Shown here: positions 1 to 64,000 of the stretch, piece after piece
How the letters are laid out: every line of letters starts with the position of its first letter
Position numbering within the stretch: position 1 is the first letter of the stretch
Origin: Branchinecta lynchi
Lineage: Eukaryota > Arthropoda > Branchiopoda > Anostraca > Branchinectidae
Assembly: GCA_023053575.1 (NCBI GenBank)
Contig: JAKZAP010000001.1
Span: 27,360,533 to 27,424,532 of the forward strand
Direction: 5' to 3'
DNA length: 64,000 nucleotides
Position numbers and translations under genes: made by a program
Notes under the pieces: model-generated
What the model saw: the letters and a program-made list of their open reading frames with translations, nothing else
What the model was told of the DNA's origin: nothing
Database searches by the model: none

Positions 1-202
1 ATTGAAGAAGAAACAAAAATATGCAAGGTGGCTGATTTCGGATTTGCGCGAGACTTGGAGGACAATCATATTTACGAACGGAAATCCGACGGAAAACTTC
101 CTATCCGGTGGCTAGCTCCGGAAAGTCTTTATGATAACATTTTTACGACCAAATCAGATGTCTGGAGCTTCGGTGTTCTTCTCTGGGAAATAGTTACTTT
201 AG
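1..202 (+). CDS. Cad96Ca: Receptor tyrosine kinase, Cad96Ca/Stitcher-like, penultimate coding exon (5' end outside window)
   Basis: The reading frame is open from base 1 and carries the second half of a tyrosine kinase catalytic domain. It holds the DFG magnesium-binding motif (DFGFARD), the activation-segment [13 protein letters not shown] with a conserved Tyr, the APES motif, and [17 protein letters not shown] of subdomain IX. The exon ends at base 202 in phase 1 before a good donor (G|GTAAGAAT) and continues at 3110. Family knowledge: insect Cad96Ca (Stitcher) is a single-pass receptor with an extracellular cadherin repeat and a cytoplasmic kinase, known from epidermal wound repair. The match rests on my recall of the family's activation loop and C-terminal tail, not on a search. 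An FGFR/Torso-like kinase is the alternative. The extracellular, transmembrane and N-lobe exons lie to the left of the window. Confidence 0.85.
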
Positions 203-349
203 GTAAGAATTCTTAGCTGGCTTGTGTGTTTTAAATCAAAAGCGTTTTTTGGCAGAAACCTGAGGGGGGGGGGTCTCGTCGCATTCGTTAAGGTAAATCT
301 TACGTAGGAGAGCTATAAAGAATGAAAAGTAAACAACTGGTTGTCGAGC

Positions 350-800
350 ACTGATTTAAAAATAAAAGGTTTTAAGAGGTTTTGCGCCTCGCCAAGTAGG
401 CTTACAAATAAATTCCTAGCCCTCTTAAAGTGCAAGTCTTAACCACAATGTCGAGCGCCCTTCAATGCGTATCCTAACCGCAAAGCGAAAAAAACACTCT
501 ACACCAAAAGATACATTTCCGTGATCCGTGGTCATAGTGATCCACAGTCATTTGTTGCCGAAGTGCTTGGCTTACAAATAAATTCCTATCCCCCTCAAAG
601 TGTGCATCATAGGTGCAAAGTGCAAAAGAGTAGGCCTACTATTGACTAAGACTTGTTGCCTCAAGGTTTGTGATTGCAAACGAATTAATTCCATTAATTG
701 CTTAGCTTTAACTTCTAATTATTGCAGTACGTCAGGAATAGGCACGTCTCTTGACGTGAAAACTAGCCTACTTTTTGTTTGCTGTAAATTCGGAATAAGT
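350..800 (+). repeat. R-C interspersed tandem repeat, degraded copy in kinase intron
   Basis: Two diverged units of the R-C family, recognisable by GGTTTTGC, GCTTACAAATAAATTCCTA, CCTCAAAGTG and TAACCGCAAAG. The same text recurs at 30520-31350, 35530-36010, 38135-38205 and, inverted, at 49560-49890. The bases from about 800 to 1365 of the intron show nothing I can name. Confidence 0.5.
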
Positions 801-1364
801 GTAGAATAAGTTTTCTTTGCGCTTTAATAGCTAGTCTTGGGATCGCACAATGGCACTTCCATCATCAGTGTTTCCACAAAATGTAGCCTGCGGCGCATTT
901 TGCAGTCTTCACTATTTAGAAGAAGGGTGCGTCATACAGTTGGCATTTGAGGCTTGGAATTTTGGGGCTTGAACCACATTAAAAGCTAGAATTTGCGTGA
1001 AAAAAAGTTAACTGTTGCAAGAAAAAAGGCAGATTAAACAAATTTCGCCTGCCGCACTTCTATTTGTCCTGGGTACTGCCGTTACCGACGTTGTCGCTTT
1101 GCAGCAACTGCGTTTTTTGTTGGCACATTTTCGAGTCCTGTTGGCAAAACTGGATGTCACTCAAAAATGAAAGGCTACCCCCTCATGGTGTTCCCTGAGA
1201 AAACAGAAGTGGAAGAGCGTGAAAATAGGCAAAATTTTCTCTTTAGAACAGATTTAGTGCAAACTATGCGAATTACATTATACAAAAATCGCTAAAAGTC
1301 AGGTACTGACTCGGTCAGTTTTAACCGGGTTCGCCCCCTCCCTCTTCCAACGAAGAAAGGTTCG

Positions 1365-1480
1365 GGACGCCCCTGCCCACGATCAAAATGTTCAGGGCAC
1401 ATACTGCCCACGGCTGGAATGCCCACGACTAAAAATACCAACGACTCAAAAAGCCCACGGTTCAGAATGCCCATGATTCA
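1365..1480 (-). repeat. GCCCACGACTCAAAAT minisatellite
   Basis: Six or so imperfect direct repeats of a 15-17 bp unit, consensus GCCCACGACTCAAAAT, followed by a shared flank (ATTTGAGGTTT.CAGTCCGTA). The unit and flank recur at 37740-37990, and the unit recurs inverted at 38222-38345. Confidence 0.65.
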
Positions 1481-1710
1481 ATTATTTGAGGTTTGCAGTC
1501 CGTAGTAAACTGGAACTAGTGATGAGTGAGAAGCGAACGGAGCAGACCTAGTACCAGAAGGGCAATAACCGTGTGTTGAACTGGTTTAATTATAATTCTA
1601 GGGAGAATCAATTTGGTTTTCAGTCGGATGTCCAACGTTTTGTCAAAAATCCATTCGACATTTTTTTATGGACATCATGATGCAAACGACTTGCTTCTGA
1701 TTAACACTAG

Positions 1711-2610
1711 GGGATCGACTTAAACCAGGAAGGGAAGGTAACGCGAGAAAACCAGGAAAGGCATACTAAAACGAGGAAGGGCATACTAAAACGAGAAAGG
1801 CTGTCGCCAGAATTCAAAACTTGAAAGCCGCACCATTCCCTTCCTCTGTTTCGTAATCTTTCAGGCATTGGCAAATGTTTAAGTTAATGTTCACCATCCC
1901 TTCCTCGTTTTAGGATCCTGATACCGGTAGGCATTAAGTTCAGTGAGGTGTCGACAACTATACAAATTGTAATCCAGGTTTTCATTTTTCGGTCTGACAG
2001 GTGACTAAAATCCTCCGAGTCCAGCGAGGGGTCGGCAACTAAGATGTTTCAAGTACACCTTTTCCTTCCTCGCTGAGTACCTTAAAAGTACTAAAACGAG
2101 GAAGGAAGTTTTAAATTATTTCTTGAAGGGCCGGCAAATATCAAATTTTAAGTCCTCATTTCTTCCATCGTTTTAGTAGCTTGTCATGGGTAGTACCTTA
2201 AAGTACTAAGACGAGGAAGGAAATGGTGAACTTGAAGTATCTTAGTTACCGATTCCTCGCTGAATTTTACGCAGAATATTAGTCGCCTACTGTAGAACGA
2301 GAAATGAAAAGATGAATTAGAATTATCGTAGTTGCCGACCCCTCGCTGGACTCGAGGAGTTTAGTCGACTACCGTCAGAGCGAGAAATGAAAAGGAGAAT
2401 TATAATTTTATAGTTGCGTGAACTTTGAATTTGAAAAGTTGCCCACCCCTCAAAGAATACTAGATAGAGGAAGGAAACGGTGCGGCGAATTCTGGCGACA
2501 GCCTTCCTCGTTTTGGTATACCCTTCCTCGTTTTGGTACGCCCTTCTTGGTTTTATTATGCATTCCTGCTTTTCTCGTGTTCCCTTCCCTTCCTGATTTT
2601 AGTCGATCCC
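1711..2610. mobile_element. Foldback / TIR element of about 900 bp inside kinase intron
   Basis: The left end starts GGGATCGACTTAAACCAGGA. The right end, read in reverse complement, starts GGGATCGACTAAAATCAGGA. The inverted repeat continues for over 100 bp on each side through several A/CGAGGAAGG units to GGCTGTCGCCAGAATTC. The interior also contains inverted copies of the ACTAAAACGAGGAAGG motif, so the whole element could fold on itself. No ORF is seen. The target duplication is unclear. It is probably a non-autonomous DNA transposon; the superfamily is not assigned. Confidence 0.7.
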
Positions 2611-3109
2611 TAACAATAGTCGTGCACGCCTTTCTTCTATAGTTTCAAAAATTTCTAGTCTTTTCCCAGATAATGGACTGTCTATCAATGTGGGAAAATG
2701 TGAGTTCTAGGTTTTTAACGATCTTTCTTCTCAGTTTTCCTTTTTGTGTAAACATTCAATAATTGGTTGCTACTTTTGAAAAAAGGGTAATATGGATTCT
2801 GTACCGGATATACAGATTTTTCATTACGAAATTATCGAGTGGCTTTCCATAATATCTGCATTTTACGTGAAGGGAGATTCTACTCGAATTTTATTCAAGG
2901 AGCTATTCGGAAGCATTTAGCATTTGAAGTTTCTAGATCACATCCATCCAAATCGCGACTACTAACAGGGACTCAGTACGAACGTCGCATTCATCTATTG
3001 GCGTGATCCTGAATCACCCTTATGGGCAAGCTGAAAATCGATCTTAATGTAAAGAGTTGGACATCCACGGACTCTTCATTCACTTTCTGTACTATACTTT
3101 TATTTGCAG

Positions 3110-3384
3110 GTTCAACGCCTTATCCAGGCCTCGCCGCGGGGGAGGTCTTGAAACGGGTGAAAGAAGGCTATCGCCTTGAGAAGCCAGAACACTGTCGCCG
3201 GGAGCTCTACACTATTATGCTCTCCTGCTGGGATTCTAAGCAAGCCGGAAGACCAACGTTCTCCGAACTTGTTGACAAGTTTGACGAGCTCTTGTGTACA
3301 GATGTGGACTATATCCAGCTAGAGCAATTCCCCGATTACTCTTATTACAACGTAGTTCAGAGTAAAGGTGAAGAGAAGGTCTGA
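3110..3384 (+). CDS. Cad96Ca: Receptor tyrosine kinase, Cad96Ca/Stitcher-like, terminal coding exon
   Basis: The acceptor TTATTTGCAG ends at 3109. The first base completes the Gly codon split at 202, giving the unbroken kinase text VTLG-STPYPG. The exon holds the end of the C-lobe: LKRVKEGYRLEKPEHCRREL, the MLSCW motif, and the invariant Arg of subdomain XI (GRPTF). A short tail of about 35 residues follows, with several Tyr residues (DYIQLEQFPDYSYYN), and ends at TGA 3382-3384. The PEHCRREL segment and the Tyr-rich tail are what I associate with Cad96Ca; the tail tyrosines are plausible phosphorylation sites (inference). No frameshift or missing catalytic residue is visible, so the gene looks functional. 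The intron before it (203-3109) is filled with repeats. Confidence 0.85.
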
Positions 3385-3839
3385 TAGGAGTGACGCTACT
3401 CAGTCCTTTTTCGAGTACTGTTTATTTAAATTGCTGAAGTTATCAGTGATGAAATGTCAAACCTGGAAAATGAAGTGGCCACAAAATACACGCTGCAGGA
3501 ATGAAGGGTGAGATAGAAAATCTGGTCATTAAAACATTAGCGGAAATGACTATTGATATAGGGAAGAAGTGCGCAAAGAAATATTTCGAGTGAGAGACAC
3601 AGTAGAAGGGATACGAAAAATAACGACGCACCGTTCATAAAAACGCACCTAGAGACTAAGTGTTCGTTCACGCTCGGTCCAAAGTTACTAAATAGTTATT
3701 TTTCCGTCACTTCCACCGTTCCAGTTTGTCAAAAAGTTATGGGGAGCACAAGGAAGAGCGACACTTCGAAGTAACTTTCGAAACGAAGTACCCGACAGTC
3801 TTTAGCGAACTATCCTTTGTTTAACAGCTGGAAACGTCA

Positions 3840-4080
3840 GAAAGTAACTCGCAGAATCCTCAAAACTCCTGTTCTCTTCGTGGTCAAGAAAATGACGATC
3901 AAAAAAGCATCCTTCAAAAATCGTTGGAGCTCTCAGATATACAGTTCCTGGGAGACGCCTCCAAAGAAGAAAGACTGCAGCGTCAGGAACTAGTGTCGGA
4001 ACTACGACAATGCACAGCAAAAAGAGAAAAAGACTTGGTGATCCAGCGTGGAAGGATAGTAGTCTATAAGAAAAACTCGC
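3840..4080 (+). pseudogene. Possible non-LTR retrotransposon ORF1 C-terminal remnant
   Basis: One frame reads without stops through DASKEERLQRQELVSELR and then EKDLVIQRGRIV. This pattern (a basic helix with RxxLxxEL, then a short strand with K.L.I.RGRI) resembles the C-terminal RNA-binding end of LINE ORF1 proteins. Both sides are noncoding. The call rests on pattern only, with no search behind it. Confidence 0.35.
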
Positions 4081-4164
4081 AAAATATGGGTGAGAGCACA
4101 GCCCGCAGTGGAATTAAGGCGATGACATTTTAAGAAACCCTGAGAGAGACTACGTAAATCGCAA

Positions 4165-4485
4165 TATATTAGTGATAGTCTATCCAATGACCAGTGAAGA
4201 TTTTAAAGTTTATTGCTGAGAAATGAAAAAAATTGAAAAGAATTCATGAAAAATTTAAATTAGAATTTAAAATTGACAATAGGTTCTAATATTTAAGTTG
4301 AATTTTGGATTTGTAAATAGCGATAGTATTAGTGATAGTCTATCAAATGACCAGTGAAGATTTTAAAGTTTATTGCTGAGAAATGAGAAAAATCGAAAAG
4401 AATTCATGAAAAATTTAAATTAGAATTTACAATTGCCGATAGGTTACAATATTTAAGTTCAATTTTGGATTTTGAAATTAGGTTA
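4165..4485 (+). repeat. Two tandem copies of a 160-bp AT-rich unit
   Basis: AGTGATAGTCTATC starts at 4171 and again at 4331. The two copies stay alignable for about 150 bp (CCAGTGAAGATTTTAAAG, GAATTCATGAAAAATTTAAA, AATATTTAAGTT) with a few substitutions. Confidence 0.8.
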
Positions 4486-5399
4486 TTTGTAGTTGTCGTG
4501 GTAGTGTGTCTTGTAGAGATTGATACGGCTCGAGTTTATATTTTAATTTTGATAGTTTACTATTTTGCAGATAAGGAAAAAGTACAGAAATTATTAATGA
4601 AATCATGAGTTAGTAAGAACTAGAGCAAAAATGATAAGAAAAGTATTTAGATTGGTAATTAGAATTTTGTAGAATACTTTAAACAGTTGAAATTTTGAAG
4701 TCTAAAACACTGTTATACAATTATTATTTTCTAAATAAAAAATGGTTGTGAAGTAATTTATTAACTATTCCGAGTATTAACTTGACAGTAGTTGAATTGA
4801 ATGCAAGTGCCACACCCTATGAGACCACCACCTAATAGCTAGCGCCGTCACTGGCCCCCAAACAAGGGACAAAAGAATCGGCAAAATGCAAGGATTTTTA
4901 GCTGAAACATAGACAGCCCCCTTATAAGTTACAAGAGGCAACACTGTTTCTCGAAGAACACAATATACGTCCTTCATAAAATCTGATGACGAATTGCCGC
5001 CAGACGGGCTAGAGGAACAATAACAATCAGACGTGAGATCTGGGGATAAGTTATCTGAAGGGGAAATAAGCGATTAGGCTTTCGCTTCATATCGAGTCGC
5101 GCATGAGCCCCGTTGAAAAGTCAGCCAGCACTCAGCACTGAAGTCGGAAGCCAGAAATGAGGAACTTGATGATGCTTGACAGAGCAGAGTTGGGTAAAGC
5201 AAAAAGAAGGGAAGAGGCATTTTAAAAAGTTTTAAACATGGTTAGGCCTAAGAGAAATTGAAAATAGCAAAACAAACCTGGATAAACGTACACCAAGAAG
5301 GAATGTGTCATTGTTTTTTTTACGATAGCGGCCAAACAAGAACATATCTGAGAGGAATTTTATGAGGGGCGTATCGATGTAGCAGGCTTTATTGATGTG

Positions 5400-6770
5400 G
5401 TTTAGACCAAACCGAAAAGAGCTTACTGATTGTATTGTATAGTTATTTCTAGCCAATCTATTTACTAATTTGGATGACAGAAAAAGAAGGAGAGGAACTG
5501 CAGTATACATCAGAGAGAAAATCATGCGGTGAGTTTAGTCAGCATATCTCTTACTTACGATCCGTGGGTAGAAGGTGTATGGTTAAATGCTTACGTGACT
5601 AACAAAAGCATGGTGTTTGGGTGTATGTATAGATGTTACAGCTCACCAAATAGGATGGGAAGTGAAAAAGTATTAAGTGAAATGGTAATTGATTGAAAAG
5701 TTTGCTGTCACTCAACCCAGTTGATTGTTGGTTACTTTAATTTACCCTGATCTGCACTGGGTGGATGGCATTGATCACATAAGCTTCTCCACTGGGAAAA
5801 CACTTTTATATTCCCTTGCAGAGAACTTCCTGCAGCAGCAGGTAAACTTCCAGACCAGGCTGAGAAATGGGCAAGCACTGCCCATATCAGGTTTTGATGG
5901 AGTGGAGATGAGCCCTGACTTCAACCTGGGCGTCTAGACTACGCAGACGATATTGGCCTCCTGTCTGGAGCCGCTACTGAAATCCAGGATTTCCTCTTCG
6001 AATTCGCGACCACTGCTAAGTCATTGAGAATCAGAATCAGTATTCTGAAGACGACGATCCTCATGTCCAACTCGTCATATTCGGTTCAGCCTGTCTACCT
6101 TCAACAAGAAATAATCGTGGTTGCTGACGAGTTATAGTACCTTGTATCTTTGGTTGACGCCAAAGGAAGCAGCTCGAGAGAAATCTAAACAAATTGCTTC
6201 TGCAGCTAAGGTGTTCGCCCAACTCCAGATCTGCCTATGGCGGAAACGCCAAATTCGTCTGCGAACAGGGATCCGAATTTGCCAGGTTCTTGTCAGATCG
6301 GTCCTGTTCTGCGTCTGTGAGTCCTGGGTACAGAACGCATCTGAAGTACTTGACCTCAACATCTTTTCCCATTCTTGCCTCCGAAGCATTGTTGGTGTCG
6401 GACTAATCGACCGAATGAGCAACGCTGATCTTCTTCGATCATGCTTCCAACGCCTTGAAATCGAATTGATCATCAAGAGACTCCGGCAACGCTGGCACGG
6501 CATGTCCGTTGCCGCTCACCGCGCTAACCATGTAGGCCCTCCACTGCCAGCCTCTTCCCAGCTGGATGAAACGCCAGGGAGGATAATTCCAAACTAGGCT
6601 TACCTGCGTCAGGGTCGATCGAGCCCAAAGGAGGATTCCTTTGTTTTTGAAGAAGATGGGATAAGAAGTGTGTGAAATCCACCTAGGACAACAATAGCAT
6701 TTCTTGAAGCACTTGTGACAGGCTCTGCATCGACGATACACTTCGGTCAGACTCATATTCTAAGGCGCCA
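5400..6770 (+). pseudogene. Decayed non-LTR retrotransposon: endonuclease fused by deletion to end of reverse transcriptase
   Basis: Frame-switching translation recovers an APE-type endonuclease: DRKRRRGTAVYIRE near 5480, GYFNLP/DLHWVDG at about 5730 (the GDFN motif, frameshifted), and KTLLYSLAENFLQQQVNF. The text then jumps to reverse-transcriptase palm sequence (a degraded RQG..LSP motif, YADD at 5940-5951). The thumb and C-terminal region follow at 6121-6597 (VFAQLQICLWRKRQIRLRT, then SWV, SHSCLRSI, RWHGMSV). Most of the RT fingers and palm are missing, and there are several stops and frameshifts. An old, inactive copy of a clade I cannot place. Confidence 0.8.
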
Positions 6771-7158
6771 TTCCTAGCTTGATAGGACACGGCGAATCAA
6801 CCGACAAATTATTAAAATAACTAGTTCATGTAGGTCAACATTCACAGCCGTTTTAGGTAAGATGAGGTGCTTGACCACGTAAAATTAAGTTTTTAACTTC
6901 ATTTTCAAATTCGCCACCATTGATTTCATAGGAAACGACCAAATAATCCGAAAACCTCTTAATTTCTAGTTCTACCCCCCCCCCCCCCCCCCCCCCCACA
7001 TCCACCCTTTAATGGTGGAATTGGCCATTAGGGTACGGAAAAATGAGAATCTGAATTCAGATTTGGAGTCAGCATGCTTAATTTGGTAGGAAACGACTAT
7101 TTAAACTCCAAAATATTTGTAAACACAAAAATCAATTTTCCCCCCTCATTTTCCCCCT
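6771..7158. repeat. Noncoding spacer with a 23-bp poly-C tract
   Basis: An uninterrupted C run occupies 6975-6997. Otherwise this is AT-rich sequence in which I see no gene. Confidence 0.6.
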
Positions 7159-8205
7159 TCAAGGTTGAATTTGGGATACTTGTGCAAGGGGGATTCGGGT
7201 TTCTTTGTGTGTGATTAAGCTGATTTTTCTGAACATTTTGGAATAAAAAAAAAATTCTGTTGAAATTTCCCTGAGGTTTGACCATTTTTTTCCGTATCGT
7301 TCCTCCACTAGGTTAGAGAAAGTAACACCCAACAGCTTTCCCACCGAAAGCGCTACTTTCTGGGGGATGGGTTGGAAGAAGTCAGGAGCAAACCTTAGAA
7401 AGCTGATGATCTCAATAATTGACTTGTCAATATTCATAGTAATCATGGATTCTGATGCTTCCTCTGTGATATGTCCAGCATCTCCAATGCTGAAGGTTTG
7501 ATTTTCTTTTGCAAACTTTCTCTCTCTGCACACTCTCTGGGGATTCGGAAGCAAAGGAGTTGATCATTACTCGGAGAAGGAGGGAATAGATATTCCTATA
7601 CCTGTGTTGATGAAATCGTTCATTGGAGCAATGAACGTCTTCTCTTTGCTGAACTGGAAGTCATCGAAACTTATTTTCTGACCGCTAGCTGGCAGGTCCA
7701 GATATATGGCCGTAGAAACCTTCAATGCGGAGCAATCGCCTCTAGATTTAGAAAGTTTCCGCGATTCCTTTTCCAGTAGTAAGTGAGGGTTTATACTCAC
7801 AGACAGCCCATTGCCTTTGCCGGGTAGACATTTATCGAATATTACCGTTGTTCCAAAGATGTAAGGTGGCAGAATGGGGAGAACTGTAAAGAGCAAGCTA
7901 TCCCGGATTTGTCGAAAGTTATAAAAGTTATTAGGACTAACATATGTCATTGGAGGGATACCTTCAAACTACTTTCGTGGGGTTTGTAGTCTACTGAGGT
8001 TTCCTTCAATAAGAACGGGGATAGATTTGCTCCGTCCACTCTGAATCAAAGCTGTTAGACCAGACTCATGGTCGTCACCACTAGCTATCAATAGTCTGGG
8101 ACAATAGATTTTTGTAGTTTTGATGATTCGGTTACAAGCTTAGCACCACTAGATACGAAACTTGCCTCGGTATTGGGTGTATTTCCGATTCGCAGTTTCA
8201 ACATG
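7159..8205 (-). pseudogene. Unrecognised broken coding region
   Basis: On the - strand, 7950-7159 is one reading frame interrupted only by adjacent TAA and TGA codons at about 7561-7569, leaving two open parts of about 127 and about 131 residues. The frame extends upstream past one more stop (about 7975) and, after a frameshift near 8100, to an ATG near 8205. The encoded text is non-repetitive and protein-like (for example DLPASGQKISFDDFQF and ITMNIDKSIIEIISFLRF). I do not recognise the family. I looked for an intron that would remove the double stop; a donor-like CAG|GTATAG at about 7605 does not join in frame to the nearby AGs. It is most likely a dead transposon ORF, but a split host gene cannot be excluded. 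Confidence 0.4.
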
Positions 8206-8590
8206 ATGGCACTGATCACACTACAAGGCCACATAAGCCACATAGCTGTTTGGCAGTGTCAAGCGTCGTTCTCTTTTTTCATTTTGTCTGTTTCACAATT
8301 TTCTTTATTTCATCAATGGCTGCTGATCTTTTTGTAGGTTTAGGCTGCAGTTGCATTATGCTGGGTTGACACTGAAACAGAAAGCAATTATGAATTTGGC
8401 GGCCGTTCCACAGATCTATCCTTCTTGTGCTCTTCTGCATTTAAATATCTCGGCAGATACTGTTTATCAGAAAAAGTACTAATTTACTAGGGGAGTTCTA
8501 GAGGGGACCGAACATTTTCCCAAAGTGCTCCGACTAAACTGAACTTAACGGGTGGTACGAGAAATGCTTTTGATGCGTTAGTTGCCTCTT
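8206..8590. other. Intergenic, nothing recognised
   Basis: No ORF, repeat family or structure in this stretch could be supported. Confidence 0.4.
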
Positions 8591-10850
8591 TGAATCGGAT
8601 CTGACCTCGGTGGAGGGGGGGGGGGGAGAGTCGTTACTACCGGGTAGCCAAAATGTCTGGGGGCAAGGTCTGTTTTTATGAACAAGAGCCACGAGCTCAT
8701 ACTGCACTTGTTACGAGTAGGCGGTACAAGAAAGTAGAGGAGAACGTCACAAAATACACCCACCATCCGAAAATGAGGTTCGGAAATAGAAATAGGATAT
8801 TTAGTTTTGCTCAATTCTGAGCAGTTTCGGCAACGTCTCGGATTATCTTTAGCAATTGCGCATGACTGTTCAAGACTCAAAAATGGATCATGTAAAGCAT
8901 CTTCTTTTATACCATCTGTCAAGTTTCACTCGAATCTGAGCACTTTTGGAAAATTCCCCCCTTAAAGCTTTCAGACCCTAAAATATGTCATCTAGGGTAT
9001 ATGCTCTCTCTCTATATTCCAAGTTTCATTTAAATTGATGCACTCGTTTGACCCCTATGCGAGCCTCAAAGTTTCCGACAATCCCTGTAGAACCCTATAA
9101 CCCCCCCGTGGCCGAAGAAGACTTGGAAACATAAACGTCGTATCTCTCAATCCCCTCTTCCCGTCCATCAAGTTTTACTGAAATCGGAGCATAGCCTATC
9201 TGCAATAACAAATTTAGGCCGCATAAAACTCGGCGACTCTCGAACTTTCATCTCATTCGGTCCATCGGTTTGGTTTTTGTGCATGTCAAAAGTTTCCGCC
9301 CCAAATTCCCCAACCGTGGTCGCATATAGTTTGAACGCATGTGTTACATGTATAGGTCGTTGATTCTTATCTTCTCTCGAATCAGACCAATCGTCCACAA
9401 TTTGCTGAAGTCAGTTTCCATATTTCCCTTCCCTCGCTCCCCCAAAAATGCTCGGATATAAGAACAGAGTTTTCCGGGGGGATGATGTGTCAGGTTCTTA
9501 AGTCAATTGAGTCGGGTCATTAAAATGTCTGCAAAGTATAGTTGTCTTAGTACATCTGGAACTATTCTACCTCGCGGCTACCGGAATTCCAGGAAACCCC
9601 CTCCGTCTCCACCCACAGAGCCCCAAAACCATCTGGCTCAGTCAATTTTGTATCTAGGCCTAATACTTGTTCTCTCCATTAAGTTACATCCCAATCCCTC
9701 TGCTTTGAGCGTTTCTTGAGTTTTCCGGTCCCCCCATCCCCCCACAAGTATTGGACCCGATACGGGCTTGACACTGAATATTTGAGGCGATAACTCTTTC
9801 CAACTGACAAATTTCATTCAAATCCGATCACCCGTTCAAAAGTTATGCTTGCCGCTAGATTCCAGACTTCCCATCCATCCACTCCCCGCACGATGGTCGG
9901 ATCGGGGAAACGACTATTCTCAAGTCAATCTGTTCGGATCCCTGACATACCAGTCAATTTTCATCGTCCTGGCACATCAGGAAGTATGCCGACCTCTCGG
10001 GATCGCTAGAAATCTGCCCCCCCCCCCAACTCCCCCACAGTGCCCGGAACAGGTCCAGTTATGTCAATGACGTATCTAGTACATGTGCTTGTTCTTTCCA
10101 CCAAGTTTCATCCCGATCCCTCTACTCTAAGCGTTCCTCAAAATTTCCGTCTCCCTCCTCCAACTCCCCCCAGTGTCATTAGATCCAGTCCGGATTTAAA
10201 GTCGGACGTCTGACACACAAGGTCATGCTAAATATCAACTTTCATAAAGATCCGATCACCCGTTCGCAAGTTAAATACCTCAATTTTTGGTCGGGTGAAT
10301 GACAGGCCTACCAATCTTCATCGTCCTAGCACATCAGGAAGCACCGAACTCATGTGGTCACTAGAAATTCGGACCCCCCCCCTCCCCCCCCCCCCAAATC
10401 CCCGAAAGTGAGAGGATCCGTTCCGGTTATGTCACTCGCGTATCTAGGGCTTGTGCTTTGGTTTTTCCACCAAGTTTCATCCGGATCTCTCCACTCTAAG
10501 CGTTTTCCAAGATTTCCAGTTTCCCCCTCCAACTCTCCCCAATGTCACCGGATCCGGTCTGGATTTAAAATGCAATGTCTGAGACACGGGGTCCTTCCAT
10601 ATATCAAGTTTCATGAAGATCCGATCACCCGTTCGTAAGCTAAAAATATCTTATTTTTCGGGAATCCCCCTCATTCCACTCCCTTTTAGATGGTCGGATC
10701 GGGGAAGCGACTATTTCTAATTTAATCTGGTCCTGTCCCTGATATGCCTGCCATGTTTCATCGTCCTAGCTTATCTGGAAGTGCCCGAACTAGCGAAACC
10801 GGGACCGACAGACCGACTGAAATTACAATCACTATGGCACTTGACCGAAG
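8591..10850 (+). repeat. R-A tandem repeat array (about 365-427 bp period)
   Basis: At least three units from about 9430: CCAAGTTTCATCC recurs near 10103 and 10468 (and diverged near 9680), and AGATCCGATCACCCGTTC near 10252 and 10616 (diverged near 9825). Each unit contains C-tracts, CCGGATCCGGTC-type motifs and TTTCATCGTCCTAGCACATC. The array ends with GACCGACAGACCGACTGAAA and CACTATGGCACTTGA, an end also seen at 50570-50615. The first 800 bp are more diverged but share the style (AAGTTTCA..T.AAAT.G..CACTCGTT). Related pieces lie at 28590-30060, 35360-35520, 45890-46190 and 50440-50615. Confidence 0.75.
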
Positions 10851-10859
10851 ACAGTTGCT

Positions 10860-10975
10860 CCAAATTTTTGAAGAAAGAATTGACGGTTAGGGAAAAATCG
10901 GTAGTTTTTTAGACAAAATTGTGGAGCTTTGCACCGACTGTCCTTATCGACTGGACGAAAATGTTGAGGGGGGGG
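10860..10975 (+). repeat. R-D type fragment
   Basis: AAAAATCGGTAGTTTTTTAGAC followed by GGAGCTTTGCACCGACTG is a diverged copy of the R-D end seen at 16390-16625 and 36775-36935. It is followed by a G-tract. Confidence 0.4.
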
Positions 10976-10994
10976 GGACGTGCGTCTTCGAATA

Positions 10995-11089
10995 AGTCAG
11001 ATAACATCCCATGTTTTGTCTTTTATACACTGTTTGTTGAAACCGCCCATCCTTCTGTTGTCTGTTATGAAACTTCTAACAGTGCAGTT
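10995..11089 (+). mobile_element. M1 MITE, right-end fragment
   Basis: AGATAACATCCCATGTTTTGTC, then GTTGAAACCGCCCATCCTTC and TGTTATGAAACTTCTAACAGTG, match the right terminus of the complete M1 element at 32506-32843. The left part is missing. Confidence 0.65.
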
Positions 11090-12679
11090 ATAGTGAAATG
11101 CGAATGCAATGCACGGTTACCACACTTTCTTGCGGTCACCCGCAACCGCAATTTCTAGCGTCGGAACAATTGAGAGAGGTTCTCACTTGGTGGCGCTTCC
11201 AATTTGTTTGACCGGTCTGTTTAAATTTAAGGAAATTTAGTGTACAGACTCTTCTTGCCGATAGCGCAACCCTACATATTGGCATTCTTTCTGTAATTTG
11301 CGTTATATGTCGAGAAATGTACAAATTATACCTCCTGGAACACTGTGGCTCCAATCGAGTTAATTTGAGATTGGTCGGGCAATTTCTCGGCGGCGGGTGG
11401 CGTGTCAGTTAAATGACACAACAATCACCAACTTTTCCTACAAATTTTTGCGAGACTTTTTATTTTGATTATTTTCTTTTGTTTGCGTGGCGGTACTGCC
11501 GGTAAATTTAAATTAACCAAACAAAGTCTGTTGGGTGTAGAATGTCATGAGTTGTAGTGTAGTGGTGTAGTAATAGGGTAGTGTAGGGCTCCAGACATGT
11601 TCTTTCTCGTTCTGTGCACATGTCTGCAGCTCTTGCGTTCAGCTCAAATAAAGGCCGAACAGATGATGAAGCTATTAATTCTTCGCAACCCTTACCGGAT
11701 TGTGTATATAATCACCAATGAGACACCCCCATCAAAATACTAGTCCGTCTTTTCTCTTGCGAGTGACAAAGCAGTGGGCACTATTCATCTGTTCTGGCTG
11801 CGTCATTGGTGACGGCTGACATTCTTAGAGTTTAGCGTATGAGACTCTTTGTAGGTCACAATTTCTTCTTATCCCCCAGTAGTTAAATGAACCAGTTATG
11901 CAACAACACGCGATAAGACATAAATATTTCTCAAATTGGCCCAGTCCTGGCTAAAACCAAGTGGTACGGGGTAAGTTATGCTAAGAAGTACAGCAAAACA
12001 ATACGGCATAAATGATTTTTATTTGTAAGTTTGATTATTGTTAAAATCGGATTTGTCCGCGTTTTGATTAGTTCTGACAAGTGTTTTTTGTTTTATTTTG
12101 ACAAGTACATCCCATTTGGCTTGCCCACGAACAGAGAAGAGAACACGACAGATTGATTGGCCTGATCGTGCAAGAGTCTCAGAGTCATCTGTTGAAAATT
12201 ACGGAAGCACTAGTTACCCAAGTTCCCACTAGGAAGCATAGAGCATGGCTAAGTAGTGTAATCGTTCAGTTAGACAGGACGTAGCTGCTGCTGGTGTGTT
12301 TCCGGCAAGTGGGTCCCAACTCCCAAAAGTTGGTGTACAGTGTGCAGAACAATTTCAGTGTGCCAGACGTGTGCGCAACTGTGCCCGACTCCCCGGTATA
12401 CAGTGTGCCAGACAGTTGAAAACCCTTCGTTGGCCGGTAGGGGAGACTGGTACTGGTGCAAGTTCGGATATCGTGCCCTTGCGCGAACTGCCTGTGAGTA
12501 AGTAAAGTAAGTAATTTATTTATGACCCGCCATCTCGGAAAGGCGGAGTAAATGAAGAAAGCAAACAACACATACAAACACAGAAAAAGACACTTAATTT
12601 CTCTATCCAACATAAAAGTGTCATAAGAATGGTATCACAGTAAAAAAAATAGAATTTTTAAATAATTTCGGAGCACAAA
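11090..12679. other. Intergenic; no gene seen
   Basis: There is no convincing coding sequence. At 12505-12620, GTAAGTAAAGTAAGTAATTTATTTA followed by sequence typical of retrotransposon 3' ends suggests a short LINE tail on the - strand (weak). A segment near 11580-11720 has an AATAAA and a TATATAA that loosely recall an LTR, but no partner LTR is present. Confidence 0.4.
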
Positions 12680-12862
12680 AATCTTCTATCATGACGACAA
12701 ACAAAAAAGTCAGCAGAAGCTTTTTTGGCTGTATTTTGGCTCTTCCTGTCAATGCTTGTTATGCATAACATTTGATGTATGATGCGACAGCAGATTGCAA
12801 GTGTTGTCTGTTAAAACCGTGCATCCTTGTGTTATCTGTTGTGAAACTTCTGACACTGTAAT
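12680..12862 (+). mobile_element. M1 MITE, right-half fragment
   Basis: Shares the M1 interior (CATGACGACAAACAAAAAAG, GTCAGCAGAAGC, TTATGCATAACATTTGA) and the M1 right end (AACCGTGCATCCTTGTGTTA, GTGAAACTTCTGACACTG). Confidence 0.7.
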
Positions 12863-13974
12863 ATTTCCATCCGTCCTCATTCCCTGGATTCTTCACTACC
12901 GAAGTATACACTGATTATCACGCTTACACACGTAAAGAGAATAAACTCTTTACGTGATGCATCAGACCCAGCGATCATCGTTTCCGAGGTGCTTACTCGT
13001 CCGGAAGACCGGTTATGCTAATTTTGCCATGATTCTCATCCAAGCCACTTTGCATGGACAGATGCTAAAAGCAGCCTAACCCGTGTATCAAAACATGAGA
13101 ACAGAAACACTATGTACTGCAAGGCTTCCTTGAAAGAACGACCTCTAAATATGCTGTGTTTGCTTGAAACCAAAAGGTGGTTGTTTGGGTTGTGATACAT
13201 GTAAGCTTTTTCTTCCGCCAAAGTCTCATAAGCAAAACAGAGCAAGGGTACAAAAATCTTCACTTCCTTCTTAATTGTTGTTATTAATGGAGTATCTATC
13301 CCTTTTGGTCAGTTTATTCCATTGTTCGGATACGCGGGATTCTTAAATTCCGCGAAAGAACATTATCAATCATCAACAAGGCCGAGCTAACGAATTTGTG
13401 TCCCATCCATCCCCCAGTTTTTATCAGTTGTTATAAATAAAATAACCTGAATCTGTGGAACCGGATAATGACATTAGTGACACATTTGTGACTTTTAGAA
13501 TTCAACTTAATCCTTTTAAAAAATTTAATCTGTTCCCTCATCTGTATTAAATATTTTGTATTTAGTAGTAGAAAATATTATAAATACTATTGTTATTGCT
13601 GGACGTCATCCGAGTAATGTTGTAGAAGTTGCAGAAGATTATATTATTATCTGATTGGCAAAAGGGGTTTTCGGGGAAGTCCAGTGACGTGGGTGATCCC
13701 ATTTTCTTGAATATTTACTTGCTCGTCCGAAGAGGAAAAGGGAAAGCCTCCAGGCTTCTGCATGCAAAGAACTTGATGCCCTACTTTCAGGCTCATGTTT
13801 AAAAGCCTGGTGCCGAAACCATCTACAGCACCTGGGAAGAGACAAAGAAGAGGCTCCGAAAAGTATCCAGCTTACTTGTACATGTACTGATAGCGACCTG
13901 GAGTAGGGTCTAGAAATGTCTATTGTGACCAACAGATTTTTAAATTCTCAACAGATTGGAATCAGTTGATATAC
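12863..13974. other. Intergenic; no gene seen
   Basis: AT-rich sequence without a supportable ORF, repeat family or RNA gene. Confidence 0.4.
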
Positions 13975-16390
13975 TACGTTTGCAGGAGCACCATCTGCTG
14001 GAATCTTCTTTTCGTTATCTGATCTGTCCTCTATCTGCTATATTGCACCAGCTTTCCCTACTGGAGGGCGTCTTTCAGGGGGTGTGTGCATTATCGTTCG
14101 TAGTCATTTTGGCGCTTCCTTATTGACTTTTTAAAGATATTTTATCGCTGTTAAAATTTAAAATTGTGTTGTATTTACATGTTATTTGACGACTAACTAT
14201 AATACTGTTGATTCCGATTTTGAATTTAATGAAGCGGGCTTCGAAATATCTGTATGTCTTGCTCGAGTACCTGATGGTTGCGATTGGGTGATGTGTGGTG
14301 ATATGAATTGTGATTTAACTAATATTCCGGATTTTCGGTGTTCACTTTTTCTTTCAATGCCTCCGTCGTATAATCTTACTCCAAAGGATTCGGATGCTTC
14401 TTATACTCACAATTCTGGATCTTCTTCGAATATTGAACATGTTTTAAGTTCCAGTCTTAATTTAATATCTAATCCCGTGCATGTTGGAGAAGACCTGCCG
14501 ATCAACGACCATTTTTATCTTTCTTTTACTTTCTTTTTACCTGATTTACCTTCTATTTTGAAACAGTGTTCTAATAAATTTGTAAATAGAAGAAGTTGGG
14601 ATAAAGATAAAATTTGTAAATATCACGAAGAGTCGGATGCTATTTTATCAAAAATTATTGTCAATAGACCTGTTTTAAGTTTACATCAGGTTGATATAGA
14701 TATTTTTTATTTTGAAATTGTGCATGCTTTAAAATTCGGAGCAAGAAAAGCTTTTGATTCGGTCCGTTGTCGGACAGGTACCCGTGTTTTTGCATGGAAG
14801 TTGAACAGAATTTTAATTTAAAGCCAGAAACACGCACATGAAGCTTTTATTTTGTGGAAATCGGCTGGTCGTCCAAGGTTTGGGCCTTTTTTTTAAATTA
14901 TAAACTTACGAAGTCGATTTTCCGATCTGAATTGAGAACCCATAATGATTTTGTTAGAGAGGAAGTTAGTGATCGTATTTCTAAAAATGAAAATGGTCTC
15001 TGGCGTTTTGTTAAAAGTAAAACAACAATGTTTCATAATACGCCTGAGGATAAAAGCACTTTTGTCCTTGATGATTCGGTTTCTCATTTCAGTCGAGTTT
15101 TTGCTCGTCGTGATGATAGTGTTCATAAGAGCCTGGATGACCAGCTTAATTCCGGTCTGCTGCGATCTGACTTGGGACAAACTATTTCTGTTTCTGCGGA
15201 GGATTTTGTAGCTGGAATTAAAAAGCTTAAATCTAAGTATTCTTTTGATCATGATGGATTAACTTCGAAGCATAATAAATGGGCTTCCCCTAACGCTGTT
15301 CTTCTTCTTTCTACATTGTTCTCTCTAATTCTTTCTACTGGTATTCTTCCTTCTAGTTTTTCTCGCGCTACTACCTCTCCTCTCCTTATGAAGGGGGGCA
15401 ATTTCAATGATTGGTCATGTTATCGGCCAATAACTATATCTTGCCAGCTAAGCAAGTTGTTTGAAATTGTTTTGCTAAAATATTTTGAGCCGGGCGATCA
15501 AGGACTGAATCAGATTGGTTTTCGAAAGGGTCTTAGCATGGATATAGTTCATAATCTTTACTCTAACCCTGGACATTGCGGCAGCTTAAGACTATGTTAT
15601 TCATTCTTGGTCAATGTCTGCTCTCCATAAAAATGGGGTCCCTCTGCAAGTTTTTCTAGTTATGAATCAGTGGTATAAGAGTTCTTATATTATAATTAAA
15701 TGGAAAAATAACTTAAGCGATTTTTCGGTGATTTTAAAGAGAGGTCTGAGGCAAGGGAGCGTACTGTCTCCTATTATGTTCAACGTAACTATTGCTTCTT
15801 TATTTAATTCTTTTAGAACTTCACTTGTTGGTCGAGGTTTTGTAGCGTCTTGGATTGCGTATGCGGACGATCTTCTTCTTCTGAGTCGATCACGCGTTGC
15901 TCTTCATAAGAATGTGGACCATTTAATTGAACTTTTTTCTAGATTTGGTTTAAGGTTTCGTCCTGAAAAGTGTCAGCTCCTAATTTTTGGTCCTAAGCCT
16001 GCTGACACAATTAATAATAATTTTAGTATTAAGATGTATGATGTAGTTCTTAAGCCACTTGAATCTTTTCTTTATTTGGGAATTCCGTATGGGCCATTAG
16101 TTTCCCTTTGCCGAGCTCATATGATGAAATCTGTTCGGTCGAGAGTTTCAGCGAGCTTCGGTAGTGTTATTTCTGTTCAGGATTATTTAACTAGGAGATC
16201 GTCTGCGCGCGTCTTCAGTACGGTTGCTCTACCTCAAGTCCTTTTATTTTCTAGTTGGCTTCCTTATTTTTCTAAGTCTAATATTGCGTATATTAAAACT
16301 ACTTTTTTTAATTTTGGTAAATTTTTGTGTCGACTTCCAAAATTCCATTCTACTTCATCCGCTATGTCACTAGCCAAAATGTTTGGGGGG
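13975..16390 (+). pseudogene. Non-LTR retrotransposon ORF2 (endonuclease-reverse transcriptase), inactivated
   Basis: The sequence starts inside an APE-type endonuclease (LQEHHLLES near 13980; GGVCIIVRSHFG near 14080) and is open from 14186 with CDWVMCGDMNCDLTNIPDF. There is a frameshift and stop near 14820, then an RT domain: GLTSKHN, SCYRPITISCQLSKLFE, QIGFRKGLS, a second frameshift near 15620, LRQGSVLSPIMFNV, the catalytic YADD at 15860-15871, and a thumb region to about 16390. The catalytic Asp pair is intact, but at least three frame changes and a missing 5' end make it inactive. ORF1 is not present. The family differs from the elements at 24620 and 59150. Confidence 0.85.
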
Positions 16391-16690
16391 TGGGACGAGG
16401 TATTTACCGAGTGGCTGGTAATTTTACCGACTGTTTCTGCAGAAAAACGACTGTTTTCAACAACAAAAATTATAGTCTTACAAAAATCGACTGATTTTCA
16501 GAAAAATCCACTGATTTTCAGAAAACCAACTATTTTGACGAAAAATCGGCCAATTTTCACAAAAACGACCGAAAAAAATCAACTGTTTTAACGAAAAATC
16601 GCGGCACTTCGCACCGACTCGGACAGCATTTGGGGGCGCGGGGGGGTGTCCCCCCCCCCCTCCCCCCAGTCGTAACGCCCCTGTACCTGA
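16391..16690 (+). repeat. R-D repeat: short AATCGACTGTTTT-type units with G/C tract end
   Basis: Repeated CGACTGTTTTC / CCACTGATTTTC units spaced by AGAAAAA, then CGCGGCACTTCGCACCGACTCGG, then a G/C tract, then CCAGTCGTAACGCCCCTG. The last motif in reverse complement (CAGGGGCGTTACGACTGG) looks like an hAT-type terminus. Similar sequences occur at 10860, 22550-22735 and 36775-36935, so this is a dispersed family, possibly a DNA transposon. Confidence 0.5.
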
Positions 16691-17249
16691 CACTATCTCT
16701 TTCTTCTCAAGAACAAGCACCATCGCCAGTTCACGTATTTTCAATCGCTCCTTTCACAGTGTTTTGGGGATCCCAAAACGTATGTGGAGGGATAACTATG
16801 ACATCGCAACAAAACTCGTCAGCCTGTCCGTCTGTTAGCACGATAACTCTCGAAGAGAATAAGATATTTTGACAAAACTTGGTGTGAGGTCAAGGGTAAG
16901 GTCATGTTCGTAAATTGGCTCTGTATCCCTACATTTAGGAGTGGGGGTTCAGATTAAGTGGCTAACAGGGGCCAGATAAGTAGTTCGTCCGGAATACGAA
17001 AAAAAATGGAAATTTGGTTGAAAGTAAAAGTTTCATTTGAAGTTGATTAAATGTTCGACTTAGGGATAAGAAGACATGCTGAACATTTACGTGACAAGTA
17101 TTTTCTACCCGGACAATTAGTTCGCCCGGAATCCAGAGAAAACCAGAAAATTTGTTGAAATCAAAATTTTGTTTTGAAGTTGATTAGATGACAGATTTAA
17201 GTAAGAAGAGACGCTGAGTCTGCATATGACAATCGGTGATAGATATTCC

Positions 17250-17575
17250 TACGGCCCAAGCTGACTGCGAATCATATTTGACGGTGCAAAACGGATAAGC
17301 CAGCTACATTTTATTCGAGCTATATTTCGGCCCTTCTTGGCAAGGGTCCTCTTCAGGCTCAAGCCGCTCAAACTGGAAAATAAACTTGTGGAAAAACAAT
17401 TAAAGATTCTTCCTTAAATATCTGCTTTTGTGAACTTCTCTGAAAATTTGTTGGAGTTAAAGCTGGTGCTGCGATTTCATTCTGGACGCGGCTACTGTTT
17501 TTGTTGTTCGATTGGATCGTCGAAAGGGTAGAGATTCTTCTGCATTTTGGTTTTAGAGTCACCTGTCTCTTTCTT
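17250..17575 (-). mobile_element. Hammerhead-bearing repeat element, copy at 17.3 kb
   Basis: Shares with the copy at 42235-42540 both the hammerhead region and about 170 bp upstream of it (TCTGAAAATTTGTTGGAGTT, GGTAGAGATTCTTCTGCAT on the + strand). Downstream of the ribozyme (on the - strand) it has the conserved TTATCCGTTTTGC and GCAGTCAGCTTGGGC module that also follows the motifs at 34531 and 38450. It has no ORF of its own that I trust. It fits a non-autonomous retroelement such as a Penelope-type terminal repeat or a retrozyme; no Penelope reverse transcriptase is visible in the window. Confidence 0.55.
17315..17362 (-). ncRNA. Hammerhead ribozyme motif, minimal type, best copy
   Basis: Read on the - strand: stem I strand TTGAGC (17362-17357); core CTGAAGA (17356-17350); stem II (GG, bulged A, CCCTT, 6-nt loop, AAGGG, CC); core GAA; palindromic ATAT giving a 2-bp stem III (A15.1-U16.1) when two copies pair; cleavage-site base A; then GCTCGA, which pairs with TTGAGC (six pairs, one G-U). 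The conserved G10.1-C11.1 pair closing stem II is present. Hammerheads with very short stem III are known in Penelope-like elements and retrozymes. Activity is inferred, not shown. Confidence 0.65.
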
Positions 17576-17853
17576 CTTCTTCTAAGGAGATACACTGGCT
17601 TCGTTTCGGAATTATATTTTTTTACTGGACAAGTAGTCCGATCGGTATTCGGCCGAAACCGGAAATTTTGCAGAAGTACAGTAGGAAGTTTCGGTCATTA
17701 TCGTCAAAATAAATACTGCTTATAGAGGTATACCTGAACTTGGTTTTCTCTGATGATTAGCCTGGCGAAGACAGGATCTGGCGAAGACAAGACCCAATTG
17801 TCTGGATCAGATATTAGATTTTTGGGATCCCATCGAAACCTTTGGTCTTGTGC

Positions 17854-18352
17854 TTGCTGCTTTTGATTTGTAGCTGAATCCAGCATTCCCGTGAGGAGTA
17901 TTTCTCAGAATTAAGCCCTACCTCTCGCTTCGTTTGCGATTGGTTCAGTCGGAGGTGTGGGTTGTACAGACCAATCAGAGACGACATTTGATGCTAGTCA
18001 AGATTGCACGTAATAGGTAATTTGCTTTCACAGTGAGTTTGACATTTTCACTCTTTCGTCGAGTTTGAGCTTGGAATACTTCTACTATAGAGGGAAAGAA
18101 GTGCAAATAGATATATGTATACATATGAACATAGGTATCTATATTTCTAGTGCCACCAAACCAAGTGCACCAGAGAAACACCCGTCTGGCACAGGTTCCG
18201 ATTCACGATTGACCAGGCAAGACATTTTCAATATGTTCCACAAAACAGTATCGTTTTTTTTATGGCATGTGAAGAAAGACTTCGCACACAATAAAGATAG
18301 TTGACGTTTCCGTTAGGGTTCAGAATATGGAATCAATGAATGCGATACAGTC
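17854..18352. other. 3' flank of the minus-strand gene; nothing recognised
   Basis: Contains TATATGTATACATATGAACA-like simple sequence near 18110. I see no gene here. Confidence 0.4.
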
Positions 18353-18358
18353 TTTAAT
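18353..18358 (-). terminator. Candidate poly(A) signal ATTAAA
   Basis: On the - strand, ATTAAA lies about 100 bp past the stop codon of the Pro/Gln-rich protein gene. It is the common variant of AATAAA; no perfect AATAAA was seen nearby on this strand. Confidence 0.3.
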
Positions 18359-18458
18359 AGTATCGTTGTAATACGTCTCGAAATTAATATTTACATTTTA
18401 AATACTCGAATAAATACCCGCCACATGTAGCCCGATTCAGTTTCATTGTACACGTCAA

Positions 18459-21400
18459 TCACTGGTGAAAAATAGGCACGAATCCCCCGACTTCAAAAAA
18501 GGGGTCACCGGTTGCTTGGGTTTGTTGAGTGTTGCTTCCTTGGGCAGTCTGGTCTTCGGAAGGGGGGATGTTTCCTACCCCCAACCAGGCAGCATTGGGG
18601 TTCGAGCCGGAGACTGCTGAGTCTTCGGGTTCCGAGTGACTGACTCGTTGGCTTGGAATGAAGGGAGCGCCGAGTCCAACCAGCTTCGGCGGTCCAGGCG
18701 TGACTCCCGGAGGTAGAGTGGCTATTCTTTCAGTTGTTGGTCTTGGACGAGGCCGCGCGGTAACCGGTTTACCATCGGAGCCCACTTTGAATGTTTTCAC
18801 CGAGTCTGGGTTGAACGTTGGACTGAACTTCGTGGTCACACCTGGTTCAGGCCCTTCTGGCGCGACCAAAAATTGCGATCTGTTCGGTTTATTTGGGGCA
18901 GAGGGTAGGTCTAGGATTGGTTGAGTTGTCTGTGTCTTGGCAGCTGTAAGAGGAGAAAAAAACACCGGACTGGGCTGTTTTGGTTTCTGTGATTCCCCTG
19001 AAAATCCGGCAAAAGATTGGGTGGCTATCGGCGGCATAGCTTGAACTAAGGGAGGTGGTTGCGAAGGTCTCAGGCCAGAATCACTCTGAACCCCTGGAGT
19101 CCCTGGGCCTACTGGAGCACCAAGAGGGAATAAGGGCGGTCTGTTGTCACGTAGGGGAGAGGTAGGGAAAGGTGTCGGTGCAGCAGGAAGGCTGCTTGGA
19201 ACAGGAGGTTGCTTTTGGGGAGCTTGCCGAATTGCGATTGGTTGAGCCAGATTTTGTGGGGGAGACAATCCACTAAGTTGCTGTAGAAGACCTGTCGGCA
19301 AATTCAGGGGAGGTAAACCCGGTCCGTTATTCACAAGTCCTTGCCTCTGTGACGGCGCCTGAGCGACAGGGAGGCTTGCCGTTTGTAGCGATACCTTTTG
19401 GTTCAACTGTTCAGATATGGTGTCCGATCTATCGTTGAAATTATCTGGCACAGATGCAGCTTGAATAATGAAGACACCGTTTTCAGACATCTGGGATGTT
19501 ACGGGGATCCGTACGTATTTTTCAGCTGTCGGAAGCTCTTCAGTCTCCTCGGTGTTAGAAATATCGCTTTCTGCCTTTTCGAATACTTGCTGCTGTTGAA
19601 CCTGCTCAGGGGAAGTCGGGGAAGCAACTTCTACGGCGTCTTTGTGAACAGGGATACTAGCTGGTGCAGCATCTTTCATCACTGGCGCTACATTTTGACG
19701 GTCAACCTCTTGGACTGCAATGCTAGCAGGGTCCACATTCCTTATTGATGGAGCAACATTATGTGGCTGGAGTGGGACGTGTGCTGGATGTACTGCCTCA
19801 TGATATGATGGTTGCTCTGGGGCTTGAGGCTGGATATTAGGTATCGTATGGATGGGGGCAGCAAAGGGGATATCTGGAACCGAACCACTCTTTGCTGGTC
19901 GAACTAGTCCGGGATTTGCCAGCTGGCCATTGGGAGTAATTAGCTCTTTCTTTGAGTCCTTGTTTCTGAAGCGTAGCAACGGTTTTAGTTTCTCAACAGA
20001 ATTCTTAACTGCCGATGCGACTACTCCAGTCAAGCTTTCCGACTCAGGTTCTTCTGCTCCATCTTCCTCTGTGCCTACATTCTCAGGAATAGATAGCTCA
20101 CTGTTCACAGGGTCGAGCACAGCTTCCACTGGTTTCCGTTGTGTTCCAGCAGGAGCCGGAGCTTTCTTTCTGGGGAATACGATACCATTTCTCACCGGTG
20201 TTTGTTTCTGGGGGATAGATGGCTCCAGTGAAGGCTTTCTCTGTTGGTTGGAGTCGGCGGGAAGTGGTTTCTTGAAGATAGACGATGGCGAGCTAAATGC
20301 TTCACTTGGATTCAATTTGTCTTCTCTCCTTTCTGAATCATTCTTAGTGTCCTGGACGGAAGGAAGATCAGCGATTGCTTCAACATGGACAAGCTCAGCG
20401 CCTTCTACAAGTGGTGCTTCTCCGTTGAATGGTCCAACGACAAGCAGTGGAACTTTCTTACCGGGAGGGTAGTAGTAGAAGTGCGGTGGCGTGCCGTCCT
20501 GGGCTGGAGCCACTTGCTCTTTCGCTTGTTGGATTGCTGTTAGTTCGCTTCTGTCTAGCTTTCTAATTTCTGAAATGCTCCTCGACTCCATAGCGATGGG
20601 CTCCTCGTCGTCGATGGAGCGCTTCCTTCGATTGTTGCTCCTTCGCCCAAACATTGATGAGAAAATGTTGGTGATGGAAGAGAAAGGTCCAGATGACTGC
20701 TCTTCTCTAGGAGGCTCTCGGAAGTCTTGACGGAAATTTCCTGGTGGAGGTCTTCCAAAGGGGACATCAGCTGGTCCTGGGCGACCGCTGAAATTATCTT
20801 GGCGGATAGGGAAGCTGGCAGGCCCCACTCCTGGCCGCAACTGACCTTGAAACTCTTTCTGAACTGGGCCTTGACGAACTTGCTGTGGGCGCGTACCCTC
20901 TTGAGGTCTGACAATCGGTCTGTTAAAATCTGGCCGAGGTTGGTCATTCCTACTAAATCCTGGTTGTTGGGGCCTTTGCTGCGACTGGGAAGGATTTCCT
21001 GGTGCACCAGAAAAGGGGGAGTCACTGTTAAACACGGATGGAAAACCTCCCTGAGGCCCGGCTGTTGCACTTGGTTTGAATTCAGGCCTGCGCACTTCGG
21101 GCTGAGGCTGTTGTGAATTGACCTTTGCCTGCTGTTTAGGTTGCTCTCGCGAATATCCCTCTGGAGGTCTGGGCACAAAATCAGAATTGAAATTAGGTCT
21201 TTGATTTTCGGAATAAAATTGGCTGACAGGCCTTAGAGGGCGTTCTATTTCTGCCACGTGTGGTGGGAGACCATGAGAGTTTGTTGTTTCTTTGAGTATG
21301 TTCGACTCAGGCTTGCCAACGTGAAAATAAACGGCTTTGTCCCCTGTGTTACGTTCGTCATCGTAGTCATAAATGATGTCGTCATCATAGACATGAGCCG

Positions 21401-22361
21401 GTTTCTTTAAGATAGTTGTCTCAGTCTTCTGAGGAGAAACTGGCGGCAGTCGATCAGCGGGTCGCTCAGTATATAAAGGGGTAGGTTCTGGAAAGAACTT
21501 TTCTTTCTTGAACGTAGTTGGGTAAGGTTCTGCAGGTTTTCTCTCTTTTTGCTTGGGCGGGTATCGTTCTTCATCGTATGGTCTGTCGTACGTACGTACA
21601 TCTTCGAAGGTTTCTTCGGGCTTCGGTCGCTTAGTTTTATTCTTATTCCGCTGGGATGTATACACTGATGGGACGTCGTCGTATTCTGGAGTGTATGGTT
21701 TGTTGGAATCTCCTGCAAAAGGCTCCCGGTGATCTATTATGTCATATTCCTGGTTATACCGTTCTCGCTCAAGTTCTTGTGGTTTTGGAGACTCTGGCTG
21801 CTGGCCTTGCGGAACGTACCTGTCTGACTCGTCCTCTTTTGGATCGAAGGGCTCAGGCTTTCCGTGTTGTGGAATGTATCTGTCTCGCTTGTCCTCTTTC
21901 GGCTTAAAGGACTCTGGCTCCTCGCCTTGTGGAACATATCTCTCTCGCTGACCATCTTTGGGCTTGAAGGATTCTGAGTTTAGGGGGCGACGTGTGTACT
22001 TCACCCCGGGGCGCTTCGTTGGCTCAAAGTCCGAATCAGAGCTGTAGTCAGCTGTTGTTGTAGTTGTCGTCGATCTGTACTTGTACTTTTTAATTGGTTT
22101 CTCCGTGTATTCCTCGCTGTCTTTTCCACCTTGGAGCTTCGTGTTTGCGTAACCGCTTGATACTAATGGTTGTTTCGGTCTTTTGAATTTATCATGTGGG
22201 TTGTAGGTCGTCCCGTTGCCATAATCGTGGATTGGTATATTCAGAAGGTCGTGGAAACCCGGTGGGAAGAGCTGGAAAGGGTTTATGTCGTTGCTTTCTG
22301 GTTCTGCGATATCTTCAGAGACTCGGTCAACTGGCTCCTTTCTTGACAATCCTTTCCGGTC
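18459..22361 (-). CDS. Secreted Pro/Gln-rich extracellular protein, large terminal exon (1,300 residues)
   Basis: This is the longest open frame in the window. The acceptor TTTTTCTTTTCAG precedes GACCGGAAAG at 22361. The frame is open farther upstream to an ATG at 22475, but that part lies in the intron. The exon ends with TGA at 18461-18459. The protein is low-complexity: three charged repeats of about 22 residues (E/P-S/P-F-K/D-P-K-E...RD/ER-Y-V/I-P-Q, about residues 65-155), an acidic/Tyr region, long Pro/Gln/Asn-rich blocks, a dibasic RRSNNRRKRS site near exon residue 580 (furin-like), the conserved-looking FYYYPPGKKVPLLVVGPFNG at about 630, and a Pro-rich C-terminus ending FVPIFHQ. No enzyme domain or membrane segment is visible. 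It joins in phase 0 to the exon at 32131-32463. By composition it suggests a cuticle or matrix protein (inference). Confidence 0.85.
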   Translation of the reverse strand, partial: DRKGLSRKEPVDRVSEDIAEPESNDINPFQLFPPGFHDLLNIPIHDYGNGTTYNPHDKFKRPKQPLVSSGYANTKLQGGKDSEEYTEKPIKKYKYRSTTTTTTADYSSDSDFEPTKRPGVKYTRRPLNSESFKPKDGQRERYVPQGEEPESFKPKEDKRDRYIPQHGKPEPFDPKEDESDRYVPQGQQPESPKPQELERERYNQEYDIIDHREPFAGDSNKPYTPEYDDVPSVYTSQRNKNKTKRPKPEETFEDVRTYDRPYDEERYPPKQKERKPAEPYPTTFKKEKFFPEPTPLYTERPADRLPPVSPQKTETTILKKPAHVYDDDIIYDYDDERNTGDKAVYFHVGKPESNILKETTNSHGLPPHVAEIERPLRPVSQFYSENQRPNFNSDFVPRPPEGYSREQPKQQAKVNSQQPQPEVRRPEFKPSATAGPQGGFPSVFNSDSPFSGAPGNPSQSQQRPQQPGFSRNDQPRPDFNRPIVRPQEGTRPQQVRQGPVQKEFQGQLRPGVGPASFPIRQDNFSGRPGPADVPFGRPPPGNFRQDFREPPREEQSSGPFSSITNIFSSMFGRRSNNRRKRSIDDEEPIAMESRSISEIRKLDRSELTAIQQAKEQVAPAQDGTPPHFYYYPPGKKVPLLVVGPFNGEAPLVEGAELVHVEAIADLPSVQDTKNDSERREDKLNPSEAFSSPSSIFKKPLPADSNQQRKPSLEPSIPQKQTPVRNGIVFPRKKAPAPAGTQRKPVEAVLDPVNSELSIPENVGTEEDGAEEPESESLTGVVASAVKNSVEKLKPLLRFRNKDSKKELITPNGQLANPGLVRPAKSGSVPDIPFAAPIHTIPNIQPQAPEQPSYHEAVHPAHVPLQPHNVAPSIRNVDPASIAVQEVDRQNVAPVMKDAAPASIPVHKDAVEVASPTSPEQVQQQQVFEKAESDISNTEETEELPTAEKYVRIPVTSQMSENGVFIIQAASVPDNFNDRSDTISEQLNQKVSLQTASLPVAQAPSQRQGLVNNGPGLPPLNLPTGLLQQLSGLSPPQNLAQPIAIRQAPQKQPPVPSSLPAAPTPFPTSPLRDNRPPLFPLGAPVGPGTPGVQSDSGLRPSQPPPLVQAMPPIATQSFAGFSGESQKPKQPSPVFFSPLTAAKTQTTQPILDLPSAPNKPNRSQFLVAPEGPEPGVTTKFSPTFNPDSVKTFKVGSDGKPVTARPRPRPTTERIATLPPGVTPGPPKLVGLGAPFIPSQRVSHSEPEDSAVSGSNPNAAWLGVGNIPPSEDQTAQGSNTQQTQATGDPFFEVGGFVPIFHQ

Positions 22362-22549
22362 CTGAAAAGAAAAACTTTTAAGTTCAACGTGGCTTGTCCC
22401 ACTGACCGGGCTTGCATAATTGGCAAGCTGAACCGGATGCCTAATAATTAGCCAAGTCAGAGAAATGTGGAACACTATTCAGAATGAGTAGAATTTTGTT
22501 ACTAATCTGAAAGAGGACCTAGGATCACATATCACCAGAGTTATGTCTA

Positions 22550-22735
22550 AAAACTGTTTTCAGAATAATCGAGTGTTTTTAAGAAAATCGAGTTTTTGAG
22601 AAATACTATTTTTAAGAAAAATCCACTGTTTTCGAGAATCAAAAATTTATCAGAGCTTCATGCTGATTAATTTTTTGTAAATAATGGCCAACAATATCGG
22701 GGTTAGGCATCCCCCCCCCCCCTTTATGGTGCCTC
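22550..22735 (+). repeat. R-D type repeat in intron
   Basis: AATCGAGTGTTTTTAAGAAA, ATCGAGTTTTTGAGAAATAC and AATCCACTGTTTTCGAGAATC are three diverged R-D units, followed by a C-tract near 22712. Confidence 0.45.
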
Positions 22736-22939
22736 TGACCGTCACTGCTGTTTATCATATATTCACCCTACTAGTATAGTAGCAGATGCACTGCAGTCCA
22801 AACCTCGTTTCTCTTGTATCTCTTAAAGCGCCTTTGATGGTAAAGATTTTCAAAAGCCAGTTTAAAAACAGTCCTAACATGACGTTGAATTGACCCGATT
22901 CTTGCCACTGTAAAAGCCAGTGCTTCGTCTTCCAGATTT

Positions 22940-23579
22940 ATGGGGCTTCCGCAGATGGAACCAGCCCATCCGTTGTTTTATTATGATGTTGATAGTTTAT
23001 TCCGCTGTTCTTCAACGTTGTCCAAGTGTCCTCTGTGCGAAGTTCGCATCCCAATCGACAATGTCAGTCACTCTTTTCTTGCTCCTATCCCATTCATTTT
23101 CATATTTATTGTGTATCTCGTATGTGCTGGACAACACCCTGGACTTGCAGACGTTTTGGATCTAGCTTTATCTGGTCTCGACAAAAAATTACATCTGGAA
23201 TGCAGAAGAAAAGTCCGGAAGGTGATCCGACTTCAAGAGCACTTCGTGTTCCGGCCACCAATACTTGACAAAAGATCTTCAGCGCATTGTAGAGGGTGGC
23301 CGTGTCCTATCTCATACACACATCTTAATACTCGTAACAAGCGGAAAGCAAATAGGCCGAGGGACGCTCAAGATCAACGGGATTTTTTTTTGTAAGTGGG
23401 CAGCTGTTCTTGGAAATAAGAGACTTGCTTTGCCAGCATCTGCTATCTCTCTGACTAGCTCTGCTACTTTGGCTTATCAAAGAGGTTCCAAGGATTTTAT
23501 GGGCTTGATTGACCACGGTCACTCAGTACGACTTTGGGATTTGTTTGCACGATTCGGAAGTAGGGATTTCAAAACGTAA
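22940..23579 (+). pseudogene. Unrecognised ORF pair with one frameshift, inside intron
   Basis: Two overlapping open frames on the + strand (22940-23395 and 23265-23579) read as one protein-like text if a frameshift is placed near 23262. The first contains KCPLCEVRIP (a CxxC) and a hydrophobic run FLAPIPFIFIFIVYLVCAG. The second contains GRVLSHTHILILVTSGKQ. I do not recognise the family. It lies antisense within the large intron of the Pro/Gln-rich gene and abuts R-B copy 2, so a transposon origin is likely. Confidence 0.35.
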
Positions 23580-24605
23580 TTCGAGTGATACCTATGACAT
23601 CGGAAAAGTTGTCTGTCCGTCTGTCTGTCTGTCTTTGAGCACGATAACTCTCGAAGGGAATGAGATATTTTTATTAAACTTGACAAAAGATCTTAAGCGC
23701 ATTGCAGAGTTTTGATTAACTTTGATTCTTTTGGTCAAGGGAAAGGTCAAGGTCGAGTTCCTAGATGGGATATATAGCCCTACATTTAGGGGTGGGGGAG
23801 GGGGTTCAAATTAAGGGACAAAGAAAATATTTTTAAACAGCTAATGAGATAGTCGACGAAGTGTTACGAAGGCTTGCTGAAAACGAATATGTAAACCATT
23901 TTCTCGTAAGACAAGTAGTTCGCCCGGAATCCGGTCAAACCGGAAACTTTGTTAACAGCAAAAGTTAGACGTTCGCCCGGAATCCGGCCAAAACCGAAAA
24001 CTTTGTTAAAAGTAAAAGTTTTATTTGAAGCTGATATATGTTCGATTTAGAGGTAAGGAAACATGCTGAACATGAATATGAAAACCATTTTCTTGCCGGA
24101 CAAGTAGTTTGCCCGGAATACGGTCAAAATAGGAAAATTTGATAAAAACAAAAGTTGTATTTGTAGTTGATTAGAAGTTAGAATTAGGGGTAAGAAGAGA
24201 CGCTGAATCCATCTCTGATAATCCTTTTTTACCCCGACATACAGTTCGCCCAGAATCAGGCTGAAATTTTTTATATGAAGTTGATTAGATGTTCAAGATA
24301 GGGGTAGTGAGGTATGCTGAATTGGTTTGTGAGCTTCGATGGGTTACGTCAAAATATATATGACTTGTAAGGGTAAACACACATGCTAAATCCATATCTG
24401 AACTTGTTTTTCTCAGATCTACCAGTTACTGTACTGTCTAAAGAAAATGCCAAAAAAAATATTAGCCTATTTTCTTAAGTTTCGAAGTTATTTCAACCCC
24501 CGCGATAAGCCTTGATCTGTTTCTAAATTTTAAAAATAAAAATATTTAACTGTCTGGATCAGATATTAAATGTTTGGGATCCCATCGGAACCTTTCGTCT
24601 TGTTT
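23580..24605 (+). repeat. R-B element, copy 2
   Basis: Has the R-B head (TACCTATGACATCGGAAAA, CTGTCCGTCTGTCTGTCTG, CGATAACTCTCGAAGGGAATG), four or five units with AAGTAGTTCGCCCGGAATCC, and the tail GGGATCCCATCGGAACCTTTC. The 5' GGATCCC palindrome itself is degraded. Confidence 0.75.
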
Positions 24606-24619
24606 ATTGTGAGGAGTAT

Positions 24620-27600
24620 ATAGTTTTGAGAAAGAAAGTGTTTGTTTGGTAGGTTTGGAGGAAAAGGATATGGAAAAGGATATACCTTGTAACTTTAAAC
24701 GGTAGGGTAGGGAGTGACAAGGGGGTGGGTGAATTTACTTGTTATTCTGGGAGGTCGCCCAGTGTTATTGATTATAGTATGGTGAGTTTTGGACTCCTTC
24801 CACAGTGTGTTGATTTTGAGGTTCTGGCTTTGCCGGGCTCTGATCACGTCCCTTTCAGCGTGTCTTTGAAGCAAGCGGTTGCGACGAAGAATCGAAGTTG
24901 TAGCCGCAGGTTTGAAAAAAAGGCTCACCCGGAAATTAAGAAAAAATTACTGGTCCATCAAGAGAGCGAAAATGCTGTGAAGGAACTATTCTCAGGCGAG
25001 TTTTCTGAGCGTCTGGGAGTATTGGAACAGTTGGTAGAAGAGGGAAGGGTGGAGGAACCGCTTAATGCATTGACAGATTTGGTGTATAAGGTTGGTGAGA
25101 AGGTATCGGAAGAACAGGGCCGGACAAACAAGAATGTGAAGTTGTTTTATGATGAGGATTGTGAGGCGATGAAACAAATAGTAATAAAGTCGCTTGAGCA
25201 TGTGAAGGCGAGTATACCCGGGTCGTTAGAGGAGAATTTAGAGTGGTATATATAGGGCAAAACGTAGGGAGTATAAGAATATGTTAAAGAAAAAGAGGAG
25301 GGATTATGAAGTGGAGTGTATATTGAAGTTAAAAAATAAGTTTAGGAACAGTGATAGCAAAGGATTTTGGAATTTAGTTAAAAAGGAAATAGGACCAAAG
25401 AACGGAACGCGGAGTACACCTAGGGCAGATACGTGGCCTCAGCACTTAGAAGGTAAGTACAAGGAAATAGAAGATAATATATATGTACATCAGATGAGTC
25501 AAGACTAGTTCACCAGATACAGTTAATGGAGGATACGGTTGACAGACCGCTACTAGAGGAGGATCAACAGCTAATAAAGGAGGTCAGTAACGAAGAAGTT
25601 TGGAAGGCACTCAAGGGTATGCGAGGAGGATCTGCACCAGGTACCGATGGTATCCCTACGAATCTTTGGAAGTTTGCTCGAGTTTGGGTGTTACAAATAA
25701 TCGCAACTCTTTTTTCTTCAATGATTAATTTGGCCCATTGGCCTGAGCAATGGACAAAATCTGTGGTTATCCCGCTTTTCAAGAAAGGTGAAAGGCACCA
25801 GCATAAAAATTATCGAAACATAACACTAGGTAATAGTCTCAGTAAGTTGTTTTGTAGGATAATTTGTTCTAGATTAGATAATTGGTTAAAAACGAAGAGT
25901 AAGCTTATAGAATGTCAGGCAGGATTTCGGAAAAATTATAGTGCAGTTGACCAGATATTTTGTTTGAATGTTTTGGTTAGAAAATACACGAGAAAAAAAA
26001 TAACAAACTGTTCGCAGCATTCCTGGATATAAGAGGGGCATTCGATGAAGTATCTAGGAAGTTACTAGTTTCTAGTTTGGTGGAGCTTGGGCTCCCACCG
26101 AGTTTTGTGAGAATAATAGTAAGAATGTAGGAAGTAGTTAAGGTAATAGTAAAGGTAGGGTCGGAATACTCTAAAGCAGTAATAGTAGGCTTGGTGTCAA
26201 ACAGGGATGCACGCTGTCCCCAAGGCTTTTTTCTTTGTATGTAAATGATATAGAAGATTATTTTACGGTGAGTGGAGCCCCCAGGCTGCAACTGATGGCA
26301 TTTAATTTATTTTGTTTATTGTTCACAGATGACATAGTTCTTCTAGGAAAGACAGCAGATGATCTGCGGAGGCTGCATGGTATTTTGCAGGAGTATCTGG
26401 ATAAGAAAAAGCTAGTATTAAACACCGCGAAATCTGTTGTACTAGTTTTCGGTAAAAATGAGGAATGCAATGAAAGATTTTATTTTAAAGGGATAGAACT
26501 TAAAATAGTGAAAGAGTTTGTATATCTAGGTTGTAAGTTTTCGGCTACGGGGAAGTGGGGTGCACAGCTGGATAGTATAGCGGCGAAAGGCCAGAAAGCT
26601 TCATGGATGGTAATGAAAAGTAAGATAAATTGTTTAGGCCCAGGAGAGATGAAAATTCAAAAAGTAATATTCAATACAAAAATAAGTCCAATATTATCAT
26701 ATGCAGCGGAAGTGTGGGGATATGAAAAGGGGGAGAAAATTGAGCGCGTGCAGCTAAGTCATTATAAAAGGTTGATAGGGTTAAGTGGAAAGTTTAACGG
26801 ATTAGTACTAAGAGGTGACCTAGGTATTCATTCATTAAGAGGTAAGAGAATTGTAAAAATGGTGAAGTACTGGGAACGGATATCAAGTTTGCCAGATAAT
26901 AGACTCGTGAAGGCTGCAATGCTTGAGGACCTTAATGATAACAGGAAAGATGCTTGGCAGAGTAAGGTAAGGGCTGTATTGAACAATTGCGGGCTATCAG
27001 GTCTGTGGAATACTGGATTGGGGGAAGGTAAGGTAGTCGGGACAGTAGCTACACAAGTGCAATGGATTCTTGAGTGTCAAGAAATCCAAAAGTGGACGTG
27101 TGAGGTCTCAGCGTCGCTGTCTCTCAGTCGTATTCACAGTGGAAGAGAGTGTGGGGTGAAGAAGTGTATTTTAAAGCGGGCCTTAAGAGAGAAGAGCTCA
27201 AATCTTATATGGGTTTAAGGGGAAATTTTCTGCCGTTGGGATCAAGAAGGAAATACCTGGGGAGGGAGCGTGCGGTAGATGGTCTTTACTCGCGCCCCAT
27301 GTGTGGGGAGCCGGAAGAGAGTGTGGACCACTTCATGTCATATTGCCAGGAACTCAATGATTTAAGGTTGGAGCAGCTCCAGAGACAGACAGGCGACGAG
27401 GAGTGGCTAAATGGTCTGATGGGGGGTCGATCATTTACTACTATTAAAAACCTGGCAGTGTTTGTTCAGGTGGGGCTGAGACACAGGTCTTTGTTCTTTT
27501 AAAGTGTTTACCTGTGTAGTTAGTTTTCTTTGTTTTGTATTCAGAAAGTGTGTTGAATCTGTAGTTAGTGTTTGATTTGCTTAATATTTTTGTACCATGG

Positions 27601-27645
27601 CCCGTTGGGCTTTCCATGTACAATACATACATACATACATACATA
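24620..27645 (+). pseudogene. Non-LTR retrotransposon ORF2, 5'-truncated, frameshifted
   Basis: Starts in the endonuclease C-terminus (GEFTCYSGRSPSVIDY, PGSDHVPFS) and runs through a linker to RT: GGSAPGTDGIPTN, WTKSVVIPLFKKGER, NYRNITLGNSLSKLF, QAGFRKNYS, AAFLDIRGAFDEV, then the catalytic motif at 26322-26333. That motif reads FTDD instead of the usual FADD/YADD. The post-RT region follows (AEVWGYEKGE, GDLGIHSLRGKR), and the frame ends at 27502 after a Cys-rich CGEPEESVDHFMSYC. Breaks: a TATATATA slip near 25250, stops near 25507 and 26030-26130, and a shift near 27150. The 3' end finishes in (CATA)n at about 27625. It is closely related to the element at 59150. Confidence 0.88.
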
Positions 27646-28319
27646 TGGTTCATGCATGGCAAGGTTGAAGGTCGTCTTCCCAAAATTCCTGAAGGTTGCA
27701 ATTGCCCACCGTTAATTATTTCTTTCGATTTTTATTTTCGAACTGTTTCTTATTTTTCTTTCTCGAGTGCTTTATGCACTTTTTTATTTGTCTCGTCATG
27801 GCGCATGGGCATTGGGAATACATTTATTAATTTGTGGCTAGACTCAAAATAGCTCCAAGCTGTAAATATCAAAGAAAAAGAAAAAGTTTCTTAGGTTTAT
27901 GGATTAAAAGTAGAGGAAATTACCATTTATACATTGTGATTATTCACAATAATCGTCCTTATCACTGATATACCCCATTTTGAATGCGGATTCCGATTAG
28001 ATACTTTACTTTTAAGACCTTCGACTTAAACCAAGCTCAATGACTACTATCAAACCACCTGAATAATTGATGGGTTGGCGAGAAAGACAGACTTTGTCTG
28101 ATTCGGTTCCTGAGTTTAGCTTAATGGAACAGTATGTCCGAACTATGAACTTAAATCATAATTTTTCCCGGGATTTTCCCTACGTTAAAGAAGAAAAATT
28201 TCACCTCCCTCCATTCATATTGTTATACCGATATGCAAGAACCCTCCTCTGTTTATTCCTGGTAGAAAAACACACCATGATTTCCTTTCGGCACTGATTA
28301 AAAAAAAAGTTTCTTCAAT
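27646..28319. other. Intron sequence, nothing recognised
   Basis: Lies inside the 9.8-kb intron of the minus-strand gene. No repeat family or coding sequence is supported. Confidence 0.4.
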
Positions 28320-28500
28320 CAAGGCCGTATCCAGGGGGGGGGGGGGTAGGGGGGTTGAACCCCCCCCCCCCCCCGAAACATACAAAAATAATCAATTTAT
28401 AGGCTTTTCCCTCTGATCTGTGTGTTTTTATACTTTTTTGTCCGACAAGCAGGCAACCCCCCCCCCCCCCCCGAAATAAATTCCTGGATACAGGCTGTCT
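28320..28500. mobile_element. Small TIR element (MITE) with G/C tracts
   Basis: The left end is AAGGCCGTATCCAGGGGG. The right end in reverse complement begins ACAGCCTGTATCCAGGAATT, so the two share GCC/TGTATCCAGG. CTTCAATC precedes and CTTCAATG follows, a 7-of-8 match that could be a target duplication (hAT-like length). The interior holds three homopolymer tracts of 13-18 G or C. Confidence 0.5.
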
Positions 28501-28589
28501 TCAATGTCCCATTCAGCTTCCTCGCACGTAACAGCTTTTCTCGTATTGGTGGTCGGTTTTATGACACATGCCTTCTGGCCAATTGCCAT

Positions 28590-30060
28590 ATACCGATCAG
28601 TTTTCCTCCGGTTAGTCTGTATGTCAGCCGGTCGGTCAGCGGGATGATAGCGAGTTATGGTTCTTCGGTTCTTCAAGATGTACTAGTACGACGAAACTCG
28701 GCAGGACCCGACCAAACTAACTTAGAAATAGTCACTTCCCCTATCCGACTATTTTGGGGAGAGTGAAGGAATGGGGAATCTTGAGGTATGAACAACTTTT
28801 TGAATAGGAGATGGAATCCATGGATACATAAACAAATTTCGTATCTCAGATGTCACTGTTCAAGTCTAGACTGGATCCGGTTACTTTGGAGGAGTCGGGA
28901 AGGGAAAACCGGAAATCGTGTGACAAGCTCAGAGTAAAGGGATCGGGTTGCAACTTGTTGGAAAGAACAAGCACAAGGTTGAGATACATATTTGACAGAA
29001 CCGGACAGGATCCGGAAGCTGCGTGGGGAGTTGGAGGGGGGTTCCGGAATTCTAATTATCGCGAGCTAAGGTGTTTCCGGATTTACTAGGACGATGAAAC
29101 TTGACAGGCCTATGAGAGACTCGACCATATTTACTTCAGAAAAGTCGTTTACCCGACTCGACCATCACGGGGGGAGTGGAGGGAGGGGGAATCTGGAATG
29201 TTGATGTATCCATAGCTTTCCAACGGGTCATCGGATCTTTCTAAGACTTAATATTTGGAAAGATCTCGTGTCTCAGAAGTATTACAAGTCCGGGCCGGAT
29301 CCGGTGACTTTTGGGGAGTAAGAGAGAGGAAGCGGACATCTGTGACAAGCTCAGAGTGGAGGGATTGGGATGAAACTTGGTCGGAAGAACAAGGACGAGC
29401 CATGATTTCAGGTAGGTCTTCGTTTTCTGATAATTACAGAGCCTCTAAGCTTTGGAATAATCTTGGTATAAATTCAAAGGAATTGGGTAATTTTGCTCTG
29501 TTTAAATCGAAGCTACGTATGGAGTCGCTTGGTAGGTATAGGACTACTTTCGAAATGTATTAAGGAAAGTTATTTCGTTTTTTTTTCTATTTTTTGCTGA
29601 TGCTTCGGAATTAAAATACATGTGTTTTTTTGTAGTGCAAATAATTGTGTAGTTTGTTTTGGTTCATGGTTTCACCATCTAATTCCTTTTTACAGTTTTT
29701 TGGTTGTGTTGTTTAATAGCACATGCTCGCAAGCAGTGCTTTTGCTGTACTATTTATGATATCCTCGATTGTGTTGTCAACAAAACTATTCTACTACCAC
29801 TAGATACATCGTTCACAGGGCGGACTGGATCCGGGCACTGTGGGGGAGCTGGAGGGGGGGGGGGGGGTCCGGAATTACGTTGATTGTGAGTAGAATTTGG
29901 TGACACAGTAGAGACTCGACAGGATTGAAATAGTCACTTCCCAGATCCCACCATCCTGGGGGAGGGAGAATGGAGGGAGGGAAAATCCGGAAGCTTGAGC
30001 ATGCATTACTTTCAAACCGGCAACCAGATCTTCATGAAAATTGACAGATAAGAAGAGTAC
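28590..30060 (-). repeat. R-A tandem repeat, minus orientation, split by a LINE fragment
   Basis: Reverse-complement R-A units (GGATCCGGTTACTTTGGAGGAG, GATCGGGTTGCAACTTG, GGACAGGATCCGGAAG). The array is interrupted at about 29402 and resumes at about 29803 (GGGCGGACTGGATCCGGGC). Confidence 0.7.
29402..29800 (+). pseudogene. LINE 3'-end fragment (RT C-terminus plus 3' UTR)
   Basis: An open frame of about 50 residues, FSDNYRASKLWNNLGINSKE followed by FKSKLRMESLGRYRT, ends in TAA at 29563. The LWN.L...FK..L pattern is typical of the last residues of non-LTR retrotransposon ORF2. AT-rich 3' UTR follows. It is inserted in an R-A array. Confidence 0.65.
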
Positions 30061-30118
30061 CTGTTTCTGACGTTTCTCTTTTCTGCCTCAAGGGTTTTGC
30101 TTACAAAGGAATTCCTGC

Positions 30119-30488
30119 ATTGTCAAGCGTTTCATAATAGACAACACAAGGATGCGTAGATAGAGGATGTGCGGCTTCAACAATACTTGGGATGTTATCT
30201 GTTGTCGCGACAAACGTTATGCATGAAATCTTATGCATAACAAGCATTATGTCAGAAAGAGCGAAAAACCGCTAAAAAGCATCTGCTGAATTTTCCGATA
30301 TCTTGACGACACATATGAACGTCAGCAGGTACTTTTTTGTGGTTTTTCGACTCTTTCTGGCTTTGTATGCATAACAGTTCATGCATAACGTTTGTCGCGA
30401 CAACAGATAACATCCCACTGCTGTCTGTTGTGTGTTGTCTGTTGAAATCGTGCACCCTTGTGTTGTCTGTAATGAAACTTCTGACAGT
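30119..30488. mobile_element. M1 MITE, near-complete copy
   Basis: Left end TGTCAAGCGTTTCATAATAG, right end (reverse complement) ACTGTCAGAAGTTTCATTAC. It contains the M1 interior ATGCATAACAAGC, CATCTGCTGA, GTCAGCAGG. The two flanks (GCTTACAAAGGAATTCCT and, after it, AGGAATTCATTTGTAAGC) are themselves inverted R-C segments, which extends the hairpin outward. Confidence 0.75.
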
Positions 30489-30519
30489 ATAGGAATTCAT
30501 TTGTAAGCGAAAATATGCA

Positions 30520-31350
30520 TCTTCATGATCTCCAAGGGCCCCATGATCCTTTTGCCTCAGGGGCTATGTTTACAAATGGATTCCTTAAAGTACTCATCTT
30601 AACCGCAAAGTAAACGAAAACATACTTTTCACCAAACACCCGATGAAAAATTTATCTCAAAATAGTACTATGAAGTAATACGAAAAAGTAGCACGCAGTA
30701 CTACCGATGCTACTACATGCTTCTACTTCAAGGCTACCGTGTTACTGCATACTACTATATACTACTATTAGCAAGACCGGATGCTACTATGGCAAGACAG
30801 GATGCTACTGGATACTACTACATAAGATTGGACCAGTCTGAGGCAAATTAAATGATAGTATTCTTTGCTATTACATAGTATTACATGCAACGTTTTCGTA
30901 CTACTAGCATACTACTACGCAGGCTACAAATTTTTCATCGGGCGATGCATTTTCATGATCCAAAAGTGTCTATACTCATTTTTGCCTCAAGGATTTTGCT
31001 TGCGAATAAATTTCTAGCGCCCTTAAAGTGTGCATATTAACGGCAAAGTAACTAAAAAAAAAAATTGACGAAAAGATAGTTTGTATGATCCCCAAGGGTC
31101 TATGATTATTATTTGTGTCCCAACAGTTCGTCTTCCAAATGAATTTCTAGGGCCCTTAAATAACTGAAATGTAAAAAAAAAAATTCACTAACTGATAGAT
31201 TTTCATGATTCGTGCAAAATTCGTGCCTTTAGGGTTTTGCTTGAAAACGATTATAATAAACCCACAAGTTGACAAATTCCCACAGTCATCCTGATCCAAC
31301 TTTGCAAGTTCCATATCAGCTTTTAGCTCTTGTTAGTGTCTGTTTTGATC
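30520..31350 (+). repeat. R-C tandem repeat (about 140-bp units)
   Basis: Units of TTCATGATC.CCAAGGGCC, TTTTGCCTCA.GG.TTTTGC, TACAAATGAATTCCTA, CTTAAAGTG.ACATCTTAACC and GCAAAGTAA, followed by a run of A. Four units are recognisable, one holding element E (30639-30942). The array ends in a distinct tail (CACAAGTTGACAAATTCCCA) shared with the copy at 35530. Confidence 0.75.
30639..30942. mobile_element. Element E, copy A (about 304 bp TIR element)
   Basis: Ends CCCGATGAAAAATTTAT and ACAAATTTTTCATCGGG form terminal inverted repeats. The interior is rich in TACTACTA/TAGTAGTA motifs. The same element lies in reverse complement at 41145-41451. It is inserted in an R-C unit between ACCAAAC and GATGCATTTTC. 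Confidence 0.8.
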
Positions 31351-32080
31351 TTTTTTCTTCATTTTCATTCTCAGCAGGTTAAAAAGTAAATAAATTAGGA
31401 GTATAATTATTATTACTTTCAAGTGTCCGTTGCACCTCGTTTTTTTTTACAATTTTTTTTTTTGGGGGGGGGGATGCTGCTGTTCCACCACTGATGAACA
31501 GCATTGTTTCAATATACAGATTACCATCTGGCGCCACGTGTGACATGTAATCAATTTAATTCCTTTCTCCAAGCTTTGTTTTTTTACTACACATGTAATC
31601 CTTAAAAAAATTATGTCTTTTCTATCTTATCTACTTTGAAATATAAATAATGCTTTATTTTCGGTCAGCCAAAGAGCACGTAATCTGAAACGAAAGGCAA
31701 ATAGAACACCCACTAGCTTAAGCTTGATACATTAAAATAACATGAAAGTATTGGAGAACATTCCGTTCGTGGTGACCTTGTTTTTCTCCACACAAGCACA
31801 TACATATAAGTATGTGCTTCCATGCATTGCCCTACACTGTGAGCTAAGTTGCAAGCTTGCTGTTATTTATAATTCGTCCCAGTTGTCACAAAACCAGATT
31901 TAGTGGAGGGTGACGAATCGGGAATCAAGAAAAGAAAACAAATCAAAAGTGGAAATTCCGCAATTTCATAGTGAAAGTTTTCTGAATCACATATTACGTC
32001 TACTACGTGAGCTTGCAATTTCTTTGTGATTTATAACTTACTTATAGTATCAAGATACCCGGTATGTGTTCCACTTGCTA
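31351..32080. other. Intron sequence with A/T/G runs
   Basis: Lies in the large intron, with poly-T/poly-G runs at 31440-31475. I see no gene. Confidence 0.4.
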
Positions 32081-32130
32081 GCTTAATTAGGCCAATGTCG
32101 TATTTGCTCATCCACCATGACGTCACTTAC

Positions 32131-32463
32131 CTGTATGTTACCAGGCGACAGGTTGACTTTTCCCGTGTCCGGATCGCGATGCCCATAAGCAGGTCTCGCA
32201 TCAGCGCCGAAAAGTGCAGTGATGCGATCTTTGGACAATTGGCTCGGTGCTACTGAGTCGTCAATCTGTCGATCCTTTCTGTTGTCACCATTTCGTGACC
32301 ATTCTTTGTCATCGTAATGGTGGGATAGGCTGTCTGATACATCGCGCACCTGGCTGGATTTGTGCAAGTCCTGTGGATCGGGAGGCAGTCCTCTACTTTC
32401 TTGGTCGAACTCTTGGCAAGACACCAAGAGGATACAGGGCAGCAGCGCAAGACGGTGGAGTAT
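32131..32463 (-). CDS. Secreted Pro/Gln-rich extracellular protein, upstream coding exon (signal-peptide end)
   Basis: On the - strand an acceptor (CTTCCCCTTTCAG) precedes ATACTCCACC at 32463, and a donor (CAG|GTAAGTGAC) follows 32131. The exon is 333 nt, 111 codons. It opens with the hydrophobic stretch LALLPCILLVSCQEF, which looks like the core and cleavage region of a signal peptide, and continues as an acidic hydrophilic region with ITALFGADARPAYGHRDPDT. Its last codon boundary (NIQ) is phase 0 and matches the phase-0 acceptor at 22361. The frame is open upstream to an ATG at 32553, but that ATG lies inside an M1 MITE terminus, so I prefer an upstream start exon, which I did not find. The exon assignment is inference from splice sites, phase and strand. 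Confidence 0.65.
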
Positions 32464-32505
32464 CTGAAAGGGGAAGCGGTTATAAGCCAATCTATCAAAA
32501 CACCA

Positions 32506-32843
32506 CACTGTCAGAAGTTTCATAACAGATAACACTAGGATGCGCGGTTTCAACAGACAATGCGTAACAGATATATGTTGTGTTTGACAACATTATGCAT
32601 GAAATGTTATGCATAGCAAGCTTTGTTAGAAAGAGCCAAAAAAGTATCTACTGACTTTATTCTTTATCGTCATGATGTCGGAAAACTCAGCAGATACTTT
32701 TTGGTGGTTTTTCTGTTCTTCCTGAAGGTAACGCTTATTATGCATAACATTTTGAAAAGATATCATCCGAAGTGTTACCTGTTACGCATTATCTATTGAA
32801 ACCGCGCATCCTTGTGTTATCTGTTATGAAACTTCTGACAGTG
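32506..32843. mobile_element. M1 MITE, complete reference copy (338 bp)
   Basis: The ends CACTGTCAGAAGTTTCATAA and TTATGAAACTTCTGACAGTG are exact inverted repeats. The TIR continues imperfectly through AGATAACAC.AGGATGCGCG and GTTTCAACAGA. The interior has ATGCATAACA-type palindromes and CATCTGCTGA/TCAGCAGAT. No ORF. Other copies lie at 10995, 12680, 30119, 33826 and 54889. Confidence 0.85.
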
Positions 32844-32859
32844 CATCTGCTAGTTCAGC

Positions 32860-33340
32860 GCTTTTAAGGCCTTTAGAGAGAGAGATAAATTTATTGAATA
32901 AATAAATAGAACACTTCCGTTTAACAACCACCCCAATAAGTAACCTTCTCCTAGGGGTCTCAAAAAAAAATAAAAACTGCATAATGCAGAACAACTACTG
33001 AACAAAAAGTCAACTTCAATTGTCCTATCGAGACACAAAACAAACCACAAAAAATATGTAATGGATAGAGATAATAATCATACTCAGAACACCAACAACA
33101 AACAATAAATAACAATCTCAACATAATGAAAATTAATACTATTCCTCAAAATTCATACTTAATAAACAGGTTCTGTTTAATTTGACTCTTAAATGAAGGA
33201 ATGTCAGGGATGTTTTTAAATCTTGAGCTAATTGGTTCCAACTTTTAAAACCCCTATGAAGCAGAGAAAGCGTAGACCGTGTTGTAACAGCTAAGGGAAA
33301 GTCTTAAAAGTCAGTCTTAACTTAAAGGCCAAGCCTTTTC
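32860..33340 (-). pseudogene. LINE 3'-end fragment, minus strand
   Basis: On the - strand the text LLHRGFKSWNQLAQDLK and, after one frameshift, PSFKSQIKQNLFIKYEF then a stop, is typical of the last residues of a non-LTR retrotransposon ORF2. The following A-rich 3' UTR ends with TTATTTATTCAATAAATTTA. Confidence 0.6.
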
Positions 33341-33825
33341 AATATATGAGGGAAGTGCTCGATGAACTTCTACGGAGGTTGATATGGCTTCGTATCATCA
33401 TCTCTGGAGGCTGATACGGCATCGTATCAACCTCCACTAAATTTATTGTCATGATGTAACTACCTGTGGGACACAAGAAGATATGCAGCACATACCTGTT
33501 CGAGAAAAGTTATTATTGTTTATCCTTTCTCAGTTTTTTGCTTACTCATAGACCGCTCTGATAACTAAACAGTTGCTGACTTAACAGTTACATTTTATAT
33601 TGACAGTAATAGTCAATCTAGTTCCTATAATATTTAATATATTTGTTAGCAGTTACTAAACTTTATAAAAGTCAACTTTCTTTTGTCCAGATTTTAGAAC
33701 TACTCATTTTAGTATAAAATCAAACGTATTATGAAAACGGCTCGCTTGTAAAGTCTTGTGAGACAATATGATGCAGAATATGGTGAGGTTTTCCTGTCTG
33801 GATTAGAGTTAGCCTACACATTCAG
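33341..33825. other. Nothing recognised; short direct repeat
   Basis: Near 33370-33440, GGAGG(T/C)TGATA(T/C)GGC(T/A)TCGTATCA occurs twice in close succession. Otherwise AT-rich with no gene. Confidence 0.4.
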
Positions 33826-34131
33826 AGGTGTCAAACCAGATAACACAAGGATGCGCGGTTTCGAAAGATATCACTAAGGATATTAGCCGTTTCGTTTTTC
33901 AAAGGTTATTCAATGAAAAGTTATGAATACAAGAAGTTCCAAAACACAGCCGGAAAAAAATCTGCTCACTTTTTTATTTGTTATCATGATATAAGAAAAG
34001 TCAGCAGATGCTTTTGCGGCTCTAACTGGCAATGCTTGTTACGCATAAAGTTTAATGAATAACGTTTTCAAAATCTCAACAGATAACATCCCAAGTTTTG
34101 TCTGTTGAAACTGCACATCCTTGTGTTATTA
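33826..34131. mobile_element. M1 MITE, right end clipped
   Basis: Starts AGGTGTCAAACCAGATAACA, CAAGGATGCGCGGTTTC, and ends GTTGAAACTGCACATCCTTG, TGTTAT; the final GAAACTTCTGACAGTG is missing. The interior (GTCAGCAGATGC) matches M1. Confidence 0.75.
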
Positions 34132-34288
34132 GCTATGGATTGTGTAATCCTGACCCGGACCCGGAAAAATTCCAACTTTTCCGTACGGAATTGCTAATGG
34201 TGCCGACGATCTTGTCAAGAATTGTAGTCCGTGAACGGCAGACCTTTATTGCCTCTTCGCACCATTACGAGTTGACCGTAATGGTGAC

Positions 34289-34318
34289 CTGACGAGGACC
34301 CTTGCCAAGAAAGGCTAA
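34289..34318 (+). ncRNA. Hammerhead-like core, degraded
   Basis: CTGACGA at 34289-34295 is followed by the stem II strands (GGACCCTT, loop, AAAGG). The GAAA box is lost (GCTAAGT), so this copy cannot be active. Confidence 0.4.
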
Positions 34319-34431
34319 GTTCCAAGTCGCATGTGCCAGACCTTAATCGTCTGTTTGCACCATTGCGAGCAGCAGTGTTGGCACTGGCAGGTTCTTGACA
34401 ATGCTAAACGGATAAGTTAGCTACATTTTAA

Positions 34432-34479
34432 TATATCTATATTTCGGCCCTTCTTGGCAAGTGTCCTCTTCAGGCTCAA
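34432..34479 (-). ncRNA. Hammerhead ribozyme motif, stem I broken
   Basis: On the - strand: TTGAGC, CTGAAGA, stem II with ACACTT opposite AAGGG (one mismatch), GAA, ATAT, A, then GATATA, which no longer pairs with TTGAGC. The core is complete; stem I is not. Confidence 0.5.
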
Positions 34480-34530
34480 AGCCGCTCAAGCTGGAAACTA
34501 ACTGGAAAATTAACAGAAGCTTGAGCAGCT

Positions 34531-34578
34531 TTGAGCCTGAAGAGGACACTTGCGAAGAAGGGCCGAAGTATAGCTCTA
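34531..34578 (+). ncRNA. Hammerhead ribozyme motif, near-complete
   Basis: TTGAGC (34531-34536), CTGAAGA (34537-34543), stem II with one mismatch, GAA, GTAT (G in place of A15.1), A, then GCTCTA, which pairs with GAGC over four bases. It is head-to-head with the copy at 34432-34479, and the two are separated by only about 50 bp. Confidence 0.5.
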
Positions 34579-34658
34579 ATAAAATGTAGCTGACGTATCC
34601 ATTTTGCGTTGTCAAATTCGCAGTCAGCTTGGGCTGAAGGAATATCCATTCCTCTTAC

Positions 34659-34706
34659 TACAGCCTGATGAGGACCCTTGGCAATAAGGGCCGAAATCTC
34701 ACCGGA
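34659..34706 (+). ncRNA. Hammerhead ribozyme core without stem I
   Basis: CTGATGA (34665-34671), a perfect CCCTT/AAGGG stem II with GG/CC closing pairs, and GAAATCTC. The bases on either side do not pair as stem I. It lies 128 bp after the previous core on the same strand, and the conserved module GCAGTCAGCTTGGGCTGA lies between them. Confidence 0.5.
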
Positions 34707-34719
34707 ATAAATCTTAGCT

Positions 34720-35355
34720 GCCACGACCAGTGCGAATATTATGCTTGAGTGGGCAGGAAAATGGAAACTGCTCATTTCCTTCTCCACTTCACGATTCCAT
34801 CACATTTTGAAATGAAAGTGTTTTTTTGCTCTATTTATTATTTGTCTCAAGACCGATCTGTTATTAAGAGCTATCGGTAAAGTCAGCTGAATGAGTGAAA
34901 CCGCAATTATAAATACTTTACGTCATGTGATTTTGAATATAACTCAGCCCGAATTGTCTAGACCGCAAATCACCATGAGCCTCTTATTAGCATTGAGTGT
35001 GAATAGTAATAAGTGAAAAAAACACCAATTCGTCTAATGAGATCTTTAGTAATGTAAACATTAAGATTTAATTGCCTCATGTGCTTCCGAAATTTGTTGC
35101 CACTTTGGTACAACAAAACCGGCACATGGACTGACTACGGTTGGCAAAATGTCATATGGATTTGGCATCAAATATTGTCGAACAAGAATCTAGTTAAAAC
35201 TGTGACCGACTAAGTACTACAACAAAATGTAAATTCTGGAAAATAGGCACTACAGGCCTAGAGAGCGTGCGTTTCGTTTGTCGATTTTCAAAAAAAATGT
35301 ACAAAAGAAAGAACAAAATTTCCCCAACTGAAAACGCAATACTTAACAGGATGAA
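34720..35355. other. Nothing recognised
   Basis: AT-rich sequence without repeat-family or coding signal that I can support. Confidence 0.4.
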
Positions 35356-35359
35356 ATCG

Positions 35360-35520
35360 GAGACAAAGATATACCGGACTACCGTGGGGGGAGTTGGGAG
35401 GGGGGGGGGGGGTTCTCATGACACTCTTTAGACTGGAGGGATCGGGATGGAACTTGGTGGGAAGATCAAGCAAATCCTCTGAATCAATCATTTGCAGAAC
35501 CGGACTGGATTCCGGCAATG
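35360..35520 (-). repeat. R-A fragment
   Basis: GGGATCGGGATGGAACTTGG and GAACCGGACTGGATTCCGGCA match the minus-orientation R-A units at 28590-29400. A 13-bp G tract lies at about 35400. Confidence 0.6.
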
Positions 35521-35529
35521 CTTAGGCCT

Positions 35530-36010
35530 ACAATTTTTTTTTTGTTCACAAATGAATATCTTAATGTGTTCGTTATGACCGCAAAGTACAAAAAATTCTT
35601 TAAGCAAATGATGTCTTTTCTTGATCCCCAAGGGCCCCTGGTAACTTTTGCGTCGAGGATTTTTGGTTACAAATGAATTTCTAGCTGCCATAAGTGCGAT
35701 AATACCCTTGACCAAAATATACATTTTCATCATCCCAAAGGGCTGATGATCATTCGTGCTTCAAGGGTTTTGCTTGCAAACGAATTGTTAGCCCTTTTAA
35801 AGTGCACATCATAACTGCAAAGTGGAAAAAAATACTTTTGACTAAACGATACATTATCACGATCCCCAAGAGCCCATGGCCATTTGTTACTAAAGGGATT
35901 TGTTTATAGATGATTACAGTAAACCTACAAATTTACAAATTCCCAGTTTCATCGTCTGACCCAACCTTGCAACTGCCATATCAGCTTCTAACTCTTGTTT
36001 GAATCAAAAT
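35530..36010 (+). repeat. R-C tandem repeat, second long copy
   Basis: Three units with CCCCAAGGGCCC, TACAAATGAATTTCTAGC, GCAAAGTA and a run of A. They are followed by the tail ACAAATTTACAAATTCCCAG that also ends the copy at 30520. Confidence 0.7.
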
Positions 36011-36064
36011 ACGCTTCTTACTATTCAACATCTCGAAGGGAATGTTCACTTCTAAGCCTTTAGT

Positions 36065-36620
36065 TCAGAAAAAATTAACCATGTTCCATGTGCGTTTTCC
36101 ATTCTTGCAAACAGGAATCTGAGTTGGTCTTGTTGAAAACAAAAGAAACATGTGGTGGCTGCTTGGATTCGCCAGAATTGTTAAATTTTTTCCTTCACAG
36201 AATAAAAAAAATTGATACGTATTTGTGCCTTTGTGGTGAAAACGAAACATGCTACCCTTTTCTTTTTGAGTGCCCTATTTTTGTTGGTGAACGCTTCAAT
36301 TTATTACTTCAGCTTATCAATGTTCCTTTTCCTTTTCATCTTGATTTGGTTTTTAAATTTAGGAACGTTAGAAATATTGTGTTGGAATATATTCGGAAAA
36401 CTAAACGTTTGGATTTCGAGTTGTGATTTGATTTAAAGTATGTGCTATTTTACAATGGAATTCAAAGTGTGTGATATTTAGTTTTTTTTCCTTTTTTGAT
36501 TAGTTGTTTGTACAAAATTATGTGATTTGTAGTTTATTTTAGATGTATAATTTTGTTTATTTGTTAGTTTTGAAATGCCTAAGGCTAAATCATGTAATAA
36601 ATTCATTCATTCATTCAAGA
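36065..36620 (+). pseudogene. LINE 3' end with Cys/His motif and (ATTC)n tail
   Basis: The open frame 36088-36426 contains DTYLCLCGENETCYPFLFEC and PIFVGERFNLLL. A C.C..E....FL.ECP..GER arrangement is typical of the zinc-binding C-terminal end of some non-LTR ORF2 proteins. The stop is followed by about 190 bp of 3' UTR ending AAATTCATTCATTCATTC. It is 5'-truncated. Confidence 0.75.
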
Positions 36621-36774
36621 AGTGAGATATTTGGACGACAGACGACAGAAGAAGAGATTTTGTAAAAATATGGTAAAGATTAATGTAAGTAGCACTCATC
36701 AAGGCTATGAAGCATAGTGATCATTCTTGTGAGGAGCAAGGGAACAGTGCTTTCTTGGTATTTATTATATTCAA

Positions 36775-36935
36775 TTCTGTTAAAAAAAAATCATCTGTTA
36801 AAACTGTTAAAAAAACTGTTAAAAAAAAATCATCTATTTGTACGACAAACCGACTGTTTTGAAGAAAAATCGACTGTTTCCAAGAAAATAATTATTGTTT
36901 TTACGAGAAAATTGCGGCACTTTGTGCCGACCCGG
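36775..36935 (+). repeat. R-D repeat
   Basis: Units such as CCGACTGTTTTGAAG and AAATCGACTGTTTCCAAG, then GCGGCACTTTGTGCCGACCC, the same order as at 16390-16625. Confidence 0.6.
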
Positions 36936-37735
36936 TTTACTTTTAATGTAGCTTCATGTGAGATTTTCAGGTCTTCATTTTTAGATTTTTAATCTTCAAG
37001 TCTGCTGGGTTTCAAAAGTATTTTTCTCCCAAATGCTCCAAGGTTAAGCCATGATAGCCCTGTTCTACTGTCTCGGTATGCAGCCTGCTCAACAGAACAT
37101 TTCAACTTCTCCAGTATCTTTTTGCGTTCCTTCAGCTAGATTATCTATTAATGTAGGTCAACCTTTGTGTTGACTGGCCCATATTATGCGGTGACCTATA
37201 TATTTACTGAAAATTAATGGAACTTACCATTTCAGAGAAAAACACTGTCTTAAAACTGCAACATATTTAGGAAACTAAGTCTTCACGTCCTCCAAAACGT
37301 CCTTAAACAATCCCACGTCGAACTGTCGAAGACGTTTGAGAATAATTCTGAAACGAAAAATCAGGTTTTCGGGTACCGTTCGTTTGGCTACCCGTCTTCC
37401 CACCTTTGTCAGTGTGTCATGTCGTAATTTTCAGCTCACGCAAAGGTATCAGAAGAAGGAAACAGATGACCATCGTTTTGGCGGCTAACGCAATTAAAAA
37501 AATTCTGCGGTCGCTTTTTATCGCATAAAGAGTCGAGGGGTTTCGTTAATTCCATCTCTGCGAGGAAAGTGCTGTTGGATATACTGATGGAGCTTGACGA
37601 CTCCTTCTTCTTTGTGTAGTTAATGGCCGAAATTACTTTCTAAGGAGGTGTCGGGAGGGCTTCTCTTTTTCTCGCAAAAAGACACGAGGGGTTTTGTTGT
37701 TTTCATCTATGAGAAAGTTCTTTAGCTGGAGATGC
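36936..37735. other. Nothing firm; diverged relative of the 590-bp duplication
   Basis: At 37530-37735, GAGGGGTTTCGTTAATTCCATCTC, GGAGCTTGACGACTCCTTC and GGAGATGCCGAGGG resemble the start of the duplicated unit at 40300-40470. The rest is unassigned. Confidence 0.35.
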
Positions 37736-37739
37736 CGAG

Positions 37740-37990
37740 GGAAAAAAGCTAACACTCAAAATGGCCACGACTCAAAATTTCCACTAAAAATGCCAACAAC
37801 TCAAAATGCCCACGACTCAAAATGCCCATGATTTGATAAATTTGAGGTTTTCAGTCCGTAATTAGACGTGACTGAGTGACGGGAGGAGTAGACCGAGTAT
37901 CAGAATGACGATAATCGTTTGATGAACTTGTATAATCTCAATTATAAATATAACACTGGTTCATTATTATTTACAAGAAACATTTGTAGC
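37740..37990 (-). repeat. GCCCACGACTCAAAAT minisatellite with shared flank
   Basis: Five imperfect units (GGCCACGACTCAAAAT, GCCCATGATTTGA), then TTTGAGGTTTTCAGTCCGTA and ATCAGAATGACGATAATCG. The same units and flank occur at 1365-1600. Confidence 0.6.
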
Positions 37991-38134
37991 CTATTGCATC
38001 GTGGTTAGATGCCGCAAAAACGCTGTGCTTTCTTGAGGAAGCCTCTGTCTGACAATGAGCCCCCTTGGAACTTCTTTTTAAGGGCTTGAATTTGTTGGTC
38101 TTTCCGGACCATTCTTCGGTTTCTTCAAACGATA

Positions 38135-38205
38135 TATATTCATGACCCCCAAGGGCCCATGATCATTTTTGCCTCAAAGGTTTTGCTTACAAGTTAATTT
38201 CTGTA
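38135..38205 (+). repeat. R-C single-unit fragment
   Basis: CATGACCCCCAAGGGCCCATGA, TTTTTGCCTCAAAGGTTTTGC and TTACAAGTTAATTTCTG form one R-C unit. Confidence 0.6.
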
Positions 38206-38221
38206 CAAATAATAATTTGGG

Positions 38222-38345
38222 TTGGCATTTTGAGTCGTGGGCATATTAATCGTGGGCATTTTGATCGTGGGCATTTTGAACCGTGGGCATTTTAATCGTG
38301 GGCATCCTGAGCGTGGGCATTGTGAGAGTGGGCAAAAAGATCGTG
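38222..38345 (+). repeat. TCGTGGGCATTTTGA minisatellite
   Basis: About eight units of a 15-bp repeat, the reverse complement of the arrays at 1365-1480 and 37740-37835. Confidence 0.8.
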
Positions 38346-38449
38346 GCGATTTTGGGAACCACCCTGGAAAAATACTCCGTGAGCCCAAGCTGACTGGGAA
38401 AAAAATATTCAAACAATCCATAAAACGGATACATCAGCTGCGATGCTTT

Positions 38450-38497
38450 GGCAACGATATTCGGCCCTTCTTGGCAAGGGTCCTCGTCAGGCTGTCC
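38450..38497 (-). ncRNA. Hammerhead ribozyme motif with an alternative stem I
   Basis: On the - strand: GGACAGC, CTGACGA, the same stem II as the copy at 17315, GAA, TATC, then GTTGCC. GG-CAGC (A bulged) pairs with GTTGCC over six bases, although both strands differ from the 17315 copy. One A of the GAAA box is missing, so this copy is probably inactive. Confidence 0.5.
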
Positions 38498-38647
38498 AGC
38501 GCCAGGGACAACGTGGGGTCGAGTAAATTTGACGACATCTTCTTCGCATATGTAGGCCTAAATATCTATATTGTTTTTAACCCGTTCCGTTCAAACTAAA
38601 CAAGAACCGAGTAAATAAAAGAAATGTAAAGAATAATAGAGAAACAA

Positions 38648-39640
38648 GACCAATGGTTTCGATGGGATCGCAAAAATGTAATGTTTGATCCAGACAAATG
38701 GGTCTTGTCTTCTCCAGACAAATCCGGTCTTCTCCAGACTCCCATTAAACACTTTACTAACAAAATTTAGAAACAGATTAAGACAAATGGGAATCCTCTG
38801 AGAAGACCAAAATCTAATATGGATTCAGCTTGTGTGTTTACCCCTATAGCCTGCGTCATATCTGCTTTGACGAAAGTTCCTGCCTTAACATCTGCCAAAT
38901 TTCCGGTTTCGGAAGGATTCCGGGTGAACTACTTGTCTTGCAAAAAATTAAAGTGCAAAAATGGCTTCAGCGTATCTCCTTATCCCTATGCCGAATCTCG
39001 AATCAACTTCAGATAAAACTTCACCTTTTAAAAAAAAAACGATTTCAGCCGGATTCGTCACGAACTATGCGTCCAGGTAGAAAACGATTGTCATAAACGA
39101 ATTCAGCATGTCTTCGTACCCGTAAACCGAATATCTAATGAAATTCATACAAAACTTTTACTTTTGACAATTTTCTGTTTTTTATCGGATTCCGGGTGCG
39201 AACTACCTGTCCGGTGAAAAAATAGTTTTTATATCGAGATTCAGAATGTCTCCTAACCCCTAATCGGACATCTCATTAACTTCAGATAAAACTTTTACTT
39301 TTAATAAGCTTTCCGGTTTTGGCCGGATCCCGGGCGAACTAGTTATCTGGGGATAAAATGGTTTTCATATCCGTGTTCAGCATTATTCTTACCCCTTAAT
39401 CGACTATCTCATTAGCTTTTAAAAATATTTTGTGCACCCCTTAATTTGATCCCCCTCCCCCTGCTCTAAAGATGGAGCTACGAGGCCCATCTACAAATCC
39501 AAACTTTCCCTTGACCCAAAGAATCCTCACACCAAGTTTCATCAAAATATCTCATTCCCTTCTATAGTTATCGCGCTGACAGACGGACGAACCTTTGCGA
39601 AGTCATACGTCTCCCTCCACTTACGTTTTGGGATCCTAAA
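38648..39640 (-). repeat. R-B element, copy 3
   Basis: From AACAAGACCAATGGTTTCGA (R-B tail, reversed), through units with CCGGATTCCGGGTGCGAACT, to the head GAAGTCATACGTCTCCCTCC and CTTACGTTTTGGGATCC. It is uninterrupted near 38865-38890, which makes it the empty-site reference for the 3-kb insertion in copy 4. Confidence 0.8.
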
Positions 39641-39644
39641 AAGC

Positions 39645-40390
39645 GATAAATAGCTGAAGCTGAAGAATTGCCGTTCACCAGTTGTCATACATTGGGCACG
39701 GAGTGTTGGTAACCACGGGTAGGCGTCCGTTCCAAGAACTTTTTGAACTAGCTTGTCTACACCCTCGTTAGATTCTGACTGTCTGAACTTTCTAACTTTA
39801 ATGATATACTGACCGGCAAAATTCCTCTCTTGGGGAGTGTCCGAAAGACAGAAGCTTCGCTATTTCTCGCAGAAAGGCTAGAGTCAAAATATTAAGATTA
39901 ATTGATTGGATTGAATGGAAATTTTAGGTAGGATATGATGGAAAAAGGTTTGTATAGGATATAGGGTAGTAGCCTACCCTGGAGAAAAAAAGTAAATAAT
40001 TAAAGTATTTTAGATTATATGAGGATGTCTGATGGGAAAATGGAAAGTTTGAAAATAGAAGGTATTTTCTTTTTAGAGTCTGGAAAATGTGAAATTAAAA
40101 TTTAGTTCTTATGATGAAAGTGTAAGTGACGTTAAAGCAGGGTGAACTGGTAGGTATTTTTGATATTAATGTCACTGAGTTGGAGTTGAAGACGTAGCCA
40201 CTGTTTTAGTTCAATCTAAAAAAGAAAAAAATGGAAAAATAAGCTGCGCGGGATTAAAAAAAAAAAAAAAAGGCACTCTGATCTGAGAGGGACGTTCAAA
40301 TGGTAATGCCGAGGGAACTTGACGACTCCTCATCTTCTTTGTGTAGCTTACTGAAGAAAGTATCTTTTTCTTACTTTTCCTCACATAAAG
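39645..40390. other. Nothing firm; poly-A run
   Basis: A run of A lies at about 40256-40271. GGCAAAATTCCTCTCTTGGGG near 39820 is a diverged piece of the duplicated unit that follows. I see no gene. Confidence 0.4.
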
Positions 40391-40391
40391 G

Positions 40392-41880
40392 CACGATGGG
40401 TTTCGTTGATCACATCTCAGAGAGGGAAGTTAACAGGATACGCCGAGATAGCTTGACGACTACTCCATCTTCTTCACGTAGTTCTTGATTGGCAAAATTC
40501 CTTTCTTCGGGATGTCGAGACTCCAGCTCTAATGTGCTCTCCTTTCGTCACATTAGCTGGGTTAGAAAGTGTGTGCTTCTGTCTTTCTTATTCCTCTCAC
40601 TAATCACCAGTTATCCAGGATAGCTGGATTACTTTTGAATGCCCACGCCTAAGCTGACCAGGCTATATGCTCCGCCACTGCTCTCTTAAGTTCCCAAGTG
40701 ATAGTGAGGGTAAAATCACGAAAGTGTGGACCACTCAGTTCTCAAAATAGCCAGCAATAGATTACGAGATCTTAAACTTCGCCTGCCATAGAGTGAGTCC
40801 TCTTTCACGTAATGGTTCTCTTCTTAGGAAACAAGACCAAAAATTCGCTTGGATCGTCGGTCCTCAGACAGGATAAACAGTTAGTGTCAAGTTTCTGTAC
40901 GTCCCGGTTGACGCCGGTCTGATCAGGTCAGTTCCAGTAAATTTTGAACAGCATCTTCGCTAGAGGACTTGGGTAGATAGTCACGATGGGTTTCGTTGAT
41001 CACATCTCTGAGAGGGAAGTAAACAGGATACGCCGAGGTAGCTTGACGACTACTTCATCTTCTTCCGTAGTTCCTAATTGGCAAAATTCCTTTCTTCGGG
41101 GATGTAGAAGACCCCAGCTCTCATGTGCTCTCCTTTCGTCACATCCCGATGGAAAATGTGTAGCCTGCGTAGTAGTAGTATGGTAGTAGTACGAAAACGT
41201 TGCATGTAATACTATGTAATAGCACAGAGTACTATCATTTAATGTGCCTCAGACTGGTCCGATCTTATGTAGTAGTATCCAGTAGCATCCTGTCTTGTCA
41301 TAGTAGCATCCAGCCTTGCTAATAGTAGCATATAGTAGTATGGAGTAACACGATAGCCTTGAAGTAGAAGCATGTAGTAGCATCGTTAGTACTGCATGCA
41401 ACTTTTTCGTACTACTTCATTGTCCTATTTTGAGATAAATTTTTCATCGGGATTAGCTGGGTTAGAAAGTTTTGTTCTCCTGTCTTTCTTATTCCTCTCA
41501 CTAATCACCAGTTGTTCAGGGTACCTGGATTACTTTTTGAACGCCCACTCCTAAGCTGACCAGGCTATATGCTCCGCCACTGCTCTCCTAAGTTCCCAAG
41601 TGAGGTTTTAACGGTAGTGAGGATAAAAGTGTGGACCACTCTCAAAATAGCCAGCAATATAGATTAGGAGATCTTAAACGCCGCCTGCCATAGAGTTAGT
41701 CCTCTTTTTCGGAATGGTTCTCTTCTTAGGAAACAAGACCAAAATTTTGCTTGGATCGTCGGTCCTCAGACGGGATAAACAGCTAGTGACAACTTTCTGT
41801 ACGTCCCGGTTGACGCCGGTCTGATCAGGTCAGTTCCAGTAAATTTTGAACAGCATCTTCGCTAGAGGACTTGGGTAGAT
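40392..41880 (+). repeat. Tandem segmental duplication, 590-bp unit
   Basis: CACGATGGGTTTCGTTGATC starts at 40392 and at 40982. The two units stay collinear to CTAGAGGACTTGGGTAGAT (ends 40980 and 41880) with a few percent difference and small indels. The second unit is about 310 bp longer because it contains element E. Confidence 0.9.
41145..41451. mobile_element. Element E, copy B (307 bp), with empty site next door
   Basis: Ends CCCGATGGAAAATGTGTA and AAATTTTTCATCGGG. Unit 1 of the surrounding duplication reads TCGTCACATTAGCTGGG; here the same text is split as TCGTCACAT, element, ATTAGCTGGG. This gives a 2-bp AT target duplication. The interior is the reverse complement of copy A. Confidence 0.88.
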
Positions 41881-42234
41881 GCAGGGAAGTCTGTCAGTAG
41901 AAACGACTGAATGAACAGTTTATGACACACTGCCGAAAGTCAAAAGTAGAGTAAATCAAAACGGAAAATCTTGAGTATGTTCTGTCATAGAGGAATTTCG
42001 CATCTGATTGCCGGAACAAAAGAATTTGATGTTTTCTTTCTGACAGTTTTTCTGTGCCAAAAGGGTCAAGCATTTAACTATAAAGGGAGTAATGATGCCA
42101 AATGCCAAGTTATATATTAGCACGATTTCAGCGTTTATTCCTAGACACCATATCTGGCAGCCGTACTGAAGAAGAGATCGAGGTTACGTTCCCACCAAAA
42201 ACAAACTACAATATTGCGGCCATAGTGGTACTTA
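41881..42234. other. Nothing recognised
   Basis: No repeat or coding signal could be supported. Confidence 0.4.
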
Positions 42235-42540
42235 CTGAAACACGGTGAAATCATATTTGACGGTTCAACACGGAGAAGTCAGCTATATTTTCTTAGAGCT
42301 ATATTTCGGCCCTTCTTGGCAAGGGTCCTCTTGTTGTGGAAAAAACAATTAAAGATTCTTCCTTAAATACCTGATTTCGTGAACTTCTTCTCTGAAAATT
42401 TGTTGGAGTTAAAGCTGGTGCTGTGATTTCATTCTGAGCACGGCTGCTGTTTTTACTGTTCGATTGGGTCGTCGAGAGGGTAGAGATTCTTCTGCATTAT
42501 GGTTTTGGACTTTGCATTTCTGGCCATGGTAGGTCAAACC
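42235..42540 (-). mobile_element. Hammerhead-bearing repeat element, copy at 42.3 kb, core deleted
   Basis: Collinear with 17250-17575. The GAAATATAGCTCTAAG side and stem II are intact at about 42295-42328, but a deletion replaced CTGAAGA with ACAAGA and removed the 5' strand of stem I. Confidence 0.6.
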
Positions 42541-42790
42541 AGGAATATTGTTGTTGAGCACACTAAAACTGCTAAAAATGAAGCCAAAATGGGAAAGATA
42601 CTCGCCTGTTTTCGGACACGCTTTCCTTTTCCCAGAGTCCTTTGAACATCCTTTGCTCAAAGAACATCCTTTCCAGCTAAGATGGATACTTGTCGGTGGC
42701 ATGTGTGGGCGATTTGAAGTTCCGTACTTCAAGGTAATATCTATCGCGCTGGAATGTGTGGGACACAGATATACCTGCGGGAAAATGTTA

Positions 42791-43205
42791 GTTGCGTTTT
42801 TGCTGTTACCATGGTATCTGTTACGACGGTCTAAAGTCGTTTTTGCAGTTATCGTGGTATCTGATACCACGGTCAAAAGGCGTTTTTGCAGTTATCGTGG
42901 TATCTGGCCAGTAATCGTGGTATCAGATATTCAGATACTACTGTCCGACCGTGGTAACTGGCCGTGGTATCTGAAAAGTCAACTCACTTTCATCAAATTG
43001 TGTCAGATTGGTGAGAAAGAAGTTTAGCACTTCGTGATGTAACTGGATATCTGTTTTTCTTTTGGGATGTCTTTGAAAAGTGCAATTTCGGCTATTGTGT
43101 TTTTGCAGAGCACCGTGTATCAGATACCACGATAACTGCAAAAACGACTAATTGCAGATCCAGTTACCGTGGTAAAAGATACCATGGTATCAGCAAAAAC
43201 ACAAC
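42791..43205. mobile_element. Element T, copy 1 (415 bp, palindromic TIRs)
   Basis: Ends GTTGCGTTTTTGCTGTTACC and CATGGTATCAGCAAAAACAC, AAC. It is flanked by TA on both sides (ATGTTA / TATTGC). It contains many TGGTATCTGATACCA and GTTATCGTGGTATC motifs on both strands. Copy 2 at 54273-54665 is the reverse complement. Confidence 0.8.
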
Positions 43206-43494
43206 TATTGCTTTCGTCTGTTTTGCATGTAATCTTCAATCTGTATGGGACTTGCAGCATGAAGCTGAATTGTCATTGAACGATAATATGTATTTTCGTT
43301 AGTAGGTCCTGCCGTCTCGAACTAGTGTAATTTCAAATGGATAGCAAGATGGTATTTCGGCAGTTTTGTTGGTGATCAGAATGAATGATGCTAGATGTAT
43401 CACTTGGAAATTTACAGATTCTTAACCGGGAACTGCTGGTCCCGGCTGGTCACTGGTTGCCTAAAAAAAGCAAATTTTTCGCATGCAAATATTT

Positions 43495-43768
43495 AAGGTT
43501 CGCGTAGCGCAGGTGCCGATCTCCTGATACTCCGCCTTCGGCCGGGAGTGCAATGTGTGGTTGGGGGCGAATCATCCGATGCTTCCCGTGCATTTCCCTA
43601 GATTACGGTACCCATTTCAAGCTGGGGGGACTTTTGGCTTGTCTTACGGAGAAACACCACTAACCCTCGCCCTAAACCAAACGGTAGGCACCACCAAGAC
43701 TCGAACAAGCGACCCTTCGCTTCGGAATCCAGCGCGCTAACCCATTCGGCCACGGACGGCCACGTATT
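43495..43768 (-). mobile_element. tRNA-derived SINE
   Basis: On the - strand the head reads GTCCGTGGCCGAATGGGTTA, GCGCGCTGG (Pol III A box, 43729-43752), then TTGTTCGAGTC (B box, about 43698-43709), spaced as in a tRNA. A non-tRNA body runs to CAGGAGATCGGCACCTGCGC, then TACGCGAACCTTAAAT. The acceptor stem does not pair properly, so it is not a tRNA gene. The head is closest in look to Ser/Arg tRNAs. Confidence 0.7.
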
Positions 43769-45299
43769 GGTTGCCTCAGCGGCAAAGTCCTTATGTCCTC
43801 TAGTTTCTCTTATGCTAGCAGTCTCTCTTCTTCTTCCTCTGCCGACACTTCACCATCTTTCGGTTGTTCCATCTCCATTAAATGAAAGTCCCATTTCCGT
43901 TTGCAATGACAACGAAGTAACCCATCACATACGAATTGAGCAGCATCTAAGGACCGACTGAGAATCACCATACTGAAGAGGAGCCACCTAGGCTCCACAT
44001 TTGGCATTACATTGAACCTGTGCTTTCTGGTATTGATCAAACACTTGTCAATAACAACAGCTGATGTCTCTGCTTGTAATGCCCACGGCGAGCAGTGCAA
44101 CAGTGCCAGCATTTACATGCAAAAAGAAAGGAAGCTCAGATCGTCCAACCCGGGTATCAGCTAAACGTTATTGCTGATACTGTGAGGACGCGAGTGAAAG
44201 TTATTGTGCAAACTAAAAGGATGTAAGGTGGATTTGTGGCGTAATGAAACTACTGCTACATATATTTTGTTAAAAAGTAGAAAAAATGATGTGCAGAAAA
44301 GGATGGATAGCAGTTTTCTTGCTGGCTAGATCAGGCAAGTTGTATTTTAGTACGGTTGATGTCGTCATTATATTAACTATTTTAATCGTCCAGCGGATAA
44401 GATTCCGTTTTCGAAAGCTTAGTAATCTGATGTTGATCAAAGGACTTTGTTCTTGGAAGCTTGGGAATGAGGTTTGTTATTACGCGAGTCAGTTTGTGAA
44501 AACAGTAATTAACTTACAGTATCTTTAATCTTGGAAAATGGTCCACTGTTATTAAATGACGGAAGTTTTAATAAAGATGACGCTTTTGTTTCCACTAGTA
44601 TGGACAAATATGCGTCACACGTATTGTTTAATAGTGAGGAAATCTGTCACTGAAGATTGAACAAAATGGAAAATTTGAAAAGTGCAACACTAGCCTATAC
44701 CTGGTCAAATGTAGGCTTGGTGAGAAGGACGGGTTCTAACTATCTCAACCATAGACTTGGAAAATCTGTACTTTCACGAATGTGCTACATGTGTCAAGGA
44801 TGACGTCACATAGAACCGCCCAACATTCTTGATACAGTTAGCTTCCGCGTATCAAGTATATACGTAACGAAGGTCAAGCCTGTATAATGGTTTGAATATC
44901 CGGGTTGAAGATCTTTGAACTGGGCATCCCCTCCGGTAGCATGCGTTCTAACAAGTTTTCGCATCAACACAGCCCTGTTTTAAAATAATTTTTTGGCGAA
45001 CATGGACGATAAAATAACCGCAGCTGACCTAGCCTTAAGATGAGAATTTGGTTTCCTAAGAGTCCTAGCCCATTACCTTTGGAAGTATCCTCTGTAACCG
45101 CGCCTTCCCGTATAACCAGGCATTAGTGATACTGAAAATATAACCAGTGCCCCACAACAGAACAATAGCCCGTAAACAAGAGCTGAAAGCTCATATGGCA
45201 CTTGCGATAATAGGCAAGACGTTGGCAGGAGTTTTTTTGTGTACAGAGTCGAATATTATTTTATTCTACACTAGTAAGTAAAAAGTAGACTCCTTGAAC
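43769..45299. other. Intergenic; no gene seen
   Basis: Several short frames exist but none has a recognisable product. The text near 44230-44330 (a WRNETTATYI-like frame) is weakly protein-like and may be a transposon scrap. Confidence 0.35.
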
Positions 45300-45427
45300 A
45301 TTTTTCCCATTAAAATTCAAAAACAGATTAATCATCTGAGAAAACCAAGTTCAGATATTGAATCAGCATGTGTGTTTACCCCTGTAAGTCATATCTGCCT
45401 TGACGAAAACCGAGGGGTTGCGCACTG

Positions 45428-45650
45428 GTGCCTCATGGTGTACAAGTTCCCTGCCTCATGCCTGCCTCACGTGCCTCGTGTCTGCCTCACGTGCCTCATG
45501 TCTGCCTCACGTGCCTCATGTCTGCCTCACGTGCCTCATGCCTGCCTCACGTGCCTCATGCCTGCCTCACGTGCCTCATGTATGCCTCATTTGCCTCATG
45601 TCTGCCTCACGTGCCTCATGCCTGCCTCACGTGCCTCATCGCCCGTTCTG
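45428..45650 (+). repeat. 20-bp minisatellite, left array
   Basis: About ten units of GTGCCTCATGCCTGCCTCAC with variants (CATGTCTG, CATGTATG). Long frames over it in all three phases (such as CLPHVPHACLTCL) are products of the repeat and not genes. Confidence 0.95.
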
Positions 45651-45889
45651 GTGACAAGTTTAGGGATTTTTGAAAATGTTCGCTCAGCTACGAGATCTGT
45701 GATGAATAACAAAAAGAGAGGGAGCTTCTTATCCCCTCGGGAAATTTGAACTGGGTTGTCCATGCGGATTATTTGAAAGGTAAAATAAATATTTCTTGTT
45801 AGTTGATTAATGCCTTTAAGAAACCCTGGTAAATTATCTCTGACAGACTTAGGTATACTCAGGACTATTCAAAAGACTACTCAACGACT

Positions 45890-46195
45890 ATTCTTAAGGC
45901 AGTCTGTTCGTGTCCCTGATATGCCTACCAAATTTCATTGTCCTAGTACTGAACTCGCGGGATCACCGAATTCCCCCCCCCCCCCAAACTCCCGCCACAG
46001 TGCCCGAATCCGGTCCGGTTCTCTCAACGATGTATCTAGAACTTGTGCTTGTTCTTCCGACCAAGTTTCGTCCCGATCCCTCCACTCTAAGCGTTTCCCA
46101 AGATTTCCGGCTCCCCCCTCCAGCTCACCCCAAAGTCACCGGATCCGGTCCGGATTCTAAGTGGGTCGCCTGAGGCACGAGATCTCTCCAAACAT
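45890..46195 (+). repeat. R-A unit nested in the 3-kb transposon
   Basis: CCCTGATATGCCTACCAAAT, TTTCATTGTCCTAG, a C tract, GTGCCCGAATCCGGTCCGG, CCAAGTTTCGTCCCGATCCC and CACCGGATCCGGTCCGGATT together make nearly one full R-A unit. Confidence 0.75.
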
Positions 46196-46199
46196 CATT

Positions 46200-46217
46200 G
46201 TGTTGCGAGAGCAACAC
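46200..46217. other. Perfect hairpin GTGTTGC-GAGA-GCAACAC
   Basis: A 7-bp perfect stem with a GAGA tetraloop at the boundary where the R-A unit stops; CTTTGGTTTTGTCCTCG follows. It may mark the end of another element. The remaining interior (46220-47150 and 47400-48130) holds nothing I recognise. Confidence 0.45.
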
Positions 46218-47149
46218 TTTGGTTTTGTCCTCGTTTTTTTTTTTTCCTATGCCGCCGATTTCATTTTCTTCCTGGTAATTGATAAGGGTCTAACCTGTGC
46301 GGTTTTTACGGAAAGTGTGGACCTTAGGCCGGATTGATGAATATGACATTACATTTTGGAAAGCTCCGTAGAACTCTTGCCTGGGGCCAATAAGGATGGT
46401 TTTTGCTTGTCCTCGAGCCAGAGCCTACGGTTTGCGAAGTGAAGTGGAGTTGTATAGCCTATGTCAGAGAGGACTATCTGAAGTTGTGCAGCCAACCTTT
46501 CGTTTCATCAAACCATGTTTCTGCTTTCGAGTGGAAAGCTCCGCTCTAGCACGCAAGCAGGCAGGCACCAGTTTCAAATTGAAGATGGATTAAAATCCAT
46601 AAGTGTTAAATATATGCGGCAGTTACCCGGCCCCATAGCCAACATATCTTCTTTGAGTGATAAATAGAAAAATCTACAGCAAACCAAAAAGTGGCTTTTT
46701 CCCACGGGTCCGAAAGTGCCCATCTCTTGTTTCTATCCATTTGTGTTCACGATTTCAGCTGAGTTTATCATTCGTTTTTTTGCGGTAGAAAAATGGTATC
46801 AGATGTACATCTTAAACTTTAGAACTTCTCTCATTGCTAAAGAAATTGGAGCTTAGCCTTTGCTCCTTTCTAAGTGGTGACGTTAGAAAGTTGGCCTACG
46901 GCAAAAATGTCAACTTTTGAACGAAGACAGGTAGAATTTTTTTTCTACGGCAATCGATAGCCGTTGATGAGCTGATCAAAGTATATGACATCCGTTTTTT
47001 GGTACAAAGATTCCTTCATGAGATACACCAGTTTGAAAGTTTCAAGGGGTTGACAACTTCAGTAGGAATGTACACACGAAACCAACAATAGGCGATACCA
47101 GCTGTGAGACATGTAGGGTACTTATATGCGACAGTCGAAATATGTTAGC

Positions 47150-47400
47150 TCATAATCATCTTCGGCAATGAGGGGTTTGCAGCTTGGTTTATCTGTGATT
47201 TGTTTCCGGTGTATTCGATGGTAAGAACAATTTGGTTCCCAATTGTAAGACATGCAAGGGACTTGTAAGTAATAATCGGATGTTATGCTACAAAAATCTT
47301 CAGCGATGAGGGGTTTGCAACTTTTGCTACCTGGTGTACCCATTATTTTTATCCGGTGAACTTGATGTCTATCATGGGAGAGGGACTAGTAAGTAAGAAT
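47150..47400 (+). repeat. Two diverged tandem units of about 125 bp
   Basis: ATCTTCGGCAATGAGGGGTTTGC near 47158 and ATCTTCAGCGATGAGGGGTTTGC near 47297, each followed by a Ccggtg-type segment (TTTCCGGTGTATTCGATG / TATCCGGTGAACTTGATG). Confidence 0.65.
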
Positions 47401-48131
47401 CGGTTCACGAGGGGCTAGAAATTTGTGCAAATTGTTCTATATTGTATTTGATTTATATAAATCTGACGGTAAGAAAGTTTGTATCGATGGTCTATCGCTG
47501 TAACCTAGGATTAACTGTTTCCGCAACTGGTACAAACGATAATATAAAATAATGAGGTAGTTTCGTAATAATTAATAGTGTCGTCTATGGTATTTTAGTC
47601 CTGAAAAGTTACGGATAGCTTTATAATACCAACTAGATTATATGAGATATTCTTCCAAGTTTTCTATTCTTCCAAGTAAATTCCAAGGTAAAATCTCGGA
47701 CAATTCTGGTATAATCTTGGAGCTGCCCCTCCCCACCCCCTCCCCCTACAAGAAAGGGCTCGTGATGCCCCTAGGTATACTGTAAAACCAGTCAGGGTTT
47801 CACACTCAATGACTATGGTGTCAAAACGAACCGTCAAATGTGGGCCAAAATCAAATGGTCAAATGAGAATCGTCTGCAGATGGCGCGCGGGAATTTTTCC
47901 ATCCCATCCGTTACATTGCTAGATAGGCGAGTTAGACCTCTTATATTACTATCATGATACTCTGTGGCCTGAACAGTACTGTCGGTACTGAGTACTTTCA
48001 GAGATTCGCCACAAACGAATTGCTTAATCGATATGTAATATCAAACAAAAATGTTGCGACATTTTGACACTGACATTGCTAAGATTTTTTGGTCCGATGA
48101 CTTCAATTCTACGCAAGTTGTATTTTCATCG

Positions 48132-48410
48132 TGTCTGCCTCGCGTGCCTCATGTCTGCCTCACGTGCCTCATGTGCCTCATGCCTGCCTCACGTGCCTCA
48201 TGCCTGCCTCACGTGCCTCATGCCTGCCTCACGTGCCTCACGTGCCTCATGCCTACCTCACGTGCCTCATGTCTGCCTCACGTGCCTCATGCCTGCCTCA
48301 CGTGCCTCATGCCTGCCTCACGTGCCTCATGCCTGCCTCACGTGCCTCATGCCTGCCTCACGTGCCTCATGCCTGCCTCACGTGCCTCATCTGCCTCTGC
48401 CTCATGGTGT
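48132..48410 (+). repeat. 20-bp minisatellite, right array
   Basis: About thirteen units of the same GTGCCTCATGCCTGCCTCAC repeat as the left array, in the same orientation, followed by TGCCTCATGGTGTAC, which also occurs beside the left TIR. Confidence 0.95.
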
Positions 48411-49559
48411 ACACGAAATCGGCCAGTGCGCAACCCCTCGACGAAAACTTTCTGCCACTTCTGCAAATTTCCCGGTCTCGGCCGAATTCCGGAACTACTT
48501 GTCCGGGGAAAAAAGAAAGCTGAAAAACGAACTCAGCATATCTTCTTTCCCCAATAAAGAACATCTAATCAACTTTAAATACAAATTCAACTTATAACAA
48601 ATTTTCCGGTTCCAGCCGGATTCCGGTCGAACTATATGTCCGGGTAAAAAATGACTGTCATACACGGATTCACCATCTCTTTACCCCTAAATCGAATACC
48701 TAACCAACTACAAATTAAAACTCTAACTTTTAACGATTTTCGGTTTTGGCCGGATTCCGCGCGAACTACTTGTCTGGATAGAAAATTGTTTTCACATAAG
48801 TGTTCAGCATGTCTTCTAATTCCTAAATCGAACATCTAATCAACTCCAAAACTTTTACTTTTAACAAACTTTCCGGTTTTGGCCGGATTCCGGGCGAACT
48901 ACTTGTTCGACGAGAAAATGTTTTTCACCATTCTGTTCAGCATGTTTTCTTACCCCTCAATCGAACATCAATAGAAAATTGTTTTCACATAAGTGTTCAG
49001 CATGTCTTCTAACTCCTAAATCGAACATCTAATCAACTCCAAATAAAACTTTTACTTTTAAGAGACTTTCCGGTTTGGGCCGGATTCCGGGCTAACTACT
49101 TGTCCGGGAAAAAATGGTTTTCATCATCGTGTTAAGCATGTCTTCTTACCCCTACATCTAATCAACTTCAAATAAAACTTTTACTTTAACAAACTTTCCG
49201 GTTTTGGCCGGATTTTGGGGGCGAACTACTTTTCCGATGACAAAATGGTTTTCACCATCCTGTTCAAAATGTCATCTTACCCCATAATCGACTATCACAT
49301 TATCTGCTCAAAAATATTTCATTTGCGCCTTAATTTAAACCCCCTCCCCCACCCATAAATGTAGGGCTACATACCCCATCTACGGCTTGACCTTACTCTT
49401 GACCCAAAGAATCCTCACACCAAGTTTCATCAAAATATATCATTCCCTTCGAGAGTTATAGTGCGCACGGACGGACGGACAACTTTTGCGATGTCATAGG
49501 TATCCCGCCACTTACGTTTTCGGATCCCTAAAGGTATTTTATTGTTGAACTTGGCTGTA

Positions 49560-49890
49560 ATGATGCGGACTTTAAAGGCGCTAGAAATGCATCTGTAAGC
49601 AAAGCCCTTGAGGCAAAAACGATAGCAGGTTCTTAGGGATCATTGATATACGCCGTTTGGTCAAAAGTAGAACCCTTGTGGCACAAATGATCATGGGTTG
49701 AGATGTATCGTTTAATAAAAAGTACTTTTCGACCTTGCGGTGAAGATGCGCACTTTAAGGGAGCTAGAACCTCATTTGTAAGCAAAGCCCTTGAGGCAAA
49801 AATGGTAATGGGCTCATGGGGATCATGAAAATGTATATTTTGCTTAAAAGTATTTTTCTTAATTTGCGGTCATGATTGGTACTTTAGGGA
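49560..49890 (-). repeat. R-C repeat, minus orientation
   Basis: CTTTAAAGGCGCTAGAAATGC, AAGCAAAGCCCTTGAGGCAAA and TGCGGTGAAGATGCGCAC are reverse-complement R-C units; about two and a half are seen. Confidence 0.7.
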
Positions 49891-50439
49891 ATGGTCGGAT
49901 TTGGAAAGTGGCGATTACTAAGCCAATCTTATCGAATTTACAACTCCACTGCAGCTTGACAATATCAAAATTATTCGCAATCTCTCTACAATGATTGATT
50001 TACCACTACTTGCTTTAACTGCTTGCTTGTCCGAACAAAGGCTTTGCCATCAAACACAAATAACACAATAGACGTACACCACACCAGTATTTCGTCGCAA
50101 GAAAACGTAGTAATTGCGTTGTAACTATAGGGATGCGCGTAAAATCGCATAGAGGCCACTAGCATTTCAGAAATGCATATACCCTCGTAGTTTTGTTTGG
50201 CCAGAGAAGACGCTGACACTTGCCACATTATTCCAAACCCCTTCGACCTTCGATTGCTCTAACTCTCTCACGAAAGAATTTAAGCAAAGAATGACTCATC
50301 CACGAGCAGAGATATACTAGTGTGAAGAAAGAATGACTCATCCACGCGCAGAGCTAGACTAGTGTGAAGAAAGGGGTAGGGGTTTGACAAAAACTAGAAA
50401 AAGTGTTTCAAGAGATTTCGGGTGTCCCCTTCCAGCCCC
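49891..50439. other. Nothing firm; short duplication
   Basis: GAAAGAATGACTCATCCACG, CAGAG and CTAGTGTGAAGAAAG occur twice at about 50285 and 50330. No gene. Confidence 0.4.
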
Positions 50440-50615
50440 CCCCCCAGTTATCGGATCCGATCCGAATTTGACAATGAACATCCAAGACACTTAATCCTGT
50501 TGGGTCCCTGATATGCGTGCCAAGTTTTATCGTCCTAGGTCATGTGGAAGTGCCCAAACTAGCAAAATGCGGACAGACCGACAGACAGACAGACGTTACG
50601 ATCGCTATATGGCAC
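50440..50615 (+). repeat. R-A terminal unit
   Basis: GTTATCGGATCCGATCCGAA, CCCTGATATGCGTGCCAAGT, TATCGTCCTAGGTCATGTGG and GACCGACAGACAGACAGACG, ending CTATATGGCACTTGAGTAAG: the same right end as the array at 10800-10845. Confidence 0.7.
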
Positions 50616-50929
50616 TTGAGTAAGCTGAAGTGCCAAAAACGCCAAAAACGGCATGGAAACTTTTTAATTCCCTTTTTACCTCAACTTTTAAAGTGAAAGC
50701 ATAACACGTGTTTCTTTTCTTATTTTTGTTCATTTATGTGCGTTGTACTTTATGAGTGTTGTGAAGCTGCAAATTAGCTATATATATGCTATGATAGTTA
50801 GCAATACTCTAGATGACTAACTCTTTGTAACGATGAAGAATCGCAGTGTGCTCAGCGCTCAGTGAAGAGCCAAAGACGTCGCCACAATAAATGTTGTTCA
50901 ATGGCTTACACTGAATACTCTATGATAGT

Positions 50930-51731
50930 GTTCCAGTGTTCCAGTGCAGTTATTACAAGTTACGATGATAAGAGGAAGGACGAGCGCCGTATTGTGGTAG
51001 TTATCACGCTCTCTGGAACGAAAGTAATAACTACGCAAACATACGTCATCACTCTTACGGTAGTTCCTGCAGAACCGATAGTTATCACTTATGATGCTCG
51101 CGACCATCATAAGTAAATAATAACGATCATAACAGTCGTGGAACGAAAATCATAGGTGGGAGGAGCCAATTTACTTATTACGGCGGGCTCTAGAACGGTA
51201 ATAATAACAAGAACAGTAACGATCGTAACTAATAATACGTCGCTAGAACGCTACCTATATGACCAAGTCCAAAATACGCCAGTGATCCCTAGGAAGAAGG
51301 AGTAAGCGTGTGGCCGTACGACTCAAATCCTGAGTCAATCAATCACCGCGATCTTTAGGCGCTGCTGTGACACCACTTCTGCCTTTCTTCCGCTAGCTAC
51401 CCGGAGAGGCCGGATATTTTCTTAGCGTTACAGCGACTTATTCTTGTTACTATTCTTGTTATTATTGCCGTTCCATGCAGAGCCCGCCGTAATAAGTAAA
51501 TTGGCTCCTCCCACTTATTATTTTGGTTCCACTACTGTTATGATCGTTACTATTTACTGTGGTCGCGAGCATCATAAGTGATAATAACTATCGGTTCTGC
51601 AGGAACTCCCGTAAGAGTGATGACGTATGTTCGCGTAGTTATTATTTTTGTTCCAGGGAGCGGGATAACTACCACAATACGCCGCTCGCCCCTCCTCTTA
51701 TCATCGTAACTTTTAATAACTTCACTGGAAC
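50930..51731. mobile_element. Foldback element of about 800 bp with TIRs near 300 bp
   Basis: GTTCCAGTG at the left and CACTGGAAC at the right begin an inverted repeat running through ACGATGATAAGAGG, TATTGTGGTAGTTATC, ACGTCATCACTCTTACGG, TAGTTATCACTTATGATGCT, CGCGACCA and GGAGCCAATTTACTTATTAC. The short interior (about 51230-51430) is unique. No ORF. The target duplication is ambiguous because GTTCCAGTG is itself duplicated at the left. Confidence 0.8.
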
Positions 51732-53639
51732 GCTACATATCGGCAAGGAGAGATAGTCATCAAGAGTATTTGCATCAATTTAGAGTGTTCGTTGGGGTGA
51801 CGTTTCTTGTTCTTCCCGAGGTCCACTGGCTTGTTTCGGACTTATTCGTAGAGAGTATGAAAAGTTGCGTTTTTGTATGTAGTTACGGCGTAGTTTCGCT
51901 TAAAAGCCCGTTTATTTGTCCATTTCATTTGCTGTAGTTTCGAACCTAAGACTACGGAGCTCAAACTACAAAATACCTCGCCGACGTAGTTTGGGGTAGT
52001 TTGACTTTTCGGAAACAAGAACTCAAGAAAACGCAAGTAAGACAAAACCAGAGCCAAACTACAAACTTTGACGAAACAAAAGTGAATCCAATAAAACGCA
52101 ACTAAACATCTCCTCCCTCGAGTATAAAGCCAATTTTGCAGAACATAACTAGAATCTGATGCTGCCGAGGATGGATCACACCTGAACGACAAGAGGGGTC
52201 GCTGACCTCGAATGTATTAACCTTGAAATTAGCCTTAAAAATGTTAGAACGAAATTTCTTTGCGGTGTAAAATAGGTCGTAGGTCATCAAGATTCTGCTC
52301 CTAGTTATTTAGGACTGCACAGAAATTTTCTTAAAGCACACTATTTATTGTTTATGTTCCAATATTCAAAACTTTAAAGCTAGGCTTTTAACAAACTTTC
52401 TACGGCCTTGCCTGTTTTAAGCCTTTTCCGAGGCAATTTTCCTATTGCCAGAGGAGGCATCTTGCGTCAGTTTGATCCTTATTTGGCATTTGTTCCGGCA
52501 ACTAAATTAAATGGTGTATTGAAATCTTACTTTTTTTTCTTGTTCTATGGGAAATCGTAGTGCCTGTCCTCAAAATCAGTGATTCGAAATACTGATACCC
52601 CTAAGGATTTTTTAGATTTTCGCTAAAACTTATCGAAAAGTTGTCCTAATGTTTATTTTTTGGTCTAGTTTACGTGAACTCTATCTAGCGAATTAACGTT
52701 TGGCTACAAAAGCTGTTTTGCCGCTGGAAGAAAAACGGTCCATAGCGGATCATCTCCATATGGTTTATAGTTGATCGGCCCTGGTCAATGCTGGACTACT
52801 AGTGATTCATTGTAATCCACCCAAATAGGTCACAAGCTTGGTAATTCTATTTATATTTTCATGTTTAATTTAGTTCGTTGAAAAGGAAAGAAAACTATTT
52901 TTCTTCTTTTTCTTCTTTCGTTATCTTAGCTAATTTTTCACCTTTTTTGGAACCAAATGCTGCAATTTTTTGGATTTTTCTTTGGCTCCAAATTGTTGAT
53001 GAAAAAGGAAAAAAATGTGAAAAAAACAACCTCAGCTAAGAGGGATCAGCTTACGATTGCGTTTCCTCGGTCATTTCAGCTGTGTGAGCTTATTTGCGAC
53101 GTCTTTCGTGTTCTAATGTTACTAAGAAGACGAAAATCAATTTACCGCGCGAGTTTTCATTTCAATGATTTTTCAACCAGTTTACATTCCTAATCATTTT
53201 GTACCTATACTTTAGTGCTAATATCTGAGGTATTTGGCGAAAGAAAGCGATATTTGAACACTGTATTTAAGTAAAGGTAAATCGAACGGTCTATGCTGGA
53301 CCACAGCCACCATCCAGCTTAAACCACCCAATATGCAGTATAGCCCTAGTGGTCTATACTAGAAATTTGTGAACAGTTCTTTGATGATATGTAGGAAACA
53401 ACGTCGAAAAATACGAGAGATACACACGATATGAGCAAATCTTTTGGTACAATTAAGCTAAAAAAACAATAACCGCAATACAATAGTGCGAGCTGGAAAA
53501 AAAACCCATCCACTATAGACCGGTCTCCCCTATCAACCGCATGATACGCAAACACTCATCCGGAGCATAATGCGCACGGAAACTACTGAATCTTGGCAAG
53601 TGCAAAGATTAATGAAGTGTCGTTACCGGGTTCAGAATT
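51732..53639. other. Intergenic; no gene seen
   Basis: Short frames only. AAACTACA/TGTAGTTT and related motifs repeat at 51880-52070. Nothing can be named. Confidence 0.35.
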
Positions 53640-53790
53640 TAACATAATATGAAGCTCGGGTCTCCGGGTTTAAGTTGTTGTAGTTGATGTTGTACCATAG
53701 TGTTGTTGTTTTTTGTTTGTTGTTTGTATGTTAGTTTATGGCGAAAGCTGAATTAAAAAGTTAATAATAATAATTATAATAAAAACTAAA
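53640..53790 (+). mobile_element. LINE 3'-UTR tail
   Basis: TTATGGCGAAAGCTGAATTAAAAAG followed by TTAATAATAATAATTATAAT resembles the end of the LINE fragment at 59095 (TTATGGCGTAAGCTGAAATAAAA). The coding part is absent. Confidence 0.5.
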
Positions 53791-53929
53791 GAACGCTGTT
53801 ACGGAACTAGGTACGATAGGTCCTTTAAAAGTTGCTATGTCAACTTTTTAGTATAATTAGATGTTGGCAACCCTTCCTGTAACGCAGGTTTCAGCTTAGC
53901 TCTTTGTTAACATATCTTTAACTTTTCAG

Positions 53930-54180
53930 TGACCTCATTTACGGACAATGCGCCACCTTCTCTTACTGTTAATCCTCGGTCTTGGAGAATTCCTGCAAAC
54001 GAAGCCGTGGGTGCTCGAATCGCCCAAGCGACGGCAGACGACGACGACAACGACTTGATTTTCAGCCTTCAGAGTGCCACTTCCAATCCTACCGCTGTGA
54101 GGTTGTTAGATGGCACAGAATATTTTCGCATTGACCCGAAGACAGGGATAATATACCTCAACAAATCAGTGGAAGGCCTG
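53930..54180 (+). CDS. Cadherin-domain exon of a probable second Cad96Ca-like receptor
   Basis: An acceptor (TTAACTTTTCAG) precedes 53930 and a strong donor (CTG|GTAAGTTTAA) follows 54180. The exon has 2 leading bases, then 83 codons, ending in phase 0. It encodes the first part of an extracellular cadherin repeat: PSLTVNPRSWRIPANEAVGA, an acidic DDDDND Ca2+-binding-type loop, FSLQ, and FRIDPKTGIIYLNKSVEGL (the classic F.IDP.TG.I.L motif). The later Ca2+ motifs of the domain would be in the next exon, which I did not find before the end of the window. The order and the WRIP..E.VG signature recall the single cadherin domain of Cad96Ca. As the kinase tail of one such gene ends at 3384 on the same strand, this is probably a tandem relative (inference). 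Neither its signal-peptide exon nor its kinase exons are in view. Confidence 0.75.
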
Positions 54181-54272
54181 GTAAGTTTAACGCGAGACTG
54201 AATAATTACATAGCCCCGTGTTCTTCCACTGTGATATCTGCTGTCGACCATCTTTACGCACTCGTAACAATA

Positions 54273-54665
54273 GTTGCATTTTTGCTGATACCATGCTATC
54301 TGTTACCACGGTAACTGGATCTGCAATTAGTCGTTTTTGCAGTTATCGTGGTATCTGAAACGCGGTGCTCTGCAAAAACGACTATTGCCGAAATTGCACT
54401 TTTCGAAGTCATCCCAAAAGAAAAACAGATATCCAGTTACATCACTAAGTGCTAAACTTCTTTCTCACCAACCTGACAAAATTTGATGAAAGTGAGATGA
54501 CTTTTCAGATACCACGACCAGTTACCACAGTCGGACCGTAGTATCTGAATATCTGATACCACGATAACTGCAACGCCTTTTGACCTTGGTATCAGATACC
54601 AGGATAACTGCAAAAACGACTTTATGCCGTGGTATCAGATACCATGGTATCAGCAAAAACGCAAC
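54273..54665. mobile_element. Element T, copy 2 (393 bp)
   Basis: Reverse complement of copy 1 at 42791. Ends GTTGCATTTTTGCTGATACC and GGTATCAGCAAAAACGCAAC, flanked by TA at the left. It lies in the intron directly after the cadherin exon. Confidence 0.8.
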
Positions 54666-54888
54666 AAATACTAACACACCCGTTGACTAATATAATGAAC
54701 CAACGGAATTGTTAACCGTTTCAGTAATAAAAGTATTATGTCGCACGATTACACAGAAAAAAGAGGAAATAAAGAAAAAGAGGGAAGAAGAACCGTACTA
54801 GCTTAATAAACTAACAACAAGAACAAACTGCACATTTCAAAAAATACCTAGTACAGGCTGTGCTGGGGATCCAGCGATTGCTAATTCA

Positions 54889-55252
54889 GAAGTTTCATAA
54901 CAGATAACACTTTCAAGAATAACACCTTTTCACTTAGAAATAAAGTGTTATGACCAATTAAGTTTACACTATTTCGTGCCTAGATCTTCAACAACCTTCA
55001 ATTGGTAAAAATACTAACGGGAACGAAAGAAACATAACAGATAACACCCCAAAGTGTTATCTGTTGAAACAACGCATCCTTCTGTTGTCGTTATGTAACT
55101 TCGGACAGTGTAGTATTTTTACCTATTGAAGGTGTTGTTGGAGATCTAGGTACGAAATAGTATAAACTTAATTGGTCATAACACTTTATTTCTAAGTGAA
55201 AAGGTGTTATTCTTGAAAGTGTTATGCGCAATCTGTTATGATCTTCTGACAG
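54889..55252. mobile_element. M1-related composite foldback
   Basis: M1-type ends (GAAGTTTCATAACAGATAAC, CAATCTGTTATGATCTTCTG, ACAGTGT) enclose a long inverted repeat (CACTTTCAAGAATAACACCT ... AGGTGTTATTCTTGAAAGTG). At its centre is a further inverted M1 half-end (AGATAACACCCCAAAGTGTT). GCTAATTCA lies at both borders and could be a 7-9 bp target duplication. Confidence 0.7.
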
Positions 55253-55509
55253 TGTGCTAATTCAAGTTCAGTTTCGCCATGAGAATAGAAATTCTTCGCG
55301 AAAATGGAAAAAGAGAAATGCTTCGCGATGAAAATAGCACTAGAGTTGTCAAGCATAGTAAAACTATGACAGGGTAAAAACAAATTAGAGAAGTAAAGAG
55401 TGGTGAGTAAGGTTAATCAGACTTAAAATGATGGGTGAAGTATGTACAGAACGAGTTCAAATACCGCTCGGATGTAGAAGTCGGAGGGAGCTTCATGGTG
55501 TGTTCACCC

Positions 55510-55685
55510 TTCAACAATAGTAACTATTGTAACAATAGTAACTATTGTTACTATTACAATTGTTACTGTTACAATAGTTACAATAGTAACTATTGTAACT
55601 ATTTATAGTAACTATTTATAGTATATTTATAGTAACAATAGTAACTATTGTAACAATAGTAACTATTGTAACAATAGTAACTAAT
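55510..55685. repeat. Palindromic AACAATAGTAACTATTGT array
   Basis: Repeated AACAATAGTAACTATTGT units, each self-complementary, interrupted by ACTATTTATAGT variants. The whole stretch is a dense cruciform-prone simple repeat. Confidence 0.9.
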
Positions 55686-57265
55686 GTTGACCATTTCGTT
55701 CCTGACTCGTGAAAAGTTACAATGCTGCAGTACTCCAAGCAGTACCTTTGATTACTTACAATATAAAAGCATCGACTAGCTAATATTTAACGAACAGCAC
55801 TATAATACAGCACTATACTAATATCCAACGAACAGCACTATATATTATACAGCACTACACGTTAGGGCTGGAACTTGTTCAAGGAACACAAGAAAGTTGA
55901 AAGTTGCGGAGCCTGAGGCGGTTGCATTCAGTGCTGCCAACCGTCGGAGAATTCTGCGACTTGTCATTGGTTTTAGACTTCTCCTCAGATACACAGGTGG
56001 GAAAATTTTGTCACAGGAAATAGCACTTATGCCGGAAATGGCACAAATATCTGCGATTTCAAATTATTTTACTCTCTTTTCCCGAAAAAGTATTTATTTA
56101 TTTTATGGATATAACTCCTTTTATAAGACCAAATTGGAACCTAAGAATCCACGATTTTTTCTGGAAACTTAAAAATTGGGCCGAACTTTGTAAGCTCCAG
56201 AATGTCACAGCCTTTTACAGCCTAATAGCTGCGTTCTTTATCAGGGGAGTTCTCACCGGTGGTCTCCGGTTTTTCGTATAAGCCGTTTTTGCATCCACCG
56301 GTGACTTCTCACCAGTCTTATAACCCGTTTTTGAACTAACCAGTGTCCGGTTTTATCTCACCGGTGCGGACTAACCAGAACCTGCTCGTGAGCCCGGCTT
56401 CATTCATTCCCCGGCTTTCATCAACTCACAGTTGAACCAAAAAAACGCGTTTTAAGGGAAGAACCTGACACTCTTGACTAAACACCAGAGGCAGCCCGGA
56501 GTGCAACGAACGCAGCTAATGTCACAGGTTCCGCCAGAGAAGAGTGGCAACACTGTCCATAGTTGAAGCTCGACAGTCAGAATGGCCCAGTTTCCTGGAA
56601 CGGCCGAAGACGCGAGAAGTAGTCCCTCAGCCTAAGTGACTGCAAATCATAAACGATGGTGCTAAACGGATAGTCAGCCAAGATTTACTTCAGGTGTATT
56701 TCGGTCCTCCTTGACAAGATTCCTCGTGACGTGAGGCTGTAGCAAGGAGGAAAACATCTTCAACCAGAGATTGCATTTTGGACTGAAGGTCCATTTGTCG
56801 GAATGAGTCGATTTATTACATGCAGCCTAACAATAAGGATTTGCGCAGTGTAGGCTACACAGGAAAATAAGTAAATAAACGCTTGACAAGAAATAAAGAG
56901 CAGCATTATCACAATATTTACGATAACAGCAAAAGATAAGTAAACACAAACAACGGAGCAAGAGTAGGACAATAAATTACTGCATTAGCTGGCGCATTAG
57001 GCAGTGGGTAGGAAGGCGGTTGGATTATGGCAGAAGAGGCCCACTTATTTCTTTTAGTTTGACAGTTGGTTCCAAGACAAAAAACACCAAAAATATGATT
57101 TGTCTTGATCCAGAAGCAACAAAAAGAAAAGAAACACACAAATCTAGCGCCAGAGAAAACATCCCAGTCAGCACCACGGACGTTTGTGAGGTGTCACAGT
57201 TGGTTCTGGTTGAAAAATGCTGTTGAATTTGATGTTCTGTATAACACTAGCAAGACTTTCGCCAT
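55686..57265. other. Intergenic or intron; CACCGGTG cluster and a degraded hammerhead piece
   Basis: At 55795-55860, AGCACTATA repeats occur. At 56250-56390, TCACCGGTG/CCACCGGTGA and related GGTCTCCGG motifs repeat and form small hairpins. No coding exon for the cadherin gene was recognised here. Confidence 0.4.
56688..56742 (-). ncRNA. Hammerhead-like core, strongly degraded
   Basis: On the - strand: CACGAGGAATCTTG, loop, AAGGAGGACCGAAATACA, followed at a distance by CTGACTATCCGTTTAGC and TTTGCAGTCACTTAGGCTGA. The family is clear from the downstream module; the core CTGANGA is lost. Confidence 0.4.
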
Positions 57266-57267
57266 GG

Positions 57268-58482
57268 CTTTTTGGGATCCCAAAACGTAAGTGGAGGGAT
57301 ACCTATGACATCGCAAAATTGTCCGTCCGTCCGTCCGTCTGTAAGCACGATAACTCTCGAAGGGAATGAGATATTTTGATGAAACTTGGCATGAGGATTG
57401 TTTGGGTCAAGGGTAAGGTCGAGTTCGTAGATGGGCTCTGTAGCCCTATATTTGGGGGTGGGGGAGGGGGTTCAATTTAAGGGACAAACAAAATATTTTT
57501 AAACAGCTAGTGTGATAGTCGATTATGGGGTAAGAAGACATGCTGAGCACGATGGTGACAATCATTTTCTCGCCGGACAAGTAGTTCGTCCGGAATCCGG
57601 CAAAAACCAGAAAGTTTGGTAAAAGTAAAAGTTTCATTTGAAGTTGATTATATGTTTGATTTAGGAGTAAGAATACATGCTGAGCACGATGGTGAAAACC
57701 ATTTTCTCGCTGGACGAGTAGTTCGTCCGGAATCCGGCAAAAAACGGAAAGTCGGTTAAAAGTAAAGGTTTCATTTGAAGTTGATTAAATGTTTGATTTA
57801 GGGGTAAGAATACATGCTGAGCATGATGGTGAAAATCATTTTGTCGCCGGACAAGCAGTTCGTCCGGAATCCGGCCAAAACCCGAAAGTTGGTTAAAAGT
57901 AACAGTTTCATTTGAAGTTGATTAAATGTTTGATTTATGGGTAAGAAGGCATGCTGAACCCGATGGTGAAAACCATTTTCTCGCCGGACAGCTATTTCGC
58001 CTGTAATCCGGCCAAAACCGGAAAATATGTTAAAAGTAAAAGCTTTATCTGGAGTTGATTAGATGATATATTTAGGGGTAAGAAGAGACGCTGAGTCTGT
58101 ATATAATGATCATTTTTTACCCGGACATACAATTAGTCCGGAATCCGGTTGTACCCGTATTTTTTTAAAGTCAAAACTTGATTTAAAGTTGATTAGATTT
58201 CCTTATAGGGATTAGGAGATACGCCGGCTTCGTTTCTGAATTTTTCTTTTTTTGCTGGACTAGTAGTTCGCTCGGAATTCGAGCGAAACCGCAAATTTGG
58301 CAGTAGTAAAGCAGGAAGTTTCGGTCAATATCGTCAAAATAGATATGGCTTATAGAGGTATATATAGGTAGATAGAATATCTGAACTCGGTTTTCTCTGA
58401 TGATTAGCCTGGCGAAGACAACACCGAATTGTCTGGATCAAATCTTAGATTTTTGGGATCCCATCGACACCTTTGGTCTTGT
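57268..58482 (+). repeat. R-B element, copy 5, complete
   Basis: Opens with TTTTGGGATCCCAAAA (a 16-bp palindrome) and CGTAAGTGGAGGGATACC, then CTGTAAGCACGATAACTCTC and GGGTGGGGGAGGGGGTTC. Five units follow, with GACAAGTAGTTCGTCCGGAA every about 133 bp. It closes with TTTTTGGGATCCCATCGACA, CCTTTGGTCTTGTT. This is the best reference copy of the family. Confidence 0.85.
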
Positions 58483-58549
58483 TACCCTCGTGGATCCGAA
58501 ACTATTTGACGCTAGTTTTCGATTTTCCGATGTTCTTTATTCTTCATTT

Positions 58550-59142
58550 TGGCTGTATTTTTAGGTCGGGAAATTACATTCGTTTCGGAACTCCGGTACC
58601 TCGGCTTTCTGATATCGGATGACCTGACTGACGGTGCCTAGGCGAAAGCCTCGCTATCTGGTCTTATGAAAAGAGCCAACTTCCTTATATGGAAATTTGG
58701 TGATTGCTCTGAATAGGTGAAGCTTCACTTGTTTAGATCGTATTGCTACCAACTGTTTGGCCTTGCTTTGACGACGAATCTGTAAGATACGACTCTAGCT
58801 TCACTGACAGTGGGGTATAATCGAGCAGCACGTAGGTTTTTTCGTCTACCACCTATAGGTAGTGTGTCTGCTGAACTAGTTGGAAGGCGCTGCTGCACTC
58901 TCCGAGGAATAATGTGGAAGGCACGGTCGAGCTTCTTCTCGCGCATCCAGAAATCTGAGAATAGACTTGTTGGACTAGCAGCTGATCCATTGTTCACATC
59001 ACTACCAGTAGTTGCTAGTCTTATGGATTAGTTTAGCATTAGGATTGTCTGTGTATTGTTTTGTTTGTTTCGAGTAGTATGTGGTTTCTTTTTCTTGTTT
59101 ATGGCGTAAGCTGAAATAAAATTGATTGATTGATTGATTGAT
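58550..59142 (+). pseudogene. LINE 3'-end fragment with (TTGA)n tail
   Basis: The frame at 58797-59030 reads TVGYNRAARRFFRLPPIGSV and FTSLPVVASLMD, like the final segment of a non-LTR ORF2 after the RT. Upstream frames (58570-58790) are broken. The 3' UTR ends GGCGTAAGCTGAAATAAAAT and then TTGA repeated five times. Confidence 0.7.
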
Positions 59143-59409
59143 TGACTTAAAACAATATACAGTATAAATACAGTAATACCAGTTCTCATTCAGCGCTCGA
59201 ACAAACAACATCGCGAGCGATCACCATTTCATTTCATGAGTGAATAAGCGGAAAACTGGTTTACTTTGTGACGTCTCCAGAAAACGAACTTGGACTCGAT
59301 GTATTAACAAGAACCGGTTATTCAAGAACGGCATTAGTGCGTAAGAAAATAGTGCGTGATCCGGTGAAGTGAAGAACAGTAATTACGGATTGTTAGCGAA
59401 TCTGTCAAA

Positions 59410-60600
59410 ATGACGGGACCTGAAACTGCGCAACCAGCGGAATCCTTGTGGCAAAAAATGGTGGAAATAAACAATAAGCTTGACCTTATCCAGCCTTTGT
59501 CAGAAAATGTGATAGCCATTCAGACCCAGTTGCAAAACCTGAAGGCAGATCTCGATCGAAACGATCGCAATAACGAAACAATTTCCCGGGAGATTTTTGC
59601 GTTGCGTGAGCGCCTGAACGAATCAAATCAAAGAACTCATTCGCTTGAACTTGAAATGAAGAGATCAAATCTGATAATCTACGACCTGCAACCGATGAAT
59701 CCACCAAGGCGAACACTCAAGGAAGAAATAACGGGTTATTTAAACTGGAGAGTTCCTTCACTTCAGCTTTGCCGCAGTGACATCCGCGACATCTTCAGAT
59801 TTCGAACTGGTGCAATCCTTGTGAAACTAAACTGCAACGACGTTCGTGACGAAATTCTTCGGAATGCGCCCCAGTTTAGGAAAGATGGAGTCGGCGTAGC
59901 ACCGGACTATACTATGGCTCAGCGCGAGGCTCGAGCCCAGTTGAAGCCTGTAATGAGCAAAGCCATCTCCGAAGGAAAGGAGGTGCGGCTGCGTGGAGTT
60001 AAATTATTTGTGGACCGCAAACTATTCATTTACAACTCCAAAACTATGCAGGTGGAAGAAGCCACAAGAGAAGAAACAGCTGCACCGAAATCACAACCCA
60101 CACACACCCCACTCTCTATTCAGGCCCACCCCTCAGTTTATGGTGTGGCACAACAGTGCACCTCCCGACCCAACCAGGATCAGGAGCAAGCAGGAACAAG
60201 CGCCTCAAGCAATCACGGCATGACCAGCAGTGATATCGAGAGCAGCGACAACGATACGGTGATTGAAGCAGCCCCACCGTCAAACCGCCTGTCTTCCGGG
60301 CTGCCCAGTAACGCTTCAGCCCCTAATCTTCCTTCGAAAGAAAAGCGTAAGCATGGCACGATAATTAGCCCAGACGACCAGCACAGGCCCAACACCCGCA
60401 ACACAAGAAAGCCGAGCCAGATGTATGGTGGGAATACTCATCGAGGGTCCCAGCCACGAGGAGCTTATCAAAACAGATTTCAGGGGAGAAACTACCGGCC
60501 TCCGCAGAGGTCTAGTTATTACCGAACAAGCTTCGACGTGGAAGATGAAGACGAACCCGAAAGTCCATTTCGAAACAGAAACTACATAGAAGAATACTAG
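59410..60600 (+). CDS. Retrotransposon ORF1 protein (coiled-coil, RNA-binding), 396 residues
   Basis: ATG at 59410 in good context (AAAATGA), with an in-frame TAA at 59380 upstream. Residues about 14-85 form heptad-rich helix (KMVEINNKLDLIQ, LQNLKADLDR, REIFALRERLNESNQ) typical of the trimerising coiled coil of L1-type ORF1. About 86-150 (RSNLIIYDL ... RFRTGAILVKL) fits an RRM-like fold, and about 150-206 (DEILRNAPQFRKDG, VAPDYTMAQREARAQLKP, LRGVKLFVDRKLF) fits the L1 ORF1 C-terminal domain. The tail 210-396 is Ser/Asn/Pro-rich and becomes Arg/Gly/Tyr-rich (RGSQPRGAYQNRFQGRN). No CCHC zinc knuckle is present. By family knowledge such proteins bind the element's RNA. The TAG at 60598 is directly followed in frame by ORF2. 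Confidence 0.88.
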   Translation: MTGPETAQPAESLWQKMVEINNKLDLIQPLSENVIAIQTQLQNLKADLDRNDRNNETISREIFALRERLNESNQRTHSLELEMKRSNLIIYDLQPMNPPRRTLKEEITGYLNWRVPSLQLCRSDIRDIFRFRTGAILVKLNCNDVRDEILRNAPQFRKDGVGVAPDYTMAQREARAQLKPVMSKAISEGKEVRLRGVKLFVDRKLFIYNSKTMQVEEATREETAAPKSQPTHTPLSIQAHPSVYGVAQQCTSRPNQDQEQAGTSASSNHGMTSSDIESSDNDTVIEAAPPSNRLSSGLPSNASAPNLPSKEKRKHGTIISPDDQHRPNTRNTRKPSQMYGGNTHRGSQPRGAYQNRFQGRNYRPPQRSSYYRTSFDVEDEDEPESPFRNRNYIEEY

Positions 60601-63600
60601 CATGCCGAAGGCCATATCCAAACTCTTAGTTTTGCAACTTGGAACATTCAAGGGATTAAAAACAAAGTGGGTACTATTGAAGAAGAACTTGTTAGTGGTG
60701 ATATCATTTCATTTGTCGAGTCGTGGCATAGTGTTGACTCGCTACCGTCATTCAGTGGGTTTTCCGTGGAGCATGTGGCACGAAAACCGGCAAAAAATAA
60801 CCAGTTCTATGGAGGGATAATAGTGCTTATTAGAGAAGATAGTTTCGTGCAGTACGATAGATTAGACAGTGCATCAGAAAATATTATTTGGCTAAGGCTA
60901 GAATGTTTGGGTGGAAGGCATTTACTTGTGGCTTCTGTTTACATAGCACCACAGAATAGCTCTTATAATCGAGAAGATACGTGGAGAATCCTTGAAAACG
61001 AAACTGAGTCTCTCCAGTGTAAATTTCCAAGGGCTAATATGATACTACTGGGTGATTTTAACGCTTACACGAGCAATGTTGCCGAACTAAGCGATGTCAA
61101 AATTCCAGGTACGATCAGGGGCGGATCCAGCCTTCCGTTCTAGGGGGGGCGATTCTTACCGAAAAGAGTGGGGGTAGTGTCCTTTTTGTCGGCCACAAGG
61201 CTGATTTTTTTCGCGTTTTAAGTGTCCCTGTCGGTCTCTTATTTGACGAAAATGTGGTCTTCATATATTACAATAATGGTAAAAACGTACTTGATCAACT
61301 GACAACTGTTTACAAGAAAAATTCAAGCTCCTGGCTCCACTTTTAAAAAGATTTAGAGTCTAGTTACAGTAGTTAGAACATGCGTTAATGCAGACTTCCG
61401 TAAGTGCAGTAAAACAAAACAAAAAATTACAGCCAGTCTAGGGGGGGCGATCGCCCCCCTCGCCCCCCCTCTGGATCCGCCCCTGGGTACGATAGATGTT
61501 GTTCCAGACGCGTATAGAATACCAAGGAGTAGTAGGGATCGAGAAAGAAAGATTAATGTTTGGGGCCGAAACCTCTTGGCACTGTGCGCTAATCACGGGT
61601 TGATTATTACTAATGGCAGGTTTGGTAAGGATTCTCAGAAGGGAGAGTTTACGTGTATGTCTGGGACTCGACCTAGCATTATTGATTATGTGGTGGTAGG
61701 TCTTAACCTTCTGTTGGATTCAGTAGAGCTGGGAGTAGAGGTCCTTGAGATGGTGGGTTCAGACCACAGCCCAATTAGGCTAGTAATACAAATAGAAAGT
61801 AGGAGTAGTGGCTTTAGCCCAAGTGTAAGAAAAGAACGGGTTTCAGATTCGCAGTCGGTGGAAGTTTTACAACAGCCGGTAAGACGGAATTGGACGGATG
61901 AAGAAAAGAAATCTCTTAAACAAGTATTTTCGGATGTAAAGGTGTTAGATAGGTTAAACAGATTAAAAAACTCAGAAATGACCCCTGAACAGATTTTGGA
62001 CGGTTTAAATAGTGTGATCCGGGATAATACAAGATTATCGGCGAAACAAAAAGTACGTACATTAAGTACTTTTTACGATGATGATTGCAAAATGAAGAAA
62101 AAGGAGCTAGTGGATACGCTAAGATGGTTAAATACTTGCGCAGGGTATCAGAGAGAGGAGTTCCTATCAATTTATAAACTGAAAAGAAAAGAGTACAAGA
62201 ATTTACTGAGGGTAAAGAAACGAAAATTTGATGGGAAAGAAAAAAGAAAATTGTTGGATTTTTACAGAGAATGTAAAGGAAAGGAATTTTGGGGAGAGTT
62301 AAAAAGGAAAAAGACAAGCGAGACGTACCATAAGCAAACACCAAATATAGATACATGGCCAGAATATTTTGAAAAGTTGGAGGTAGATTGTGATAGTTTA
62401 GTTGAGCTGAACCCTACATTAGAACAGGTATCATACCCTATGCTAGAAAATGATTATGATTTGGTAAGTAGTGTATCAGGCGAGGAAATTAAGGAAGCAA
62501 TTAATAATATGCAAGGAGGATCAGCGCCGGGAAGTGATGGGATCCCAACTTCAGTTTATAAGACATTTACGTCAGTGCTGCTACCGATATTGGTTTGTCT
62601 ATTTAATAAGATAATTTTTGCACAGACTTGGCCTGACTCGTGGAATTTGTCTATAGTTTTGCCATTTTTCAAAAAGGGTGACCCCAAACAACATGATAAC
62701 TATCGACCTATATCACTAATTGCATCAGTCAGTAAAATATTAGCAAAGGTATTGGATACCAGGTTGGAAAGATGGTTGGATAATAATAGAATCATTAGGG
62801 AAGAACAGGGGGGATTTCGAAGGGGTTACAGCACAAGTGATAGAGTTCTAGTTTTGAAGGCTTTGATTGAAAAATATGGGAAGGGAAAAGACAGGCTGTT
62901 TGTGGCGTTTTTAGACTTAAAAAAAGCGTTCGATAGTGTAGATAGACTACTTTTGGGAAAAGTATTGATAGAAATAGGACTACCGATGGTGTTTATTAAA
63001 CTAATTGTAAGTATATATAGCTCTACTAAGGGGGTGGTAAAAATAGTAGGGGGAGGATTCTCGAGAGTTTTTAGAAGTAAGAAAGGTTTGAGACAGGGTT
63101 GTACGCTTTCTCCGAGGTTATTCGGGATTTTTATTAATGATATGGTTGAGTTTCTAGAGAAGAGATGGGCCCCGTCGTTATCTTTAGGTGGGATACCCTT
63201 ATCAGTTCTGCTTTTCGCTGATGACACTGCGCTTGTTGGGAAATCGGAATTTGACCTTCAAGTTCTATTAAATCTGGTGGAGGAGTATTTGAATCTAAAG
63301 AAATTAAGTTTAAACGTTAAGAAAACAGAAGTTGTAGTTTTTAATACAGGAAGATATAGTGGGAAGATGGATCCACCAAAGTTTTACTTCAAAGGACTAG
63401 AATTGAAAATTAGCTCTCAGTTCAAATATTTGGGATTTGTTGTAATGGAAAATGGAAGTTGGAAGGCTCACCTTAAAGAAATGGTGATCAGGGGAAAAGC
63501 TGCATCAGCAGCTATATTCAGAAATTCTACATTAATGGGTATAAAAAATTTGAAAATGCACAAGCATGTTTTTATGTCTAAGGTTTTGCCAATTATCCAT

Positions 63601-64000
63601 TACGGGGCAGAAATATGGGGACATGAATCAGCAACGCAGCTCGAGTCTATTCAGCTGCAGTATTACAAAAGATTATTTGGGTTACATCCTACAACCCACA
63701 CTCAGGCGATGAAGGGAGACCTAGGAATTTTTTCTTTAAGACGGCATAGGGTAGCTCAAATTATTAGATTCTGGCAAAAAATAATTGCTTTGCCGGATGA
63801 TAGGCTTGCGAAGGCAGCTTATTTGGAAATGTTAAGTGCAGGGAAAATAAAATCATGGCCATTCCAAGTCAAATCCATACTTGATGAGGTTGGATTTTCG
63901 TATATTTGGAATGCTGGACTGGGCCCTCCTGATCAATTTCCAGGTTTCATATATGAAGTACTGAGAGTTATTGAAGACCAGGAAACACAGAAATGGCTTG
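60601..64000 (+). pseudogene. Retrotransposon ORF2: APE endonuclease plus reverse transcriptase, split by a MITE
   Basis: In the same frame as ORF1, right after its TAG: endonuclease start LSFATWNIQGIKNK, catalytic-type FVES, GDFNAY near 61049, then the MITE. Past it the frame resumes exactly (DVVPDAYR) with GSDHSPI (about 61755), a long basic linker, and a complete RT: GGSAPGSDGIPTS, NYRPISLIASVSKI, QGGFRRGYST, FLDLKKAFDSVD, GLRQGCTLSPRLF and FADD at 63214-63225. The post-RT region (YGAEIWGHE, GDLGIFSLRRHR) is open to base 64000. No other stop or frameshift was found on reading 61494-64000 codon by codon. The first in-frame ATG is far inside the endonuclease (about 61038), so translation probably depends on ORF1. 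Confidence 0.9.
61116..61485. mobile_element. hAT-type MITE (370 bp) with 8-bp target duplication
   Basis: CAGGGGCGGATCCAG at the left and CTGGATCCGCCCCTG at the right are perfect 15-bp TIRs, continued by GGGGGGGCGAT-type sequence on both sides. GGTACGAT lies at 61108-61115 and 61486-61493. The TIR start CAGGGG and the 8-bp duplication are hAT characters. No ORF. Confidence 0.93.

Follow-up and report, generated by a model that had tools for sequence, protein, structure and literature searches.

The window analyzed here is a 64,000-nucleotide stretch of a Branchinecta lynchi contig, and on its minus strand, at positions 17315-17362, lies a motif that reads UUGAGC-CUGAAGA-GGACCCUUGCCAAGAAGGGCC-GAAA-UAU-A^GCUCGA and that is the best preserved of the window's hammerheads, a member of subfamily 1. 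Hammerhead ribozymes are recognized by the core boxes CUGANGA and GAAA, a U-H dinucleotide at the cut, and stems I and II. Both core boxes (CUGAAGA and GAAA) are present in the motif, as is the cleavage-site UA, and the predicted cut falls between 17321 and 17320. Its stem I comprises 6 bp, including one G-U pair; its stem II pairs GG-(bulged A)-CCCUU with AAGGG-CC, the bulged A lying two pairs from the core; and AUAU occupies the position of stem III. A preliminary description, which gave no strand, had claimed a 48-nt motif with a hammerhead core and a 6-bp stem I, and this we confirm on the minus strand; of the stem structure it reported, stems I and II stand, with the bulged A of stem II left unmentioned. 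The pattern CTGAAGAGGN{12,26}GAAATATAGC has a single match in the window and none across 100 shuffles. A strict scan of the window returned no match because it disallowed the bulge in stem II, and an Rfam search of the window, at gathering cut-offs and at E up to 10, did not detect the hammerhead.

In 45-nt pieces taken from the window copy and from an intact copy, the best fold consists of stems I and II with AUAU free (-15.7 and -14.8 kcal/mol). Both the core, with its U-H at the cut and its stems I and II, and the palindrome standing in the place of stem III, with no stem III in the folded monomer, are those of a minimal Penelope-type hammerhead. As no stable stem III formed in the 45-nt pieces, we do not class the motif as a canonical type I hammerhead; the minimal architecture proposed for it, of type I, is supported. 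When longer stretches of 84, 128 and 142 nt are folded, the best structure gives the stem I strand another partner. Relative to two separate folds of stems I and II, a double hammerhead joined by an AUAU stem III is unfavorable by 4.7 and 5.2 kcal/mol, and the cofold of two 55-nt pieces gives yet another pairing. Because the energy model is one without tertiary contacts, these dimer estimates are not decisive, though they lend the dimer no support; action as a dimer through the palindromic AUAU is possible. A small hairpin is also present just behind the cut in a locus with an intact open reading frame (ORF) (L030, reversed, approximately 789-810) and in other copies of subfamily 2, where it takes up the 3' strand of stem I. 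This hairpin is CUGAU/AUCAG in intact copies and, judged by eye, seems to covary in older ones (C-G, U-A, G-U, U-G); such a hairpin might rival stem I for pairing or prevent religation.

Three rounds of nhmmer identified eight hammerhead copies in the window, that is, the motif at 17315 and seven relatives, in agreement with the earlier claim of at least seven. They extend over 17301-17360, 34419-34477, 38434-38494, 42279-42332 and 56674-56738 on the minus strand and over 34288-34316, 34533-34593 and 34661-34720 on the plus strand, and several are decayed. By their sequence, the window copies are truncated pseudo-LTR (pLTR) pieces of a Penelope-like element. The piece enclosing the best hammerhead (17242-17550, minus strand) consists of a 5' part resembling the end of the element's ORF, followed by pLTR, hammerhead and tail. 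Its upstream positions -189 to -99 align with the ORF end at 3043-3133 of L029, a locus carrying the ORF (75.8% over 91 nt), and positions -189 to -18 align with a degenerate duplicate of that ORF end (L029 3260-3437, 64.8%). The tail, at 17243-17275 on the minus strand, is a decayed ORF start (MIRSQLGP*EY, compared with the intact MFQSQLGLKEY) and is where the copy ends.

The remaining copies are less complete or more altered. At 34288-34316 (plus strand) nhmmer found a fragment with only the first core box and stem II. Two subfamily 1 copies form a head-to-head inverted pair, the left arm at 34395-34522 on the minus strand, with a broken stem I in its hammerhead, and the right arm at 34518-34646 on the plus strand, reaching the tail; directly behind the right arm, on the same strand, is a copy of another subfamily (34661-34720), with U at N7 and a broken stem I. 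Sub-gathering Rfam matches to the microRNA families RF03908 and RF01021, on both strands at 34458-34552, coincide with the head-to-head arrangement, which probably produces them artefactually. The copy at 38370-38518 (minus strand) belongs to subfamily 2, which is why its stem I differs; the observation, reported for 38450, that this stem nonetheless pairs (CAGC with GUUG) holds, and the copy has lost one A of GAAA. In the subfamily 1 copy at 42249-42502 (minus strand) a deletion has removed the 5' strand of stem I together with the greater part of the first core box, and its upstream stretch resembles that of 17242-17550. Finally, an old copy at 56620-56752 (minus strand) has a damaged first core box and reaches the tail.

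Several other features share the window. An array of the 15-bp unit CGTGGGCATTTTGAT at 38221-38354 adjoins the Penelope copy there, and a similar stretch follows the copy in locus L021. A reverse transcriptase ORF on the plus strand at 15614-16591 (RVT_1, E 7.3e-18) probably belongs to another, LINE-like element, and the long frames with repeated CLPHVPHACLTCLMPASRAS at 45294-48597 (plus strand) are probably a minisatellite. The large ORF at 18459-22475 has as its best relative an Artemia franciscana protein (51% identity, covering 10% of the query), followed by Daphnia proteins, which suggests a branchiopod host, perhaps a fairy shrimp.

To gauge the family beyond the window we used a 314-kb sample made up of the window, an adjoining 200 kb, and five 10-kb pieces of other contigs, so that 264 kb of it is a single stretch of one contig. 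The sample holds 47 copies by nhmmer (E < 0.01) and 46 by a covariance model at E <= 1, although the 33 copies from which that model was built match by construction. Across the 576-Mb genome the pattern CTGANGAGGN{8,20}GGCCGAAATAT, which detects only copies with kept cores, matches 6,744 + 6,828 = 13,572 times, with no match in a reversed control; decayed copies are visible by nhmmer or alignment. The same pattern matches seven times in the 314-kb sample. Scaling the 13,572 exact matches by the 47 nhmmer copies per seven exact matches in the sample gives, by extrapolation, about 9 x 10^4 copies genome-wide, on the order of 10^5 remnants. The proposal that the family is dispersed is supported.

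Stem I exists in two principal states genome-wide, GAGC/GCUC in 2,456 copies and CAGC/GCUG in 6,600, with the crossed, unpaired combinations rare (G-G 132, C-C 87), such that 9,056 of 9,275 copies (97.6%) are paired. These counts bear out, at the switched pair, the compensatory change that had been suspected in stem I. Since the copies descend from few sources, this covariation is mainly one compensatory switch between subfamilies, common by descent. In an alignment of 33 of the 47 sample copies (E <= 1e-9, model start kept), 89.0% of 354 pair cells are paired, compared with 84.8 +- 0.9 in shuffles and with 46 and 55% when the partner is slid by one. Nearly all double changes fall at pair 13-58 of stem I (CG 16, GC 11, GU 1, other 4, gap 1), and two pairs of stem II have one each. 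When the 3' arms are exchanged among 41 copies, 5-bp pairing averages 128.5 +- 4.0 compared with the 136 of 205 observed, a value reached in 398 of 10,000 such shuffles. The subfamily consensuses, typed from alignments, differ at 4 of 44 places, namely a single pair of stem I together with N7 and H17 (A or C immediately ahead of the cut, according to subfamily). All of these are free under the hammerhead rule.

The same comparisons bear on whether the hairpin is a ribozyme at all or a structural or coding relic whose conservation merely follows from descent. Stem II is almost invariant among copies, part of the motif can be read (by eye) in one frame in subfamily 2, and ribozyme activity is here a prediction from sequence, all of which a relic would accommodate. 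However, the four subfamily differences all lie at pairing or free positions of a hammerhead; N7, a second codon position in that frame, varies (A 20, C 18, T 2 and G 1 among 41 copies); and thousands of copies preserve the distance between the core boxes, as counted by a pattern limited to kept cores. We therefore regard a relic as very unlikely.

A Penelope-like element was indicated as the source of the copies by two published Penelope traits, namely 3' ends that lie within the beginning of the ORF and copies arranged head-to-head (PMC11167929, PMC3846280). The 3' limit of full copies is about 80 nt downstream of the cut, in ...AGTCAGCTTGGGCTGAAGGAATAT, and from alignment these 3' ends read as an ORF start, M(I/F)xSQLGLKEY, which takes the form MIRSQLGLKEY in subfamily 1, MFQSQLGLKEY in subfamily 2 and MTRSQLGLQDY in an older copy. 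The start MxxSQLGLKEY was noted from the 3' ends before the intact ORF, beginning MFQSQLGLKEY, was seen, and the prediction was borne out; the ORF of L029 begins MFQSQLGLKEYLSTKYGTF. A composite reverse transcriptase (RT) consensus led to natural relatives, one of which, P0021, was run against the genome; its designation as Penelope-type rests on that query and on its own RT and GIY-YIG domains. Among 656 candidates, at least 86 scored places are of Penelope type (best E 7.2e-55), and 18 of these contain an open 863-aa frame without a stop.

The 863-aa ORF combines a Penelope-type RT with a C-terminal GIY-YIG endonuclease, as judged by protein comparison. P0021 is 27% identical to it (137/510), YVDD is kept in an alignment of the ORF with seven relatives, and in the GIY-YIG region Y710, C714, C716, Y720, G722, R726, R731, H735 and E789 are invariant in all eight sequences. 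Among the 30 database matches listed, identity ranges from 25 to 36%; all 30 carry the precomputed domain PF28514, and most also RVT_1 and PF26215. Pfam itself gave no match to the ORF at E <= 1, and a search of the genome with the GIY-YIG Pfam model returned only two matches, both outside the element's ORFs, one of which we take for an SLX1-type gene, so that the family assignment rests on protein comparison. A regex search of the 314-kb sample for Penelope protein motifs found none. Upstream of an SLX1-like gene, at locus L026, there is a tail of the Penelope family reading MIYSQLGLKEY.

Three loci with the ORF establish how the hammerhead is placed in the element: L028, in which the 5' part of the ORF is replaced; L029; and L031, which has two tandem ORFs and includes L030. 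In both L028 and L029 the hammerhead follows the ORF; in L031 it follows the first ORF, and the stretch analyzed ends about 70 nt beyond the second. It thus sits in the spacer between two intact tandem ORFs, where L030 (reversed) has the stop codon at 411, the hammerhead at 753 and the next ATG at 839. The element thus has about 340 nt between its stop codon and the hammerhead, and about 50 nt between the cut site and the start codon of the next unit. A pLTR between tandem ORFs and a tail inside the ORF start are both Penelope characters, as are head-to-head inverted copies and 5' truncation, seen here as varied 5' ends. Among neighboring ORF matches within 6 kb (n = 18), 15 are head-to-head, three tandem and none tail-to-tail; among neighboring motif copies less than 150 bp apart in the sample (n = 11, by eye), eight are head-to-head, two tail-to-tail and one on the same strand, and the chance of at least 8 of 11 head-to-head, at one quarter, is 0.001. 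The upstream neighbor of L029 is likewise a head-to-head copy, with its hammerhead at the junction.

The upstream ends of the longer copies vary. A common 5' limit was considered for these copies and rejected once they were aligned with the full element: c28 reaches to -232, c7 to at least -294, c39 to -189 and c45 to -179, and these limits fall either in the ORF end or in the duplicate of it that the element carries in its 3' portion. That duplicate, at approximately 3173-3372 of L029, is a degenerate repeat of the element's own ORF end and the stretch behind it (2956-3153), and c7 aligns with both. In several copies (for example c7 and c12) a pyrimidine-rich tract that closes with CAG or CAAG, resembling a 3' splice site, precedes the hammerhead by some 20-50 nt. 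The one locus with a clear target duplication is L003, where a 5'-truncated copy has a flush duplication of 12 bp; over 16 tail ends the signal is weak, 3 of them sharing at least 9 nt with the sequence upstream, compared with 4.6% of controls.

Short copies far outnumber scored ORFs (47 copies in 314 kb compared with at least 86 ORF matches genome-wide), as might be expected if the family were a plain retrozyme. Yet the longer copies differ in where they end upstream, as expected for pieces of a full element, and autonomous elements bear the same hammerhead. Moreover, only 1 of the 11 neighboring motif pairs in the 314-kb sample is same-strand, its two copies being of different subfamilies; non-coding tandem repeats of about 150-450 bp were not found in the 314 kb, and the tandem units that do occur measure 3.02 kb and are coding. 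A plain retrozyme is very improbable. We consider it very probable that the motif represents a minimal type I hammerhead belonging to the pLTR of an autonomous branchiopod Penelope-like retrotransposon with an 863-aa RT and GIY-YIG ORF. The preliminary description was right in recalling that Penelope elements carry such hammerheads, and its suggestion of recent activity agrees with the intact ORFs and with the 98-99.9% identity of the copies fetched; its inference of an unnamed non-autonomous element fails, given the intact ORF.

How the hammerhead would act in such an element can be outlined. A tandem or read-through transcript would carry a pair of hammerheads spaced by 3.02 kb; alternatively, separate transcripts might meet. 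Mutual pairing of the AUAU strands would form stem III between the two hammerheads. Each might then be cut after UAUA or UAUC, releasing unit-length RNA with ends that tRNA ligase could join. The template for insertion would be RNA containing the whole hammerhead, with reverse transcription beginning within the first 11 ORF codons (the tail) and proceeding upstream through hammerhead, pLTR and ORF; frequent early stops would leave solo pLTR pieces, and self-priming would yield head-to-head pairs. As full 3' ends lie beyond the cut site, the inserted copies would derive from RNA that was uncut there or had closed again. Homology segments agree with an end in the tail, 21 of 53 ending within 4 nt of it (including two loci that supplied the queries). 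Cleaved RNA was also considered as a template; none of the 53 segments starts within 3 nt of the cut site, and while many segment ends reflect subfamily divergence rather than truncation, the copies thus give no sign of such a template.

A more specific role for cleavage would be the formation of circles. AUAU dimers would cut tandem transcripts, the 3-kb units would circularize through the hammerhead, and reverse transcription starting internally and running for more than one lap would produce head-to-tail tandem copies with pLTRs. The three tandem ORF pairs are spaced 3019, 3020 and 3019 bp apart. At C15, two tandem 3,019-bp units, each with an 863-aa ORF, differ at 4 of 2,682 bases (99.85% identity), less than either differs from L029 (99.33-99.57%) or L028 (98.4-98.9%), although this comparison covers one of the three pairs. 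A 3' end beyond the cut site would be impossible from linear RNA cut there, and circles have been proposed as templates of tandem copies for metazoan retrozymes, with Penelope elements as the likely source of the enzyme (PMC7229834). Linear tandem read-through or unequal crossing-over, however, would give the same picture, no segment begins at the cut site, and hammerhead mutants of the lizard element PAc insert like the wild type in vitro, where cleavage is described as needing the protein (PMC11167929). With no segment starting at the cut and PAc mutants inserting normally, the present data lend no support to a part for cleavage in insertion, and we hold circle formation to be doubtful, if less so than a relic or a retrozyme. 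Were it true, the missing role of the hammerhead would be the making of tandem copies that supply Penelope elements with their pLTRs.

The very probable reading, a hammerhead in a Penelope pLTR, adds a new example to a known association, since Penelope-like elements are already reported to carry minimal type I hammerheads in their pLTRs (PMC11167929, PMC7761336, PMC6466107). Searches of the literature for hammerheads or Penelope together with Artemia, arthropods, branchiopods or pLTRs gave, among the matches listed (titles and the starts of abstracts), none on this family. A review calls the in vivo activity and role of Penelope hammerheads a mystery (PMC7761336), and for this new member of the association the present genome is an unusually rich setting: with many intact, near-identical copies, tandem arrays and about 10^5 remnants, 5' ends, tandem units and the state of the ribozyme can be compared at scale.

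The closest parallels are found in elements described from other animals. A palindrome that replaces stem III in the monomer is described as a feature of minimal Penelope-type hammerheads (PMC7761336, PMC6466107); in the element described here stem III is AUAU and stem II has a bulged A, differing in this from the Penelope hammerheads set out in these sources (PMC11167929, PMC7761336, PMC6466107). The Poseidon element PAc of Anolis shares with it an RT and GIY-YIG ORF, pLTRs and a tandem arrangement, as well as a 3' end inside the first ORF codons and a hammerhead that lies close to the start of the ORF and nearly lacks stem III. In PAc, however, stem II is where the ORF starts and the cut falls 26 bp into the ORF, whereas here the cut precedes the start codon by about 50 nt (PMC11167929). 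The Penelope families of the rotifer Adineta vaga have pLTRs of about 200 bp that include the first 12 codons, a tail, solo pLTRs, and head-to-head inverted pLTRs with palindromic junctions, as here; their copy number is low where that of the present family is very high, and the word hammerhead is absent from that paper (PMC3846280). Metazoan retrozymes likewise carry type I hammerheads in repeats but are short, non-coding tandem repeats, unlike the 3-kb coding unit and its pieces, and the weak palindromic stem III of the axolotl retrozyme, which acts as a dimer, may be likened to AUAU here (PMC7229834).
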